From assembly GCF_002115805.1 (NCBI RefSeq), contig NZ_JFKC01000002.1, positions 62,001-126,000 on the forward strand: a stretch of 64,000 bases of DNA, in the 5' to 3' direction. Below are positions 1-64,000 of the stretch, piece after piece. The notes under the pieces are model-generated. The model did no database searches. It saw only the letters and a list, made by a program, of their open reading frames with translations, and had not been told where the DNA came from. A program made the position numbers and the translations under genes. How positions within the stretch are numbered: position 1 is the stretch's first letter; each line of letters opens with the position of its first letter. The DNA comes from Marivita geojedonensis. GTDB taxonomy: Bacteria > Pseudomonadota > Alphaproteobacteria > Rhodobacterales > Rhodobacteraceae.

Positions 1-619
1 CCGTATGCGGCATGGAGCCATGCGCGCCGTTTGCGCGAATGGTGATGTCGATATTGTCGGCCGAAGACAGCGCGGCAGTTGTCGGCACGCCGATCTGCCC
101 GGCTGGCAGGTCAGGCGAATTGTGCAGGGCGAAAATCTCGTCGCAGGGGAAACTGTCGAAGAGGCCATCGGCGATCATCGCGCGGGCACCTGTCAGAAGC
201 TCTTCAGCAGGCTGAAAGATGAAACGGACCGTGCCGTCGAAATCGCGGTGCTCGGCCAGATAGGCGGCGGCGGTCAGTGCGGTGACCATGTGTCCGTCGT
301 GTCCACAGCCATGAAATCGTGCCGGGTCTGTCGAGGCATAAGCTAGCTTGGTCGCTTCCTGCATCGGCAGTGCGTCCAACTCTGCCCGAAAGGCAACGAT
401 GCGGCCCGGGGCGTTCCGCGACGCCTTGGCGCCGTGAAGCGTGCCAACCACGCCGGTGCCACCGATCCTGGTTGTCACGTCGTAGCCGAACTTGGTCAGC
501 CGTTCTGCGACAAAGGCGGCGGTGCGAATTTCCTCGAACCCGGTTTCCGGGTGTCGGTGCAGATCGTGCAACCAGTCATGAGAGGTCGCCTGCTGCGAAT
601 TGTACCATTTGGTAAACAT
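1..619 (-). CDS. M20 family amidohydrolase, hippurate hydrolase type (3' end outside window)
   Basis: The N-terminal 206 codons of an M20D metallo-amidohydrolase are visible; the rest lies beyond the left edge. The sequence shows a start at 617-619 (MFTKWYNSQQ), an HRHPETGFEE segment, a metal-binding HGCGHDGH motif near residue 105 and QPAEE, which carries the general-base and metal-binding glutamates. The usual RADMDALP reads RAELDALP here. Members of this family hydrolyse N-acyl amino acids such as hippurate (N-benzoylglycine). It is divergent from a MarR gene and next to a glycine riboswitch and benABCD, which makes benzoylglycine the most attractive substrate. That substrate is inference; N-acetyl amino acid or IAA-conjugate hydrolysis are alternatives. 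Confidence 0.85.
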   Translation of the reverse strand, partial: MFTKWYNSQQATSHDWLHDLHRHPETGFEEIRTAAFVAERLTKFGYDVTTRIGGTGVVGTLHGAKASRNAPGRIVAFRAELDALPMQEATKLAYASTDPARFHGCGHDGHMVTALTAAAYLAEHRDFDGTVRFIFQPAEELLTGARAMIADGLFDSFPCDEIFALHNSPDLPAGQIGVPTTAALSSADNIDITIRANGAHGSMPHT

Positions 620-680
620 CCGTGAGTCGCCTCATTTAGTTGCAATTTGAGATTATCTGGTGTTGATGCTTGTACCCCGG

Positions 681-703
681 AATAGTTGTTTGTTAAGACT
701 ATT
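681..703. promoter_or_regulatory. Candidate MarR operator (AATAGT-N11-ACTATT)
   Basis: An inverted repeat AATAGT...ACTATT lies between the divergent M20 and marR genes. Its right half, read on the minus strand as AATAGTCTTAAC, recurs as AATAGTCTTGAC at 1256-1267 over the promoter of the riboswitch-dehydrogenase unit. MarR proteins often bind such dyads next to their own gene. Binding is inferred. Confidence 0.4.
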
Positions 704-724
704 TCGTGCTTGGATTTGGGTAAC

Positions 725-749
725 GGTTGATACCTTTTCGGTATCGACC
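725..749. promoter_or_regulatory. ATAC-N7-GTAT dyad upstream of marR (BenM/CatM-type site)
   Basis: GGTTGATACC and GGTATCGACC form a near-perfect inverted repeat around the 5-base spacer TTTTC. It contains ATAC-N7-GTAT, the recognition pattern known for the LysR regulators BenM and CatM. A related dyad precedes catB at 2847-2867. A LysR gene of that type lies at 12582-13472. Confidence 0.45.
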
Positions 750-772
750 AGACGTGAAACGGCGAGGCGCAG

Positions 773-1255
773 ATGGACAAACCCTTCAAGAACGAGCGGT
801 TGACCTACAAGCTGAACATCGTGGCCCAGCAGGCGATCACGGCAAATGACGCGATCTTCTTTCAGGAAACCGGTTGCCACATCCGCGACCTGCGCGTGCT
901 GCGCCTGATCGACGACACACCGGGGACGACCTTTGCGGAAATCGCCAAAATAACCGGTTTCGAGAGGAGTTTGACGTCGCGTATTCTTCAGAACCTGATC
1001 GGGTCAAGGCTGATCACTCGCGAAAACTCGACCGAGGATGCGCGGGTGTTTCTGCTTTTCACAACCGGGAAAGGCAAAGAGGTACGCCAGGTGGCGCGGC
1101 GCCTGTCTGACCGGCTGGAGGTAATTCTGACCGATCCACTATCCTCTCAGGAGCTGCGGGCCTTAAACGAGATTCTCGAGCGTCTGGGAAACTGGGTCAC
1201 TTCGGAAGACTATAGTCAGGCTCTTGATCGGGAAGTCAATAAGGCATCAGGTTAA
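773..1255 (+). CDS. MarR family transcriptional regulator
   Basis: This 160-residue protein has the length and layout of MarR. Its winged-helix core spans roughly residues 38-100: TFAEIAKITGFERSLTSRIL is the helix-turn-helix, and SRLITRENSTEDARVFLL is the wing with the typical D-x-R. It is divergent from the M20 amidohydrolase across a 153-base gap holding two dyads. A copy of one half-site overlaps the promoter-like TTGACT just after its own stop codon. It probably represses both the amidohydrolase and the downstream dehydrogenase unit until an aromatic ligand such as hippurate or benzoate binds. The ligand is not visible from sequence. Confidence 0.85.
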   Translation: MDKPFKNERLTYKLNIVAQQAITANDAIFFQETGCHIRDLRVLRLIDDTPGTTFAEIAKITGFERSLTSRILQNLIGSRLITRENSTEDARVFLLFTTGKGKEVRQVARRLSDRLEVILTDPLSSQELRALNEILERLGNWVTSEDYSQALDREVNKASG

Positions 1256-1268
1256 AATAGTCTTGACT
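1256..1268 (+). promoter_or_regulatory. Promoter-like -35 with overlapping candidate MarR half-site
   Basis: AATAGTCTTGAC begins just after the marR stop codon and overlaps TTGACT (1263-1268), a good -35 hexamer. No strong -10 is seen at 17 bases. The motif matches the half-site in the divergent M20/marR gap, so repressor binding here would block transcription of the riboswitch unit. Confidence 0.35.
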
Positions 1269-1310
1269 TGAGAATATCATCCGGCTTACCTGATAGCGCC
1301 TACCAAGCTG

Positions 1311-1380
1311 ACACAGGAGAGGCCGATCGCATCGGCGCCGAAGGAGCAACCCCCCGGAACCTCTCAGGCAAAAGGACTGT
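1311..1380 (+). ncRNA. Glycine riboswitch (gcvT motif), single aptamer
   Basis: The conserved core elements appear in order: GGAGAGG, GCCGAAGGAGCAA and CCTCTCAGGCAAAAGGAC, with GGAGAGG and CCTCTC able to pair. This is the glycine aptamer signature. A second full aptamer, which most glycine riboswitches have, is not apparent. The following 110 bases contain a perfect hairpin CCTGCC-ATCC-GGCAGG (1445-1460) and a helix next to the ribosome binding site. The switch is 108 bases upstream of a FAD amino-acid dehydrogenase, so glycine probably induces its own oxidation. Confidence 0.9.
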
Positions 1381-1407
1381 GATCGGCAAGGGCGTCTGAA
1401 GCGCGCT

Positions 1408-1488
1408 GCGACCCTGTTCGCGACCCGCGACAGAGGGGATTGGACCTGCCATCCGGCAGGACGAAACCTTGGGTCGCGGGAGGATACC
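1408..1488 (+). promoter_or_regulatory. Probable riboswitch expression platform at the dehydrogenase ribosome binding site
   Basis: GGGTCGCG (1471-1478) runs directly into the Shine-Dalgarno GGGAGGA (1478-1484). Two upstream segments can pair with it: GCGACCC (1408-1414) and CGCGACCC (1419-1426). Competing helices next to the ribosome binding site suggest translational control by the glycine aptamer. The helices are visible; switching is inferred. Confidence 0.5.
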
Positions 1489-2772
1489 ATGACCAGACTT
1501 GCCGTAATCGGCGCCGGGGTCACCGGCGTGACAACCGCATCCAGCCTCATGGACCGAGGCTATGATGTGACTCTGTTCGACCGCAACCGCTATGCCGCGA
1601 TGCAGACCTCCTTCGCCAATGGCGGGCAACTCTCGGCTTCGAATGCCGAAACGTGGAACCGCTGGTCCACCGTGTTCAAAGGCATGAAGTGGATGATGAC
1701 ACGCGGCGCGCCCTTGCTCGTCAATCCCAAGCCAAGCTGGCACAAATACAGTTGGATGGCGGAATTCGTGGCGTCGATCCCGCAATACCGGGCGAACACC
1801 ATTGAGACCACACGCATGGCCATCGCCGCGCGGGGGCTATTGCGGGAAAAGGCAGAGCGGCACGGGTTCGACTTCGACTGCGAAGACCGCGGCATCCTGC
1901 ACATCTACACCAACAAGGCCGAGTTCGACCACGCGACCGAGGTGAACAAGCTGCTCGCCGAGGGAGGATTGGACCGTCGCGCGGTGGCGCCGGAAGAAGT
2001 CCGTCAGATTGAACCGACGCTGAGCGGCGACTTCTATGGCGGTTACTACACCGAGAGCGATTTCACTGGGGACATTCATCGCTATACGACGGGCCTCGCC
2101 AAATCCATCGAAGCCGGTGGCGCGGTCCTGCGGTTCGGCACCGATGTCGATGCGATCGACGTTGATGACAACGGCGTCCGCATCACTTGGAGCCGGAACA
2201 ACGAAAGCCAGACCGAAGCGTTTGACGCGATTGTCGTTTGTGCCGGTGTCGAAAGCCGACGGATCGGTGCGCAACTCGGAGACCGGGTGAATGTCTATCC
2301 GGTCAAAGGCTATTCGATCACCGTCCGCCTGGATGACGAGGACAGCCAGCGCGCAGCCCCTTGGATCAGCCTTCTGGATGATGAGGCCAAGGTTGTGACC
2401 AGCCGCCTGGGCAAAGATCGCTTCCGCATCGCCGGCACGGCGGAGTTCAACGGCTACAACCTCGATATCCGCGATGATCGGATCCGTCCGCTGGTCAAAT
2501 GGTGCGAACGGTTTTTCCCCGGTGTCAGCACCGAACATGCGATTCCGTGGGCGGGTCTGCGCCCGATGATGCCGAACATGATGCCAAAGGTCGGGCAGGG
2601 GGGGCGGGATAGGGTGTTCTACAACACCGGGCACGGCCATCTGGGCTGGACCTTATCGGCCGTGACGGCCGAAATGGTGAGCGATAAGGTTTTTGCATCA
2701 AAGGTGGTCAACAGTCGCTCGGGGTTGCGGGTGATCCAACCTTCGGCGGTACGCGCGACGAAAGTGGCGTAG
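1489..2772 (+). CDS. FAD-dependent D-amino acid dehydrogenase family protein (DadA-like), candidate glycine-oxidising enzyme
   Basis: This 427-residue protein opens with a dinucleotide-binding fold (GAGVTG, residues 8-13) and ends with the DadA-family NTGHGHLGWTLS segment that closes the FAD site. DadA-type enzymes oxidise D-amino acids or glycine to 2-oxo acids plus ammonia and pass electrons to the respiratory chain. Here the leader carries a glycine riboswitch and the flanking genes are for hippurate and benzoate use. The likely substrate is therefore glycine released from hippurate, giving glyoxylate. That choice is inference; a D-amino acid substrate cannot be excluded. The start is fixed by GGGAGGA five bases upstream. 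Confidence 0.85.
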   Translation: MTRLAVIGAGVTGVTTASSLMDRGYDVTLFDRNRYAAMQTSFANGGQLSASNAETWNRWSTVFKGMKWMMTRGAPLLVNPKPSWHKYSWMAEFVASIPQYRANTIETTRMAIAARGLLREKAERHGFDFDCEDRGILHIYTNKAEFDHATEVNKLLAEGGLDRRAVAPEEVRQIEPTLSGDFYGGYYTESDFTGDIHRYTTGLAKSIEAGGAVLRFGTDVDAIDVDDNGVRITWSRNNESQTEAFDAIVVCAGVESRRIGAQLGDRVNVYPVKGYSITVRLDDEDSQRAAPWISLLDDEAKVVTSRLGKDRFRIAGTAEFNGYNLDIRDDRIRPLVKWCERFFPGVSTEHAIPWAGLRPMMPNMMPKVGQGGRDRVFYNTGHGHLGWTLSAVTAEMVSDKVFASKVVNSRSGLRVIQPSAVRATKVA

Positions 2773-2803
2773 CCTCACAACGGGTTTTTCCGCTTTGAAA
2801 AAC

Positions 2804-2830
2804 GGCGTCGCATACCGCGGCGCCTTTTTT
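2804..2830 (+). terminator. Intrinsic terminator after the DadA-like gene
   Basis: An 8-bp stem GGCGTCGC/GCGGCGCC (one G-U pair) with a 5-base loop is followed by six T. It separates the glycine-controlled gene from the catB-ben operon. Confidence 0.85.
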
Positions 2831-2846
2831 GTCGGACTGGTTCCGT

Positions 2847-2867
2847 TGATACCGCGTCAGGGTATCA
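2847..2867. promoter_or_regulatory. Perfect dyad TGATACC-N7-GGTATCA upstream of catB
   Basis: A perfect 7-bp inverted repeat with spacer GCGTCAG lies between the terminator and catB. It resembles the marR-upstream dyad (725-749), but the ATAC-to-GTAT spacing is nine rather than seven bases. It is the best candidate operator for the catB-benABCD operon. Confidence 0.45.
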
Positions 2868-2937
2868 CCCGAGACCCGGGCCATCATCGACAGAAACAGG
2901 CCCACATGAGCAATCTGCATCGCAACGAAACGACAAG

Positions 2938-4101
2938 ATGTGGAACACCCTCGTGACCAAGATCGACCAGATCGAAACCATGATCCTCGATATCCCGACC
3001 ATCCGGGGACATGTGTTGTCCATGGCGACAATGCGGACGCAAACAGCCGTTGTGGTCGTTGTCCGCTTTTCCGACGGCTCGGAAGGGATCGGCGAGGGCA
3101 CCACGATTGGAGGTCTGAGCTATGGGCCGGAAAGTCCCGAAGGCATCAAGTCGGCCATCGACACCTATATCGCGCCTGCCTTGATCGGGCGGGACGCCGA
3201 TAGTGTGAATGCTGCGGTTCATTTGATCGACAAGCTGGTCAAAGGCAACCGTATCGCAAAGACCGCTGTGGAAATCGCGCTTTGGGACGGGCTGGGCAAG
3301 CGGCTCGGCGTATCTGTGGCGCAGTTGTTCGGTGGTGCCGTGCACGAGCGTTTGCCCGTGGCCTGGACTCTGGCATCCGGCAACTCGGAAACCGACATTG
3401 CCGAAGCCCATGAGATGATCGAAACCCGCCGCCACAACATCTTCAAGTTGAAGATTGGCAAGAGGTCGGTGCGCGATGACGTGGCCCATGTAGCACGGAT
3501 CAAGCAGGCGGTGGGGGACGCCGCCAGCGTTCGCGTCGACGTGAACACTGCGTGGTCTCTCCAGGACGCGCGTTGGGGTCTGAAAGGGCTTCAGGATGCA
3601 GGGTGCGAGCTGGTCGAACAGCCCGTCCCCGCGCGTTACCGCCGGGCAATGGCCGAACTCTCCAGCGGCTACGAGATCGCCGTTATGGCGGATGAGGCGC
3701 TGAACGGCCCTGAAGATGCGTTGGCCGTGGTCAGCGCGAACGCAGCCGATGTGTTTGCCGTGAAAGTGGCGCAATCGGGCGGTCTGAAGCGCGCCTCCGA
3801 AGTGATCGCGATCGGGCAGGCGGCGGGTCTTGGCCTGTACGGCGGCACGATGCTCGAAACCGGGCTGGGTACTGCCGCCGCACTGCAGCTCTTCGCAACC
3901 ACGGAACACCTGAGCTGGGGTACCGAACTGTTCGGACCCCTTCTCCTCACCGACGAAATCCTCGCGAAGCCGATCGTATATCGCGATTTCTGCGTCGAAA
4001 TTCCCAAAGGCGTGGGCATCGGGGTCACGCTCGACCCCGACAAGATCGCATTCTTCCGCCGCGATGTCGGAAGAACCATCACAGCCGTCGCGGGCGAATA
4101 A
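2938..4101 (+). CDS. catB: Muconate cycloisomerase
   Basis: The enzyme converts cis,cis-muconate to muconolactone in the catechol branch of the 3-oxoadipate pathway. All enolase-superfamily muconate-lactonizing residues are visible in order: the KLK catalytic lysine motif near residue 173, then metal ligands in VDVN, VEQP and MADEAL, then the second lysine in FAVKVAQSGG and the ETGLG glutamate. At 387 residues it is slightly longer than usual (about 370). The in-frame GTG at 2953 is an alternative start, since no strong ribosome binding site precedes 2938. It is the first gene of a likely operon with benABCD. Confidence 0.88.
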   Translation: MWNTLVTKIDQIETMILDIPTIRGHVLSMATMRTQTAVVVVVRFSDGSEGIGEGTTIGGLSYGPESPEGIKSAIDTYIAPALIGRDADSVNAAVHLIDKLVKGNRIAKTAVEIALWDGLGKRLGVSVAQLFGGAVHERLPVAWTLASGNSETDIAEAHEMIETRRHNIFKLKIGKRSVRDDVAHVARIKQAVGDAASVRVDVNTAWSLQDARWGLKGLQDAGCELVEQPVPARYRRAMAELSSGYEIAVMADEALNGPEDALAVVSANAADVFAVKVAQSGGLKRASEVIAIGQAAGLGLYGGTMLETGLGTAAALQLFATTEHLSWGTELFGPLLLTDEILAKPIVYRDFCVEIPKGVGIGVTLDPDKIAFFRRDVGRTITAVAGE

Positions 4102-4173
4102 CCCACGACACCAAAACTAACCCAGCCGAGACGCTAAAAGAACACGTCGCGGCAGTCAGGAGGAGGACGACTG

Positions 4174-5562
4174 ATGTTCACCCAATCTAATCTCGATGAG
4201 TTCGAGGCCCGCCTCGACGGCGCGATACAGGACGACCCGGAAAACGGAGTGTTCCGCTGTCGCCGGGATATCTTCACCGACGAAGAACTGTTCGAGCTTG
4301 AAATCAAGCACATCTTCGAGGGCAACTGGATCTACATGGCGCATGAAAGCCAGATCCCCGAGCCGGGCGATTACTTCACGTTGACCATGGGACGCACGCC
4401 GGTTGTCATCACCCGCGACAAGGATGGCGAGTTGCATGCGCTGGTCAATGCGTGCTCGCATCGCGGTGCACAGCTGTGCCGCTTCAAGCGCCGCAACCAG
4501 AAGACTTTTACCTGCCCGTTCCACGGCTGGACCTTCTCGAACACCGGTAAGCTCCTCAAGGTCAAGGATCCCAAGGGTGCGGGTTACCCCGAGCAGTTCA
4601 ACAAGGACGGCTCCCACGATCTGACCAAGGTCGCCCGTTTCGAAAACTATCGCGGGTTCCTGTTCGGCTCGCTCAACGCCGATGTGAAACCGCTTGAGGA
4701 ATACCTTGGCGAGGCGCGCAAGATGATCGACATGATTGTCGATCAGGCCGATGAAGGCCTTGAAGTGCTGCGCGGATCGTCGACCTACACCTATGACGGC
4801 AATTGGAAGCTTCAGGCAGAGAATGGCGCCGATGGCTATCACGTGTCCGCTGTGCATTGGAACTATGTCGCCACCACCGCGCACCGCACCGATGATGGTA
4901 AGGAAGACAACATCAAGGCGACCGACGCATCCAAATGGGCCAAGCAGCGCGGCGGGTTCCACGCTTACGAGAACGGCCACATTCTGCTCTGGACCGAATG
5001 GGCAGACCCGACCAACCGCCCGAACTATCCGCGCCTCGCTGAATGGAGCGAGCAGTATGGCAAGACCAAGGCCGATTGGATGGTGGGCGTTCTGCGCAAC
5101 CTCTGCCTCTACCCGAACGTATTCCTGATGGACCAGTTCTCGAGCCAGATCCGCGTCTTCCGTCCAATCAGCGTCGATGAGACCGAAGTGACGATCTACT
5201 GCATCGCCCCCAAAGGCGAGAGCCAGGAAGCTCGTGCCCGCCGCATCCGCCAGTACGAGGACTTCTTCAACGCCTCCGGCATGGCGACCCCGGACGACAC
5301 CGAGGAATTCCGGGCAACACAGCGCGGCTATGCCGGTGCCGCTCACGCCAAGTGGAACGACCTGACCCGTGGCGCGACCCAGTGGATCGATGGCCCGGAC
5401 GAAGATGCCAAAGCGCTGGGTATCAACCCGGTCCTGTCTGGGGCTCGAACCGAGGATGAAGGCCTGTTCGTCATCCAACATTCAAACTGGTCCGAGCGCA
5501 TGGGCGCGGCCATCGCCAAGGAACGCGAAACCGCGCCGGGCGCGGCTGTCGCGGCCGAATGA
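4174..5562 (+). CDS. benA: Benzoate 1,2-dioxygenase, large (alpha) subunit
   Basis: This is the terminal oxygenase alpha subunit, which dihydroxylates benzoate to the cis-diol carboxylate. The Rieske site is C94-S-H96 and C114-P-F-H117. The mononuclear iron site is in the [13 protein letters not shown] segment (D220, H223, H228). The 462-residue length fits BenA/XylX/AntA. A strong AGGAGG precedes the start. It is followed by benB after 12 bases. The presence of a diol dehydrogenase (benD) favours benzoate over anthranilate, whose product rearomatises by itself. Toluate or halobenzoate cannot be excluded. Confidence 0.93.
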
Positions 5563-5574
5563 GGAGGAATTACA

Positions 5575-6102
5575 ATGAGCATCGCTACACTTGAACGACC
5601 GGCCACATTTGCAGCTATGAGCTACGACGAGATCCAGGCGTTTCTTTTCGCCGAAGCCCGTGCTCTGGACGACCGCGACTGGGACACATGGCTGACCTTC
5701 TATCACAAGGACTGCCCGTTCTGGATGCCAGCCTGGGATGATTACGACACCCTGACCGAAGACCCGCAGAACGAGATGTCCCTGATGTTCTACCCGAACA
5801 AGCAGGGGATTGAGGACCGCGTGTTCCGAATCAAGACTGACCGGTCCTCCGCCACATCGCTGCCCGAACCGCGCACCAACCACTACCTGTCTGGCATTGA
5901 AGTGCTGAGCCGCGAAGGCAGCGAGATCAAGCTTCGCTTCAACTGGCAGACGCTGAGCTATCGCTATGGCAAGACAGACCAGCACTGGGGCACGTCGTTC
6001 TACACGGTCGACACCAGTGGTCCGAAGCCGCTGATCACCGACAAGAAGGTGGTCCTTAAGAACGATCACATCCACCACGTGATCGACGTCTACCACATCT
6101 GA
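5575..6102 (+). CDS. benB: Benzoate 1,2-dioxygenase, small (beta) subunit
   Basis: A 175-residue protein of the ring-hydroxylating dioxygenase beta-subunit family (a cystatin-like fold without cofactor). Conserved stretches include the N-terminal EARALDDRDWDTWLTFY, the PFWMPAWD motif, and the central DRVFRIKT and PEPRTNHYLSG. It assembles with BenA into the hexameric oxygenase. It starts 12 bases after benA with GAGGAG upstream and is followed by benC after 71 bases. Confidence 0.93.
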   Translation: MSIATLERPATFAAMSYDEIQAFLFAEARALDDRDWDTWLTFYHKDCPFWMPAWDDYDTLTEDPQNEMSLMFYPNKQGIEDRVFRIKTDRSSATSLPEPRTNHYLSGIEVLSREGSEIKLRFNWQTLSYRYGKTDQHWGTSFYTVDTSGPKPLITDKKVVLKNDHIHHVIDVYHI

Positions 6103-6173
6103 TCCCCGTCATATCGGGAACCTGAAGACCTCCGCGCACCGTGTCAGGTGCGCGGCCAAGGAAGGAGCATGCC

Positions 6174-7196
6174 ATGACGACCTACAACGTTGCCCTGAAT
6201 TTCGAAGATGGCGTCACCCGCGTCATCCAGTGCGATGACGACGAGAAGGTGACAGATGCCGCCTTCCGCCAGAAGATCAACCTGCCGATGGATTGCCGTG
6301 ACGGCGTCTGCGGCACCTGCAAGTGTTTTGCAGAAAAGGGCGAGTACGAGCTGGAATTCTACATGGACGAGTCCATGAGCGATGAGGAAGCCGAAGCAGG
6401 CTATGTCCTCACCTGCCAGATGATCCCCGAAAGCGACTGCGTTCTTCGGGTTCCGGCATCGTCGGCTGTCTGCAAGACCGCACCCGAAGCTGTCGAGGGC
6501 GAAGTGCTGGGCGTGAATCGCTTGTCCGAGACGTCCTTTGGCCTCCGCGTCAAACTCGCCAAGCCGATGGGTTTCCTGCCGGGGCAGTACGTGAACGTCA
6601 CCGTTCCCGGTACCGCATCGCACCGCTCCTATTCCTTCTCGTCCGCCCCTGGTGCAGACGAGGCGACCTTTCTCATCCGTAACCTGCCAGGTGGCGTGAT
6701 GAGCAGTTATCTGGGCGACCGCTCCCAACCGGGCGACGCAGTGACCCTGACCGGACCGATGGGCGCGTTCTACCTGCGCCCTATCGAACGCTCGCAGCTT
6801 TGGCTGGCTGGCGGCACGGGCCTCGCCCCGTTCCTGTCGATGCTGGAACAGGTGGCGGAGCAGGGGTCGGATCATCCGATCACGCTCTACTACGCTGTGA
6901 CCCGCGCCGCCGACCTTGTGGAACTGGACCGCGTGAACGCCCTGGCGGAGGCAATCGGCAACGTGACGGTCATCACGATCCTTGCCGCCGAGGACGACGC
7001 GCACGAGCGTAAGGGCTTTGTTACGGATCACGTCACAGGCGAAGATCTCAACGACGGTGATTGCGACGTCTATCTCTGCGGTCCGCCCCCGATGGTGGAC
7101 GCGGTGCGCGCGCATTTCGGCAAGCTGGGCGTGGAACCTGCGAATTTCTACTACGAGAAGTTCAACCCGACCGAAGAGAAGGCCGAAGCGGCATGA
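6174..7196 (+). CDS. benC: Benzoate 1,2-dioxygenase, electron-transfer (reductase) component
   Basis: This 340-residue reductase carries electrons from NADH to the BenAB oxygenase. Its N-terminal plant-type [2Fe-2S] ferredoxin domain has C41, C46, C49 and C81. The FAD domain contains RSYSFSS, and the NAD-binding domain contains GGTGLAPFLSML and CGPPPMVDAV. The start at 6174 has AAGGAG upstream and is preferred to an in-frame ATG 33 bases earlier, which would add an unrelated leader. The stop overlaps the benD start (ATGA), indicating translational coupling. Confidence 0.93.
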   Translation: MTTYNVALNFEDGVTRVIQCDDDEKVTDAAFRQKINLPMDCRDGVCGTCKCFAEKGEYELEFYMDESMSDEEAEAGYVLTCQMIPESDCVLRVPASSAVCKTAPEAVEGEVLGVNRLSETSFGLRVKLAKPMGFLPGQYVNVTVPGTASHRSYSFSSAPGADEATFLIRNLPGGVMSSYLGDRSQPGDAVTLTGPMGAFYLRPIERSQLWLAGGTGLAPFLSMLEQVAEQGSDHPITLYYAVTRAADLVELDRVNALAEAIGNVTVITILAAEDDAHERKGFVTDHVTGEDLNDGDCDVYLCGPPPMVDAVRAHFGKLGVEPANFYYEKFNPTEEKAEAA

Positions 7197-7972
7197 CACG
7201 CCGGTTTGAGGACAAGGTCATGGTCGTGACCGGTGCCGCGCAAGGCATCGGCCGCCGTGTCGCCGAGCGCGCCGCGGTCGATGGGGCCAAGGTGCTGATC
7301 GTCGACCGCTCGCCCGCGCGCAAGGAGGTCGTGAAGGCGATCCGCGCGGCGGGTGGGACGGCAGATGCGATCTCAGTCAACCTCGAGACCTGGGTGGGCT
7401 GCGACAAGGCCATGCAGAAGGCGGTGGACCTGTGGGGCGGCATCGACATTCTTGTGAACAACGTGGGTGGCACGATCTGGGCCAAACCGTTTGAGCATTA
7501 TGAACCGCAGCAGATCGACGCGGAAGTGCGCCGGTCTCTCTTCCCGACGCTCTACTGCTGCCGGGCTGCGATCCAGCGGATGCTTCCACGCGAAAGCGGT
7601 GTGATCGTCAATGTCTCGTCCATCGCCACACGGGGCCTCAACCGCGTGCCCTATGCTGCGGCAAAAGGCGGCGTGAATGCGATCACCGCAAGCCTTGCCT
7701 GGGAAGTGGCAGAACGCGGCATCCGGGTGGTGGCAACCGCCCCGGGCGGCACCGAAGCACCGCCGCGCGTTGTGCCGCGCAACCCGAATGCAGCCGAGGA
7801 ACAACGCGAAGACTGGTACAAGACCATCGTCGATCAGACGATCCAGTCCTCATTCATGAAACGATACGGAACGCTCGACGAGCAGGCAGGACCGATCCTG
7901 TTTCTTGCGTCGGACGATGCCTCCTACATCACCGGTGTCACAGTGCCGGTAGGTGGGGGCGATCTTGGATAG
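7193..7972 (+). CDS. benD: 1,6-dihydroxycyclohexa-2,4-diene-1-carboxylate dehydrogenase
   Basis: A short-chain dehydrogenase of 259 residues that oxidises and decarboxylates the benzoate cis-diol to catechol with NAD+. The cofactor motif TGAAQGIG is at residues 13-20 and the NNVGG motif near residue 90. The catalytic Y144-A-A-A-K148 follows the VSS segment. Its ATG overlaps the benC stop codon. Position and length fit BenD/XylL. Its presence separates this cluster from anthranilate dioxygenase operons. Confidence 0.92.
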   Translation: MTRRFEDKVMVVTGAAQGIGRRVAERAAVDGAKVLIVDRSPARKEVVKAIRAAGGTADAISVNLETWVGCDKAMQKAVDLWGGIDILVNNVGGTIWAKPFEHYEPQQIDAEVRRSLFPTLYCCRAAIQRMLPRESGVIVNVSSIATRGLNRVPYAAAKGGVNAITASLAWEVAERGIRVVATAPGGTEAPPRVVPRNPNAAEEQREDWYKTIVDQTIQSSFMKRYGTLDEQAGPILFLASDDASYITGVTVPVGGGDLG

Positions 7973-8014
7973 GCCCTGAGGAGGGGTCTGCAACACAACT
8001 GGAGGAATACCACA

Positions 8015-9187
8015 ATGAAACGCGCGACACTGGCGGCCCTCGGGCTTGCCACCAGCATTGCTATGCCTGCTGCTGCCGAAGACATCAAAGTCGGACTGCT
8101 GCTTCCTTTCTCTGGCGTTTACGCCGCCCTTGGTAACGAGATCGAGGCAGGCTTCAATCTGGCTCTTGAACAGTTCGGCGGCGAGACCGACGCTACGTTC
8201 GAAATCGTTCGTGAAGACACCGAAGTGAAACCGCCGGTCGCTCTGGGCAAGGCCAAGAAAATGATCCTTCAGGACGATGTCGATGTCATCGCCGGGATCG
8301 TCAGCTCGGGTGTTCTTGGAGCAGTACGTGACATGGTGCACGGTGCGGGCGTACCGCTGATTGTGGCCAACGCGGGCAACGACGAAGCGACCGGAGCCGA
8401 TTGTTCGCCCTTCATCACGCGCATGTCGTTCTCAAACAGCCAGGTCAACCGCCCGATGGGCATGTGGATGCACGAACAGGGCATCGGCAAGGTTTATACG
8501 CTTGCCCCCGACTATGCAGCGGGTCGCCAGATGATTGACGCCTTCACCGCAAGCTTTACCGCTGCCGGTGGCGAAGTGGTTGGACAGGAGTTCACCCCGT
8601 TTCAGAAAACGCAGGATTTCGGCCCCTACCTTGCCCAGGCCAAGGCAAGCGGCGCAGATGCGGTCTATGTGTTTTACGCAGGCGGCGAAGCAATTTCGTT
8701 TGTCAAACAATATGACAGCTTTGGCCTGAAAGCAGAATTGCCGCTGTATGGCTCCGGCTTCCTGACATCGCCGCTTTATGTAAATGCCGAAGGCCCAGCG
8801 GCCGAAGGCGTGATAACCGCGCTGCATTACGTGCCGACTATCGACAGCCCGGCAAATGCCGCCTTTGCGGATGCCTTCGAAGCTGCAAACGGTCGCGTGC
8901 CGTCGGAATTTGCCGTTCAAGGCTATGATGCAGCCCGCGCGCTGATTGAAGCCACCAAGACCGGTGCATCGGATCGCGCGTCTCTGGCCAACGCGCTGCG
9001 CAGCGTCAAGTTCGAAGGCCCGCGCGGGCCGCTGTCGATCGATCCGTCGACGAACAATGTCATTCAGCCGATCTATGTCTACGAAACGGTCGCGGGCGAA
9101 GACAGCCTGACCCAAAAGGTTCTGGCCCAGCTTTCGGCAGAGGCTGACCCGGTCAACGGCTGCGAGATGGCTCCGGTTTCCAACTGA
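8015..9187 (+). CDS. ABC transporter substrate-binding protein (branched-chain amino acid/aromatic type)
   Basis: A 390-residue periplasmic type I binding protein with a signal peptide (cleavage likely after PAAA, residue 21). It has the LLPFSGVYAALG start and the VIAGIVSSGVLGAV ligand loop of the Liv/aromatic-acid family. It opens the importer genes directly after benD. Given the neighbours, it probably delivers hippurate, benzoate or a related aromatic acid, but the ligand cannot be read from sequence. A hairpin after the gene may keep its message more abundant than those of the permeases. Confidence 0.88.
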   Translation: MKRATLAALGLATSIAMPAAAEDIKVGLLLPFSGVYAALGNEIEAGFNLALEQFGGETDATFEIVREDTEVKPPVALGKAKKMILQDDVDVIAGIVSSGVLGAVRDMVHGAGVPLIVANAGNDEATGADCSPFITRMSFSNSQVNRPMGMWMHEQGIGKVYTLAPDYAAGRQMIDAFTASFTAAGGEVVGQEFTPFQKTQDFGPYLAQAKASGADAVYVFYAGGEAISFVKQYDSFGLKAELPLYGSGFLTSPLYVNAEGPAAEGVITALHYVPTIDSPANAAFADAFEAANGRVPSEFAVQGYDAARALIEATKTGASDRASLANALRSVKFEGPRGPLSIDPSTNNVIQPIYVYETVAGEDSLTQKVLAQLSAEADPVNGCEMAPVSN

Positions 9188-9196
9188 CCCGTACAG

Positions 9197-9220
9197 CCCG
9201 GTCGCTTGCCAGCGGCCGGG
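9197..9220 (+). repeat. Intercistronic hairpin between binding protein and permease genes
   Basis: CCCGGTCGC and GCGGCCGGG (one G-U pair) flank a 6-base loop, with no T-run after. Such structures commonly stabilise the upstream binding-protein message in ABC operons. The role here is inferred. Confidence 0.5.
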
Positions 9221-9245
9221 TCGCACTGTCCGAGGAGGACCTCTC

Positions 9246-10115
9246 ATGGCACATGATCTTGGCTTCTGGACACTTCAGGCGTTGAACGCGCTGCAACTGT
9301 CCATGCTTCTGTTTCTGCTTTCCATCGGCCTGACGGTCATCTTCGGGTTGATGCATTTCGTGAACCTCGCGCATGGCTCACTCTACGCGTTGGGTGCATA
9401 TTTCGCTGCTTCCTTGACCGCCGTGGGCGGCTACTGGATGGGGTTCTTTCTGGCTCCCGTAGTGGTGGCCGGTATTGGAATCCTGCTGTATTCCGGTCTG
9501 ATCAAACGGATGCGCAAGTCCGGCCCGATGGCGCAGGTTCTGGTCACTTTCGGGCTGATTTTTGCGATGCTCGACCTGACGCGCATCTTCTGGGGTGATC
9601 TTGCGCTGGCCATCGAAGTGCCTGCTTTGCTGGATGGCCGGCTGGCGTTTCTGGGCGTCGAATACCCGACCTACCGGCTGTTTATCATCGTTATGGGCCT
9701 CGCGATCTTTGGCGCTTTGGCGTTTGTCCTGGGACGTACACAGATAGGCGCGATGATCCGCGCGGGTGTCGATAACGATGCCATGGCAGCCTGTCTGGGC
9801 ATCAACGTGGAACGCCTGTTCTTCATGGTTTTTTGCTTTGGCTGTGCGCTGGCGGGTCTGGCGGGCGCGGTCGCGGCACCGCTGTTGAGCGTGACGCCGG
9901 ATATGGGCCTGCAAATCCTGATCCCGACGCTGATCGTCATCGTGATCGGCGGGCTTGGGTCACTGAAAGGCGCGGTTGCCGGGTCGCTGATCTACGGCTT
10001 CGTACAGACCTTCGGCGCTGTTCTTGCGCCGCAATTGGCATCTGTTCTCATCTACGCCCTGTTGGCTGCAGTCCTTGTGATCAAGCCTGTGGGCCTCTTT
10101 CCGGCGAAAGGATAA
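9246..10115 (+). CDS. Branched-chain/aromatic ABC transporter permease (LivH-like)
   Basis: A 289-residue inner-membrane permease with about eight hydrophobic segments. It has the LivH-family start (ALNALQLSMLLFLLSIGLTVIFGLM) with the conserved NLAHGSLYALGAY segment, and ends in the family-typical VLVIKPVGLFPAKG. It pairs with the LivM-like permease four bases downstream. A strong GAGGAGG precedes the start. Confidence 0.9.
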   Translation: MAHDLGFWTLQALNALQLSMLLFLLSIGLTVIFGLMHFVNLAHGSLYALGAYFAASLTAVGGYWMGFFLAPVVVAGIGILLYSGLIKRMRKSGPMAQVLVTFGLIFAMLDLTRIFWGDLALAIEVPALLDGRLAFLGVEYPTYRLFIIVMGLAIFGALAFVLGRTQIGAMIRAGVDNDAMAACLGINVERLFFMVFCFGCALAGLAGAVAAPLLSVTPDMGLQILIPTLIVIVIGGLGSLKGAVAGSLIYGFVQTFGAVLAPQLASVLIYALLAAVLVIKPVGLFPAKG

Positions 10116-10119
10116 GCGC

Positions 10120-11124
10120 ATGTTTCGTCACAACACACTTCGCTATGCCGTTCTGGTGCTGCTGGCCTCGGCTGCACTGTTCCAGGCGTTCACGGCCGAG
10201 TATTTCGGTCTGGAAATCCTGACAGAGATCCTGATCCTTGCCATGCTGGTTCTGGCTTTGGACATCGTCGCGGGCTTTGGCGGCATGGTCTCGCTCTGCC
10301 ACGGCGCGCTGATGGGGGTGGGGGCATATGCCTATGCCCTTCTGTCAACTACGGCTGGCATCGCGCCTCCGGTGGCGATGGTAGGGGCGGTGGCCCTGAC
10401 TGGTGCCATTGCCTGGGCCATCGGTGCGATCTGTTCGCGCAGCCATGGCATCTACTTCATCATGGCGACGCTCGCTTTCGGGCAGATGGCCTATTCCTAC
10501 GTATTCGAAGCGCCGATCTTTGGCGGTGATGACGGGCTGGGCGGGATCGCACGGCTTGATCTGAGCTTTGTCGGCATCGACCTCAACGACAGCCGCAGCT
10601 TTGCTCTGTTCTGTCTTGTTGTCCTCGGGGCGATCTACGGGGTGTCGGTTTTGATCCTGCGCTCTGGTCTGGGCCGGTCGCTGACAGGCGTCATGCACAA
10701 CGAGCAGCGCATGCGCGCTTTGGGCCTGACTGTTTGGCGCGTGAAGGCGGATGTGTTCGGCCTGTCGGGTATGATCGCGGGGCTCGCCGGCGTCCTGGCC
10801 GCACAGCACATCATGTATATCTCGCCTGGTCTTCTGAGCTGGACTGTCTCGGGCGAGGCGCTGGTTGTCGTTATCCTTGGCGGCTTGGGCACGCTTGTCG
10901 GCCCGCTGGTTGGTGCTGCAGCCTTTGTCGTGCTCAAGCACGAACTGAGCGCTGTCACAACCTATTGGCACCTTGTCGTAGGCGTCATCCTGATCGCCGT
11001 CGTCATGAGCCGTGCCAACGGGATCTTTGGCTGGATCGAGGCCCGCTGGGGCGACCGGATCGAACGCCGTCTGTCTGACACGACCCGCAAACCCGAAGCC
11101 AAGGAGGTGCTTGGAGATGCTTGA
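10120..11124 (+). CDS. Branched-chain/aromatic ABC transporter permease (LivM-like)
   Basis: A 334-residue second permease subunit with multiple membrane segments and the LivM signatures GMVSLCHGALMGVGAYAYAL and the C-terminal GEALVVVILGGLGTLVGPLVG. It ends in a hydrophilic tail of about 30 residues. It follows the LivH-like gene by four bases and overlaps the start of the ATPase gene. Confidence 0.9.
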   Translation: MFRHNTLRYAVLVLLASAALFQAFTAEYFGLEILTEILILAMLVLALDIVAGFGGMVSLCHGALMGVGAYAYALLSTTAGIAPPVAMVGAVALTGAIAWAIGAICSRSHGIYFIMATLAFGQMAYSYVFEAPIFGGDDGLGGIARLDLSFVGIDLNDSRSFALFCLVVLGAIYGVSVLILRSGLGRSLTGVMHNEQRMRALGLTVWRVKADVFGLSGMIAGLAGVLAAQHIMYISPGLLSWTVSGEALVVVILGGLGTLVGPLVGAAAFVVLKHELSAVTTYWHLVVGVILIAVVMSRANGIFGWIEARWGDRIERRLSDTTRKPEAKEVLGDA

Positions 11125-11860
11125 GACTCGCAATCTGGACAAGAGCTTTGGCGCCGTCCATGTCACACGCAACGTATCGCTCAAACTCGAACGTGGCGAA
11201 CGCCGGATCATACTTGGACCGAACGGTGCGGGCAAGACGACGCTGTTCAACCAGCTTGTCGGCGAACTTACACCGGACAGCGGATCGGTGCATCTGGCGG
11301 GAGAAGACGTTACTGCTCTGCCAGTTGCCAAACGCGCCCGTCGCGGTCTGTCGCGTAGCTATCAGAAGAATACGCTGTTCGACGGGCTAACGGTGGAGGA
11401 AAACCTCGGTCTGGCCACCGCAGTTCACACCGGCAACGCGACCCAGCTATGGTCTGACAGCCTTGCCAAACCCGAGGTGCGCGAGATCGTGAACGAGGTG
11501 GCGGAACAGGTGAACCTGATGCCCTACATCCACGCTAAGGTGTCTGAAATCAGCTACGGCGTGCGCCGCCAGCTTGAGGTTGGTGTGGCACTTGCCACGC
11601 GGCCCCTGGTGTTGCTGATGGACGAACCTACCAGTGGCGTCGGGCCGGAAATGTCGAAAGGGTTTCACGACCTACTCAACAACCTGCCGCGCGATCTGAC
11701 CATGCTGATCATCGAGCATGACATGGATCTCGCCTTTGATGTGGCCGACACGATCACCGTCCTGAACTACGGAGAGGTTGTGTTTGATGGCCTGCCCGAA
11801 GCGGCACGGGGATCTAAACTGCTTAAGGACATTTATCTGGGGAACTGGGAAGATGCTTAA
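11117..11860 (+). CDS. ABC transporter ATP-binding protein (LivG-like)
   Basis: A 247-residue ATPase with Walker A GPNGAGKTT, a degenerate signature SYGVRRQLEV typical of LivG, Walker B LVLLMDEPTSG and switch region IIEHDMD. The start at 11117 overlaps the preceding permease and follows AAGGAGG; an earlier in-frame ATG would add a leader outside the ABC fold. It pairs with the LivF-like ATPase, whose start overlaps its stop by 8 bases. Confidence 0.9.
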   Translation: MLETRNLDKSFGAVHVTRNVSLKLERGERRIILGPNGAGKTTLFNQLVGELTPDSGSVHLAGEDVTALPVAKRARRGLSRSYQKNTLFDGLTVEENLGLATAVHTGNATQLWSDSLAKPEVREIVNEVAEQVNLMPYIHAKVSEISYGVRRQLEVGVALATRPLVLLMDEPTSGVGPEMSKGFHDLLNNLPRDLTMLIIEHDMDLAFDVADTITVLNYGEVVFDGLPEAARGSKLLKDIYLGNWEDA

Positions 11861-12551
11861 CCTGAACGCAATCGAGTCCGGTTATGGCGAAACGCAAGTG
11901 CTTTATGGCCTGTCGCTTGAGGCGCAGGCGGGCCGGGTGCTTGCCATCCTTGGTCGTAACGGCGCTGGAAAATCCACGACGCTAAAGGCCATCATGGGGC
12001 TGTTGCCGCTCAAGTCCGGGGAAATCCTGTTCGAGGGCAAACCGATGGCCGGCCAGCCCTTTGGCATCGCCAAGAGCGGGATCGCCTATGTCCCCGAAAC
12101 GCGGGACATCTTCCCGTCGCTGACGGTGCGGGAGAACCTCGAGATCGCGGCCAAGCGGTTTGGCGGTGCCGGGGCGGACTGGACGATGGAGCGGGTGCTC
12201 GATCTTTTCCCGCGTCTGGGCGAGCGGATGGACAATGGCGGCACGCAACTCTCCGGCGGGGAACAGCAGATGCTCGCCATCGCCCGCGGTCTGTTGATGA
12301 ATCCAAAGCTACTGATCCTTGACGAGCCGACCGAGGGGCTTGCACCGATCATCGTGAAGCTGATCCACGACAAGCTGCAAGACCTGAAAGCGGCGGGCCT
12401 GTCGATGATCATCGTCGAGCAGAACTTCGGCTTTGCCACGTCGCTCGCCGATGACGTTGTGATCGTCGGTAAGGGCCAGATCGTCTGGACCGGCAGCGCC
12501 AACGACATCAAGGCCGACGAAGACGCGCAGCACACTTGGCTGGGTGTGTAA
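11853..12551 (+). CDS. ABC transporter ATP-binding protein (LivF-like)
   Basis: A 232-residue ATPase with Walker A GRNGAGKST, signature LSGGEQQMLAIARGL, Walker B LLILDEPTEG and the LivF-typical SMIIVEQNFGFA. It is translationally coupled to the LivG-like gene. It is the last gene of the catB-ben-transport series and runs into a strong hairpin shared with the convergent LysR gene. Confidence 0.9.
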   Translation: MLNLNAIESGYGETQVLYGLSLEAQAGRVLAILGRNGAGKSTTLKAIMGLLPLKSGEILFEGKPMAGQPFGIAKSGIAYVPETRDIFPSLTVRENLEIAAKRFGGAGADWTMERVLDLFPRLGERMDNGGTQLSGGEQQMLAIARGLLMNPKLLILDEPTEGLAPIIVKLIHDKLQDLKAAGLSMIIVEQNFGFATSLADDVVIVGKGQIVWTGSANDIKADEDAQHTWLGV

Positions 12552-12552
12552 A

Positions 12553-12579
12553 CGATCGGCCCGCTCGCCGGGCCGATCG
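12553..12579. terminator. Hairpin between convergent transporter and LysR genes
   Basis: An 11-bp perfect stem CGATCGGCCCG/CGGGCCGATCG with loop CTCGC fills the 30-base gap between two convergent genes. No T-run follows on either strand, so it may act as a bidirectional transcript end rather than a classic terminator. Confidence 0.55.
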
Positions 12580-12581
12580 GC

Positions 12582-13472
12582 CTAGAACATCTTGCGCGCC
12601 ACCTTCTGTGCAATATTGACGAAATTCTTGACGTGTACGCCCTGTTCATCGACGCGATAATTCACAGATAATTCAGTCCGCGCGATCTCCGGTTCGATGT
12701 TTAGGAATTTCATTCCTTTGCGTGGCGCATTTGCGACCGATTCAGGGACCACGCACACGCCTTCACCAACCGCAACAAGGCTCAGTGCCGTTTGCAGGTC
12801 CATACACCAGATCCGCAAAGGCGCTTCGAAACCGGCATCTTCAATAGCCTTAAGCACCATGTCCGCATAGCTTGGCCGGGGGCGTTCCGGATAAAGGATC
12901 AGGTGATGCGTCATAAGCCGTTCGAGTTTGGCTACCGTCCGCGTGCCCGTGTCCACGATGTCGGGAAGGGCGAGGATCAGTTTTTCCTCGACCAGATGCT
13001 TTGACAGGAATTCGGGGTCTTTCAAAGTCGGGCGGGCAAAGACGACATCCAACTCGCGCGAGACCAAAGCCCGGTGCAGATCGGCATTGTTCATGGGAAT
13101 AAGGCTGAGGTTCACCTCTGGGTAATTCGCCCGGTACGATCGAATGATGTTGGGCAGGATGCCAAAGGTGGCCGAGCCGACGAACCCGATCCGCAGACGT
13201 CCTTCGGCTCCTTGCCCCAAGCGGCGGACCTCAAGCTGCGTGTCCTCAAGCTGCGCCAAGATCGACTTGCCCCGCGCGAGCAACCGTTCGCCCGCCTGCG
13301 TCAAAGAAATCGCGCTCCGGCCCCGGTTGAAGAGGATCGCGCCCAGGTCTTCCTCGAGCTGTTTGATCTGACGGCTGAGCGGGGGTTGCGCCATGTCCAG
13401 GCGTTCGGCGGCACGGCCGAAATGCAGTTCTTCGGCCACTGCAATGAAATAGGTCAGTTGTTTGAAGTTCAT
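12582..13472 (-). CDS. LysR family regulator, CatM/BenM-like
   Basis: A 296-residue LysR protein. The N-terminal helix-turn-helix (LHFGRAAERLDMAQPPLSRQIKQLEEDLG, about residues 17-45) is very close to the CatM/BenM/CatR form, and an effector domain follows. Such regulators bind cis,cis-muconate and/or benzoate and activate ben and cat genes from ATAC-N7-GTAT sites. One such site lies upstream of marR, and related dyads precede catB and the catA/SCP2-like divergence. It is likely the pathway activator. Ligand choice is not visible. Confidence 0.85.
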   Translation of the reverse strand: MNFKQLTYFIAVAEELHFGRAAERLDMAQPPLSRQIKQLEEDLGAILFNRGRSAISLTQAGERLLARGKSILAQLEDTQLEVRRLGQGAEGRLRIGFVGSATFGILPNIIRSYRANYPEVNLSLIPMNNADLHRALVSRELDVVFARPTLKDPEFLSKHLVEEKLILALPDIVDTGTRTVAKLERLMTHHLILYPERPRPSYADMVLKAIEDAGFEAPLRIWCMDLQTALSLVAVGEGVCVVPESVANAPRKGMKFLNIEPEIARTELSVNYRVDEQGVHVKNFVNIAQKVARKMF

Positions 13473-13524
13473 ATAGCGCCTCTCCCCAAAGTGAGACGTT
13501 ATGCGATCCTGCTGATCTCACAAA

Positions 13525-13554
13525 CGAAAAAAGGCCCCCGATCTAACGGGGGCC
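13525..13554 (-). terminator. Intrinsic terminator of the intradiol dioxygenase gene
   Basis: On the minus strand, GGCCCCC and GGGGGCC form a 7-bp stem with an 8-base loop followed by six T. It lies 25 bases after the dioxygenase stop and insulates the LysR gene. Confidence 0.88.
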
Positions 13555-13578
13555 AGTATACAGGGAGGTGATGGGAGA

Positions 13579-14454
13579 TCACTCGGCCGCGACAGCCTGA
13601 ACTGCGGCTTCAGTCTTGAGCACGAAGTCGAATTCGAAATGCAAGTCGGTGCCAAGGCCTTCAGGCGCAGGCTTGAACTTGCCGATCAGGCTTTCCTTGA
13701 CTGCAAAGACGGAGTCCTCTTCGAGCCATGCGCTGTCTGCGTCGTAAATCTGACTGATCAGCGGACGGTAGCCGTCCTTCGAGATGATGAAGTGCATGTG
13801 GCCCGGGCGGTTCGGGTGGTGACCCATAAAGCGCAGCAGTTCGCCCGCCGTTTCATCGTCCGGGATCGGGTAAGGAACAGGACGCACGGCGACAAAGGCG
13901 TAGTGGCCGTTCTCGTCGGTCTCGAAGCGGCCGCGCAGGTTGTATTCCGGCTGATCCGGGTCAAGGTTTTCGTAGATGCCGTTCGGTGCATCTTCCCAGA
14001 CGTCGAGCGTCACACCGGCGATTCCGTTGCCGTTTTCGTCCTTGATGTAGCCTTCGAAATAAGCGGTTTCCTCGTTGTCGTAGTGCTTCTGGATGGTGGA
14101 GCCACCTTTGGGCAGTACCGGCGGGTTCTCGCGGTAGAACGGGCCGAGCACAGTGGATTCGCTTTCGCCACCTTCGATGGGGTTGGTCATCATGTCGACC
14201 AGAACTTCGACGCCAAGGATATCGCCCAGCAGGATGAATTCCTGGCGGTTGTCATTACAGAGTTTGCCAGCGCGGGCGAGGTAATCGCATGCAGCTAGGA
14301 ATTCGCTGTGCTGGAGCTTCACGTCTTTGATGAAGCCATGCAGGTGCTTGATCAGCGAGGTCGCTATTTCACGCTCGCGGTCGGTGATGGTGCCGTGTTT
14401 TCCGAGGCTGTTGATCACGACGTCTGTGATGTTGTCTTGGTTGACGATGCCCAT
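13579..14454 (-). CDS. catA: Intradiol ring-cleavage dioxygenase, catechol 1,2-dioxygenase role
   Basis: This 291-residue protein has an N-terminal helical dimer domain and an intradiol catalytic domain. Iron ligands are expected from the tyrosines in NGIYENLDP and PVPYPIPDD and the histidines in NRPGHMHF. In context it must open catechol to cis,cis-muconate. The active-site-proximal STVLGPFY motif is the form I associate with hydroxyquinol/chlorocatechol-type enzymes rather than classical CatA, so substrate range may be broader. It is divergent from the SCP2-like operon and has its own terminator. Confidence 0.85.
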   Translation of the reverse strand: MGIVNQDNITDVVINSLGKHGTITDREREIATSLIKHLHGFIKDVKLQHSEFLAACDYLARAGKLCNDNRQEFILLGDILGVEVLVDMMTNPIEGGESESTVLGPFYRENPPVLPKGGSTIQKHYDNEETAYFEGYIKDENGNGIAGVTLDVWEDAPNGIYENLDPDQPEYNLRGRFETDENGHYAFVAVRPVPYPIPDDETAGELLRFMGHHPNRPGHMHFIISKDGYRPLISQIYDADSAWLEEDSVFAVKESLIGKFKPAPEGLGTDLHFEFDFVLKTEAAVQAVAAE

Positions 14455-14563
14455 GGGTTAATTCCTCCTCCTGGCAGTCTGTGGGTCGATGTCGGTGGGC
14501 AAATCTGCCTCCCGTCGCCATCCAGACTTCATCGAAACCGAGCCTTCACCCAATGCCTCGGGC

Positions 14564-14648
14564 GGTATCGAGTAATACCACAAACCGCGCAAATCAGGAA
14601 AACAACGGTGCCTCGGCGCATACCGGACGCAGAGTATTGACCCATACC
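14564..14648. promoter_or_regulatory. Cluster of GGTAT/ATACC half-sites between catA and the SCP2-like operon
   Basis: Within the 246-base divergent gap are GGTAT-N6-ATACC (14564-14579), then ATACC, AGTATT and a second ATACCC by 14648. The half-sites match those of the dyads upstream of marR and catB, though spacing and orientation vary. A LysR activator covering several subsites would fit. Binding is inferred. Confidence 0.35.
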
Positions 14649-14700
14649 CTGACCGGCATGGCGTGGGGGCGCTGGCGCATGTCACCAAAGCCCCCAGCAC

Positions 14701-15102
14701 ATGACCACATGGGAGGCGCAGGTGATCGACACCTTCACACATATCCAGACCCGCCTTGACGGCGCGCCGCATCTGCTGCGCCTTGGGCGGCTGTTCTCCG
14801 AGACCGTCCTGATCGATGTAGAGGGCGACGAATACTACCTGACCTTCGAAAAGGGCCGGATCACGTCGATTGTGGAAGGCCCAAGCCGCAAGACACCGTG
14901 GCGTTTTGCGCTGCGCACCGATGGCGAAGCGCTGGCACAGTTCTGGAAGGCCCGCCCCGCACCGGGCTTTCACGATATTTTCGGGCTGGTGAAGATCGGT
15001 CGTGGTCGCATCGACGGGGACATCCTGAGCCTCGTCAAGAACCTGCGGTTCTTCAAAGAGGTCATGGGCCTCGCTCGCGCATCAGAGGAGGTGGCAGCAT
15101 GA
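14701..15102 (+). CDS. SCP2-like small protein of the catechol cluster
   Basis: A 133-residue soluble protein without signal or membrane segments. The pattern VLIDVEGDEYYLTFEKGRITSI followed by FALRTDGEALAQFW resembles the sterol-carrier-2 fold, but I recognise this only loosely. It is the first gene of a five-junction coupled operon with an alpha/beta hydrolase, BKACE and CoA-transferase; its stop overlaps the next start (ATGA). It could bind a lactone or acyl intermediate. Since no catC is seen, a role at the muconolactone isomerisation step is worth testing but unsupported by motif. An ATG at the same position is the only sensible start. Confidence 0.7.
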   Translation: MTTWEAQVIDTFTHIQTRLDGAPHLLRLGRLFSETVLIDVEGDEYYLTFEKGRITSIVEGPSRKTPWRFALRTDGEALAQFWKARPAPGFHDIFGLVKIGRGRIDGDILSLVKNLRFFKEVMGLARASEEVAA

Positions 15103-15956
15103 GCATCGAACCGATCACGGGTCGCTATCTGACCGTCACTGTCCAAGGCACTCAGCGCCGCATCTACTTCGAGGAAGCCGGGCAGGGGCGTCCTGTTCTT
15201 TGCCTGCACACAGCCGGGGCCGACACCCGCCAGTGGCGGCACCTGATGAACGACGCCGAGATCACCGCTGCGAACCGTCTGATTGCGTTCGACATGCCGT
15301 GGCACGGCAAATCCCTGCCGCCCGAAGGGTTTGAGACCGAAGAATACCTTCTGACCACCGACGCCTATATCGAAACCGTACTGGCGGTGATCGATGGATT
15401 GGGTCTGGACCGACCCGTTCTGGCGGGCTGTTCGATGGGCGGACGTATCGCACTGCAACTCGCCGCGCGGCATGGCCACAAGTTCAGCGGCTTCATTGCG
15501 ATCGAAGCCTCCGACTTCCAGCCCGCGTGGTACGACATCGACTGGTTCCACCGCCCTGACGCCCATGGTGGCGAAATGGGTGCCGCTCTTGTGTCAGCGA
15601 ATATCTCGCCCTTCGCACCAAATGCAGAGCGTTGGAACACCCTTTGGATGTTCATGCAGAGCGGGCCAGGTGTGTTCCGGGGCGATCTGAGCTTCTACAC
15701 CAAGGATGAAAGCCTTATCCCGCGTCTTCCCACCATCGACACGGGCAAGACCCCGGTCCACATCATTGTCGGTGCCTATGACCTGACCTGTACGCCGGAG
15801 GACGCGAAACGTACGGCAAACGCCATTCCGGGTGCGACGCTCGCCGTGATGGACGAGCTGGGTCATTTCCCGATGAGCGAACATCCCGAAGGCTTCCGCC
15901 CGTTCTTTATCGATGCGCTCGGCAGGATGTCGATCTCAACGGCCGAAGCTGCCTAA
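15099..15956 (+). CDS. Alpha/beta hydrolase, 3-oxoadipate enol-lactonase-like
   Basis: A 285-residue alpha/beta hydrolase with nucleophile elbow GCSMGG, acid in VGAYDLTCTPEDA and catalytic histidine in ELGHFPMSEHPEGF. The LHTAGADTRQW oxyanion region and FDMPWHGKS are like those of enol-lactonases and C-C hydrolases. In this cluster it most likely hydrolyses 3-oxoadipate enol-lactone (the CatD/PcaD step), although it is longer than the usual 260 residues and substrate is not certain. Its start overlaps the SCP2-like stop. Confidence 0.75.
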   Translation: MSIEPITGRYLTVTVQGTQRRIYFEEAGQGRPVLCLHTAGADTRQWRHLMNDAEITAANRLIAFDMPWHGKSLPPEGFETEEYLLTTDAYIETVLAVIDGLGLDRPVLAGCSMGGRIALQLAARHGHKFSGFIAIEASDFQPAWYDIDWFHRPDAHGGEMGAALVSANISPFAPNAERWNTLWMFMQSGPGVFRGDLSFYTKDESLIPRLPTIDTGKTPVHIIVGAYDLTCTPEDAKRTANAIPGATLAVMDELGHFPMSEHPEGFRPFFIDALGRMSISTAEAA

Positions 15957-15984
15957 TCGAAATCACAGCACGGGAGGAGGAGCC

Positions 15985-16134
15985 ATGTGCAAGAACGAAG
16001 GAAACCCCTGTCCGGGATGCGAGAAGCACAAGTCGTCCGATGCGGCGTGGATGTTTTTCACCGAAGAAGAGCGTCTCGCACTTGACGCTATAAGCCAGAC
16101 AAAAGCGCCTGTCCGCGCAGTCGCGGCATCCTGA
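15985..16134 (+). CDS. Small Cys-containing protein (49 aa), unknown
   Basis: A 49-residue ORF with an exceptionally strong ribosome binding site (GGGAGGAGGAG, 15972-15982) six bases from the ATG. Near the N-terminus it has three cysteines (C2, C8, C11 in CKNEGNPCPGCEKHK), which might hold metal, then a WMFFTEEERLALDAI helix. It is placed between the hydrolase and BKACE genes of a coupled operon. I do not recognise the family. It is far too short for muconolactone isomerase (about 90 residues). Confidence 0.65.
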   Translation: MCKNEGNPCPGCEKHKSSDAAWMFFTEEERLALDAISQTKAPVRAVAAS

Positions 16135-16190
16135 CAGATCATTGATCACACCAAGCCGGCCCGTTCGGTTTGGCACAGCGGAAAGACAAT

Positions 16191-17051
16191 ATGACAAACC
16201 CCTGCATCATCTGCGTCGCGATTACCGGCAGTCTGCCGACCAAGACGAATAATCCGGCTGTGCCGATCACCGTGTCGGAACAGGTGGAGTCGACGCACGA
16301 AGCGTTTGAGGCCGGTGCCACCATCGTGCATGCCCATGTGCGCAACGACGATGAAACCCCGTCTTCGGACCAGGAAAAGTTCGCGGCGCTTAAAGACGGG
16401 ATTGAAAAGCACTGTCCTGGCATGATCATTCAGTTCTCGACCGGGGGCCGTTCCGGCGCGGGGCAGACACGCGGTGGGATGTTGCCTTTGCGGCCTGACA
16501 TGGCCTCGCTCTCGGTTGGCTCGAACAATTTTCCGACCCGCGTTTATGAGAACCCGCCGGACCTCGTCCATTGGCTGGCCTCCGAAATGCTGACCTACGG
16601 AGTCAAACCCGAGATTGAGGCTTTCGATCTGAGCCACATTCTCAAAGCCAAGGAAATGGCCGACAAAGGTCAACTTGCCGGAACGCCGTATATCCAATTC
16701 GTAATGGGCGTGAAGAACGCCATGCCGGTCGATCGGGACGTGTTCGACTACTACATCCACACGGTGCGGCGGCTGTTCGGGGACGACGCCCCGTGGTGTG
16801 CGGCTGGAATCGGGGCGAACCAATTGACGCTGAACGAATGGGCCATTGCCGCTGGTGGACATGCCCGCACCGGGCTTGAAGACAATGTGCGTCTAAACCG
16901 CGACACGCTGGCCTCTAGCAATGCAGCACTGGTGCGCCGCGCTGTCGATATCTGTGACAAGAATAACCGCCCCGTCGCAACATGGCAGGAGGCGCGTCGT
17001 ATTCTTGGATTGCCGGTGCCAAAAGCTGCAACAATAGGACGAGCCGCATGA
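16191..17051 (+). CDS. Beta-keto acid cleavage enzyme (BKACE, DUF849/Kce family)
   Basis: This 286-residue protein has the BKACE features: metal-binding VHAHVRND (H47, H49), the FSTGG loop, and GIGANQLTLNEWAIAAGGHARTGLEDN carrying the third ligand. The family condenses acetyl-CoA with a beta-keto acid, giving acetoacetate and a new acyl-CoA. With 3-oxoadipate the products would be acetoacetate and succinyl-CoA, exactly the substrates of the SCOT-type CoA-transferase encoded next. The start at 16191 removes an unrelated 7-residue leader. Its stop overlaps the scoA start (ATGA). Substrate is inferred from context. Confidence 0.9.
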   Translation: MTNPCIICVAITGSLPTKTNNPAVPITVSEQVESTHEAFEAGATIVHAHVRNDDETPSSDQEKFAALKDGIEKHCPGMIIQFSTGGRSGAGQTRGGMLPLRPDMASLSVGSNNFPTRVYENPPDLVHWLASEMLTYGVKPEIEAFDLSHILKAKEMADKGQLAGTPYIQFVMGVKNAMPVDRDVFDYYIHTVRRLFGDDAPWCAAGIGANQLTLNEWAIAAGGHARTGLEDNVRLNRDTLASSNAALVRRAVDICDKNNRPVATWQEARRILGLPVPKAATIGRAA

Positions 17052-17752
17052 AAAAGGTCTTTAAAACGGCTTCTGAGGCGCTGGACGGTCTCTTGAAAGA
17101 TGGCATGCTGATCGCCGCCGGGGGCTTTGGCTTGTGCGGAATCCCTGAGCTCCTGATCGACGCACTGGTGGCAAGCGGGGTCAGGAATCTGACCGTTGCC
17201 TCCAATAACGCAGGCGTCGATGACTTCGGTCTCGGCAAGTTGCTCGCCACACGCCAGATCAAGAAGATGATGTCGTCCTACGTAGGCGAGAATGCCGAGT
17301 TCATGCGTCAGTATCTGAGCGGAGAACTGGAGCTAGAATTCAACCCGCAAGGCACACTGGCCGAGCGCATGCGGGCTGGCGGTGCAGGCATCCCCGGATT
17401 CTACACCCAGACCGGTGTCGGCACCCAGATTGCCGAGGGCAAGGAGGTCAAGCAGTTCAACGGCAAGGACTACATCCTTGAAGAGGGCATCTTTGCCGAC
17501 CTATCCATCGTCAAGGCGTGGAAAGCCGATGACACCGGCAACCTTGTTTTCCGCAAGACCGCCCGCAATTTCAATCCGCCCGCCGCCATGTGCGGCAAGG
17601 TCTGCGTGGCCGAGGTCGAGGAGATCGTGCCGCGCGGCTCCATCGACCCGGATCACATCCACCTTCCGGGGATCTACGTGCACCGTCTGATCCAGGGCAA
17701 CCACGAGAAACGCATCGAACAGCGGACCGTGCGCAAGCGGGAGGAAGCATAA
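17048..17752 (+). CDS. scoA: Succinyl-CoA:3-oxoacid CoA-transferase subunit A
   Basis: A 234-residue alpha subunit of family I CoA-transferase. GGFGLCGIPE and the signature SYVGENAEFMRQYLSGELE followed by LEFNPQGTLAERMRAGGAGIPGFYT are those of SCOT (succinyl-CoA:acetoacetate transferase). PcaI/CatI instead carries SFPRQ-type sequence at the first position. It should move CoA from succinyl-CoA to acetoacetate, the two products BKACE would make from 3-oxoadipate. It is coupled to BKACE and scoB by overlapping start and stop codons. Confidence 0.88.
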   Translation: MKKVFKTASEALDGLLKDGMLIAAGGFGLCGIPELLIDALVASGVRNLTVASNNAGVDDFGLGKLLATRQIKKMMSSYVGENAEFMRQYLSGELELEFNPQGTLAERMRAGGAGIPGFYTQTGVGTQIAEGKEVKQFNGKDYILEEGIFADLSIVKAWKADDTGNLVFRKTARNFNPPAAMCGKVCVAEVEEIVPRGSIDPDHIHLPGIYVHRLIQGNHEKRIEQRTVRKREEA

Positions 17753-18375
17753 TGCCTTGGGATCGCAATCAGATGGCGGCGCGTGCCGCAGAGGAACTCG
17801 AAGACGGCATGTATGTGAACCTTGGGATCGGCATCCCGACGCTTGTTGCCAATTACGTGGGCGACAAGGACATAACCTTGCAGTCCGAAAACGGTATGCT
17901 GGGAATGGGTCCGTTCCCATTCGAAGGCGAAGAGGATCCCGACCTGATCAATGCCGGCAAGCAGACGATCACGGAGCTGGCGCGCACCAGCTACTTCGAC
18001 AGTGCAACTTCTTTCGGGATGATTAGGGGCGGCAAGATCGCCGCAGCAGTTCTGGGTGCGATGGAGGTGTCTGAACAGGGGGATCTCGCCAATTGGATGA
18101 TCCCCGGGAAGCTTGTCAAAGGTATGGGCGGTGCGATGGACCTTGTTGCGGGTGTCGGCCGGGTCATAGTGGTCATGGATCACACCAACAAGCACGGCGA
18201 AAGCAAGGTCTTGAAGGAATGCACGTTGCCGTTAACCGGCAAGGGCGTGGTCGATCGCATCATCACCAATCTCGGTGTGCTTGACGTTACACCGGGTGGA
18301 TTGCGTCTTGTGGAATGTGCCAAAGGCGTAGCACGGGACGACATTCTGTCGGCGACTGAGGCGAAGATTATCTGA
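17752..18375 (+). CDS. scoB: Succinyl-CoA:3-oxoacid CoA-transferase subunit B
   Basis: A 207-residue beta subunit with the catalytic glutamate in SENGMLGMGP, where the CoA thioester intermediate forms, and the family segments NLGIGIPT and GGAMDLVAG. Its ATG shares a base with the scoA stop (TAATG). It ends the operon that begins at 14701. No thiolase follows, which fits a BKACE/SCOT route yielding acetoacetyl-CoA that any general acetyl-CoA acetyltransferase could finish. Confidence 0.88.
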   Translation: MPWDRNQMAARAAEELEDGMYVNLGIGIPTLVANYVGDKDITLQSENGMLGMGPFPFEGEEDPDLINAGKQTITELARTSYFDSATSFGMIRGGKIAAAVLGAMEVSEQGDLANWMIPGKLVKGMGGAMDLVAGVGRVIVVMDHTNKHGESKVLKECTLPLTGKGVVDRIITNLGVLDVTPGGLRLVECAKGVARDDILSATEAKII

Positions 18376-18679
18376 CCAAATTCGCCGGGACGCGTTGTCC
18401 GGGCTGACTGTAAGAAGTGAAATGGCCGGTTCACAATGATCTCCGGCCACCATCAGGCATTGATCAAAGGGGTATGCAATCGACGCTTTGACAGGCAATC
18501 CTAGGCTCTCAAGATGCAATTTCCCAGTTGTTTGAGAGGGTCTTCCGTCGCCAGCATGCGAGAATATCTCTCTTGAGAAACTGCGGCGACGCGTGCCGCC
18601 GCAAACATGATTTGTTGAAGAATGGAAGAGTAGGTCAGTTACTGGGCGAAAATACCATCCATTAAGCCCAATTGAGCGC
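18376..18679. other. Gap between catabolic island and integrase gene
   Basis: This 304-base stretch carries no credible gene. I saw no strong terminator after scoB and no duplicate of the tRNA-Phe 3' end that would mark an attachment site. It is the boundary between the catabolic cluster and the accessory region. Confidence 0.5.
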
Positions 18680-19627
18680 CTATGCCGCCAACAGATCGCT
18701 CTCCAGCTTCTCAAACAACGAGACATCTTCCTCGGGGCTTTCGAACAGATGCCCGTAGGTGTCCATCGTCATGGTGATAGAGGCATGTCCGAGCAGTGTC
18801 TGGATCTTCTTGGGGTTCCAGCCCTGCTCGATAAAGAGCGACGCCGCCGCATGCCGAAGAGCATGGATGCCGAACTTCGCCTCCCCGCGATCGTTCACGA
18901 TGCCGTTTGCGACCAGCATCGGCTTGAAGATACGATTGTAGATGTTGGAGTAGTTCTGCACCCGCCCAGCGCCATTCGGGAAGACGAGCTCCAAATCGTT
19001 CTCCAGAGCCTCTGAGCGCCACGCTGAGAGCGTCTGATGAACAATTGGGGCCATAGGGATATCGCGCAGCCCAGCGCGGCTCTTGGGCGCTCCCATCGCC
19101 CCGAATTCGTCCGCCCGCTTCGAGACCTTGATGACCCGACGATCGAAGTAGACGCAGTCCCATGTCAGCCCGCGCAGTTCAGAGATCCGCATGCCTGTGA
19201 AGATTGCGGTGATGAACATCGCGCGATGGCTTGCGGGAGCGTTTTCGATGATCAGCCTGATCTCGTCTTTGGTCGGGATAATCTTCTCATCTTCCGCAGT
19301 TCGAGACTTACGACGCAGCTTCACATCCAATGCCACATTGTGGGTGATCCATTCCCGGTCGACAGCCTCTGAGAGGATCGATCGCAGGCTGACCATGACC
19401 TTCTTTACATGAGCCCGGGACACGCCGTCATCGAGCATGTCATACATGAAGTCGCGGACATCGCTTCGGGAGAGGGCTTCGAGCAGAAGATGACCTATCC
19501 TCGGGTCAATGTGGATGTTCACGTGGCTGCGATACGCCTTGAGTGTAGACCGCTCGAGTTCGTTCCGCTCGCTGGTCTTGAGCCAGCTTTGGCAGGCATC
19601 GGAGACGGTCTTCGTGGATATGGGCAT
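18680..19627 (-). CDS. Tyrosine recombinase/phage-type integrase
   Basis: A 315-residue site-specific integrase with an SAM-like core-binding domain (about residues 5-100) and a complete catalytic domain: arginine in TGMRISELRGL, H-x-x-R in HALRHAAAS, histidine in LLGHAS and tyrosine nucleophile in MDTYGHLF. It lacks an N-terminal arm-type binding domain. It is divergent from the recombinase-like gene across about 175 bases. It probably mobilised part of the neighbouring accessory DNA; no matching att repeats were found. Confidence 0.9.
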   Translation of the reverse strand: MPISTKTVSDACQSWLKTSERNELERSTLKAYRSHVNIHIDPRIGHLLLEALSRSDVRDFMYDMLDDGVSRAHVKKVMVSLRSILSEAVDREWITHNVALDVKLRRKSRTAEDEKIIPTKDEIRLIIENAPASHRAMFITAIFTGMRISELRGLTWDCVYFDRRVIKVSKRADEFGAMGAPKSRAGLRDIPMAPIVHQTLSAWRSEALENDLELVFPNGAGRVQNYSNIYNRIFKPMLVANGIVNDRGEAKFGIHALRHAAASLFIEQGWNPKKIQTLLGHASITMTMDTYGHLFESPEEDVSLFEKLESDLLAA

Positions 19628-19803
19628 ATATGAAACCTCGCTGAATTCTCTGAGCTACATTATCTCATATTCATAGTCGGATGTCGGCCCAAAAATGCGT
19701 CCAAGACACTGTATTTGCTAATATTTGTGGGTTATTGTGGGGCGCGCGCGTGGGCCTGTCCGGGATTTCCCTGCGCCGGTTCGAGAGCAGTCAATTCCGA
19801 GAC

Positions 19804-20535
19804 ATGGAGCGCAAAAGCATGGGGTTCCTCCAAGGGTATCTCTTGATCACATCCGGTCCGCGACATGTCGCAGACATCACGTCAGAACCTGCAGCCCGTG
19901 CGCAAATGAATACTCTGCGATATGCCGCAGACCGACACCGAGCGCAGGTCGACATTGTGGGCTGGGATTACGCGCGTAAGATCAGGTCGCTTGATGACAT
20001 TCCGTGCCTCGTAGATCTTCTGAAAAGACGTGCGGGGAATGCCGGGACATCCGTCTCTCAACCGCACCTTGTTCTGGACGACTACAATCGCTTGTTTCGC
20101 GCAACGACGTCCCAAGCAAGACGGGATGTCGTCCAGTTGCTCTGGCAGCATGCGGATGTGTTGCGGGATGTGCGAACCGGACAGCCCTTTAATGATCTCT
20201 CTGAGCGCTTCCGATACCGGCTCATTTCTGAGCGCCTGGCGCCGTTGGGCTTGGGGAAGAAACCCGTGCAGCGATCCGAGGCAATGCGCCAGCAGCAAAC
20301 GAGTGCTGCGCGGGAAACGTCCATCAAGGCACGAGGCAAAGCCGCAAGGGATGCCGCGGTTCGATTGCAGGCCGCCTATTTGCAGTTTCAGCAACGAACA
20401 CCCGGAGGCAGCCTCAAGGCGTTCATTGAAAGCGACGCCTCAAATGAAGTGGTGAACTCCTGGGGTAAGCCGTGGTCTTACCGAGGGGCAGCGAGAGCAT
20501 TGCGGCAGGTGTCTGTTGGCAAAGACCAGATCTGA
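19804..20535 (+). CDS. Recombinase-like protein of unknown type
   Basis: I do not firmly recognise this protein. The visible part from GFLQGYLLITSG through a middle stretch (HLVLDDYNRLFRATTSQARR) is laid out like a serine-recombinase N-terminal domain. The C-terminal WGKPWSYRGAARALRQV resembles the helix-turn-helix end of such recombinases. A canonical R-x-S catalytic start is not clear. ATG 19804 or 19819 are both possible starts, and the frame is open further upstream. The last 40 codons plus the structured 3' region recur, degraded, at 21200-21720. Confidence 0.5.
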   Translation: MERKSMGFLQGYLLITSGPRHVADITSEPAARAQMNTLRYAADRHRAQVDIVGWDYARKIRSLDDIPCLVDLLKRRAGNAGTSVSQPHLVLDDYNRLFRATTSQARRDVVQLLWQHADVLRDVRTGQPFNDLSERFRYRLISERLAPLGLGKKPVQRSEAMRQQQTSAARETSIKARGKAARDAAVRLQAAYLQFQQRTPGGSLKAFIESDASNEVVNSWGKPWSYRGAARALRQVSVGKDQI

Positions 20536-20605
20536 CCGGACGGGATCAACTGGGTCGCAGTTTGGGGTTATCAAAGGTTTGGAAAGGGCTGAAATCAGCC
20601 TGAAT

Positions 20606-20683
20606 AACTCTCCGGGAAAATCAGCCTGGAATGTGGGTATTCAGGAGTGAAACTTGGTTTTGGAGGTTTTTTCACGGAGAGTT
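20606..20683. repeat. Inverted repeat AACTCTCCG/CGGAGAGTT, copy 1 of 3' element
   Basis: A 9-bp perfect inverted repeat, arms 60 bases apart, lies 70 bases after the recombinase-like gene. The same arms occur at 21404-21460 after the degraded second copy, with different sequence between them. Confidence 0.65.
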
Positions 20684-20780
20684 CTGGTGCCCTTGATCAG
20701 GCCCAACCACCACAATATACTGTTCCGAAATGGGTGCGGCATCCAATATGTAGGCAAAACGTCCCGCGGAGCAGCGCTTT

Positions 20781-20874
20781 ACCCTCCTTTCTTTATACTT
20801 ACTCCAGATAGAATTCCTTCCCCAGTCTTCTTCAGCTTCTTCTTCGAGATAGAAAGACATAGAGAAGGGGGGGT
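20781..20874. repeat. Second stem of the 3' element, copy 1
   Basis: ACCCTCCTT (20781-20789) can pair with AAGGGGGGGT (20865-20874). In copy 2 the corresponding arms read ACCCTCCCTT and AAGGGAGGGT and pair perfectly. The sequence around the left arm (CCCGCGGAGCAG before it, TTACTCCAGATA after it) is strongly conserved between copies. Confidence 0.55.
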
Positions 20875-20880
20875 GCCCTG

Positions 20881-20981
20881 CAGCTGACCTCCGGGGTGGG
20901 CTTCAAAAGCGATAACCGGCACCAGCTGACCTCCGGGGTGGGCTTCAAAAGCGACAACCGGCACCAGCTAACCTCCCGGGC
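20881..20981 (+). repeat. 42-bp tandem repeat (2.4 copies)
   Basis: Two 42-base units (20881-20922 and 20923-20964), each beginning CAGCTGACCTCCGGGGTGGG, differ at one base and are followed by a partial third unit. A diverged single unit occurs after copy 2 near 21670. It continues the 3' element of the recombinase-like gene. Confidence 0.8.
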
Positions 20982-21189
20982 TATGAAGCAATGACACATA
21001 GGGCAGCCACGGAAAGCGACGAGGTTCCGTGCTGCATCCGTTCCGGGGTTAGATCACGGGGGCGCTCAGGCGACCGAGGAGGGGTTCCGCGCGGTTTTTC
21101 GAGGGAAGAGGGGTGCCAGAGCGCTGAACGGGCGCTCAGTGAGCCGCTCCGCGGCTCTCAGGGGCTCTCTGAGGCCGGAGACTCCTTCT

Positions 21190-21360
21190 GTGGTGAGGGA
21201 GGCCATTGACAGCGATGCCTTGGATGGAATCAGTGCCTCGGACGAACTCCTGAACACCCCGGGACAGCTATGGTCATACAGAGAGTCAGCGATACCGTTG
21301 CGGCAGGTGTTTTTTGGTGAGAAGCAGACCTCTACGGAGAGGCAGTTCTTCGTCGGATTG
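21190..21360 (+). pseudogene. 5'-truncated second copy of the recombinase-like gene
   Basis: The frame ending at 21360 encodes IDSDALDGISASDELL followed by GQLWSYRESAIPLRQVFFGEKQT. This aligns with the C-terminus of the 19804-20535 product (IESDASNEVVNS, GKPWSYRGAARALRQVSVGKDQ). Nothing matching the rest of the protein precedes it. It is followed by a diverged copy of the same 3' element, so it is a remnant of a duplicated unit. Confidence 0.55.
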
Positions 21361-21403
21361 TGACGCTCGTGAACGCGTCTCAAAGGCTGCAAACGCCCTG
21401 AAA

Positions 21404-21658
21404 AACTCTCCGCGAAAATCGGCGATTATTCTGGGGTCTGACGGGTTTTATCGGAGAGTTTGTGCGCCTATCGGCATTACCGATTTATTCAACATCTTGA
21501 GGAAATGGTTTTCAGGAATACAAGATACGGCGTGTCCCATCCCGCGGGGCAGTGCTCTACCCTCCCTTCCTTTATCTTACTCCAGATACAATCAAGTCTC
21601 ATTCATTCACTTCATCTCCATTATTCCTGAAGTAGGAAGTATATTGAAAAGGGAGGGT
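21404..21658. repeat. 3' element, copy 2 (two conserved stems)
   Basis: AACTCTCCG (21404-21412) pairs with CGGAGAGTT (21452-21460), and ACCCTCCCTT (21559-21568) pairs with AAGGGAGGGT (21649-21658). Both stems are present in copy 1 at 20606-20874 although the intervening sequence has diverged. A CAACCTCCGGGGTGAGC segment follows, matching the tandem-repeat unit of copy 1. Confidence 0.6.
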
Positions 21659-22593
21659 TCACCCGCAGGTATCAACCTCCGGGGTGAGCCTGGGAAGCAA
21701 CAAACGGATGGGCAACTCAACCTCCAAGCACATGAAACGATGTCCACTGAGGTGGCTCCCGGGACGCGGAGAAGCGAAACCTAAGACACTCTCGGATTGA
21801 AAGTGCTGGGGTCGTTCAGTTGCCCGTACAGCGCGTCTCTGTGCTCCATGATGTCAGGGTGTGCGGAGAGCCTTGGAGGCCGTTCTACGGGGCGCTCAGG
21901 CGCTCGTGGAGGCATGTGGCGATCGAGAGGCTCTCCTTTGCCGACGGCCAGTGGTTTTGACCCGAGTTTCGGATTTGCGAGAAGCCACTTGCAGAGACTT
22001 GAGGCGCTGCCGATGTCGCGGCAATCGAGCGATAAGAGTGCCCCCTTGAGGACCTCTGTTTGAAGCTGTGCTTCCTGCAAGGATCATGTTTGTCACGGCG
22101 TGGTGTTTCTTCATTTGCCGCCACCTGAAGCCTCATGCTTGTAGAGACCAAGTTGCTTGCTGGATGCGCCAATTTGAGCGGTGCGCCCGTGTCTTGGCAG
22201 CTAATTTAACGCCAAGTTGACAAAAGTTGACACGGAATCGGCTTTTTCTGGAGATCACGCGGTGCCCGCCTCTCGAAGACAGTCGTGCTGCCAGTGTGTT
22301 CTCAACGTTTCGCGGCATCACATCGTGTTCGTGAAGGCGGCCATTCATCTCAAAGGCTAAGTCCAGATGCGAACAGCGCTTGAACTGTTCTGGTCATCTG
22401 CCAAACCCAAATACGCACCCTGCTTTAATGCTCAATCTCAAGCGCCGCGTTTCATTCAAGGTTTCAAATTGCATATACCACCCCTGTCCTTTGCATATAG
22501 CTACGGACAGGGGCAGATATTACCAACGCCATACACATAGAGTAAACGCGCGCATGGGCTGCGACACCTAGCACAGTGCAAATGTTGGGCCAC

Positions 22594-23454
22594 TCACTTT
22601 CGCGGTATGTACAAATCCTCCCGGTAAGGGATTTCGGTCGTGTCGATTAGCTCGTCGTCTGGCACGCCATATACCTTGAATAACACCGCGAGAAAGTCGT
22701 TGAACGCGATTTCTTCTGCCTCGTCCAAAGCCGCGATTTCTTCTCGGGTGAGCTTTTTAGGCATGAATTCTGGGTATTGCTTTTCAAGAGTTCTCGATAG
22801 TTTGTAAATGGGATTCTTGTCGTCGGGGAAATTGAATCGAGGTTCTCGTGCAAACTTATAGCAAAACCACGTAACCGCAGGCATACGCTTCCTGATGCTG
22901 TCTGGGTCCTCTTGCTCGTTGAAGAGGACTTCCCAGACCTGTGAAATAGCGATTGATGTGGGTATGAACCAAGGATCGCCTCCCGAGTGCTTGATGAGTC
23001 GACGTGCAGTTAAAACGGAGACTGCGGTTCGGTAGATTTTCTCAGGATCCGGCTTTTGACCGCGGCGCTCCCAAGCAACCGCAGTCTTGGTAGTCCCATT
23101 CACGACTTCATGGCAAAAGTCCCGAAACCACAAGAAAGTGTCGTAAAAAGATGGATCTCGAACAGGTATCCCTTCGCTGTTGTAACGTTTTTCTGGGAGT
23201 TTTCTGCCGCAAAGAAGCATTGCTCTTTCTGCGTGATAGAATGGTGTGCGAAAGTCGTCCCCTGGTTCAACCGTATTTGACCACGCCACGTATTTCGCGT
23301 TGTATGTTTTGGGGAAGTCGCGGCGCCATGCGTTTTGACGAACATCAATAACAAGCGACTGTATCGGAAAAGACTGGCGGAACGTTCTCACCTTATTTGG
23401 AGGGTTCTTGCGCTTACTGAAGATATTGTAGTTTGGTCGTCCGCGTTTGTTCAT
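22594..23454 (-). CDS. Hypothetical protein, accessory region
   Basis: A 286-residue protein I do not recognise. It begins MNKRGRPNYNIF, a basic leader, followed by aromatic-rich sequence (PSFYDTFLWFRDFCHEV, DPWFIPTSIAISQVW) and an acidic C-terminal third. There is no signal peptide or membrane segment. The start at 23454 is chosen because the upstream extension is low-complexity. Base composition is visibly lower in GC than the flanks, which suggests recent transfer. It is followed on the same strand by an unrelated hypothetical gene upstream. Confidence 0.55.
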   Translation of the reverse strand: MNKRGRPNYNIFSKRKNPPNKVRTFRQSFPIQSLVIDVRQNAWRRDFPKTYNAKYVAWSNTVEPGDDFRTPFYHAERAMLLCGRKLPEKRYNSEGIPVRDPSFYDTFLWFRDFCHEVVNGTTKTAVAWERRGQKPDPEKIYRTAVSVLTARRLIKHSGGDPWFIPTSIAISQVWEVLFNEQEDPDSIRKRMPAVTWFCYKFAREPRFNFPDDKNPIYKLSRTLEKQYPEFMPKKLTREEIAALDEAEEIAFNDFLAVLFKVYGVPDDELIDTTEIPYREDLYIPRK

Positions 23455-23583
23455 GTCTATCACCATTTGTAGTGTGCGCCGTTGCCTGCTTGGTGGCGGT
23501 AGATGGTTGCTGAGGGGATTTTTCGACGCATTGAGCGATTGGCTTTGCTTGGTTTCGGCAATTACTTGGTAGTTCAGCGCCAA

Positions 23584-24531
23584 CTAAGCATTGACTTCGC
23601 AAAGCTCCTCGCGATCGACACGCCGCCAATCGATGCCCCGGACCTGCGTCCATCGACCTTTCTCGGTTGGGCGCCGCCAGGTCGGGACCAGCATCGCTTG
23701 CAAGGCTCGAAGGGCCTCATCGAAGTCGGTAAACTCCCGCTCGGACCCAGTCTCGCCAACGACATAGGCGCCGTCTTTCTTGAGCCCGGGGTGGAAGACG
23801 GACTTGTCGGGGGCCACGGGGACAAAGAGAGGCTCGGCGACATAGGTCTCGAGGTCAGCAATCACATCTGTGTCGTCCTGATAGCGCCACAGGGAGCTTA
23901 CGAACTTCTTCTGCTTGCTGAGCCATCGCAGCGCGGAGTCGGCTTCTATGTGGTCGCTGGTGCCGTCTATGCCGCTGTTCTTTTCGGCCATTCTATTGCG
24001 CACGCTCTGCTCGGCCAGCCCAGACAGCAGCACAAGGTCGTCCCGGGTCAAAGGCTCTCCCTGATCAAGTTTCCAGCGCGCATGGGCCTTGGTGACGATC
24101 CGCCAGAGGGGGGATTTCTCTGCCTCCTGCAGCAATGCGCCGACGAGGTGGAGCAGCTCGCGGCCCAGCATGACTTGTTCCCGGAGAACCTGTTCCCGTT
24201 GCTCAACCGTTCGACACAGGTTGAGGACAATGCCGTAATCCGCGTAGGCGGTGAGGTCGTGGAGCAATGCGCCTGCAGGGGTTTCCGAGTAGATGCCATT
24301 GGCTTCTTCCTGAAGCGCGTCGCGCCAGCCGCCTTTCCGGGTCACGCTCAGACAGGCACCGACAAGTGCATCAAGTGCAGTGTCTGCCGCAGCCTCTCCG
24401 TAGAGGAGCGCTGCTATCCGCCCGATCTGTTCTGTCGCTTCGATGATGCTGTCTTCGAGGAACTCTTGCCCTCCAAAGAGCTCGCGAAACTCGCTTGCGC
24501 GTTCTGCGATTTCGACGTGATGGTCTATCAT
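23584..24531 (-). CDS. Hypothetical protein, accessory region
   Basis: A 315-residue soluble, acidic protein rich in helices. The N-terminal half is alpha-helical (EQIGRIAALLYGEAAADTALDALVGACL). The C-terminal half has PLFVPVAPDKSVFHPGLKKDGAYVV and ends in WRRPTEKGRWTQVRG. I recognise no family. It is 129 bases upstream of the 22594-23454 gene on the same strand, so the two could be co-transcribed. Higher GC than its neighbour suggests different origins. Confidence 0.55.
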   Translation of the reverse strand: MIDHHVEIAERASEFRELFGGQEFLEDSIIEATEQIGRIAALLYGEAAADTALDALVGACLSVTRKGGWRDALQEEANGIYSETPAGALLHDLTAYADYGIVLNLCRTVEQREQVLREQVMLGRELLHLVGALLQEAEKSPLWRIVTKAHARWKLDQGEPLTRDDLVLLSGLAEQSVRNRMAEKNSGIDGTSDHIEADSALRWLSKQKKFVSSLWRYQDDTDVIADLETYVAEPLFVPVAPDKSVFHPGLKKDGAYVVGETGSEREFTDFDEALRALQAMLVPTWRRPTEKGRWTQVRGIDWRRVDREELCEVNA

Positions 24532-24863
24532 GCGCCTCCGTATCCAGTGCGATGGGTAAATTAGCGTACCAGAAATAAGGACCGGCGCTTTGCTTTCAAG
24601 TCCGCGCGCACAACTTTTCGCACGTCTCCAGCGCCGTGCGGTGGTGTTGATCCAGTTTGGGAAAGGCGGGGTCTTTGCCTATTTGCCTACGACGCCATGG
24701 ACGCCTGGTTGCAGGAACCCTTAGGTGGGATGGGCGCTCTATAGGGGGCGTTGTTCAGTGTCCGCGACACGGAAAACGCCCGTCCTTGGAGAGAGCTAAT
24801 CCTTGTAGAGAGGATAGGCGGTCGGGCAGAGTGGCCCGCCCGACCGTATAGTGTTCTGAAGCC
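24532..24863. other. Gap without a gene; hairpin CGGTCGGGC/GCCCGACCG
   Basis: No credible coding sequence is seen in these 332 bases. A 9-bp perfect hairpin (24819-24846, 10-base loop) lies just after the XRE-type gene on the minus strand. It lacks a T-run, so it is a possible but unproven transcript end. Confidence 0.5.
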
Positions 24864-25280
24864 TTAGATTTCCTCGGACTTGTCGGCAGCAAGCTCGAAG
24901 ACAGAGATCAGCGTGCGCTTCAACTCTTCAGTCCAAGGGATGTCATAATCCACTAAAGCCAGGTGGTATGTTTCCAAGATATCCTCTTCCATCTGCGACA
25001 GATTAGGCCGCATGAACTCGTCGAGCGTCATCCAGATTTCCGGGTGGTATTCGCGTAGTGCAATTTGCAGAAACCTGCGGGTGTCGACTTCCAAAACTGC
25101 CGATAGAGCTGGAATGCGGCTGATCGGAACCTTGGTTTCGCCGGTCTTCATCATCGACAGGGCGTTGGGGTGGGCGAAACCGGCAGCTTTGGCGATCTCG
25201 CGTTGTGTCTTGTCACTGTTCTGAATCGCGTCGCGAAGGAAGTTTGTCGTCGGGGACGTTGCGGGGCTCATATTCTGCAT
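24864..25280 (-). CDS. XRE-type helix-turn-helix regulator
   Basis: A 138-residue protein with an N-terminal helix-turn-helix (KTQREIAKAAGFAHPNALSMMKTGETKVP, about residues 24-52) followed by RIPALSAVLEVD, as in Cro/CI-type repressors. An acidic C-terminal part (SQMEEDILETYHLALVDYD) may mediate oligomerisation. It stands alone beside the IS element. It might have controlled prophage or plasmid genes now lost. Confidence 0.75.
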   Translation of the reverse strand: MQNMSPATSPTTNFLRDAIQNSDKTQREIAKAAGFAHPNALSMMKTGETKVPISRIPALSAVLEVDTRRFLQIALREYHPEIWMTLDEFMRPNLSQMEEDILETYHLALVDYDIPWTEELKRTLISVFELAADKSEEI

Positions 25281-25397
25281 CCTGTCTTAGGGGGTGCTGA
25301 GGGGTCTCAGCGCTTAGATGCAGATGTTAGAAGGCGATGGGTGGGGCCACAGGAGGCAGTTGCAAACTTCACGCATCTCACCTGAGAGACTACAAAG

Positions 25398-26942
25398 CGG
25401 GCGTATTTTGTTGAAAAACTCGCCTTGATCGAAGGACATCGCGCTGATTCAATTCCTGTAACTGACGGGAGGATCGGCGATGATGGGACCGCGGCAGGAA
25501 GCTCAACCAGCGCTATTCTACGACTTCTGTCTAGAAGGACACGTTCCCCAAGATCACCTGCTTCGATCCATCGACCGGTTTGTCGACCTCAGCAGCATCC
25601 GCACCCATCTTGCCGGTTTCTACAGCCACACAGGCCGCCCGTCAGTCGATCCCGAACTGCTGATCCGGATGCTGCTGGTCGGCTATTGCTTCGGCATCCG
25701 ATCCGAGCGGCGGTTGTGCGAAGAGGTGCATTTGAACCTGGCGTATCGCTGGTTCTGCCGGCTCGACCTGAGTGACCGGGTCCCGGATCATTCGACGTTC
25801 TCAAAGAACCGACATGGGCGTTTCCGCGACAGCGAGTTGCTACGGCATTTATTTGAGACGACCGTCGCGCGTTGCATCGCGGAAGGTCTTGTCAGCGGTC
25901 AGCGCATGGCCATCGATGCCAGCCTGATCGAAGCGGATGCCAACAAACAGAACTCGACGCCGAAGGAAGACTGGGACGCAGCGATCATCGATCCGGCGGA
26001 TGCACCCCGCGCCGTGCGCGAGTATCTCGAAACGCTGGACGAGGCAGCATTCGGTGCGGCCAGCGAGGTGCAGCCAAAGTTCACCTCCCATTCCGACCCG
26101 GCCAGCCAGTGGACCGCCGCGCGCAAGGGGCCCGCTTTCTTCAGCTATTCCGACAACTACCTGATCGACAGGGATCATGGCGTGATTATCGATGTGGAAG
26201 CCACCAGGTCGATCCGGCAGGCCGAGGTAGGCTCGACCAAGACCATGCTGGATCGGGTGAAGACTAGGTTCGACCTGCATCCCGAACGGCTGATTGCGGA
26301 CACTGCCTATGGCACGGGGCCACTGCTGGGCTGGCTGGTTGATCGCAAAGTCGCGCCCCACATCCCGGTGCTCGATCATTCCGGGCGCAACGACGGCACC
26401 TGGACGCGGGCGGACTTCGAGTGGGACGCCAATAACGACCAATATATCTGCCCGGAGGGTCACGAACTGAAGCAGTTCCGCCGCAATTATTCCGATCCGA
26501 ACCGAGGGCCGACCGGCAAGGGCGTCGCCAAATACCGCGGCCTGAAGCTTACCTGCCAAGCCTGCCCCTCGAAGTCACGCTGCTGCCCGAACATGGACTT
26601 CCGGTCCATCACCCGCGAGGAACACGAAGACGCCCGTCAAGTTGCGCGCGACATCGCCAAAACCAAGCAATACGACATCTCGATGAAGCTCCGAAAGAAG
26701 GTCGAGATGCTCTTCGCGCACCTCAAACGCATCCTCGGCTTGGGGAGGCTCCGATTACGTGGCCCATGCGGCGCAAATGACGAATTCCTCCTCGCCGCAA
26801 CCGCCCAGAACCTCCGAAAACTTGCCAAGATCTTTCCTGCACCGCAGCAAATGCGAAAGGCCTGACAGGAAAGGCGCATGCGCCCGATTTGGAACGGCTA
26901 TTTCTGCGCTCGCAATCGTCTGTTTTTCCACAGAATCGGCGG
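25398..26942 (+). mobile_element. IS1182-family insertion sequence
   Basis: A transposase gene is flanked by imperfect inverted repeats: left end about 25398-25422 (GCGTATTTTGTTGAAAAAC) and right end about 26917-26942 (reverse strand CGATTCTGTGGAAAAAC). Ends are approximate. No target duplication was identified. Confidence 0.75.
25480..26865 (+). CDS. IS1182 family transposase
   Basis: A 461-residue DDE transposase, apparently intact. It has the N-terminal PEDHLLRSIDRFVDLS-like region, the DHSTFSKNR motif, catalytic aspartates in MAIDASLIEAD and LIADTAYGTG, a Cys-rich insert (CPEGHELKQF, CQACPSKSRCCP), and a C-terminal KVEMLFAHLKRILGLGRLRLRG with the final glutamate. This architecture is that of IS1182. 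The intact frame suggests potential activity. Confidence 0.92.
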   Translation: MMGPRQEAQPALFYDFCLEGHVPQDHLLRSIDRFVDLSSIRTHLAGFYSHTGRPSVDPELLIRMLLVGYCFGIRSERRLCEEVHLNLAYRWFCRLDLSDRVPDHSTFSKNRHGRFRDSELLRHLFETTVARCIAEGLVSGQRMAIDASLIEADANKQNSTPKEDWDAAIIDPADAPRAVREYLETLDEAAFGAASEVQPKFTSHSDPASQWTAARKGPAFFSYSDNYLIDRDHGVIIDVEATRSIRQAEVGSTKTMLDRVKTRFDLHPERLIADTAYGTGPLLGWLVDRKVAPHIPVLDHSGRNDGTWTRADFEWDANNDQYICPEGHELKQFRRNYSDPNRGPTGKGVAKYRGLKLTCQACPSKSRCCPNMDFRSITREEHEDARQVARDIAKTKQYDISMKLRKKVEMLFAHLKRILGLGRLRLRGPCGANDEFLLAATAQNLRKLAKIFPAPQQMRKA

Positions 26943-27228
26943 GAAGCCGACATTCGCTACAGCCGCGAACATACCAAGTGGCTCCAGCGAAAGCCGACAT
27001 TAATGTGACCTTGCGCTCGGGAATTTTCTTGCATTGCCGCAAAGGCGCTCCCGGCTCAGAGCCATCGTACGCATTGAAGATGATGAGCTGAAAGCGGCCA
27101 ATGTCTTCGGTCGCTATCGAGCAGCGAAGCCATTTCCCACGGGCCGGTGCAGCCTCGGAATCCGACCACCCGTCTTGAAACTCTATTAAGCCTTTGCCCT
27201 CGCTCTCTGATGGGGCAAGCCTTTTGCG
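26943..27228. other. Non-coding gap after the insertion sequence
   Basis: No gene is supported here. GAAAGCCGACATT and GGAAGCCGACATT occur 45 bases apart as short direct repeats. Such sequence is common next to insertion sequences and shows no further structure to me. Confidence 0.4.
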
Positions 27229-27885
27229 TTAGAGTCGCAAGCCAAAAAACACCATCGCCAAAGGTACCGGTGAAACGGCAAGCGCGATGGTTGCGATTGT
27301 GGCAAGTGGTGAAAAGATACCGCTGAGACCCGCCATCAACATGATGCCGCCGCCGCCGCCGATGACCGAGTTTCCGGGCGTGTTCACCGCCACGGCCAGC
27401 GCGACATAGCGATAGCGGATCGCGAGCCGCAGCGCGCGCGCCGACTGCCCGTCCAGCAGCATGGCAACCCGGTCCTCACCAGACAGGGGTGCTGCCCGGG
27501 CAACGAGGTCTGCGGCCCTGTGCATCCGCAAGACCGACAAAACCCGCCGCAAGACATCAATGGGTAGAAACCGCCCTGCCGTGTAGGCGAGGATCATCGA
27601 CGCCACGGTGCAGACATAGATCAACGGTGCGATGGCCGGACCGAAGGCCGCGAGCATCGCCAGACCGATTTCGGCCCCGGGCACGAAAGGCAGCGCGAGT
27701 AAGCCGATATAAGCCACCGCGCCAAGCATGATCATGCGGTGAACCTGCTGTTCGTTGTCGGGCCGGATCTGCAGATTCAGTGCATCGCGGACCATGTGCG
27801 CGCCCCAAGTGGCCAGCAGCAGCACCACGATCAGGATGGCGACGCGCAGGACAATACTGCCCAGCGAGGGACCAGGCGTTCGCAT
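27229..27885 (-). CDS. Membrane protein, TVP38/VTT-like
   Basis: A 218-residue inner-membrane protein with five or six hydrophobic segments. LPFVPGAEIGLAMLAAFGP, TAGRFLP and NTPGNSVIGGGGGIMLMAGLSG resemble the VTT/TVP38 (SNARE-associated) family. The start at 27885 is used because the upstream frame extension is not membrane-like. It lies ten bases after the exported-protein gene on the same strand, so they are probably one operon. Confidence 0.7.
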   Translation of the reverse strand: MRTPGPSLGSIVLRVAILIVVLLLATWGAHMVRDALNLQIRPDNEQQVHRMIMLGAVAYIGLLALPFVPGAEIGLAMLAAFGPAIAPLIYVCTVASMILAYTAGRFLPIDVLRRVLSVLRMHRAADLVARAAPLSGEDRVAMLLDGQSARALRLAIRYRYVALAVAVNTPGNSVIGGGGGIMLMAGLSGIFSPLATIATIALAVSPVPLAMVFFGLRL

Positions 27886-27895
27886 GGCGCGGTTC

Positions 27896-28381
27896 TCAGC
27901 CGGAGGTGGCGAGTGCGGCGTCGAAATCGGTGGCCGTGCCAGCCACTTCCATGACGATCTGATTGGTCCAATACCAGCGGCGCGTGGTCCATGTCCCTTG
28001 AATCGTAACAGCGTCGCCATCAACCTGACCGTAAAACACCACAGTGTGCGGCGCATCCGGGCAAACGGTCGTGGCGGTAAAATGGATCACGCCACCGATC
28101 TCTTTGGTTTGATAGTCGGACCAGCCGAAATCGCAGTAATTCTGGCAGTCAACCGACTGAAAGGTCCCATCCCGGAATATGATTTCGTCTTCCAGAACGG
28201 CACCACTGTTTACGTCGTGGCCGTAAACTTCGAATGCTCGGCCATCCAGCGCGCCGGACGACACCCAGGCACCTTCTGGCACTTGCAGGTCGGGGATGTC
28301 TTCGTTCATGACCGACATCGTGGCCGCGCCGGTTCCAAGCGTCGCGACGGCTATAGCAGCAACTTGAACGATCTGGGGCAT
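27896..28381 (-). CDS. Putative exported protein
   Basis: A 161-residue protein with a hydrophobic N-terminus (QIVQVAAIAVATLGTGAATM) suggesting a signal peptide or anchor. A beta-rich body follows with a CQNYC pair and one further cysteine. I do not recognise a family. It precedes the TVP38-like gene by ten bases in the same direction. Confidence 0.65.
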   Translation of the reverse strand: MPQIVQVAAIAVATLGTGAATMSVMNEDIPDLQVPEGAWVSSGALDGRAFEVYGHDVNSGAVLEDEIIFRDGTFQSVDCQNYCDFGWSDYQTKEIGGVIHFTATTVCPDAPHTVVFYGQVDGDAVTIQGTWTTRRWYWTNQIVMEVAGTATDFDAALATSG

Positions 28382-28537
28382 GGCAACCTCTGAATGAGAA
28401 TGGAGACTGGTTTTGGGAAATCGTGTCGATACGATACCACGCAGAATCCTCTGGTATCAATTGGATTGGGTCGGAGCCGCCACTTTGCAACCTAGGATGC
28501 ATTGAGTTTGCGCAGCTTAGCGGCGCACTTCAGTATG

Positions 28538-28563
28538 CCCACCCGGTCCGAGGACTGGGTGGG
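28538..28563. repeat. Hairpin in the gap after the truncated ORF
   Basis: CCCACCC and GGGTGGG with GTCC/GGAC inside form an 11-bp stem with one mismatch. No T-run follows. It lies between two oppositely placed gene remnants. Confidence 0.4.
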
Positions 28564-28614
28564 AAGGGGCTTTGCGCCCCACATTCGGGTATCGTTTTCC
28601 TCTGACGACACGCC

Positions 28615-28833
28615 CTATTCGACGCCGAGGACACCTCTGAACAATTCGGCATAGGCCGCCCGCGCAAGGGCTACGCCCTCTTCCAGCGATGGATGCGGCG
28701 ACAGGGTCGTTATGTATCCGACATCGACCATCGACAGGTAAGACTGACCGTCTTCTTCATAAAACGCGATATTGCCACAGGGCATCAGAGCGAGGTTGTG
28801 CAATCCCGCGGCCCCGACATAGTCATTCTGCAA
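28615..28833 (-). pseudogene. Truncated C-terminal gene fragment
   Basis: The 72-codon frame (LALMPCGNIAFYEEDGQSYLSMVDVGY) looks like the end of a larger domain, loosely like DUF302. It is preceded by an in-frame TGA immediately upstream of its only possible start (TTG), with no ribosome binding site. It is probably a remnant of a broken gene. Confidence 0.4.
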
Positions 28834-28984
28834 TCACCCGAAGCTGAGCGGCGTGAACAACGTATTTGGGCGACGCGCGAACCATTTGGCCGGTGGCGAC
28901 AGGTGCCTTCTTGATTCAAGGCGCTACTTGTTAGGCTGCAAGCGCTGCGGGATCAGTGCCAAAAAAGAAACTGGAAGGATCAGC

Positions 28985-29257
28985 ATGAAGCCGGTTGAGC
29001 TACCCGAGGTCCAGTCGTATCTAACGTTGGTTGAAGAATCTGATGGCTGCGACGCCCTTTTCAGGGCAGAAGTCGAAGCTCTTGATGAGCTGAATTTGAA
29101 GGCCGAGGGGGTCGATTGGGCTGACACCGCCGGAACAGATGAGTTGCATGACTACTGGTTGGCTGCAGATACCGCCAAGCGGCAGGCACACTTAGGAATG
29201 ATCTGCCACATGCGAGCTCAGGCTTGGCACGCTATTTGGCGCAAATTCCTAAAGTGA
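28985..29257 (+). CDS. Small hypothetical protein (90 aa)
   Basis: A 90-residue acidic protein (MKPVELPEVQSYLTLVEES) with a C-terminal HMRAQAWHAIWRKFLK helix. There is no signal or membrane segment. A GGAAGGATC ribosome binding site precedes the ATG at 28985; an earlier in-frame ATG lacks one. The family is unknown. It stands next to a dispersed repeat (29314-29389). Confidence 0.45.
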   Translation: MKPVELPEVQSYLTLVEESDGCDALFRAEVEALDELNLKAEGVDWADTAGTDELHDYWLAADTAKRQAHLGMICHMRAQAWHAIWRKFLK

Positions 29258-29313
29258 AATGTCTTTTTGACAAAAGTGCAAAGATTGGACGCTGGTTGAA
29301 GCAAACGTCCGAT

Positions 29314-29389
29314 GGCTTTGTCCCGCGATCTGTGAGTTCGATGAAGCCCGAAGCTTGCGCTTGCGGCGAAAGGCTGCAAAGCGGGCTGC
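29314..29389 (+). repeat. Dispersed repeat, copy 1
   Basis: About 76 bases beginning TTTGTCCCGCGATCTGTGAG and ending GCAAAGCGGGCTGC match 31448-31523 at roughly 85 percent by eye. Neither copy is in a gene. Confidence 0.75.
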
Positions 29390-29455
29390 TGTCGCAGCAC
29401 CTCGGTTAGAGGTCGCACGGCGGCTTTGGGCCGTCCGCGAAGACGGCCCAAGTTG

Positions 29456-30088
29456 TTAGATTTCAATGGCCTCTGCAATCGCAAGGGCATCTTCCAGTTC
29501 AACGCCGAGATACCTGACGGTGCTGTCCATTTTGGTGTGCCCAAGTAGCAGCTGGACCGCCCTCAGATTGACGGTCTTCTTGTAGATTTGTGTGACTTTT
29601 GTCCTCCGCATCGAATGCGTTCCGTATGCGCTGGCCTCCAGACCAATCGACGTGACCCAATCGCGGACGATCCGGGCGTACTGGCGTGTCGAGATGTGCA
29701 GACGTTCATGGAACCGCCCCGGCCATAGGTACTCCGAGCTAACCATGAGCTCATCTTCCATCCACTTTTCTACCGAGGCGCGTGTGCCCTCGGACATCTC
29801 AAAACGCACAGGTTTCTGTGTCTTGCTTTGCAGAACCGATGCCCGTTCCTTGATCTGACCAGACGCCATGACGTCGACGACTTTCATCTTCACAAGGTCG
29901 CAGCCGCGCAGCTTGCTGTCGATGGCCATATTGAACAGCGCGAGGTCTCGATGGTTCTCGGCCAGTTCAAGTCGAACACGGATTGCCCAAACGTGTTTTG
30001 GTTTCAATGGCCGTTTCTGCCCGACGATCCGCCCCTTGTTCCAAGCGGGACGGAGTGCGCGAATGGCTGGTAGGTTTGGTGTTTGCAT
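29456..30088 (-). CDS. Short tyrosine recombinase (integrase family)
   Basis: A 210-residue integrase consisting almost only of the catalytic domain. Arginine is in SKLRGCDLV, H-x-x-R in THSMRRTK, histidine in LLGHTKM and nucleophile in VRYLGVE. Most tyrosine recombinases have a core-binding domain of about 100 residues, here reduced to a short leader. Such short forms are often plasmid- or transposon-borne. The start at 30088 is the first sensible methionine (MQTPNLPAIRALRPAW). Confidence 0.82.
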   Translation of the reverse strand: MQTPNLPAIRALRPAWNKGRIVGQKRPLKPKHVWAIRVRLELAENHRDLALFNMAIDSKLRGCDLVKMKVVDVMASGQIKERASVLQSKTQKPVRFEMSEGTRASVEKWMEDELMVSSEYLWPGRFHERLHISTRQYARIVRDWVTSIGLEASAYGTHSMRRTKVTQIYKKTVNLRAVQLLLGHTKMDSTVRYLGVELEDALAIAEAIEI

Positions 30089-30235
30089 GACTGATCCTCC
30101 GATCCGCCACACCCTCCCACAACGACAACCCGACGTTGACGATGCCACCATATCACAGGATGCTGCGTCGCATCCGAGGTCGGCTTGGAGCCCTCTTTGA
30201 CCGACGCTGCAAGACGCACGATTGGCTGCTTTCTG

Positions 30236-30808
30236 TCAGTGTTTGTCGCTGGTGCGTAAACGGCTCATTGTGACAGGTGTGATCCCCAAAAAGGATGCAA
30301 TCAACATATGGGGAAAGATGTCTTCATAGCCGGGGAATGCCTGGCGAAACCAAGTGAGCCGCTCAGCCCCTTTAAGAGCGGCGAGGCACCACTCGCGATC
30401 TACCTTGCGACCTAGCGCGTCCCGCAGAACGCCATTGGCCCAGTTTCGGATCGGTTCAGATGAAATCATCCGATTTGAAAGCAGATCACTGTCGATCCTT
30501 GCAAGCAGGGCATCGGTCGTTGCCGCAATGGACACGAGCGAGACACCGTCGCGCGTTCGAGCGATATTCGGGGTGATAACGCAGGGACCCACAAAAAACC
30601 CGACGCAGACTTCTTTGCCGTCTTGGTTACAAATACTGCTCACCAAGCACCCTTCCAACAGAACGAATTCGTCTGTTTCGGGTTGTTCCTGCCGGGTAAG
30701 GTGCGCCCCCTTGTCCAAACGCTTTCGTTTCCAATCGGACGCAAAATCCTCCGCGCAAGCCATATCTGACAGGTCGGGAGACTGCATCAGAAACGTCCGT
30801 AAATCCAT
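30236..30808 (-). CDS. Crp/Fnr family transcriptional regulator
   Basis: A 190-residue protein. The cyclic-nucleotide-binding fold spans residues 30-115 (QEQPETDEFVLLEGCLVSSI with a GxF jelly-roll pattern). A C-terminal helix-turn-helix ends ASFLGITPVTMSRLR. There is no cysteine cluster of the FNR type. A TTATC-N4-GATAA palindrome lies in the 78-base gap to the divergent membrane-protein gene and is a likely operator. Confidence 0.82.
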   Translation of the reverse strand: MDLRTFLMQSPDLSDMACAEDFASDWKRKRLDKGAHLTRQEQPETDEFVLLEGCLVSSICNQDGKEVCVGFFVGPCVITPNIARTRDGVSLVSIAATTDALLARIDSDLLSNRMISSEPIRNWANGVLRDALGRKVDREWCLAALKGAERLTWFRQAFPGYEDIFPHMLIASFLGITPVTMSRLRTSDKH

Positions 30809-30819
30809 CCGAGCGTGCC

Positions 30820-30833
30820 TTATCAAATGATAA
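30820..30833. promoter_or_regulatory. Crp/Fnr-type palindrome TTATC-N4-GATAA
   Basis: TTATCAAATGATAA is a palindrome with the 14-base geometry of Crp/Fnr-family sites (consensus TTGAT-N4-ATCAA for FNR). It lies between the Crp/Fnr-like gene and the divergent membrane-protein gene, so it probably controls both. Confidence 0.5.
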
Positions 30834-30886
30834 TGCGGGTAACCGCGTCTGAGGGCATGTGTGGCACGGATCAAGGAGTTTACAAA

Positions 30887-31435
30887 ATGACGAACAGAAA
30901 TCTGTCAAAACATATTGGAAAAGTTGCGGTTGTCTCAGGGCTGATAGGTGCATCAGTCTATTTTCTGATGATCAATGTCACGCTCGCCCATATCGAAGCG
31001 GTCTCAGGGCACGTCCCATTCGACATGCGTCCTTTCGGCTATGACCCCATAGAAGCGGAGACGCTTCTCGAAGCGTTAGGAGTGGAAGGGCGCGCGTATT
31101 ATCTCAGTCACCAGATCGCTTTGGACACAGTTTATCCATTCATGCTCGCGTTGACTTTGATCGCCACGATCTGCTGGTTTGGGCAACGCATGCCAAACAG
31201 AATACTTGTCCGCTTTGGCATTACCTTTTCGGTTGGCAGTGCTCTGTTCGATTATGTCGAGAACCTTGGTATCGCCGCCATGATTTGGAGCTGGCCAGAG
31301 ACTTCCGTGCCACTGGTTTATGCCACGAGTTCAGCCACAATTCTCAAATCCGCTTTAACAACCCTGGCTGTGCTGCTGACGCTTCTGGTGGGGTTCAACC
31401 GGACACGTCTCTCTGTAGCGGACGTTCGTCGATAA
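30887..31435 (+). CDS. Small membrane protein, unknown
   Basis: A 182-residue protein with four hydrophobic segments (VVSGLIGASVYFLMINV, MLALTLIATICWF, the FSVGSALFDYVENLGIAAMIW region, TILKSALTTLAVLLTLLVGF). A periplasmic loop lies between the first two. No family is recognised. AAGGAG precedes the start at 30887. It is divergent from the Crp/Fnr gene and probably its target. Confidence 0.7.
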   Translation: MTNRNLSKHIGKVAVVSGLIGASVYFLMINVTLAHIEAVSGHVPFDMRPFGYDPIEAETLLEALGVEGRAYYLSHQIALDTVYPFMLALTLIATICWFGQRMPNRILVRFGITFSVGSALFDYVENLGIAAMIWSWPETSVPLVYATSSATILKSALTTLAVLLTLLVGFNRTRLSVADVRR

Positions 31436-31447
31436 TTGGACAACGGC

Positions 31448-31523
31448 GGCTTGGTCCCGCGATGTGTGAGTTCGACGAAGCCCGGAGTTTGCGCCTGCAG
31501 CGAATGACCGCAAAGCGGGCTGC
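31448..31523 (+). repeat. Dispersed repeat, copy 2
   Basis: It matches 29314-29389 (GTCCCGCGATGTGTGAGTTC ... GCAAAGCGGGCTGC). It sits in the gap before the endonuclease/exonuclease/phosphatase-fold gene. Confidence 0.75.
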
Positions 31524-31692
31524 GACCGCAGCAGCGAGATGTGGTGGTGAACGGCAGCAATGGGCCGCACACGTCGCCAGCCGAGCTCTCGACAGCACAG
31601 ATGCTGCGCAGCATCCGACGGCGGCGATGAGCCCCAACTTGCATCTTTTCTTCGTTGCAGCAAATGTCCGCTCCAAGAAAAGGAAGCAGGCA

Positions 31693-32493
31693 ATGGAAAT
31701 CATGTGTCTTAATGGCTGGGGTGGAAAGCTCCATGAGGCACTACTGCCTTACCTCGCCAGTAAGGCTCCAGATATTCTGTGTTTGCAGGAGGTCATCCAC
31801 AGCCCCGCGTCTCAAAAAGACTGGCTGACGTATCGTGACGGCGATCACATCCTGCCTCAACGCGCCAACTTGTTTCGCGACGTCAGCGCTGCTTTGCCGG
31901 AGCATGTCGCGATCTTTTGTCCGGCTGCGCAAGGGGTGCTTTGGGACGATGATACCTCAATCCCATCGCAATGGGGCCTTGCGACCTTCGTACACCGGTC
32001 CTTCCCGATCATTGGACAGGTGCAGGGCTTCGTTCACAAGGATTTTTCCCCTGTCGGTTATGGCGATCACCCGCGCTCCCGAAGCGCGCATGGTGTCAGG
32101 ATATGGGACTATGACGCCAACCGAGCCGTCAGCATTACCCATATGCATGGTCTGCGCGACTTGAATGGGAAAATGGATACGCCAGAGCGTGAGAAACAAG
32201 CTCGGAAGCTGCTCGACATGTCGCGCAGTCTTGCAGAACCAGACGATCTCACGGTGATCTGTGGCGATTTCAACGTCGAGCCGGACAGCGAAACGCTTTC
32301 GATCCTCAGTAGTGCCGGACTGACCGAACTGGTAACGGAGCGCGGCTTCGACAGCACACGCAATACGCAATACAAGAAGCCAGGACGCTTTGCCGACTAT
32401 ATGCTCATCGACTGTGAAGATGCGGTGAACAGTTTTGACGTGATCCATGATCCTGAGGTTTCAGATCACTGCCCACTTGTTCTGAAAGTGTAG
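31693..32493 (+). CDS. Endonuclease/exonuclease/phosphatase family protein
   Basis: A 266-residue protein of the EEP (DNase I-like) fold. Metal- and phosphate-site residues appear in CLQEVIH (catalytic glutamate), the central VSITHMHGLRD, CGDFNVEP (D-x-N) and SDHCPLVLKV (D-H) at the C-terminus. There is no signal peptide. It could act on nucleic acid or phospholipid head groups; substrate is not visible. The start at 31693 is chosen since upstream sequence is a dispersed repeat. Confidence 0.85.
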   Translation: MEIMCLNGWGGKLHEALLPYLASKAPDILCLQEVIHSPASQKDWLTYRDGDHILPQRANLFRDVSAALPEHVAIFCPAAQGVLWDDDTSIPSQWGLATFVHRSFPIIGQVQGFVHKDFSPVGYGDHPRSRSAHGVRIWDYDANRAVSITHMHGLRDLNGKMDTPEREKQARKLLDMSRSLAEPDDLTVICGDFNVEPDSETLSILSSAGLTELVTERGFDSTRNTQYKKPGRFADYMLIDCEDAVNSFDVIHDPEVSDHCPLVLKV

Positions 32494-32682
32494 CCCAAAT
32501 CCTATAGATGCCGTTGGCGTTGGCAGTTCGAACGGCAGTTTGGTCCGCACACCTGACTTCGGATACGACTGAAATCGAGCCCCACAGCGAATGGCTGGTT
32601 GGTGAGGCTGCGACGCAGCGCTTGCGGCCGGAATGAGGATCAGGAGTGGGCCGATTACGCGTGTACGTCGAACTCGGAAAAG

Positions 32683-32757
32683 TGGTGCCCGGGGGCGGAA
32701 TCGAACCACCGACACGAGGATTTTCAATCCACTGCTCTACCCCTGAGCTACCCGGGC
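32683..32757 (-). tRNA. tRNA-Phe (anticodon GAA)
   Basis: The minus strand folds as a complete tRNA. Acceptor GCCCGGG pairs with CCCGGGC plus A-CCA, with D-arm AGCTCAGGGGTAGAGC, anticodon loop TTGAAAA and T-arm GGTTCGATTC. It marks the boundary between the accessory region and the core chromosome. Its 3' end faces the accessory side, but no second copy was found there. Confidence 0.95.
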
Positions 32758-32931
32758 ACGGGTGAACGATTATCGTTCGGGTGGCGGCGTTCTATGTGAC
32801 GGTTTAGGGCGTGTCCAGTGGGTTTTGGTGCGAAAATACAAAAAGCGATCCTGGCGGTGTCGCTGTACGCCTGTGGGCTTTGCGTAACTCCACCCACTTG
32901 CCATCTCAGAACATATCGGCAAGCTGCGCGC

Positions 32932-33537
32932 ATGATGCCGAGCTTTCGTTTTGAGACTGAACTTATGGCCCGCGGAATGGCGCGTGTTGCGGGCGTGGAT
33001 GAAGCGGGGCGGGGGCCGTTGGCCGGGCCGGTGATTGCGGCGGCGGTGATCCTGTCGCCCGGCTTGATCCCAGAGGGTGTGCAGGATTCAAAGCAGCTGA
33101 CCCGGCGGAAACGGGATGGCCTTCTGAAGCTGATCACCCAGCAGGCAGAGGTGGGTATTGGCGAAGCCTCGGTCGAGGAAATCGACGAGATCAACATACT
33201 GCGCGCCAGCCACCTTGCGATGTGCCGTGCTATCGAGGCTTTGCCGAAACGCCCCGATCATGTGCTGATCGATGGAAACATGATTCCACGCGACCTCGCG
33301 CTGCCGGCCACGCCCATCGTGAAGGGAGACACCCTGTCGCTCAGCATCGCAGCGGCGTCAATTGTGGCCAAAACAAGGCGCGACGCGATCATGTGGGATT
33401 TGGCGCAACAGTGTCCGGGCTATGGCTGGGAAACCAACATGGGATACCCGACCAAGTGTCACAAAGAAGCCCTTCGAAATCTTGGTGTGACCCCACACCA
33501 TAGACGTTCTTTCAAACCCGTCCACAATATCTTGTGA
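32932..33537 (+). CDS. rnhB: Ribonuclease HII
   Basis: The enzyme removes RNA from RNA-DNA hybrids. The catalytic GVDEAGRGPLAGP motif is near residue 25 (the conserved D-E-A-G-R-G), with further aspartates in VLIDGN and a KTRRD segment. The 201-residue length fits. ATG 32932 or 32935 are equivalent starts. A near-perfect palindrome TATCTTGT-G-ACAAGATA overlaps its stop codon and leads into the ccrM gap. Confidence 0.93.
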   Translation: MMPSFRFETELMARGMARVAGVDEAGRGPLAGPVIAAAVILSPGLIPEGVQDSKQLTRRKRDGLLKLITQQAEVGIGEASVEEIDEINILRASHLAMCRAIEALPKRPDHVLIDGNMIPRDLALPATPIVKGDTLSLSIAAASIVAKTRRDAIMWDLAQQCPGYGWETNMGYPTKCHKEALRNLGVTPHHRRSFKPVHNIL

Positions 33538-33544
33538 CAAGATA
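33528..33544. promoter_or_regulatory. Palindrome overlapping rnhB stop, upstream of ccrM
   Basis: TATCTTGT-G-ACAAGATA is an 8-bp perfect dyad with one central base. It ends 16 bases before the first GANTC site of the ccrM leader. It may be a transcript end or an operator; nothing decides between them. Confidence 0.35.
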
Positions 33545-33559
33545 AAAACGTAAGCACTT

Positions 33560-33598
33560 GATTCAAAAAAGAATTTGACCGCGAATCGGCTTTGACTC
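33560..33598. promoter_or_regulatory. Three GANTC methylation sites in the ccrM leader
   Basis: GATTC (33560-33564), GAATC (33583-33587) and GACTC (33594-33598) fall within 39 bases upstream of ccrM. CcrM methylates GANTC, and in Caulobacter methylation of such sites in the ccrM promoter lowers its expression late in the cell cycle. The same autoregulation is likely here. Confidence 0.7.
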
Positions 33599-33607
33599 AT
33601 CTTTTGA

Positions 33608-34756
<1,149 letters not shown>

Positions 34757-34812
34757 GACCTACCTGAACACCGCCGGTGCCTGCGGTCATGATCCCGCGG
34801 CACTACACCTTG

Positions 34813-34839
34813 CCCCGCCGGTCAACGGCGGGGTTTTTT
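34813..34839 (+). terminator. Terminator after ccrM
   Basis: CCCCGCCG/CGGCGGGG, a perfect 8-bp stem with 5-base loop GTCAA, is followed by six T. It separates ccrM from the convergent TssB-TssC-like gene. Confidence 0.9.
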
Positions 34840-34853
34840 GGTGATCGACTGGG

Positions 34854-36344
34854 TTACAGGGAAAACGGGCCCAGAGTACCGGAACCAGTTCCCGAGATGG
34901 GCTGAAGCCACGGCAACCGAACGGCGTTCTGATTGCGCACGGCAACCACGGGCACCGGGCCAGCGGCCAGTATCGCTTCGGCGACCCGATCCGCCAGCAG
35001 AACCTCGGCGCATGGCAGAAGCATCTGTTCGCCATCGGCCTCGTAGCTCACCAACGGCAGGTCGTCGTATCCAAGGTTGTTTGTCAGCTTGGCTGACCAC
35101 CCACCGGTATCGAAGCACTGCGCAATCAGCATTGTCGCTATCAAAGCGGACGATCCCCAGAGGATGGCGTCCGGATCAGTTCCGGGATTGGGCATTTCAT
35201 CGAAATCGAAAAAAGCATCCACCGGATCGCGGCGTTTGCCGTACGGGCTCCGCATCAGAAACCGCGGGCCAAGCGCGACGATGTGCTGTCCCATCGGGCT
35301 GCTGCACAGCGCCGCCCAGTTTGTATCGGCTTCGCCCAATGCTTCCGGCGCATTGGCGATTGTGCTCCAGGACGGCGCACCGATCATGTGCGGCTCAATC
35401 CCGGCAAGAACCAGCGCGCCGCTGCGTCCCGCCATTGCGCCCAACGAGGCCAGGAGCCGCAGATGTTCTGGCGACGGGTCGAAGATCAGATCAGGCACGA
35501 TAAGCGTGAAAGGCTCATCCTGTCTCTGGTCAATGATCCGACGGTGCAGGACGGTTTGATCCAAAGGATGATCCTGCGGTCCGAGCGCATCGATCAATTC
35601 CATAGCGGACACGTTCCACAGGTGGATGGAAATGTCCTCATCCGTTTCGATCCCGGAGGCCAGGAGCGACACGCCACGCCACGCCCTCTCAAGCTGTTGA
35701 AAGCCCGGATCACGGAGAATGGCGCGCAGATGTGCCGCCGCCGCCGCATCGACTGCCGCGATATAATGATCAGCCTCTGGCGGGCCCTCATGCACGATGT
35801 GGGAGGCCACTGCGTCCCTCAGGAGCGTATCCAGATAACTGGAACCAGATTGCGGCGCGCGCTCTGCCGTGGCCTCCGGCGACTGCCCAAACAATCGCGC
35901 CAATGTATCGGTGTCACTTTCATCGGGCGTGGCGGAGTCCCCAGACACGGAGAGTTCAGGTGTGCCGGTTTTCAAGAGCGCTCGGACCTCTGCCGCAGCA
36001 GCGTCGAACATCGACGGCACCTTCAACCGGCTTCGCAGGTCCTTCAGGGTTTGAAAAATCTCAAACTGCGTCAGCACATGGTCTGCGTGAAAATCGTCGA
36101 TCTCCTTGGGAGAGAATGTCCCCGCCGAAAGGTCGACTGTTGGCGCTTCCGTTGCGAGAAGGTCATCCAATGCGTCGATATCGAGCGTCTTCATTGGCCG
36201 CTGCTCCAGCGCATGCTCGCTTCGGGATCGGCAGGTGCTGCCCAGGTCGCTGAGCAAAAGAATGCGCAGGGGATCACGGCCGGACGCGTGCTTCTTTTCG
36301 GCGGGGCCTCCAAGTTCCATGGAAAACTGCAAAGGGTTGGTCAT
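34854..36344 (-). CDS. Orphan TssB-TssC-like contractile sheath fusion
   Basis: A 496-residue protein. The N-terminal 110 residues (LRILLLSDLG ... LKTLDIDALDDLLATEAPTVDL ... DDFHADHVLTQFEIF) match the layout of the small sheath subunit TssB. The following part (SYLDTLLRDAVASHIV ... FQQLERAWRGVSLLA) matches the large subunit TssC. These are normally two genes; here they form one frame. No other type VI genes (tssJKLM, hcp, vgrG, clpV) are nearby. It could be a diverged standalone contractile structure component. Function is unknown. Confidence 0.7.
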   Translation of the reverse strand: MTNPLQFSMELGGPAEKKHASGRDPLRILLLSDLGSTCRSRSEHALEQRPMKTLDIDALDDLLATEAPTVDLSAGTFSPKEIDDFHADHVLTQFEIFQTLKDLRSRLKVPSMFDAAAAEVRALLKTGTPELSVSGDSATPDESDTDTLARLFGQSPEATAERAPQSGSSYLDTLLRDAVASHIVHEGPPEADHYIAAVDAAAAAHLRAILRDPGFQQLERAWRGVSLLASGIETDEDISIHLWNVSAMELIDALGPQDHPLDQTVLHRRIIDQRQDEPFTLIVPDLIFDPSPEHLRLLASLGAMAGRSGALVLAGIEPHMIGAPSWSTIANAPEALGEADTNWAALCSSPMGQHIVALGPRFLMRSPYGKRRDPVDAFFDFDEMPNPGTDPDAILWGSSALIATMLIAQCFDTGGWSAKLTNNLGYDDLPLVSYEADGEQMLLPCAEVLLADRVAEAILAAGPVPVVAVRNQNAVRLPWLQPISGTGSGTLGPFSL

Positions 36345-36541
36345 CTGAAAATTCCAGTGCGTTTAAACTATGGTCCAAGTCTACCGCTTGGCGCGCACCG
36401 ATCCAGAAAAAACGCGGACACTGCCTGTCCAACAGAAACCGCGCCCCTCGATCAGCGGCGTGGATGTGAAAACGCAAAGGGTGTCTTCACCCTCTGCCGC
36501 GATCTCGCTATCACGGGCCAAGAACTCACCCGGAGAGACTG

Positions 36542-37414
36542 GTGGACATTCGCGCAATCCTGATGGGACTGGCCTTTGCGGTCATGTGGTCCTCAGCCTT
36601 CACTTCGGCACGGATCATCGTGGCGGATGCGCCGCCGCTGATCGCACTTGCCCTGCGCTTTGCGATCTCAGGCGCGCTGGCTGTGCTGATTGCCCTGTGG
36701 ATGGGACAAAGCTGGCGCCTCACGCGCAGTCAGTGGAAGGCAACAATCATCTTCGGCATCTGCCAGAATGCCTTGTATCTGGGGTTGAACTTCGTCGCCA
36801 TGCAGCGGATCGAAGCTTCTCTTGCTGCGATTATCGCGTCATCAATGCCGCTTCTGGTTGGCGTGGCAGGGTGGCTCTTTGCTGGTCAGCGCATTTCACC
36901 TTTGGGTATCGTCGGGCTGGTGGCAGGGTTCTGTGGGGTTGTGCTGATCATGGGCGCGCGGCTGAATTCGGGCGCCGACCTCTACGGGATCGGCCTCTGC
37001 ATCATTGGCGTGATCTCATTGACGGTCGCCACGATGGCCCTGCGCAACGCGAGTTCCGGCGGTAATTTCATGATGGTCGTCGGCCTGCAGATGTTGGTGG
37101 GCAGCGCGGTACTCTGGCCATTCGGCCTTGCGCTCGAGATCGCAGACGTAACACTTTCAGCAAAGCTCGTGCTGGCCTTCATTTACACGACGCTTGTTCC
37201 CGGCCTGGCTGCAACTCTGGTCTGGTTCTGGCTGGTCAACCGGATCGGAGCCGTCAAAGCCGCGACCTTCCACTTCCTGAACCCGTTTCTCGGTGTCGCC
37301 ATTGCCGCACTGATCCTGTCCGAAGGCCTGGGAACCATGGACATCCTCGGTGTGATCATCATCACCTTCGGAATCCTGGCGGTTCAGATATCCCGCCAGA
37401 CGGTCAAGACCTGA
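36542..37414 (+). CDS. EamA/DMT family transporter
   Basis: A 290-residue inner-membrane protein with ten hydrophobic segments in two repeats (first repeat GLAFAVMWSSAFTSARII; second repeat IGLCIIGVISLTVATMAL), the drug/metabolite transporter topology. It begins with GTG at 36542 following GGAGAG. Its substrate is unknown; family members export amino acids or other small metabolites. It is convergent with aroC with a 7-base gap. Confidence 0.9.
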   Translation: MDIRAILMGLAFAVMWSSAFTSARIIVADAPPLIALALRFAISGALAVLIALWMGQSWRLTRSQWKATIIFGICQNALYLGLNFVAMQRIEASLAAIIASSMPLLVGVAGWLFAGQRISPLGIVGLVAGFCGVVLIMGARLNSGADLYGIGLCIIGVISLTVATMALRNASSGGNFMMVVGLQMLVGSAVLWPFGLALEIADVTLSAKLVLAFIYTTLVPGLAATLVWFWLVNRIGAVKAATFHFLNPFLGVAIAALILSEGLGTMDILGVIIITFGILAVQISRQTVKT

Positions 37415-37421
37415 GCCGCGC

Positions 37422-38525
37422 TCAGCCGATCTTGCCCCGGTTCTCGCCGATCTGACCCCGGTGCAGCAGCAGGTGGTCAAGGATCACGCAGGCCATCATC
37501 GCCTCGCCCACGGGTACTGCCCGAATGCCGACACAGGGGTCGTGACGACCCTTGGTGATGATTTCGGTTTCCTGACCCGACTTGGTGATCGTCTTGCGCG
37601 TCGACAGGATCGACGAGGTCGGTTTCACGGCAAAGCGCACGACGATGTCCTGCCCGGTGGAAATCCCGCCCAGAATGCCGCCTGCGTGGTTCGAGGAAAA
37701 CTTCGGCTTCCCGTCATTCCCCATGTAGATCTCGTCGGCGTTTTCCGTCCCGGTCAACATGGCCGAGGCCATGCCTTCGCCGATTTCCACACCCTTCACC
37801 GCGTTGATGCTCATCATGGCTGCGGCAAGATCAGTGTCCAGTTTGCCATAGATCGGCGCGCCCAGACCCGCAGGCACGCCGCGCGCCACCACTTCGATGA
37901 TTGCGCCAACGCTTTCGCCCGACTTGCGCAGCCCGTCTAGGTAGTCGGCCCACTCCGCTGCCGCCTTGGCATCGGGCACCCAGAAGGGGTTGTTCTCGAT
38001 CTCGTCCCAATCGAACCGGTCCCGGTCGATCTGGTGCGGGCCCATCTGTGTCATGTAGCCGGTGATCTGCACGCCGGGCAGCAGCGCCTTGATCGCCTCG
38101 CGCGCCAGACCGCCCGCCGCCACCCGTGCCGCCGTTTCCCGCGCCGAGGACCGCCCACCCCCGCGATAGTCGCGGATACCGTATTTCTGCCAGTAGGTTA
38201 TATCCGCATGGCCGGGGCGGAATTTTTCCATGATGTCGGAATAGTCCTTGGACCGCTGGTCGGTGTTTTCGATCATCAGCTGCACCGGCGTGCCGGTGGT
38301 CTGGCCTTCGAATACGCCAGACAGGATCTTGACCTCATCCGGCTCCCGCCGTTGCGTGGTGAACTTGTTCTGCCCCGGTTTCCGGCGGTCGAGCCAGTGC
38401 TGGATCATACCCGCGTCGATCGGCACCCCCGGAGGACACCCATCCACCGTCGCGCCAAGCGCAGGCCCATGGCTTTCGCCCCATGTGGTGACACGGAAGA
38501 GATGTCCGAATGTGTTCAGGCTCAT
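37422..38525 (-). CDS. aroC: Chorismate synthase
   Basis: A 367-residue enzyme of the last shikimate-pathway step, converting EPSP to chorismate with reduced FMN. The signatures [34 protein letters not shown] and [13 protein letters not shown] are all present. It is monocistronic, divergent from the thiamine transport genes across a 320-base gap that holds a repeat and a TPP riboswitch. Confidence 0.97.
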
Positions 38526-38591
38526 GGCGGTCTCCTTGGCTTGGACCGTGTCCTAGGGCAGGGCGGGGCCGGTCTCAAGGTGTTTCGAATG

Positions 38592-38665
38592 GGCTGCGCC
38601 CATCCGACATGTGCGAGGGGCTCTGCCCCTCGCGCTCCCCGAGGTATTTTTGAAACAGAGAAGAT
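38592..38665 (+). repeat. Hairpin plus GAGGTATTTTT element, copy 1
   Basis: ATGGGC-TGC-GCCCAT and GCGAGGGGC-TCT-GCCCCTCGC hairpins are followed by CCCCGAGGTATTTTTGAAAC. The tail recurs after uvrC at 59863-59885 (CGGAGGTATTTTTCAAAC). It lies between divergent promoters, so it does not act simply as a terminator of either gene. Confidence 0.6.
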
Positions 38666-38716
38666 CGGACCTGTTTGTCCTTGAAGACTTCTCTGCGCAA
38701 GGCTACCTCTTGCCGT

Positions 38717-38799
38717 ACCTCGGGGTGCCGGACAGCCGGCTGAGATGCGTGATGCGAACCCGTTGAACCTGAACCAGTTAACACTGGCGGAGGGAAGGT
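38717..38799 (+). ncRNA. TPP riboswitch (THI element)
   Basis: The thi-box order is complete: ACCTCGGGGTGCC, then GCTGAGATGCG, then ACCCGTTGAACCTGAACC, then GGCGGAGGGAAGGT. The 5' ACCT can pair with the 3' AGGT to close the fold. It lies 49 bases upstream of thiB and should lower expression of the thiamine importer when thiamine pyrophosphate is abundant. Confidence 0.95.
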
Positions 38800-38847
38800 C
38801 TGGATACGCTCCTGCTTTGCCCTCTCGCCGCAAAACAGGAGGATGCC

Positions 38848-39837
38848 ATGAAACAGGCCCTTTCATTTGCTGCGGGACTTCTTGCCTCGACCACTCTGGT
38901 GGCCGCACAGGACACACCCGTTCTGACCGTTTATGCAGGTGACTATATCGTGTCAGAGTGGGGACCCGGCCCGAGGATCGAAGAGATGTTCGAGGCGCAA
39001 TGCGCCTGCGATCTGCAGTTCAAGCCTGGTGATCTCTTGCCCCGGATCCTGCTTGAAGGCGCGCAGACCGATGCGGATATCGTCTTTGGCCTCAATACCG
39101 ACGTCACCAAACGCGCCCGCGAAAGCGGTCTCTTCGCACCTCATGGGCAGGACACCTCGAGCCTGACCCTGCCGGTCGAATGGACCGATGACGTGTTCCT
39201 GCCCTACAATTACGGCCACACCGCTTTCATCTACAATGAAGAGCGGATCTCGGACGTTCCCGCCAGCTTTGACGCGCTGCTGGACGCTCCGGATGACCTG
39301 AAGATCGTGATCCAGGACCCGCGCTCGTCGATTTCCGGCCTCGCCCTCGTTCTCTGGGTCAAGGCGATCTATGGCGATGAGGCGGAAAAGGTCTGGGAAA
39401 AGCTCGCCCCGAAGATCCTGACCGTCACCAAGGGCTGGTCGGAAAGCTATGGTCTCTTCACCGATGGGGAGGCGGACATGGTGCTGAGCTACACCACCTC
39501 GCCCGCCTATCACATCATCGCCGAAGAGGACCGCACCAAGAAAGCGGCGATCTTCCCGGAAGGGCATTACTTCATGGTCGAACTCTCGGCCAAGGTCGCA
39601 GGCACAGATGTGCCGGAACTGGCGGATCAATTTCTGGAATTCCAGCTCTCCGAAGAGTTCCAGACCATGATCGCCACCGGCAACTGGTCCTTCCCGGCCA
39701 AGCTCGATGCTTCGAAATGGCCGGACGGGTTCAAGGAACTGAACCTGCCGGAAAAGGTGCTCTTCTACTCAGAAGACGAAGCCGCCGCGTTGCGCGATGA
39801 AACGGTCGAGGAATGGCGTCGCGCCCTGTCTCAATAA
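38848..39837 (+). CDS. thiB: Thiamine ABC transporter substrate-binding protein
   Basis: A 329-residue periplasmic binding protein with signal peptide (cleavage after VAAQ, about residue 20). The mature part begins LTVYAGDYIVSEWGPGP and includes KSYGLFTDGEAD and VLSYTTSPAYH, as in ThiB. It is the first gene after the TPP riboswitch and overlaps thiP by 25 bases. Confidence 0.95.
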   Translation: MKQALSFAAGLLASTTLVAAQDTPVLTVYAGDYIVSEWGPGPRIEEMFEAQCACDLQFKPGDLLPRILLEGAQTDADIVFGLNTDVTKRARESGLFAPHGQDTSSLTLPVEWTDDVFLPYNYGHTAFIYNEERISDVPASFDALLDAPDDLKIVIQDPRSSISGLALVLWVKAIYGDEAEKVWEKLAPKILTVTKGWSESYGLFTDGEADMVLSYTTSPAYHIIAEEDRTKKAAIFPEGHYFMVELSAKVAGTDVPELADQFLEFQLSEEFQTMIATGNWSFPAKLDASKWPDGFKELNLPEKVLFYSEDEAAALRDETVEEWRRALSQ

Positions 39838-41330
39838 TCGCGGCATTGACCGTGGCCGGTCTTGTGATCGGCCCGGTCACGGCGGTGATCCTGCGGGCCG
39901 AGGCGTTCGGCGGGTTCCGCCCGGCAGACTGGCAGGCGCTGCGGTTCACGTTGGTGCAGGCCACACTGTCGGCATTGCTCAGTGTGCTCTTCGCCATCCC
40001 TGTTGCACGCGCGCTGGCGCGGCGGAGTTTCCCGGGGCGCGGGATGTTGGTGGCGCTACTGGGCGCGCCGTTCATCCTGCCGGTGATCGTGGCAGTGCTG
40101 GGGCTGCTTGCCGTGTTCGGCCAATCCGGCCTTCTCAATCGCGTGTTGGAACCTTTCGGTCTGCCCGAATTGCAGATCTACGGCCTGCAGGGGGTGCTTC
40201 TTGCGCATGTGTTCTTCAACCTGCCCTTGGCGACACGGCTGATCCTACAGGGTTGGCTGGCCATTCCGGCCGAGCAATTCCGCCTGGCGGCAACACTGGG
40301 CATGGGACGCCGCGCCATGTGGCGATCCATCGAATATCCGATGCTGCGCCGGATCGTGCCTGGGGCGTTCGCGGTGATCTTCGTGATCTGTCTCTCGTCC
40401 TTCGCTGTTGCCCTCACTCTGGGAGGTGGGCCTCGGGCGACGACGCTGGAACTGGCGATCTACCAGTCGATGCGGTTTGACTTCGATCTCGCCCGCGCGG
40501 CGATGCTCGGCCTTCTGCAATTGGGCCTCGCGCTCTCTGCCGGTTTGATCGCGTTGCGCGTGACCGCAGTGCCGGTTGCCGCCAAGGGGCTGGACCGTCG
40601 TGTTCCGCGCTGGGACCGTACGGATCGGAGCGCAATCTGTACGGATGCGTTCTGGATCGGCCTCGCGGCGCTGTTCCTGCTGACGCCGCTGGCAATGGTC
40701 ACACTCAACGGCCTTGCCGGGATCACGACGCTGGGCGCATCAGTCTGGCAGGCGGCGGGGCATTCGATCCTCGTGGCGCTCGGCTCGACCGCGCTCTGCC
40801 TGCTTTGGGCGCTGCCCTTGGCCACCCGCTGGGGCGAATGGCTTGGCCTTGCCGGGATCGCTTTGTCGCCCCTAGTGCTGGGCATCGGTCTGTTCCTGAT
40901 TGTACGCCCCTTCGCGAATCCGTTCGACCTCGCACTCTACGTGACCGCCACGGTCAACGCCTTTGTCAGCCTGCCCTTCGTGCTGCGCATCCTGCGCCCC
41001 GAGGCAGAGGCGATCCGCGCCGACTACGCCCGCTTGCGGGCAGCTCTGGGGCTGTCGGGCTGGGCCTGGCTCCGCTGGGTCTTTCTGCCCCGCCTGAAGC
41101 GGCCATTGGGGTTTGCCGCAGGCCTGACGGCGGCTCTGTCTATGGGCGACCTTGGCGTGATTGCGCTTTTTGCCGACCCGGACCGTGCAACACTGCCTCT
41201 GAAGGTCTACCAGTTGATGGGGGCCTACCGCATGGAACAGGCTGCTGGAGGCGCGCTGTTGCTTCTGCTGCTCAGCTTGGGCCTGTTCTGGATGTTCGAC
41301 AGGGGAGGGCGCGTTGGCTCTGCAGCTTGA
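39813..41330 (+). CDS. thiP: Thiamine ABC transporter permease
   Basis: A 505-residue permease with about twelve membrane segments in two homologous halves, the fused layout of ThiP. Each half has the EAA-type cytoplasmic loop (AEQFRLAATLGMGRRAM and ADYARLRAALGLSGWAW). The start at 39813 lies inside thiB. It overlaps the thiQ start. Confidence 0.93.
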   Translation: MASRPVSIIAALTVAGLVIGPVTAVILRAEAFGGFRPADWQALRFTLVQATLSALLSVLFAIPVARALARRSFPGRGMLVALLGAPFILPVIVAVLGLLAVFGQSGLLNRVLEPFGLPELQIYGLQGVLLAHVFFNLPLATRLILQGWLAIPAEQFRLAATLGMGRRAMWRSIEYPMLRRIVPGAFAVIFVICLSSFAVALTLGGGPRATTLELAIYQSMRFDFDLARAAMLGLLQLGLALSAGLIALRVTAVPVAAKGLDRRVPRWDRTDRSAICTDAFWIGLAALFLLTPLAMVTLNGLAGITTLGASVWQAAGHSILVALGSTALCLLWALPLATRWGEWLGLAGIALSPLVLGIGLFLIVRPFANPFDLALYVTATVNAFVSLPFVLRILRPEAEAIRADYARLRAALGLSGWAWLRWVFLPRLKRPLGFAAGLTAALSMGDLGVIALFADPDRATLPLKVYQLMGAYRMEQAAGGALLLLLLSLGLFWMFDRGGRVGSAA

Positions 41331-42021
41331 TCATATCGAAGCCCGATCCGGCACGTTTGCTCTCACCGCTGATCTCACGGTCGACGCAGGCGCGCGGGTG
41401 GCGATCATCGGTGCGTCGGGGTCGGGGAAGTCCACGTTGCTCGACGTGATTGCTGGTTTCCTGCCGGTGCAGTCTGGTGCCTTGCGCTGGAAGGGCAGGG
41501 ACATCACGCGACTGTCCCCGGCAGAACGGCCGGTCAGCATTCTGTTTCAGGACACCAATCTCTTTCCGCATCTGACCATCGGGCAAAACCTTGCACTGGC
41601 GCTAAACCCCGCGACTGGGCGGATGCGCGATGGGGATGCCGCGCGTATCGACGGGTCTTTGGCGCGCGTAGGTCTGGCCGGGTTCGCCGAGCGTCGCCTC
41701 TCCGAGATGTCAGGCGGTCAGCAAAGCCGGGCTGCGTTTGCCCGGGTTCTGTTGCAGGGACGGCCTGTATTGCTCTTGGATGAGCCTTTTGCGGCGCTTG
41801 GGCCGTCGCTCAAGGCCGAGATGCTGGACCTCGTTTCCGAGGTGGCAGAGGCGGAAGGTTTGACCGTTTTGCTGGTGTCGCATGATCCGCAGGATGCGCG
41901 CCGGTTCGCAGAGCAGACCATCGTTGTCGAGGAAGGCCGCGTCAGCGCTCCGGAGGCGACAGGACATCTTCTGGACAACCCGCCGCCCGGGCTGCGCGCC
42001 TATCTCGGTGGGGCCGGTTAG
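41314..42021 (+). CDS. thiQ: Thiamine ABC transporter ATP-binding protein
   Basis: A 235-residue ATPase with Walker A GASGSGKST, signature LSEMSGGQQSRAAFARVL and Walker B PVLLLDEPFAALG. It starts with TTG at 41314, supported by AGGGGAGGG a few bases upstream; no ATG fits the family N-terminus. It is coupled to thiP by a 17-base overlap and followed by a bidirectional terminator. Confidence 0.92.
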   Translation: MALQLDHIEARSGTFALTADLTVDAGARVAIIGASGSGKSTLLDVIAGFLPVQSGALRWKGRDITRLSPAERPVSILFQDTNLFPHLTIGQNLALALNPATGRMRDGDAARIDGSLARVGLAGFAERRLSEMSGGQQSRAAFARVLLQGRPVLLLDEPFAALGPSLKAEMLDLVSEVAEAEGLTVLLVSHDPQDARRFAEQTIVVEEGRVSAPEATGHLLDNPPPGLRAYLGGAG

Positions 42022-42052
42022 GCCGAACCCGAAAATCCCATCCACAAAAAAA

Positions 42053-42076
42053 GCCCCGCCGGATTGGCGGGGCTTT
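42053..42076. terminator. Bidirectional terminator between thiQ and petC
   Basis: GCCCCGCC/GGCGGGGC is a perfect 8-bp stem with loop GGATT. Seven A precede it (a T-run on the minus strand for the petABC message) and a short TTT follows on the plus strand. Confidence 0.88.
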
Positions 42077-42096
42077 CGTGTGTCTGTCCGCGAGGA

Positions 42097-42885
42097 TCAG
42101 TCCTTCGCGCGGGCTTTGACCGGCGCCCAGAGGCGCTTGTTGGTCAGGTAGAGCAGAACCGACAGAACCGTCAGGAAGAGAACCCCGACAAAACCGGCCT
42201 GCTTACGGGCCATCAGCTTGGGTTCAGCCGCCCACATCAGGAAGGCCGCAACGTCCTGAGCCTGCTGCTCGATGGTCGCTTCGGTGCCGTCGGAGTATTC
42301 CACGTCATCGCCGTAAAGCGGCGGTGCCATCGAAATCCAGCCACCCGGGAACGCGGTGTTCTCGTAGAGGATGGTTCCGGCTTCTTCCTTTTCCTCACCG
42401 GTATACCCGTGCAGGAGCGATGCGATGTACTCGGGGCCACCCATGCCTTTGAAGAACTGGTTGATGCCCAGGCCGTACGGGCCGTGGAATCCGGCGCGGG
42501 CCTTGGCCATCAGGCTGAGGTCCGGTGCGCCAGCTGCAGTGTTGGCCGGGAAGTTGTCTGTCGGACGTGCCGGACGGAAGTCCTCCAGCTCGTCGTCGTA
42601 GACTTCAAAGAACTGCTCCGCATAGGCGCGGACCTGATCTTCCGGCATGCCGGGGCCGTCTTCCGCGTGCAGGGTCCGCAGCGGGACGTACTGCATGCCG
42701 TGGCACGAGGAACACACCTGAGTGTAGACCTGCAGTCCACGCTGAAGCTGCGCCTGATCGAAGGTGCCGAACGGGCCTTCGAACGAGAAGTCGAAGTTTT
42801 CGACGTGGCCCGATGCTCCGGCGGCAAATGCGCCGGAGACGGGAGCCAGAGCCAATGTGGCTGCGAGGGCAAGTTTCTTAAGCAT
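42097..42885 (-). CDS. petC: Cytochrome c1
   Basis: A 262-residue heme protein of the cytochrome bc1 complex. An N-terminal signal peptide is followed by the heme-binding CSSCH at about residue 56, a distal methionine region and a C-terminal membrane anchor ([19 protein letters not shown]). It is last in the petABC operon on the minus strand and passes electrons to cytochrome c in the periplasm. Confidence 0.96.
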
Positions 42886-42902
42886 TGTTCGCTTGTCCTT
42901 TC

Positions 42903-44249
42903 TTACTCGGCCGGGGTCGCTGCAGCAGCGCCGTCATTGGTCGAGGACTTGCCATAGTGCGCCTTGAAGTCGTCTTCGATCGTGTCCGGTTGCGGCAGCG
43001 GCTTCTCAAGCACACCAAGCAGCGGCAGGATCACGAGGAAGTAGGCGAACCAGTAGGTGGACCCCAGAAGGGCGATGTAGGGGTAGATGCCTTCTGCCGG
43101 CATTGCGCCAACCCACATCAGCACGAAGAAGTTCACCACGAAGAGCCAGAACCACCACTTGAACATCGGGCGGTAGCGACCGGAGCGCACCGAGGATGTA
43201 TCAAGCCACGGCACCAGCGCCATCACGATGATCGCGCCAAACATCGCCAGAACACCGAAGAACTTCGCGTCGACGATACCGCCGGTCAGGAAGTTGGCCG
43301 CGATCACGACCCATACTTCGGAGTCGAAGGCGCGCAGGATCGCGTAGAACGGCAGGAAGTACCATTCCGGAACGATGTGCGCCGGTGTCACCAGCGGGTT
43401 CGCTTCGATGTAGTTGTCCGGGTGGCCAAGGTAGTTCGGCATGAAACCGACCACGGCAAAGAACACCACCAGGATCACGGCGAGCGCGAACAGGTCCTTG
43501 ATTACGAAATACGGCCAGAAGGGCAGGGTATCTTTCTCGGCGTCTGCCTTCGACGTGCGGCGCACTTCAACACCGGTGGGGTTGTTGTTGCCCGTGGTGT
43601 GGAAGGCCCAGATGTGCACGATCACGAGACCGGCAATCACGAAGGGCAGGAGGTAGTGCAGCGAGAAGAAGCGGTTCAGCGTGGCATTGTCCACAGCCGG
43701 TCCGCCCAGCAGCCATGTCTGGATCGATTCACCGATGAACGGGATCGCACCAAAAAGGCCGGTGATTACGGTTGCACCCCAGAAGGACATCTGACCCCAG
43801 GGCAGCACATAACCCATGAAGGCGGTGCCCATCATCAGAAGGTAGATCAGCATGCCGATGATCCACGTGATCTCGCGCGGGGCCTTGTACGACCCGTAGT
43901 AGAGACCGCGGAAGATGTGTGCGTATACCGCGATAAAGAACAGCGACGCGCCGTTCATATGCAGGTAGCGCAGCATCGCGCCGCCGTTCACGTTGCGCAT
44001 GATGTGCTCGATCGAGCCGAAGGCCAGATCGACATGCGGTGTGTAGTGCATCACCAGAACGATCCCGGTGATGATCTGCAGCGCCAGACAGAAGGTCAGG
44101 ACGATGCCCCAGATCCACATCCAGTTCAGGTTCTTGGGTGTGGGGATCATCAGGGTGTCATACATCAAGCCGACGATCGGAAGGCGCTTGTGCAGCCACT
44201 TTTCTCCGCCGGTCGACGGCTCGTAATGGTCGTGAGGAATTCCAGACAT
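42903..44249 (-). CDS. petB: Cytochrome b of the bc1 complex
   Basis: A 448-residue integral membrane protein with eight or more hydrophobic segments. Heme-ligand histidines are expected in [21 protein letters not shown] and HIWAFHTTG. The quinol site motif PEWYFLPFY is present. It is longer than mitochondrial cytochrome b by C-terminal segments typical of alphaproteobacteria. It lies between petA (12-base gap) and petC. Confidence 0.97.
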
Positions 44250-44261
44250 TCGCGCGTCTCC

Positions 44262-44840
44262 TTATCCCAGCAGGATGGTTGTTTCGTCGACGAACTCGGC
44301 AGGAGGCACCGGAAGGTTCTCCGGGGCTGGCCCTTTGCGGATCCGGCCCGAGGTGTCGTAGTGCGACCCGTGGCACGGGCAGAACCAGCCGCCAACGCCG
44401 CCATCCAGCGCGTAATCGCCGGCATTGCCGAGCGGAACGCAGCCAAGGTGCGTGCAGACGCCCATCTGAACCAGCCACTCGCCGGTTTCGTCCAGGGCGC
44501 GGTTTTCATCGGTCGCTTCTGCGGAACCGTCGATGTTTGCGTTGCGGGCAATCGGGTCGACAAGGTCGGAAATGTCGACGCTGCGCGCTTCTTCGATCTC
44601 TTCGGCTGTGCGGCGGCGGATAAAGACCGGTTTGCCAAGCCATTTTACAGTGATCTGGGAGCCTTCCGATACGCCCGACACGTCCACACGGATCGAGGAC
44701 AGTGCCAAAACGTCTGCCGACGGATTCATCTGGTTGACCAGAGGCCATACCGCGGCACCGGTCGCAACCGCGCCTGCGCCAGCCGTTGCATAGTACAGGA
44801 AGTCCCTCCGGGTGCCTTCGTGGTGTTCTGCGTTGGACAC
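44262..44840 (-). CDS. petA: Ubiquinol-cytochrome c reductase iron-sulfur (Rieske) subunit
   Basis: A 192-residue Rieske protein. A twin-arginine leader ([17 protein letters not shown]) anchors it, and the [2Fe-2S] site is CTHLGC and CPCHGSHYD. The start is GTG at 44840, with GGAG upstream, because the product then begins [13 protein letters not shown] as in relatives; an in-frame ATG 39 bases earlier gives an unlikely leader. It is first in petABC. Confidence 0.95.
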
Positions 44841-45058
44841 GAGGTTTTCTCCATTTATCGGCCGTTCGTCTGGCCACAATACGGGTTAGGCCGCCCAAGG
44901 GGCAGCGTTCCGAGGCGCTATTTAGCGGGCTACCCCCTAGCCGTCCACCTCCAGAACACCTACGTTAGGTATAAGCGCCGAAGTGTCGCGGCAATTGCCA
45001 CTGACGGTGCGCTGTTGGCGTGTTAGCTCACGCGCGAAAAGGAAACGGACGGCGATCC

Positions 45059-45727
45059 ATGCAGAAAACGATTCTGTCAGGAATTCTTGCAATTGGCACA
45101 TTGGGCCTTGCGGCCCCGGCGATGGCCGAAATGGAGCTGTCCGTCTATTCAGGCTGGCAGACCTCGCCGCACAGCCGCGTCTATGGCGACTATCCCGGCA
45201 CGGGCGCAGAGATCGACGCGCTGATAGGCTGGGAAGGTCGCTCGTTCGAGATGCCGCCGTATTACGGCGTGCGTGGAACGTGGTGGAAGAACGAAAAGCT
45301 CGGCTTTGGGCTCGAGTTCACGCACGCCAAAGTCTATGCGCCTGAAGATGAACGCGAGGCGATCGGGTTCTCCGATCTCGAATTCACCGATGGCCTGAAC
45401 ATCCTGACAGTCAATGCCTACCAGCGCTGGCCCGGCCTCTGGGCCGCGGGCGCAGTGACGCCCTATGTTGGTGGTGGCGTCGGCATTGCCGTGCCGCATG
45501 TCGATGTCGATACAACGACTGGCCTCGATACTTACGAGCTTCAGATCACTGGCCCCGCTGCGCGGCTGACGGCGGGCGTCAGCTATGACCTGAATGATCG
45601 CTTCGCCGTTTTCGGGGAATACCAGTTCACGTATTCCAGCAACACGGTGGACCTGCCCGAAGGCGGATCGCTTGAGACCGACATCAAGACGAACGCTCTG
45701 AACGTTGGTCTGACGCTCAAGTTCTGA
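45059..45727 (+). CDS. Outer-membrane beta-barrel protein
   Basis: A 222-residue protein with a clear signal peptide (LAAPAMAE, cleavage near residue 23). Alternating aromatic beta-strands are visible (ELSVYSGWQ, AAGAVTPYVGGGVGIAVPHV, FAVFGEYQFTYSS). The final strand TNALNVGLTLKF ends in phenylalanine, the outer-membrane insertion signal. It resembles small opacity/OmpA-barrel proteins. Function is unknown. Confidence 0.85.
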   Translation: MQKTILSGILAIGTLGLAAPAMAEMELSVYSGWQTSPHSRVYGDYPGTGAEIDALIGWEGRSFEMPPYYGVRGTWWKNEKLGFGLEFTHAKVYAPEDEREAIGFSDLEFTDGLNILTVNAYQRWPGLWAAGAVTPYVGGGVGIAVPHVDVDTTTGLDTYELQITGPAARLTAGVSYDLNDRFAVFGEYQFTYSSNTVDLPEGGSLETDIKTNALNVGLTLKF

Positions 45728-45745
45728 TCACAGATTAAACGGACT

Positions 45746-46516
45746 TCAGTCGTTTTTGGAGCTGGTCTGCGCCTGAGCCTGCGCCAGCGCGCGCCGTGAG
45801 CTTGGCAACATCCAGACCACCGCAGCGCTGTAGATCAGGCTCAGAACGACAAGCGCGATCCACGTATAGATCGCAACCGCAGCGCCAATTGCAGCGAATC
45901 CGACGAGGAACATCTTCACCCGGCGCTGGCTGATCCGCGTGGTCTTGAATGACCAGACCGGGAATCGCCCGATCATCAGAAACCCGATACCGGCGATGTA
46001 GATGGCGAGCAGAACGTCCGGAATGATCTGCGGCGAGTCAAAAGCAAAGGACGCATACATCGGCAGCATCACGAGGATCGCCCCGGCCGGCGATGGAATT
46101 CCAATGAAATACGCGTTCTCCGCTGACCCGTTCTCGGCCTTTCGGGCCACGTTGAACCGCGCAAGCCGTGTCACGGCACACACGGCGTAAACCAGAACGG
46201 CCAGCCAGCCGAGCTGCCGCGTGTCATCGAGTGCCCAGACATAAAGCAGCAGACCCGGAGCGACCCCGAAGTTCAGAAAATCCGCCAGCGAATCGAGTTC
46301 CGCGCCCATCTTGCTGTCGCTGCCAAGCGCGCGCGCCAGACGACCGTCGACGCCATCCAGAATCGCGGCCAGCAGGATCAGTTGCACGGCCAGTTCGTAG
46401 TTTCCCTGCAAACCGAACCGGATCGCGGTCAGACCCGCGCAAATGGCCGTGACCGTCAGCATGTTGGGCAACAGCTGAATCAGGGTCAGTTTTTCGCCAT
46501 TGCGCTCGCCACTCAT
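45746..46516 (-). CDS. pssA: CDP-diacylglycerol-serine O-phosphatidyltransferase
   Basis: A 256-residue membrane enzyme making phosphatidylserine. The CDP-alcohol phosphatidyltransferase signature D-G-x2-A-R-x8-G-x3-D-x3-D is complete in [20 protein letters not shown] and SLAD. About seven hydrophobic segments follow. It overlaps psd by four bases (ATGA), so both steps of phosphatidylethanolamine synthesis are co-expressed. Confidence 0.95.
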
Positions 46517-47175
46517 TTTGACAGGTCCGCAATCACCGTTTCGCCCGCAATCATCGTCTGGCCGATCTTCACCGACGGCTCGACACCCTCGGGCAGATAG
46601 ATGTCCAGACGCGAGCCGAACCGGATCAGCCCGAACCGTTCGCCCCGGTCCAGAACCGCTCCCTCCTGGGTAAAGCTCACGATCCGCCGCGCGACCAGAC
46701 CGGCGATCTGCGTGACGGTCAGGATGCGGTCATCCTCCATCCGGATCACCAGCGAATTGCGCTCATTGTCCTCGCTCGCCTTGTCCAAAGAGGCGTTCAG
46801 GAACTTGCCGGGCTTATAGGCGATCTTTTCCACCTTTCCGGCCACAGGCGCGCGGTTCACATGGCAGTTGAACACCGACATGAACACGCTGACCCGTGTC
46901 AGTGCTTCTTCCGGCAGGCCCAGTTCACGCGGCGGCACCGCCGGTTCGATCAGCGACACAACCCCGTCCGCCGGGCTGATCACCAGCCCCGGCGCATCAG
47001 GCGTCACGCGCTCGGGATCGCGGAAAAAGTAATAGCACCAGACCGTCAGACCAACGCCGATCCAGCCCAGCACATCCTCGATGGCGAAAAGTACGAGTGT
47101 GATCACCGCGAAGATCGCAACAAACTTGCGGCCCTCGGGGTGCATCGGCTTGATGAATGTGTCGGTCATCCGCAT
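46513..47175 (-). CDS. psd: Phosphatidylserine decarboxylase
   Basis: A 220-residue proenzyme of the short bacterial type. The self-cleavage G-S pair that yields the pyruvoyl group is in [13 protein letters not shown] near the C-terminus. An N-terminal hydrophobic pair of segments ([15 protein letters not shown]) anchors it. ATG 47169 is an alternative start. It lies directly upstream of pssA. Confidence 0.94.
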
Positions 47176-47263
47176 GGCGGCAGTATCCTTTCAAAGCGTT
47201 GCGCGTCGGTAAACCGGGGATCGCCGCCGCGCAAGCGCCGCTGTCATGACTTGGCGTCGCGGA

Positions 47264-47869
47264 TCACGGGTCCGGCTGGCTGGCGACCATGCTGTCGCGC
47301 TTGGAAAATGTGTCGAACCAGGCGGCTAGCCCGTCCCGCCCAGTGCGCCAGGACCGCGCGTCGTGGCGCAGATCAAGATAGCCCAGCGCACAGGCCACTG
47401 CGATATGCCCCATGTCCATGCGCCCGTTCAGATGGCTCATCCATCGGGTGTTGAGCGCATCCAGCGCGCGGGAGACCTTGCCCCACTGGCCTTCGACCCA
47501 CTCCATCATGACTTTTTCTTCCGGGCGGAACCGGGTCTCGTAGACCATCAGGACCGCTGCATCGAGGATACCGTCAGCCGTGGCCTCGAGCGTGAGCGTG
47601 TCCCAGATGCGGTGCTCGGGGTAAAGCCCACCGCCGGCTCGAGCGTCTAGAAACCGGCAAATCACCCGGCTGTCATAGATCGTCGGCCCATCCGACCGCA
47701 CAAGCGCGGGGATCTTGCCCACCGGGTTGGCTGCGATCAGCTTTGAATCCGGAGTGAGAGGCGTTGTGGCCACATCTATGTGTTCGACGTCATCATATTG
47801 GCTCGTCTCGTGAAGCGTGACGAGTACCTTGCGCACAAAGGGGGATGGCCCCGACCGAAGTAGTTGCAT
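47264..47869 (-). CDS. Glutathione S-transferase family protein
   Basis: A 201-residue protein with an N-terminal thioredoxin-like domain (MQLLRSGPSPFVRKVLVTLHE, NPVGKIPALV, the SRVICRFLD substrate loop) and an all-helical C-terminal domain. The catalytic residue would be the serine near position 9. Substrate is unknown. It is a single gene, in the same direction as psd. Confidence 0.87.
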   Translation of the reverse strand: MQLLRSGPSPFVRKVLVTLHETSQYDDVEHIDVATTPLTPDSKLIAANPVGKIPALVRSDGPTIYDSRVICRFLDARAGGGLYPEHRIWDTLTLEATADGILDAAVLMVYETRFRPEEKVMMEWVEGQWGKVSRALDALNTRWMSHLNGRMDMGHIAVACALGYLDLRHDARSWRTGRDGLAAWFDTFSKRDSMVASQPDP

Positions 47870-47937
47870 GAAGCTGCTCCCTGCAGAAGTTACGCTTCAG
47901 CTAATCCCGTTGTGCAAGGATTGCCAAGCCGTCCGTC

Positions 47938-47977
47938 GCGATGCGGCGACGCATCGCTTCTTTCCGTAGACGGGAAG
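47938..47977. repeat. Paired palindrome element C
   Basis: GCGATGCG-GCGA-CGCATCGC is followed after two bases by CTTTCCGT-AG-ACGGGAAG. It belongs to the paired-palindrome family also seen at 50424, 53431, 54740 and 62098. Confidence 0.6.
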
Positions 47978-47983
47978 AGCTTC

Positions 47984-48603
47984 TCACAAAACGGGCGGCT
48001 CCGCCATCAACGCCGCCAGGGCCTCAAGCTCCATGCCCATCCCGCCCGGCACCTGCGCCGCAGCCCGCGCCCGAACAGCATCATCCTTGTTCTGCCCCAG
48101 CTTCCAGGTCGCCGCGATGTCCTCGACCACCATCCGGCAGGGTACGATCATCCGCATCATGCGCTCCAACACGTCGGGCGTCATCTTGTCTGTCGTCCAG
48201 GGGGCTTTCCCGGCCAGCCGGGATTCGTAAAAAGCGGACTGAACATCCAGCACCTCACGCATTTTACCATGTGGTAAAATTTCCAGAACCCCGGTCAGCT
48301 GCACAGCCACATAGTTCCACGTCGGCACCTGATCCGCGATGCCGTACCAGTCCGGCGAGATATAGGCATCCGGGCCCGTCACCGCGATCCGTGCCGGCCC
48401 GGCGCTTTCAATGACCGCGCAATCGGGTTCGACCGGACCAGGTGGATCAGAACCTCGCGCCCGTCCTCAGAGAGCAGTACCGGCACATGCGCCACCATCG
48501 GCACCGGATCGCCGTTCATCACCAGAGTGCCGAAACCGCGTGCGCGGACAAAGGCGATATCCTTGGCGTGATCGTGGCTGTGAAAGGTAGGATTCGGGTG
48601 CAT
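47984..48603 (-). pseudogene. FMN-binding negative transcriptional regulator (PaiB family), frameshifted
   Basis: Two frames together give a full PaiB-like protein. The first (MHPNPTFHSHDHAKDIAFVRARGF to HLVRSNPIAR) and the second (VIESAGPARIAVTGPDAYISPDWY to the end) join only if one base is restored near 48414-48416, where a GGG run has probably become GG. As written, the first frame ends early. It may be a real inactivating deletion or a sequencing error in a G-run. PaiB proteins bind FMN and repress sporulation and protease genes in Bacillus; role here is unknown. Confidence 0.75.
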
Positions 48604-48688
48604 GAGGCTGTCTCGCAACGGCAGTGAACCACCGCAGAACTTGCACAGGTCAGCGTGAAAATCCCGAGTTTAATTGTACCTGTGACAA

Positions 48689-49615
48689 TCATCCCGCCTT
48701 GGGATGTGTCGCCTCGTAGACCTTCATCAGATGGACCGTGTCGACCGAGGTATAGGCTTGTGTGGTCGAAAGCGATGCATGCCCGAGCAGCTCCTGTATG
48801 GCCCGAAGGTCTCCGCCTGCGGACAGCAGATGTGTTGCAAAGCTGTGCCGCATCGCGTGCGGGGTCGCCGTGGCGGGCAGACCAAGCTGCATCCGAGCCT
48901 GCTCGGTGACCTTCTGAACCAGCCGCGCGTTGAGGGCTCCACCCCGGACGCCGCGAAAGATCGGCGCATCCGGTTCCATGTCGAACGGGCAGAGCCGGAC
49001 GTAACGGGCCACGGCTTGCCGCGCGATCGGCAGAACGGGAACCACCCGCTCTTTCCCACCCTTGCCGACAATCCGCACCGCTTCGCCCAAGGGCAGGTAG
49101 CGTCCCATCAACCCCAGCGCTTCGGAAATCCGCAACCCGCAGCCATACAGCAATGTCACCACGGCCATGTCCCGCGCCCCGACCCAGTCCTGTGTCGATC
49201 GCTGGCCCACAGTGTCGATCATTGCGCGTGCGGCGTCCTCGTTCAAAGGGCGCGGCAGCTTTTTCTGGAACTTCGGCGCACGGGTCGACAGTACGGCGGT
49301 CGGTTCGAAGCCCTCGCGCTCGGCCAGCCAGCGATAGAAGGATTTGACCGCTGACAGCTTGCGCGCCAGCGACCGCGCACTGGCCCCGCCACTGCGCGTC
49401 TGCGCCATCCACGCCCGCATGTCAGGCACGGTGATCCGCGCCAGGGGGGCCAGCCCCTGCGCCTCTCCCTTGTAGTCCGTCAGGAACGCGATGAAATCCA
49501 CCACGTCGCCACGATAGGCGGTCAGCGTGTTTTCGGCGGTTCCATTCAGCGCCCGGCTCGATGCGAGCCACCCCTCCAGCGCGTCTCGCGCCGCCGGAGA
49601 GATCAACACGCTCAC
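48689..49615 (-). CDS. xerC: Tyrosine recombinase XerC
   Basis: A 308-residue chromosome-dimer-resolution recombinase. The N-terminal SAM-like domain contains ENTLTAYRGDVVDFIAFL. Catalytic residues are R in LLYGCGLRISEAL, H-x-x-R in HAMRHSFATH, H in LLGHASLST and the nucleophile in TQAYTSVD. It overlaps the DUF484 gene by four bases, an arrangement common in proteobacteria. Confidence 0.93.
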   Translation of the reverse strand: MSVLISPAARDALEGWLASSRALNGTAENTLTAYRGDVVDFIAFLTDYKGEAQGLAPLARITVPDMRAWMAQTRSGGASARSLARKLSAVKSFYRWLAEREGFEPTAVLSTRAPKFQKKLPRPLNEDAARAMIDTVGQRSTQDWVGARDMAVVTLLYGCGLRISEALGLMGRYLPLGEAVRIVGKGGKERVVPVLPIARQAVARYVRLCPFDMEPDAPIFRGVRGGALNARLVQKVTEQARMQLGLPATATPHAMRHSFATHLLSAGGDLRAIQELLGHASLSTTQAYTSVDTVHLMKVYEATHPKAG

Positions 49616-50316
49616 GAAAGCCAGCGCCGCATCTGGCGCTCGAACACACCGGTGAAGAAGGTCAGAAGATCAGTGCCCTGCTGTGGCGTGAACTGGTGCG
49701 GGTCCTCGGCCCCCATGACCAGCAGGCCGGGCAGACGACCGGGTCCGAAATCCAGCTTCAGGCAGGCTTCCGACCGTATCCAGTCCGCCTTGTCGCCGTA
49801 GATCTCGGGCTGGCCGGTTTCGATCTGGCGCAACGTGACCTGCCGTACATTCGTATTGCGCCCGGCAGTCAGGTAATCGTCGATAAATCCCGGCGCGGCG
49901 ACCGACAGGACCGATCCAAGACGCTTGATGGCCGGATCTTCGTCGTTCTGCACCGACTCCAGAACCAGTTTGATCACATCCACACGCAGGATCTCGGCCA
50001 CATCCCCGCCAAGGTCGCGCAGGAACGGCTCGAAATCCACCGGATCGAGAAGCCGCAGAATGGCGCGATGCACCTGATTGGTTCCCGCAAGGTTTTCATA
50101 GGCCGCCGCAATAACGGACCGGTGGGTGTCCTCCAGCCTGTCCAGCCGCGCCTCCAGACGGTCCATGGCAATTCCACGCAGATCGACGATATTGCCGCCC
50201 ATCGCACGCTCGTTCGCGGCGATCAGGGCGCGCATCAGGTCCTGATCCTCGAGAATCACATCGGGGCGCGTCATGATGGTTTCGCGCAGGTCGTCGTCGA
50301 TACGGGGGCTGCTCAT
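49612..50316 (-). CDS. DUF484 family protein
   Basis: A 234-residue soluble protein of DUF484 (GAF-like fold). A coiled N-terminal helix (MDRLEARLDRLEDTH) precedes the domain. It is upstream of xerC with overlapping codons, as usual for this family, which suggests a role with Xer recombination, though function is not established. Confidence 0.88.
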   Translation of the reverse strand: MSSPRIDDDLRETIMTRPDVILEDQDLMRALIAANERAMGGNIVDLRGIAMDRLEARLDRLEDTHRSVIAAAYENLAGTNQVHRAILRLLDPVDFEPFLRDLGGDVAEILRVDVIKLVLESVQNDEDPAIKRLGSVLSVAAPGFIDDYLTAGRNTNVRQVTLRQIETGQPEIYGDKADWIRSEACLKLDFGPGRLPGLLVMGAEDPHQFTPQQGTDLLTFFTGVFERQMRRWLS

Positions 50317-50360
50317 GCCTTCCTCGTGTTTGTATTTTGCAGGACACTAACAGCACAGAC

Positions 50361-50399
50361 AAAAAGATGCCCGCATTTTTTCGGCCAAATGCGGGCATC
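50361..50399 (-). terminator. Terminator of the transaldolase gene
   Basis: GATGCCCGCATTT/AAATGCGGGCATC is a perfect 13-bp stem with an 8-base loop; five T follow on the minus strand. Confidence 0.85.
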
Positions 50400-50423
50400 C
50401 GGTAAAACTGTGGCAGAAGCGCA

Positions 50424-50466
50424 GGAACGCCCTTCGCAGGGCGTTCCCAAGCGGGTTCGAACCCGC
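50424..50466. repeat. Paired palindrome element E
   Basis: GGAACGCCC-TTCGCA-GGGCGTTCC is followed after three bases by the perfect palindrome GCGGGTTCGAACCCGC. It sits between the transaldolase stop and its terminator. Architecture, not sequence, matches the other paired palindromes. Confidence 0.6.
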
Positions 50467-50484
50467 CTGCGTCCTAAGCAGACG

Positions 50485-51138
50485 TCAGACGATCTTGATA
50501 TTGGCCGCCTGCGCGTCCTTGACGAACTGGTCCAACCCCTTGTCCGTCATCACATGGTTCGCCATCGCCTTGATCACGCCCGGAGGGGCGGTCGCCACGT
50601 CAGCGCCGATCTTGGCGCATTCGCTCATGTGGTTGGCGGTGCGAATCGACGCCGCAAGGATGTTGGTCTCGAACCCGTAATTGTCGTAGATTTCACGGAT
50701 ATCCGCGATCAGGTCCAAGCCGTCCATGTTCAGATCGTCCAAACGGCCGATGAACGGCGAAATGAACGTCGCCCCGGCCTTGGCCGCCAGAAGCGCCTGA
50801 TTGGCCGAGAAGCAAAGCGTGACGTTCACCATCTTGCCTTCGTCGGTGAGCGTCTTGCAGGCCTTCAGACCGTCCCAGGTCAGCGGCACCTTGACCGCGA
50901 TGTTTTCGGCGATCTCGGCCAGTTTGCGGCCTTCCGCGATCATGTCCTCGGCTTTGAGCGCGACGACTTCCGCCGAAACGGGACCGTCCACAAGGTCACA
51001 GATCTCCTTGGTGACTTCCAGAATGTCCCGGCCCGATTTCTTGATCAGCGACGGGTTCGTGGTCACGCCGTCCACCATACCCAGATCGTTCAGTTCCGCG
51101 ATGGCGTCGATTTCCGCAGTGTCGACAAAGAATTTCAT
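50485..51138 (-). CDS. tal: Transaldolase / fructose-6-phosphate aldolase family
   Basis: A 217-residue short transaldolase (TalC/FSA class). The N-terminus [20 protein letters not shown] and GVTTNPSLI are typical, and the Schiff-base lysine is in [15 protein letters not shown]. It interconverts sedoheptulose-7-phosphate and glyceraldehyde-3-phosphate in the pentose phosphate pathway; FSA activity is the alternative. The start at 51138 has GAGCGA upstream. It is divergent from priA. Confidence 0.93.
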
Positions 51139-51217
51139 GTCAGTCGCTCCTCTGATGGGTTGGCCTTTCCTACCGGTGGCTTTACCCCATGACAACGAGG
51201 ACTGAAACCCCGAAGTG

Positions 51218-53416
51218 ATGGCGCTAACATCCAGTTTCTTTGATGAAGGCACGCTGATCGGCGTGTTGACCACCCAGCCTCTGGACCGGGTGCTGGATTA
51301 TCGTGCGCCCGAAGGCGGCTGTCATCTGGGCGCATTTGTCGAGGTGCCGCTTGGCCCGCGCAAGGTGCTTGGCTTGGTCTGGGGGCCGGGGCGGGGCGAT
51401 TATGACCTGTCGAAAATCCGGTCTGTCATCCGCGTGCTTGATGCTGCCCCCATGCGTGAAGAGCTGATGTCCTTTCTGACCCGCGCAGGCGACTACACGC
51501 TCACGCCAATGCCCGCGATGCTGCGGCTGGCGACCCGTGCGCCGGGGTTGGGCGATCCGCCTTCAATGCGCAAGATTTACAGCTTGGGCGATGGCATCCC
51601 GGACCGCATGACTGACGCCCGCACCCGGGTGCTCGACGTGCTGCGTGACATGGGCGGTCTGTCGCTCACTCTCAAGGAACTGGCCGAGGCAGCGGGTGTG
51701 ACCACCTCGGTCGTCAAGGGCCTCGTCAAACAGGGAGCCGTTCGCGAGGAAGACAGCCCGCGCGACATGCCCTTCCCCACGCTCGACCCGGACTATGCCG
51801 GGAAAGCCCTGACCGAAGATCAAACCGTAGCCGCCGCCACACTCCGCGCCTCAGTCGCCACGCGCAGCTACGGCACAACCCTGCTCAAGGGTGTCACCGG
51901 ATCGGGCAAGACCGAGGTCTATCTCGAAGCGGTGGCCGAATGTCTGGCTCAAGGCCGTCAGGCGCTCGTGCTGCTGCCGGAAATCGCGCTGACCGCCGAA
52001 TTCCTCACCCGGGTTGACGAACGGTTCGGGGCCAAGCCCGCTGAATGGCATTCCGGCGTCACCATGACCGAGCGCCGTCGCGTCTGGAAAATGACCGCGC
52101 AGGGCGGGGCGCAACTGGTCGTCGGCGCACGGTCCGCGCTCTTCCTGCCGTTCCGCGATCTGGGTCTGATCGTTGTCGATGAGGAGCACGACACCTCCTA
52201 CAAGCAGGAAGATGGTGTTCTTTACAACGCCCGCGACATGGCCGTCCTGCGGGCATCGATCTGTGGCGCACAGGTGATCCTGGCCTCCGCGACTCCAAGC
52301 CTTGAAAGCTGGGCCAATGCCGATGCGGGCAAATACCAGAGGCTCGAACTCACCTCTCGTTTCGGCGCCGCTGTCATGCCCGAGATGCGCGCCATCGACA
52401 TGCGGAACGAACAGCTCCCCGGCTCAAGCTGGATCTCACCAACGCTGCAACGCGCCGTGCAGCAGCGGCTCGACAACAAGGAACAGGCGCTCCTCTTCAT
52501 CAACCGGCGCGGCTATGCCCCGGTCACCATCTGCCGCGCCTGCGGGCATCAGATTGGCTGCGACCACTGCGATGCGCGGATGGTGGAACACCGCTTTCTC
52601 AAACGCCTCGTCTGCCACCAGTGCGGCGAGACCAAGCCGATGCCCACAACCTGCCCCTCCTGCGAGGCCGAAGACAAACTGGCCGCCGTCGGCCCCGGTG
52701 TCGAACGCCTCGCCGAAGAGGCGCAGGCGCTCTTCCCTGAGGCCCGGCTTGCGGTTCTGTCGTCCGACATGTTCGGCTCCGCCCGTGCCCTCAAGGCCGA
52801 GATCGAAACCATCGCCAGCGGTGGGGCCGATCTCATCATCGGCACGCAGCTTGTCGCCAAGGGCCACAACTTCCCGCTGTTGACACTGGTCGGCGTGATC
52901 GACGCCGATCTGGGGCTTCAAGGCTCTGACCTGCGCGCAGCCGAACGCACCTTCCAACTGATGCGGCAGGTGGCAGGTCGGGCGGGGCGCGCCGACAAAC
53001 CCGGTCAGGCGCTGATGCAGACCTACCAGCCGGAACACCCGGTGATCCGCGCGATCCTGTCCGGCGACGAACAGGATTTCTGGACCGCAGAAGCAGGCGA
53101 ACGCCGTAGCGCAGGTGTGCCGCCCTATGGACGCCTTGCCGGAATCATCCTGTCCTCCACGGATGTGCAGGAGGTGTTCGACCTCGGCAACGCGCTCGCC
53201 CGCAACGATGGACCGCTGCGCCGTGTGGGCGCACAGGTCTTTGGTCCGGCCCCGGCCCCCATCGCGCGGGTGCGCGGGCGCCATCGGGTGCGCCTTCTGG
53301 TCAAGGCCCCCAAGGGCACTGCGTTGCAACCGGCACTGGCGGAATGGGTCAAACCCTTCCGGCTGAAAGGTGAGTTGCGCATGGCCATCGATATCGACCC
53401 GCAGAGTTTCTACTGA
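51218..53416 (+). CDS. priA: Primosomal protein N' (replication restart helicase)
   Basis: A 732-residue 3'-5' helicase. The N-terminal DNA-binding domain precedes a helicase core with Walker [15 protein letters not shown] and DEEH box [15 protein letters not shown]. Zinc-binding cysteines are in [13 protein letters not shown] and [17 protein letters not shown]. The C-terminal domain ends [14 protein letters not shown] 51215 or 51218 are equivalent starts. Confidence 0.96.
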
Positions 53417-53430
53417 TCGCCGCCATGCTC

Positions 53431-53471
53431 CGTTTCGGTCGACCGAAACGACTGGATGCGTCGACGCATCC
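53431..53471. repeat. Paired palindrome element A
   Basis: CGTTTCGGTCGACCGAAACG (perfect, 20 bp) is followed after three bases by GGATGCGTCGACGCATCC (perfect, 18 bp). Both centre on GTCGAC or TCGA. It lies between the convergent priA and P-loop ATPase genes. Confidence 0.8.
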
Positions 53472-53501
53472 ACCCGCGCTCAGATCCATGCGGACCCTTT
53501 T

Positions 53502-54005
53502 TCAACCCTGCGCGTCATGCAGAACCAGCGTGAATCCTTCATCCGGCGTCGGCGGTACGAAATGGCGGGTGATCTGGTGAAACAGGTCATCGCTGACCGT
53601 AAAGGGATGCGTGCCCTCCGTGTTCCGGCGGTGCAGCCGCTCCAGACACAGCTCATCCGAGATTATCAGGACATGCATCTGATGCGCAGCCCGGCTCTGA
53701 TCCAGAATACCACGCATCCATGCGCGGCTTTCCACCGTGTTCGCCTGGAAATCCAGCACCACCGATAGGCCGCTCTCCAAAAGGTTCACGACATGCGGCC
53801 CCATCACCGCGCGCAGCTTGGCCGAGCATCGCATATAGTCGGCGCCGCTCGACATCCGGTCCCCGAACAGTTGGGCCAGCCATGTGTCTTCAGCGATCAG
53901 AACGGTGTCTTCTCTCGCGCTGAGTTGGGCCGCCAGAGTGGACTTTCCGGCAGCGATCTTGCCGCAGATCATGTGCAGGGTGGGTGTGCTGTGATCCTTG
54001 CCCAA
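53502..54005 (-). CDS. P-loop ATPase/kinase-like protein
   Basis: A 167-residue protein with Walker A GKIAAGKST near residue 15 and an AAA_33-type layout. The AEDTWLAQLF and SVVLDFQANTVESRAW segments could form the phosphoacceptor site. It is probably a small-molecule kinase or chloramphenicol-phosphotransferase-like enzyme. Substrate is unknown. It is convergent with priA. Confidence 0.75.
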   Translation of the reverse strand: MGKDHSTPTLHMICGKIAAGKSTLAAQLSAREDTVLIAEDTWLAQLFGDRMSSGADYMRCSAKLRAVMGPHVVNLLESGLSVVLDFQANTVESRAWMRGILDQSRAAHQMHVLIISDELCLERLHRRNTEGTHPFTVSDDLFHQITRHFVPPTPDEGFTLVLHDAQG

Positions 54006-54126
54006 GGCCCTGTCCTCTTTGTGTTTCGAAGGGCGCGAACGGGTTCGTCTTTTCGGTCTGTGGCCCGGGCTTCCCGGTCAATGGGTTCAAAGGACCGACA
54101 GCCCGACCCGTCACCGGCGGTGGGGG

Positions 54127-54576
54127 TTACCCTTCGATCGCGGTGATCATGTCCACGCGCGTGCCGTGGCGGCCGCCTTCGAACTCCGCGTTCAGAAACG
54201 CATCCACGATGTCCAACGCCAACCCTTCGCCGATCACGCGCGCGCCCAGCGACAGCATATTGGCATCGTTATGCTGGCGGATCATGCGGGCCGAGAACGT
54301 GTCGGAACAGACGCCGCATCGGATGCCCTTCACCTTGTTCGCAGCCATCATGATTCCCTGTCCGGTACCGCAGAGGATGATGCCAAGGGCACAGTCTCCG
54401 TTGGCCACCAGCTTGGCCGCCGCTTCCCCGTGCTTGGGGTAATGGGTGCTTTCGGGAGTTGTCGGGCCGATATCGACAACCTCGAAGCCGCGTGCGGAGA
54501 TGTGGCTTGCGACGGCCTGTCGAAGCTCGATTGCGGCGTGGTCGCTTGAAAGCGCAATGCGCAGGGTGTCGGTCAT
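54127..54576 (-). CDS. rpiB: Ribose 5-phosphate isomerase B
   Basis: A 149-residue RpiB. ALSSDHAAIELRQ, the catalytic cysteine region LGIILCGTGQGIMMAANK and the active-site HNDAN are all present. It interconverts ribose-5- and ribulose-5-phosphate in the same pathway as the transaldolase encoded nearby. It stands alone and is divergent from the S49 peptidase gene. Confidence 0.94.
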   Translation of the reverse strand: MTDTLRIALSSDHAAIELRQAVASHISARGFEVVDIGPTTPESTHYPKHGEAAAKLVANGDCALGIILCGTGQGIMMAANKVKGIRCGVCSDTFSARMIRQHNDANMLSLGARVIGEGLALDIVDAFLNAEFEGGRHGTRVDMITAIEG

Positions 54577-54724
54577 GTGAAGCGTCCCGTAATCCCGAAG
54601 TGACGTCCTCGCCGGTTCGGGGAGGTTTCATGGCTGTGGTTCGGAGGCTCCTGATACCACAGGTCCGTCAAAGGTCCAGTCATGTCCGTTGATCGGTGTC
54701 TGTGAGGCTGCTGTCTGCGATTGG

Positions 54725-54739
54725 TTAACGAAATCTTAA
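54725..54739. promoter_or_regulatory. CtrA-type box TTAA-N7-TTAA upstream of the S49 peptidase
   Basis: TTAACGAAATCTTAA matches the full consensus TTAA-N7-TTAA of the alphaproteobacterial cell-cycle regulator CtrA. It lies 159 bases upstream of the peptidase start and just before a paired palindrome. Binding is inferred. Confidence 0.45.
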
Positions 54740-54778
54740 TGGGTCCGCTTCGGACCCATTGTTTCGCGTGCGAAACAT
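54740..54778. repeat. Paired palindrome element D
   Basis: ATGGGTCCG-CTT-CGGACCCAT is followed directly by TGTTTCGC-GT-GCGAAACA. Both stems are perfect. It lies in the divergent rpiB/peptidase gap, next to a CtrA-type box. Confidence 0.7.
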
Positions 54779-54897
54779 TGGGTCAGCACATGCACCCTTT
54801 CGGGGGTGCTCCCTGGGCCGCGTCCCGCATCCCACAGTGCGGTCATATTTGCCGCCACGCCTTGTATGCCCCCTATGCGCAATCTACATGGGCCTCC

Positions 54898-55695
54898 ATG
54901 AAGCGCTTTATCCCATTTGTGAAATCCGATCCCACTGTGGCGGTCGTTCGGATGCAGGGCACGATTGCAGCAGGCACCCGTGGCACGCTCAGCGATGCCA
55001 GCCTCCGCGTGCTTCTCGAAAAGGCATTCCGGCGGGGCAAGCCTGACGCCGTGGCGCTGGAAATCAATTCGCCCGGTGGCTCACCGGTGCAAAGCGCCCT
55101 GATCGGTTCACGCATCCGTCGGCTGTCGGAAGAAACCGAAGTTCCCGTCTACGCCTTCGTCGAGGATGTCGCTGCATCGGGTGGCTACTGGATCGCCAGC
55201 GCCGCGGACGAGATCTATGCCGACGCCAGTTCGATCCTTGGCTCAATCGGGGTCATTTCGGCCGGTTTCGGAGCGCATGTGTTTCTGCAGCGTCAGGGGA
55301 TCGAACGCCGGGTACACACGGCAGGCAAGTCGAAATCCATGCTCGACCCGTTCCGCCCCGAGAGCGAGGAAGACGTGGCACGTCTGAACCGTCTGCTTGG
55401 GCAGTTGCATGACACGTTCATCACCCAGGTCAAGGACCGGCGGGGGGACCGGCTGGCCGATAACCCGGACCTCTTTACCGGAGAGATCTGGGTCGGACAG
55501 GGCGCGGTCGATGTCGGTCTTGCCGATCATGTCGGACATCTCGTGCCCGCCATGAAAGAGCGCTTTGGCGACAAGGTGAAATTCCGCCGCTACGAACAGC
55601 GCCGTCCGTTCTTTGCCCGTTTCGGTGCGAAACTTGCCACCGATGCGCTCAGTGCTATCGAGGAGCGCGCCGAGTTCGCGCGCTACGGTCTCTGA
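54898..55695 (+). CDS. S49 family peptidase (SppA-like)
   Basis: A 265-residue signal-peptide-peptidase-like serine protease of the short type. EINSPGGSPVQSALIGSRIR, DVAASGGYWIASAADEIYAD and SSILGSIGVIS (nucleophile serine) are present, and the lysine in AGKSKSMLDPF fits the Ser-Lys dyad. It has no strong signal peptide, so it may face the cytoplasm. The start at 54898 is preferred to an upstream ATG because the leader is a palindromic repeat. A small Cys protein follows. Confidence 0.9.
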   Translation: MKRFIPFVKSDPTVAVVRMQGTIAAGTRGTLSDASLRVLLEKAFRRGKPDAVALEINSPGGSPVQSALIGSRIRRLSEETEVPVYAFVEDVAASGGYWIASAADEIYADASSILGSIGVISAGFGAHVFLQRQGIERRVHTAGKSKSMLDPFRPESEEDVARLNRLLGQLHDTFITQVKDRRGDRLADNPDLFTGEIWVGQGAVDVGLADHVGHLVPAMKERFGDKVKFRRYEQRRPFFARFGAKLATDALSAIEERAEFARYGL

Positions 55696-55696
55696 C

Positions 55697-55864
55697 GTGA
55701 TCGCAAAGATCGTTCTCCTCTTCCTCGCCTTCATGGCGGTTCTTGCCATGTTCGGCAAACTCCAGGTTCCCGGCGTCAAACGCCTGTCGGACGCCAAATG
55801 CCCCAAATGCGGCCGTTACCGGATCGGCAAGGGACCGTGCCCCTGTTCGGGAAAGGCAGGCTGA
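55697..55864 (+). CDS. Small membrane-anchored zinc-ribbon-like protein (55 aa)
   Basis: A 55-residue protein starting with GTG at 55697, one base after the peptidase stop. It has one hydrophobic segment (IVLLFLAFMAVLAMF) and a C-terminal CPKCGRYRIGKGPCPC motif with four cysteines. It could bind zinc near the membrane. It overlaps no gene and precedes the antiporter by one base, so it is probably co-translated with both neighbours. Confidence 0.7.
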   Translation: MIAKIVLLFLAFMAVLAMFGKLQVPGVKRLSDAKCPKCGRYRIGKGPCPCSGKAG

Positions 55865-55865
55865 G

Positions 55866-56819
55866 ATGCTGATGATCTGGGGAGGTGTGGTCATCGGTCT
55901 GGTCATCCTGCTTCTGGCCGGGGATGCGCTGGTCAAGGGCGCAGTAAACCTGTCGCTCCGGATTGGGATCCCTGCTCTGATCGTCAGCCTGACGGTTGTG
56001 GCTTTCGGCACCTCCGCGCCAGAGCTGCTCATCTCGATCAAGGCGGCGATGGAGAATGTGCCCGGTATTGCACTTGGCAATGTTGTAGGGTCGAACACCG
56101 CGAACATCCTGTTGGTGTTGGGGATACCGGCTCTGCTGGCTGTCATGCACACGAGCGAGTGTGACACCCGCAAGAGCTATGTCGTGATGCTCGGGGCATC
56201 GGTGCTGTTCATTGCTCTGGCCTTCCGGGGTGTGTTCGACTGGATCGCAGGCGTGATCCTTCTGGTTGTTCTGGCTGTTATTCTTGGCGACTCCATGCGC
56301 GAGGCGCTGGCCCATCGGCGCGCTGGGCAGGAGGCCGAGGATGACGAAGAGCCTGAAGGCGCCGACCCGAACATGCCGTGGTGGAAGATCCTTCTTTACC
56401 TCGCACTTGGTCTTGTTGGTCTGCCGCTGGGCGCTGATCTGCTGGTCGACAGCTCGGTCGAGATCGCCACGCTGTTCGGCGTGAGTGACACGGTGATCGG
56501 CCTGACGCTGGTTGCCCTCGGGACTTCCCTGCCGGAGCTAGCGACAACCGTCATGGCCGCACTTCGGCGGCAGGCGGATGTGGCATTGGGCAACGTCATC
56601 GGGTCCAACATGTTCAACCTGTTGGCCATCATCGGTGTCGCGTCAATGATCGCGCCGATCCCGGTCGATCCGGAATTCCTGAGCTTCGACCTCTGGGTCA
56701 TGCTTGGCGCGTCGCTCCTGATCTTCCCGCTGGTGTTCCTTGCCAAAGATCTGACCCGTATCTGGGGTGTGGTCTTGTCGGCGCTCTATCTGGGCTACAT
56801 TGCGCTTGTCATCATGTAA
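55866..56819 (+). CDS. Calcium/sodium antiporter (CaCA family)
   Basis: A 317-residue antiporter with ten or so hydrophobic segments. The two inverted alpha-repeats are clear: GTSAPELLISIKA ... GNVVGSNTANILLVLG and GTSLPELATTVMAA ... GNVIGSNMFNLLAIIG. It resembles YrbG/CaxA. An acidic loop (EAEDDEEPEGADP) joins the halves. It exchanges Ca2+ or another cation for Na+ or H+. Confidence 0.93.
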   Translation: MLMIWGGVVIGLVILLLAGDALVKGAVNLSLRIGIPALIVSLTVVAFGTSAPELLISIKAAMENVPGIALGNVVGSNTANILLVLGIPALLAVMHTSECDTRKSYVVMLGASVLFIALAFRGVFDWIAGVILLVVLAVILGDSMREALAHRRAGQEAEDDEEPEGADPNMPWWKILLYLALGLVGLPLGADLLVDSSVEIATLFGVSDTVIGLTLVALGTSLPELATTVMAALRRQADVALGNVIGSNMFNLLAIIGVASMIAPIPVDPEFLSFDLWVMLGASLLIFPLVFLAKDLTRIWGVVLSALYLGYIALVIM

Positions 56820-56834
56820 GGGCAGGGCGGAGCA

Positions 56835-57614
56835 ATGAGCAGAGCACTGATCACAGGGGCCGGAAAACGGCTTGGACGCGCAATGGCGCTCTACCTCGCA
56901 GATCGCGGTTTCGACATCGCGGTGCATTACGCGAGTTCTGCGGCAGCAGCGGAAGAGGTTGCGGATATCGTCCGGGCAAAAGGCCGCAAGGCGTGTACCG
57001 TGCAGGCCGATCTGCTCAGCGAGGACGAGACACAGTCACTCACGGATGCGGCTGTTGCGAGGATCGGCGGGCCGTTGACGGTGCTGATCAACAACGCGTC
57101 GATCTTCGAGTATGACAACATCGAAAGCGCCACGCGCGACAGCTGGGACAGACATCTGGAAAGCAATCTGCGCGCACCGTTTGTCCTGACACAGCGTTTC
57201 GCAGCGCAACTGCCAGAGCCGCAACGCGACGATCAGGACGAGCCCGTTGCCAGCGGTCTGGTGGTGAACATGATCGACCAGCGGGTGCGTAAACTGACGC
57301 CGGAGTTCATGACCTACACCATCGCAAAAATGGGGCTTTGGGCCTTTACCCAAACAGCGGCGCAGGCGCTGGCGCCGAAATGCCGGGTCAACGCGATTGG
57401 CCCCGGTCCGACCCTCAAAGGCGGGCGTCAGAGCGAGTCGCATTTTTCGAAACAGCGCGCGGCCACGATCCTGGAACGGGGGGCAAACCCGTCGGATATC
57501 ACGGCCGCACTGGGTTATTTCCTTGATGCGCCAGCGGTCACCGGACAGCTGCTGTGTGTGGATGGCGGTCAGCATCTGGGATGGCAGACACCCGACGTGA
57601 TCGGGGTTGAATGA
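56835..57614 (+). CDS. SDR family oxidoreductase (pteridine-reductase-like)
   Basis: A 259-residue short-chain dehydrogenase. The cofactor motif TGAGKRLGRA with arginine instead of glycine is the TGxxxRxG form of pteridine reductases and FolM. NNASIFE and YTIAKMG (catalytic Tyr-Lys) follow. A role in folate/monapterin reduction is likely but not certain. It follows the antiporter by 15 bases. Confidence 0.85.
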   Translation: MSRALITGAGKRLGRAMALYLADRGFDIAVHYASSAAAAEEVADIVRAKGRKACTVQADLLSEDETQSLTDAAVARIGGPLTVLINNASIFEYDNIESATRDSWDRHLESNLRAPFVLTQRFAAQLPEPQRDDQDEPVASGLVVNMIDQRVRKLTPEFMTYTIAKMGLWAFTQTAAQALAPKCRVNAIGPGPTLKGGRQSESHFSKQRAATILERGANPSDITAALGYFLDAPAVTGQLLCVDGGQHLGWQTPDVIGVE

Positions 57615-57926
57615 TGTGCGGCAGAAGCAAGTTTTGCACCGGTCGGATTAACGTTACGAAACTGTTACGAAAGTCTTAATGTTTTCAGTAACTTGTCATG
57701 CGTAAAGAAAAATACCTCATAATTTCAAATACTTGTGGCATCGGCTAAAAATTAGGCAGATGAGGGAAGGCGCCGAAAAACAAGGGAAATTTCTTAACGT
57801 TCAAAACTTTCCCCCAAAGTTATCCACAGAAACCGTGGATGTCTTAAAGGTTGCACCGGCGGTTCCAATCGGGCAGCGAATTTGAAAGAATCGGTGTCCG
57901 GAGAAAGGGTGTCAGGGCCGCCTTAC
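57615..57926 (+). promoter_or_regulatory. AT-rich gap with DnaA-box-like sequence upstream of uvrC
   Basis: This stretch is markedly more AT-rich than its flanks. It contains TTATCCACA (57820-57828), a perfect DnaA-box sequence, and a direct repeat TTACGAAAC/TTACGAAAG near 57655. No gene is supported. It could be a cell-cycle-controlled promoter for uvrC. Confidence 0.4.
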
Positions 57927-59792
57927 ATGACGCAAAAATCTGACAGTGAACCGGTCACGGGCCATGCCTGTATCCAGAGCTATCTGAAGACGCTGGACGC
58001 AAGCCCCGGTGTTTACAGGATGCTCGATGCACAAGCGCGGGTGCTCTATGTCGGAAAGGCGCGGAACCTGCGCGCGCGTGTATCCAACTATGCGAGACCG
58101 GCGGGGCACAGCCCACGGATTGCGCGGATGATCTCGGAAACCGCGTCGATGATGTTTCTGACGACGCGGACGGAAACCGAGGCGCTGCTGCTGGAGCAGA
58201 ACCTCATCAAGCAGCTGAAGCCGCGTTACAACGTGCTGCTGCGGGACGATAAATCCTTCCCCAATATCCATGTCACCGATCACGCCTATCCGATGATCCA
58301 CAAGCATCGCGGCGCGAAGAAGGAGAAGGGCGCGTATTATGGCCCGTTTGCCAGTGCGGGCGCGGTGAACCGGACTCTGAACCAGTTGCAGAAGGTGTTT
58401 CTGCTCCGCAACTGTACCGATGCGATGTTCGACAGTCGCACGCGGCCCTGCCTGCTTTATCAGATCAAACGCTGCTCCGCGCCCTGTGTCGGGAAGATTT
58501 CCGAAGCCGATTATGCCGCGAGTGTCCGGGATGCGGAACGGTTCCTGTCGGGCAAATCCACGAACATTCAGGAAACGCTGGCCAAGCAGATGGCGCAGGC
58601 GTCTGAAGAGATGGAATTCGAACGCGCGGCTGCATTGCGTGACCGCATCCGCGCGCTGACGCAGGTGCAGACGGCGCAGGGGATCAACCCGCGTGGCGTG
58701 ACCGAGGCGGACGTGATCGCGCTGCATCTGGAGAAGGGGCAGGCCTGTGTTCAGGTGTTCTTCATCCGGGCGAACCAGAACTGGGGCAACCGCGATTTCT
58801 ATCCGCGTGTGGGCGCCGATGTGGAAGAGGCCGAAGTCCTGGAAGCGTTCCTCGGACAGTTCTACGACACCAAGGAACCTCCGCGCCTGATCCTGCTGTC
58901 ACATCCGATCGAAAATGAAGACCTGATGACAGAAGCGCTGTCCGGCAAGCTGGGTCGCAAGGTCGAAATTTCGGTGCCGCTTCGAGGCGAGAAGTCCGAG
59001 TTGGTCGATGGTGCCTTGCGCAATGCGCGGGAGTCTCTGGCCCGCCGGATGGCGGAAACGGCAACACAGGCGAAGCTGCTGCGCGGGCTGGCCGAGGCGT
59101 TCGATCTGGAGGCTCCACCCGAGCGGATCGAGGTCTACGACAACAGCCATATCCAAGGCACCAACGCCGTTGGCGCGATGATTGTCGCGGGGCCGGACGG
59201 GTTTCTGAAAAGCCAGTACCGGAAGTTCAACATCAAGGGGGATGAGCTGACCCCCGGCGACGATTTCGGCATGATGAAAGATGTGCTGACGCGACGTTTC
59301 AAGCGGTTGCTCAAGGATGATCCGGATCGTGACAAGGGGCTGTGGCCCGACCTGCTGTTGATCGATGGCGGGGCCGGGCAGGTGTCGGCGGTGCGCGAGA
59401 TCATGGAGGAATACGGCGTCGAAGATGTGCCGATGGTCGGTGTCGCCAAAGGTGTGGATCGGGATGCGGGCAAGGAAGAGTTCCACCGTCCCGGCACACG
59501 CCCCTTTGCGCTGCGCCACAATGATCCGGTGCTTTACTTCGTCCAGCGTCTGCGCGACGAGGCGCACCGTTTTGCCATCGGCACGCACCGGGCGAAGCGG
59601 GCAAAGTCGCAGATGGCAAACCCGCTGGATGAAATCTCGGGCGTGGGCGCGTCGCGCAAGCGGGCGCTGCTGGCGCATTTCGGATCGGCCAAGGCAGTCA
59701 GCCGGGCGAACCTGGCTGACCTGAAGGCGGTGGAAGGTGTCAGCGAAGCACTGGCAGAGCGGATTTACAGCTTCTTCCACGAGAGCGGATAG
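57927..59792 (+). CDS. uvrC: Excinuclease ABC subunit C
   Basis: A 621-residue nucleotide-excision-repair nuclease. The GIY-YIG domain has SPGVYRML ... [17 protein letters not shown] near residue 40. The UvrBC-interaction region with [11 protein letters not shown] is at about residue 215. The RNase H-like domain follows ([23 protein letters not shown]), and a C-terminal helix-hairpin-helix pair ends the protein. A GTG at 57909 with GGAG upstream is an alternative start. Confidence 0.96.
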
Positions 59793-59855
59793 GGTGCCTG
59801 ATTGTGTGCGCTGCGCGCACGCATGATGCCTCGGCGCTGACGCGCCTGCGGGTTG

Positions 59856-59885
59856 CCTCCGGCGGAGGTATTTTTCAAACGAAGA
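59856..59885 (+). terminator. Terminator after uvrC with GAGGTATTTTT tail (repeat copy 2)
   Basis: CCTCC-GGC-GGAGG is followed by TATTTTT. The tail GGAGGTATTTTTCAAAC matches the element at 38640-38665. Further hairpins precede it. Here it follows uvrC and could end transcription. Confidence 0.6.
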
Positions 59886-59888
59886 AGG

Positions 59889-60320
59889 TCAGACGCTGAG
59901 TTGGCCCAGTGTCTGGCGGACGCTTTCCGAAAGCGGGGCCGGGCGGCCATCGGTACCGACATGGACCTGGGTGAAAAACCCTTCGGCCCCGGCGGTGTCG
60001 CTCTCATTGGCGAAGAGCGCGATCTCGTAGCGGAAGGACGAGGTGCCGATATGCGCGATGCGGATCCCGGCGGTGAGAATGTCAGGAAAGCCCAGTTCGG
60101 CGTGATAGCGGCAACCGCTTTCGACCACGAGGAATTTGGTGGCGTTGGGGCCTCTGATCTCGATGCCCTGTTCGATCTGCCAGAGGCTGACCGCGGTGTC
60201 GAAAAGCGCGTAATAGGTGGCATTGTTGAGGTGGCCGTATTCGTCATTGTCCTGCCAGCGGGTCGGCAGGGTACGGAAAGCGCGGTAGTCGGCGCGGGTT
60301 CCGGGAGGTGTGCGGGTCAT
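59889..60320 (-). CDS. Acyl-CoA thioesterase (YbgC/FcbC type)
   Basis: A 143-residue hotdog-fold thioesterase. The RWQDNDEYGHLNNATYYALFDTAV segment carries the catalytic aspartate and NN pair of the 4-hydroxybenzoyl-CoA thioesterase family. Natural substrate is unknown. It overlaps the upstream TIGR02186 gene by four bases. Confidence 0.88.
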   Translation of the reverse strand: MTRTPPGTRADYRAFRTLPTRWQDNDEYGHLNNATYYALFDTAVSLWQIEQGIEIRGPNATKFLVVESGCRYHAELGFPDILTAGIRIAHIGTSSFRYEIALFANESDTAGAEGFFTQVHVGTDGRPAPLSESVRQTLGQLSV

Positions 60321-61075
60321 CCGGAGCGCATCAGGCGGAAGGCCGCTGAGGCGCCCCAGCCGGCGGCTATAGCGATGGTCAGCGACAGAAGGCCGTAGAT
60401 CAGTGGTTGCTGGCGCGACAGGTTGAAGAGCCAGCGTTCGAGGCCGACCTTGCGGACGTCGATGCTGGTTTCGTACTGCGACACGACCTTGCCGCCACGG
60501 GTGAGGAAGATGCGCGTGGCATAGTCACCTTCGGTCAGGTTTGCGGGCATCTGGATGGCGGTGTTGAAGAGTGTCGATTCCCGCAGTTCGACTGCGCCTT
60601 CCTCCAGAGCGTAGAGCCCGTTTTCCATGCGGATTCGGATCACGGCGTCGGAGAAGGCCTGAGGTTCGTTCACCTCCATCGGTGCGCCGACCGACCGGAT
60701 CGCGCGGGGGATGGAGATGGTGTGACGCAGGTCTTCGGTTTCGCTGATCACGTCGCTCCATGGTGCCGAAGTGGCGATGGCGTAGAAACTCGGCGCGGCA
60801 TCGACCTCGACCGAGTCGACATTGACCCAGATGCCAAGGCGGCGTTCCTTGCGCCGGACGGTCAGCGGCAGTTGGGGGCCGGACACCGTGACAATCACCT
60901 GGAGAGGTTGATCCTGGGGGATCGGCGTTTCGCGCTTGATCGCGCCGTAGATGATGATTTCGGAGCCGTCGAAATTGGTCGAAATCGAAACCTGATCCTG
61001 GCTGAGGCCCAACACGACTTCCTCGGCGCGCAGCGGTGCGGCGATAAGTGTGAGGATCAGGAGCAGCCAGCGCAT
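60317..61075 (-). CDS. TIGR02186 family protein
   Basis: A 252-residue protein with a signal peptide (ILTLIAAPLRAEE). Beta-rich periplasmic sequence is followed by a C-terminal membrane helix (PLIYGLLSLTIAIAAGWGASAAF). It matches the TIGR02186 family usually paired with a TauE/SafE permease, which is the next upstream gene sharing one base with it. The two probably work together in the inner membrane; the cargo is unknown. Confidence 0.85.
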   Translation of the reverse strand: MRWLLLILTLIAAPLRAEEVVLGLSQDQVSISTNFDGSEIIIYGAIKRETPIPQDQPLQVIVTVSGPQLPLTVRRKERRLGIWVNVDSVEVDAAPSFYAIATSAPWSDVISETEDLRHTISIPRAIRSVGAPMEVNEPQAFSDAVIRIRMENGLYALEEGAVELRESTLFNTAIQMPANLTEGDYATRIFLTRGGKVVSQYETSIDVRKVGLERWLFNLSRQQPLIYGLLSLTIAIAAGWGASAAFRLMRSG

Positions 61076-61989
61076 CAGTGGCCTCCCGCCGCGCCGATCG
61101 AGAACAGTTCGGACGGCTGGATCAGCAGGTCCAGCGCGAGTTTGCCGCAGACGGCGAGCACCATCATCGCCAGCAGGATGCGCAGTTGTTCGGCCTTGAG
61201 TTTGGCCCCGATCACGGTGCCGAACTGTGCCCCGACCACACCGCCGACCAGCAGCAGCACGGCCAGCACCATGTCCACGGTGTAGTTCGTGGTGGCGTGC
61301 AGCAATGTGGTGAAGCCGGTCACGAAGATGATCTGGAACAGCGAGGTGCCAACCACAACCTTTGTCGGCATGCCGAGCAGGTAGATCATTGCCGGCACCA
61401 TGATGAAGCCACCGCCGACACCCATGATCGCCGCAAGAATACCGACGAGCACACCGACGATTACTGGCGGTATGACCGAGATATAAAGGCCCGAGGTGCG
61501 AAAGCGCATCTTGAAGGGCAGGCCGTGAATCCAGTTGTGCTTCTTTCGGGCGGGGGCCTTGCCGGATTTGGTCTTGCGGATGGCGTTCAGGCTTTCGACG
61601 AACATCAGCGAGCCGATGATGCCGAGGAATACCACGTAGCAGAGCTTGACCAGCAGATCGACCTGACCGAGGCTTTTCAGGTAGTTGAAGACCCAGACAC
61701 CCAGCGCGGCGCCGATCAGACCTCCGATCAGCAGCACGGTGCCCATCTTCAAATCAACGGTTTTTCGCCTGAGATGCGCCAGGACGCCCGAGAATGACGA
61801 AGCAACGATCTGGTTCGCTTCTGTCGCCACGGCCACCGCCGGCGGGATGCCGATGAAGAACAGCAGCGGAGTCATCAGGAACCCGCCACCGACGCCGAAC
61901 ATGCCAGAAAGGATGCCCACCAAGCCGCCCAGGCCAAGCAGCAGGAACGCGTTGACCGATACCTCGGCGATGGGCAGGTAAATTTGCAT
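61075..61989 (-). CDS. TauE/SafE family permease
   Basis: A 304-residue inner-membrane protein with about eight hydrophobic segments in two repeats (GLGGLVGILSGMFGVGGGFLMTPLLFFIG and GVLVGILAAIMGVGGGFIMVPAMIYLLG), the sulfite/sulfonate exporter family pattern. The start at 61989 is used because the earlier in-frame methionine adds an unlikely leader. It is paired with TIGR02186. Confidence 0.9.
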   Translation of the reverse strand: MQIYLPIAEVSVNAFLLLGLGGLVGILSGMFGVGGGFLMTPLLFFIGIPPAVAVATEANQIVASSFSGVLAHLRRKTVDLKMGTVLLIGGLIGAALGVWVFNYLKSLGQVDLLVKLCYVVFLGIIGSLMFVESLNAIRKTKSGKAPARKKHNWIHGLPFKMRFRTSGLYISVIPPVIVGVLVGILAAIMGVGGGFIMVPAMIYLLGMPTKVVVGTSLFQIIFVTGFTTLLHATTNYTVDMVLAVLLLVGGVVGAQFGTVIGAKLKAEQLRILLAMMVLAVCGKLALDLLIQPSELFSIGAAGGH

Positions 61990-62097
61990 GTTTGTCCATA
62001 GACCCAACCCTTGCCCCGTTTCAAGCGGTGCGGTGCCGCAGGTGCAAAAAGGACTTACGGATGAGGGTCAACTGGACTCAGGGACAACGCGGGTGAT

Positions 62098-62133
62098 GCG
62101 ACGGGGCATCACCCGTTTCCGTCGACGGAAACG
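62098..62133. repeat. Paired palindrome element B
   Basis: The hairpin GGTGATGC-GACGGG-GCATCACC (outer pair CG) abuts CGTTTCCGTCGACGGAAACG, a perfect 20-bp palindrome (62114-62133). It lies at the 3' side of the ABC permease genes. Confidence 0.75.
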
Positions 62134-62150
62134 CCCGCTTACAAAAGCGG

Positions 62151-63116
62151 TCAGCGCTCCTTCACGTAGGGCTCACCGCCAGCCCGCGGCGGGATTGCCT
62201 TGCCGACGAAGCCTGCAAGGATGACAACGGTCAGGATATAGGGCAGCGCGTCCATGAACTGCACCGGAACTATGAACGCTCCGAGATCGATGTTCTGATA
62301 GCGCAGTGCAATGGCTTGCAGCAGACCGAACAGCAGGCAGGCATAGAGCGCGTACCACGGTCTCCATTTCGCAAATATCAGCGCCGCCAGTGCGATGAAG
62401 CCGCGCCCGGCGGTCATGTCCTTGACGAAACCGGCCTGCAGCGCGGTGGCCAGATAGGCCCCGGCGATGCCGCAGAGGATACCGCAAATCCCGACGGCCA
62501 CATAGCGCAGCCCAATGACCGATACGCCTGCGGTATCCACTGCCTCGGGGGCCTCACCAACCGCGCGCAGACGCAGGCCGAAGCGGGTGCGGAACATCAG
62601 CCACCATGTAAGAGGCACCATCAGGAAGGCGACGTACACGAGGATCGAGTGTCCCGAGATCAGTTCCGCGTAGATTGGGCCGATGATCGGGATGCCCGCA
62701 GCGGCCTCGGCCCCTGGGAGGGTGATCGGCCCGAAGCGGCCTTCTCCGATCAGGGACGGGGTTCGACCGCCCTGACTGAACCAGTCCTGCGCGATCAGCA
62801 CCGTCAGACCGGCGGCGAGGAAGTTGATCGCGACCCCGGAGATAAGCTGATTGCCCCGGAATGTGATCGAGGCAAGACCGTGGAGAACCGAGAGTGCCAT
62901 CGAGGCGAGGATGCCCGCGCCGAGGCCCATCCAGACGTCACCGGTGATGGATGCAATGGCGGCTGAGAAAAAGGCTGCGGCGAGCATCTTGCCCTCGAGG
63001 CCGATGTCGAAAATCCCGGCGCGTTCGGAATAGAGCCCTGCAAGGCACGCCAGGAGAAGCGGCGTGGCCAGGCGAATGGTGCTGTCGAGCACCTGAAGCA
63101 GTGTTGCGAAATCCAT
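62151..63116 (-). CDS. ABC transporter permease (nucleoside/simple sugar type)
   Basis: A 321-residue permease with about ten hydrophobic segments. LLLACLAGLYSERAGIFDIGLEGKMLAAAFFSA is the family signature of the BmpA-linked nucleoside importers (YufQ-like). It overlaps the second permease by one base. The binding protein and ATPase genes would be expected upstream, outside the window. Confidence 0.9.
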   Translation of the reverse strand: MDFATLLQVLDSTIRLATPLLLACLAGLYSERAGIFDIGLEGKMLAAAFFSAAIASITGDVWMGLGAGILASMALSVLHGLASITFRGNQLISGVAINFLAAGLTVLIAQDWFSQGGRTPSLIGEGRFGPITLPGAEAAAGIPIIGPIYAELISGHSILVYVAFLMVPLTWWLMFRTRFGLRLRAVGEAPEAVDTAGVSVIGLRYVAVGICGILCGIAGAYLATALQAGFVKDMTAGRGFIALAALIFAKWRPWYALYACLLFGLLQAIALRYQNIDLGAFIVPVQFMDALPYILTVVILAGFVGKAIPPRAGGEPYVKER

Positions 63117-64000
63117 CAGGCTTTCCTCCGGCGGGCGAGGAAGAGTTTTTCAAGCGGCATCCGCACCATGTTGTCGAGCGCGCCGGTGAACAGGATCACC
63201 AGAGCCTGGATCACCACAATCAGCTCACGTGGGATATTGGTCCAGAGCGCCAGCTCTGCGCCGCCCTGATAGAGGAAACCGAAGAGAAGGGCGGCGAGGA
63301 GAACGCCCAGGGGATGGGAGCGCCCCATCAGCGCGACGGCGATGCCGATGAAGCCGGCGCCTTCGGTGGCGTTCATCACAAGGCGTTCGGCCTCGCCCAT
63401 CGTGGTATTGAGCGCCATCATCCCGGCCAGCGCGCCGGAAATCAGCATTGCAACGATGGTGATCTTCACGGGGCTGATGCCTGCGTATTTCGCGGCGGAT
63501 TCGGAATGCCCGAAGGCGCGGATCTCGTATCCGAGGCGGGTGCGCCAGATCAGGACCCAGACAAAGACACAGGCCAGCAGAGCCAGGAAAAAGGTCACGT
63601 TGGCCGGTGCGCCCCGGAACATCGGAGCGGTGGCGGTCGAGAACATGTCCTGGAATGTCGGCAGGTGCGTCGCTTCGGGAAATTTCGCGGTCGCCGGGTC
63701 CATGGCGCCCTGCGGACGAAGGAGGTTCACCAGAACGTAGTTGAGCAGGGCGGCCGCGATGAAGTTGAACATGATCGTGGTGATCACGATATGGCTGCCG
63801 CGTTTGGCCTGCAGGTAGGCCGGGATCAATGCCCAGAGCGCCCCAAAGATCGCGGCCGAGACCGTCGCACCCAGCAGAGCGACGTACCAGTTCGGCCAGG
63901 GGATGTAGAGGCAGGCCAGTGCAACGCCAAGGCCGCCGATCATCGCCTGACCTTCGCCGCCGATATTGAACAGCCGAGCGTGGAAGGCCACGGCGACAGC
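63116..64000 (-). CDS. ABC transporter permease (YufP-like), 5' end outside window
   Basis: The visible 294 codons are a second permease of the nucleoside/simple sugar type (AFHARLFNIGGEGQAMIGGLGVALACL, then multiple hydrophobic segments, ending KLFLARRRKA). The frame is open through the right edge, so the true start lies beyond 64000. It pairs with the permease at 62151-63116. Confidence 0.88.
   Translation of the reverse strand, partial: AVAVAFHARLFNIGGEGQAMIGGLGVALACLYIPWPNWYVALLGATVSAAIFGALWALIPAYLQAKRGSHIVITTIMFNFIAAALLNYVLVNLLRPQGAMDPATAKFPEATHLPTFQDMFSTATAPMFRGAPANVTFFLALLACVFVWVLIWRTRLGYEIRAFGHSESAAKYAGISPVKITIVAMLISGALAGMMALNTTMGEAERLVMNATEGAGFIGIAVALMGRSHPLGVLLAALLFGFLYQGGAELALWTNIPRELIVVIQALVILFTGALDNMVRMPLEKLFLARRRKA

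Follow-up and report, generated by a model that had tools for sequence, protein, structure and literature searches.

A degenerate serine recombinase beside the integrase of a tRNA-Phe island in Marivita geojedonensis, with a duplicated set of paired arms at its 3' side

The window analyzed here is a stretch of 64,000 nucleotides from Marivita geojedonensis (positions 62,001 to 126,000 of the contig, C12 below), and it holds a tyrosine recombinase gene (int) head-to-head with a gene for a 243-residue protein, for which we use the name rlp (Table 1). On the rlp side, a unit of 800 bp, composed of the 3' end of rlp, two inverted-repeat stems (stem 1 and stem 2) and CCTCCGGGGTG repeats, is present twice.

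Table 1. Features of the int-rlp locus (window positions unless contig C12 is named)
Feature	Position	Strand	Basis or remark
int, tyrosine recombinase of the tRNA-Phe island, head-to-head with rlp	18680..19627	-	Phage_integrase match, 1.2e-24
int-rlp intergenic region with conserved int promoter-like motif	19628..19803	.	comparison of 31 loci
rlp, degenerate serine recombinase-fold protein (243 aa)	19804..20535	+	AF2 model, VIA, hhalign, joint alignment
Stem 1 left arm, copy 1	20606..20620	+	repeat analysis and arm identity
Stem 1 right arm, copy 1	20669..20683	+	repeat analysis and arm identity
Outer helix P1 left strand, copy 1	20760..20778	+	pairs with CCTCCGGGG block at about 20880-20899, approximate
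Stem 2 left arm, copy 1	20781..20789	+	
Stem 2 right arm, copy 1	20865..20874	+	
Two 42-bp tandem repeats with ACCTCCGGGGTG	20881..20964	+	98% identical
Remnant of second rlp 3' end, 5'-truncated, stop 21361-21363	21235..21363	+	66-70% DNA identity to rlp end
Stem 1, copy 2 (arms 21403-21418 and 21446-21461)	21403..21461	+	
Stem 2, copy 2 (arms 21559-21568 and 21649-21658)	21559..21658	+	
ACCTCCGGGGTG repeat, copy 2	21675..21707	+	
Intact tRNA-Phe(GAA), right end of island	32683..32757 (C12 94683-94757)	-	tRNA search result
Left island end, perfect 48-bp tRNA-Phe 3' fragment	C12 58250-58297, 3.7 kb left of the window		

The 3' part of tRNA-Phe occurs on the contig in three perfect 48-bp copies, all in the same direction (C12 8816-8863, 35591-35638 and 58250-58297), together with three integrase 3' ends (11706, 38743 and 80680). 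Three islands thus form a tandem stack, and every one of them has an integrase or an integrase remnant. The island adjoining the tRNA gene extends over 36 kb (C12 58.3 to 94.7 kb), with the two older islands stacked beside it, and holds int, rlp and the stems; as is characteristic of tRNA genomic islands, it has an intact tRNA at one end, a repeat of the tRNA 3' fragment at the other and an integrase inside. A preliminary description of the locus had proposed that the gene and its paired 3' structure form a mobile unit. The link to a mobile element holds, but since the island ends are the 48-bp tRNA-Phe repeats, the unit that is mobile corresponds to the tRNA-Phe island (about 36 kb); the stems lie inside this island and not at its ends. 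The same arrangement recurs at other loci: an intact tRNA-Phe was found no more than 20 kb away on the side of rlp in six of the large regions, and also in the Shimia aestuarii locus L119, and in seven loci a tRNA fragment of 48-49 bp follows the int stop at a distance of 31-3080 bp. In M. geojedonensis, 22 kb separate int from the left fragment, a greater distance than at other loci. In Maritimibacter, another tRNA is used (its identity was read by eye), with its 3' part 41 bp beyond the int stop. Searches for plasmid relatives by DNA or protein and for phage relatives by DNA found none. The island also encodes a second phage-type integrase close to tRNA-Phe (window 29456-30151, minus strand; PF00589, 7.9e-18), and the window contains a glycine riboswitch (1304-1389, plus strand) and a TPP riboswitch (38711-38812, plus strand), both matches at the Rfam gathering threshold.

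Scanning an integrase alignment against 84,980 species yielded 79 loci. The int product is 94% identical to that of Marivita sp. HCUG1433-5 (G299; locus L057, the same as L106), which is the nearest relative of the M. geojedonensis locus, and shares 60-75% amino acid identity with the products of about 30 further loci. Where the integrase reaches 60% identity or more (34 loci), rlp stands directly head-to-head with int in 28 and 3.2 kb away in one more, compared to only 1 of 20 loci with an integrase below 60%; these counts were made by hand, and some loci share a genome or species and are not fully independent. The intergenic region carries a promoter-like motif for int, a TATAAT-like -10 element with a GTCGGGC-type block, as read by eye in 31 compared loci. 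Upstream of the rlp start, a palindromic motif like TTTAYGTTGNNNCAACRTAAA was seen by eye in many loci, those of M. geojedonensis and G299 not among them, and may be an operator or binding site. Furthermore, the HTH_3-type protein encoded at 24864-25280 (minus strand) of the window resembles, by eye, one beside the integrase in two Aliiroseovarius loci without rlp (L120 and L125). The literature searched, whose coverage missed most subscription journals, held no description of an integrase paired with a degenerate serine recombinase, and this conserved pairing at tRNA-Phe islands is the most interesting and surprising outcome of our analysis.

The preliminary description had taken rlp to be a recombinase-like gene of 284 codons. 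A frame of that length does open at 19681 (plus strand), but relatives favor the ATG at 19804, which gives 243 aa. The assignment itself proved sound, in that rlp is a degenerate member of the serine recombinases. On its own, rlp matched nothing in Pfam, and no NCBIfam family above the cut-off. However, its AlphaFold2 model (pLDDT 91.4) has the fold of a resolvase-type catalytic domain: the best 27 VIA structural rows are all serine recombinases (Z 8.5 to 5.8), with a best Foldseek E of only 0.0026. Profile comparison of the rlp family (alignment A6) with active serine recombinases by hhalign agrees (98.5%, E 2e-15), and weak matches to the Recombinase domain were obtained for 22 of 26 family members.

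R8 and R45 are required for catalysis in serine recombinases. In a joint alignment, both arginines are replaced in all 26 rlp members, the R8 position being hydrophobic and the R45 position occupied by L, I or F. The nucleophile position is T in 18 members and S in 8, the R68-type arginine is retained in 24 of 26 and the R71-type arginine is present in 16 of 26; the family therefore lacks the full active site of serine, R8, R45, R68 and R71. Thus, alignment and structure model indicate that rlp is a former serine recombinase which has retained the resolvase fold and lost the active site. The dN/dS values of 0.16-0.45 in four close pairs imply that rlp is under purifying selection and that the protein is maintained. 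Distant relatives were found in searches of 296 and 395 Rhodobacteraceae genomes, several of them adjoining the same kind of tyrosine integrase. Three relatives (L098, L099 and L101, from G395, G421 and G279) adjoin an apparently active serine recombinase and not a tyrosine integrase. In L119 (3365-3442), a near-perfect 78-bp palindrome is located at the stop of a truncated rlp and could be the trace of an insertion element or an assembly effect.

The two neighbors in the pair have discordant histories. Between M. geojedonensis and G299, identity reaches 86% in the DNA of the left flank and 94% in int but falls to 41% in rlp, whose synonymous sites are saturated (0.58 in int); DNA homology drops near 19726, just before rlp. 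The L110/L113 pair repeats the pattern (int 95%, rlp 49%; dS 0.30 versus 3.8). This mismatch implies that rlp and its 3' segment were exchanged, or evolved separately, relative to int. In Maritimibacter sp. 55A14, 168 bp around the rlp start are duplicated (L094, 4792-4957 and 7738-7900), and the 2.8 kb of cargo that separates them comprises, by eye, a GntR-like regulator and an NCS1-like transporter.

Within the duplicated unit, the gene-end repeat is 104 nt long, with its copies 798 nt apart and 70% identical, and a 53-nt block containing the left arm of stem 2 is repeated at 83% identity. Stem 2 is enclosed by an outer helix, P1 (TCCCGCGG.G / CCTCCGGGG), and ACCTCCGGGGTG occurs three times in the locus. 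Marivita sp. HCUG1433-5 contributes a third, diverged copy of the stems; besides its intact rlp it has a truncated second rlp end and a single stem set, which lies directly behind the truncated remnant and not behind the intact gene. The co-duplication of a gene end with the stems, which the preliminary description had reported, was confirmed.

Taken alone, one arm of 9 bp around a loop of 60 nt would be unremarkable; what counts is the conservation. Across the three copies, the stem arms are 69-89% identical, compared to 24-48% for the stem 1 loop, 45-64% for the apical part of stem 2, 46-54% for the spacer between stop and stem 1 and 40-55% for that between stem 1 and stem 2, in agreement with the earlier observation that the arms were kept as the sequence between them drifted. 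The spacings are fixed as well, at 146/146/146 nt from a gene-end motif to stem 1, 18/18/18 nt from P1 to stem 2 and 21/21/21 nt from stem 2 to ACTCYAGA. The distance from left to right arm of stem 1 is 61/40/61 nt, the loop of copy 2 being 21 nt shorter; 21 bp correspond to two helical turns, a phasing seen in this one comparison. Unless selection acts on the arms, the combination of conserved arms, drifted loops and spacers and fixed spacings is difficult to account for.

A structured RNA co-transcribed with rlp, either a 3' UTR element or a small RNA, is a rather unlikely reading of the stems, with points in its favor: the P1/P2 fold is consistent in the three copies, with 89% of cells paired in stem 2/P1, one-sided changes often lead to G.U on the plus strand, the covariation score exceeds all slid controls (albeit for three sequences only) and the fold z-scores are -1.2, -1.6 and -2.5. 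However, among these three sequences stem 2/P1 has 3 pairs with two-sided change compared to 2.0 expected, a count reached in 154 of 500 shuffles, and stem 1 has none. Three sequences are few for the covariation analysis that the preliminary description had called for, and the arms are preserved mainly at the level of primary sequence. Moreover, the stems had no match in Rfam and no terminator was found behind them, which weighs against the structured RNA that had also been suggested for the 3' structure.

It is somewhat less likely again that the stems are a relic, i.e., a decayed inserted element or a former site without present function. Covariance models of stem 2 (R1; run on 17 genomes of the genus, 395 genomes of the family and 46 int loci) and stem 1 (R2; run on 38 sequence sources) detected only the three Marivita copies above chance. 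The sole weak family match of R1 (G128, E 0.008 per genome) is at chance level over 395 genomes and adjoins unrelated genes. This restricted occurrence would suit a relic, as would the position of the stems next to a truncated gene copy, but neither the excess of arm over loop identity in three diverged copies nor the fixed spacings would be expected of one. As the models match nothing outside Marivita, the stems are not a standard part of the int-rlp module; the preliminary description had tied them to the gene, a tie largely undone by rlp in about 30 other loci that do not have these stems. No rlp locus searched outside Marivita has the stems, which makes it unlikely that they play a general role in the module.

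A structured element of any kind behind rlp was also considered as a general feature and rejected, since neither windowed fold z-scores nor palindrome scores (p 0.23) differed from those of controls. Some loci of other genera do have different, repeated palindromes behind rlp (e.g., L116, L131, L121 and L113), and a CCTACGCGCG motif is commoner there than by chance, its count being reached in at most 2 of 200 random placements; these palindromes and this motif are suggestive and serve as a lead only. The motif CCTACGCGC lies behind rlp in 6 of 24 loci, and was noted as CCTACGCGC(G) at 0-700 nt in L109, L112, L113, L129, L131 and L137, in part inside imperfect palindromes some 100 bp long. L131 has two copies, one on either side of a gene for 90 aa, and this gene is likewise located behind rlp in L109 and L112. 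Direct repeats were counted in 4 of 29 versus 5 of 216 cases (p 0.013), a count that includes the case which prompted the test. That the stems are integron-like sites for gene-cassette insertion is nevertheless highly improbable: the head-to-head order of int and the first gene, the repeated palindromes, the CCTACGCGC motif, the direct repeats and the discordant int and rlp histories with breakpoints near the rlp start would fit, but the 20-kb regions contain no cassette arrays, palindromes show no overall enrichment behind rlp, the integron-integrase model (TIGR02249) gives int 42.9 bits where its cut-off is 265, and the island ends are tRNA-Phe repeats.

We consider it somewhat probable that one joint explanation applies, in which rlp is an inactive accessory or regulatory partner of int, the 800-bp repeat an old duplication and the arms a selected cis element of Marivita, likely DNA sites. 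In this reading, rlp, which keeps the resolvase fold, the long helix and the DNA-binding C-terminus despite its lost active site, would most likely bind DNA as a dimer and serve, as a type of directionality factor or repressor, the divergent tyrosine integrase, by which genomic islands enter the 3' end of tRNA-Phe(GAA). Genetic linkage, fold and active-site loss point to such a role, and accessory, repressor and immunity functions would fit alike. The 3' segment of rlp would have been duplicated long ago to give the 800-bp repeat, the second gene end having decayed to a remnant. The paired arms, which selection has preserved in each of the three copies, would constitute a cis element specific to Marivita, possibly as inverted repeats to which the recombination module binds or as a cruciform. 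With moderate confidence, we favor DNA sites over RNA, although stem 2 tolerates G.U pairs on the plus strand, which fits RNA and counts against the DNA-site reading. More tentatively, and with some doubt, the catalysis-free serine-recombinase scaffold may be an obligate directionality or regulatory subunit of the tyrosine integrase in a widespread island family of the Rhodobacteraceae, with the Marivita inverted repeats as its binding sites; if so, one recombinase superfamily would control the other. Excision of tRNA islands is usually controlled by small excisionases. A tyrosine integrase paired with an inactive serine recombinase would, if true, be an unusual solution to excision control, and the pairing would give a handle on island mobilization in an abundant marine family.

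Several known systems resemble parts of this locus. Like gamma-delta resolvase, Sin and the TP901-1 and phiC31 integrases (Pfam Resolvase/Recombinase), rlp has the N-terminal serine recombinase fold and long helix as well as a C-terminal Recombinase/HTH motif (GLRTxxGxxWxxxxVxRxL) and the R68-type arginine; unlike them, all members are devoid of the R8 and R45 arginines, have T or S at the nucleophile position and carry the additional conserved motifs TxGP(K/R) and DYAR. Integrons (intI, attI and attC arrays) likewise combine a divergent int with a downstream gene and palindromes, but int is not IntI by score, no cassette array was found and the ends are tRNA-Phe. Like excisionases and recombination directionality factors, rlp is a small gene beside int whose product is predicted to be DNA-binding and non-catalytic; it differs from them in its 243-aa resolvase fold, and genetic linkage is what ties it to int. 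A further parallel is with tRNA-integrating islands that carry a tyrosine integrase, which share the integrase inside, the 48-bp tRNA-Phe 3' repeats as ends and the tandem accretion, whereas here int is accompanied by an accessory gene for a degenerate serine recombinase and not for a small protein of the Xis/AlpA type.
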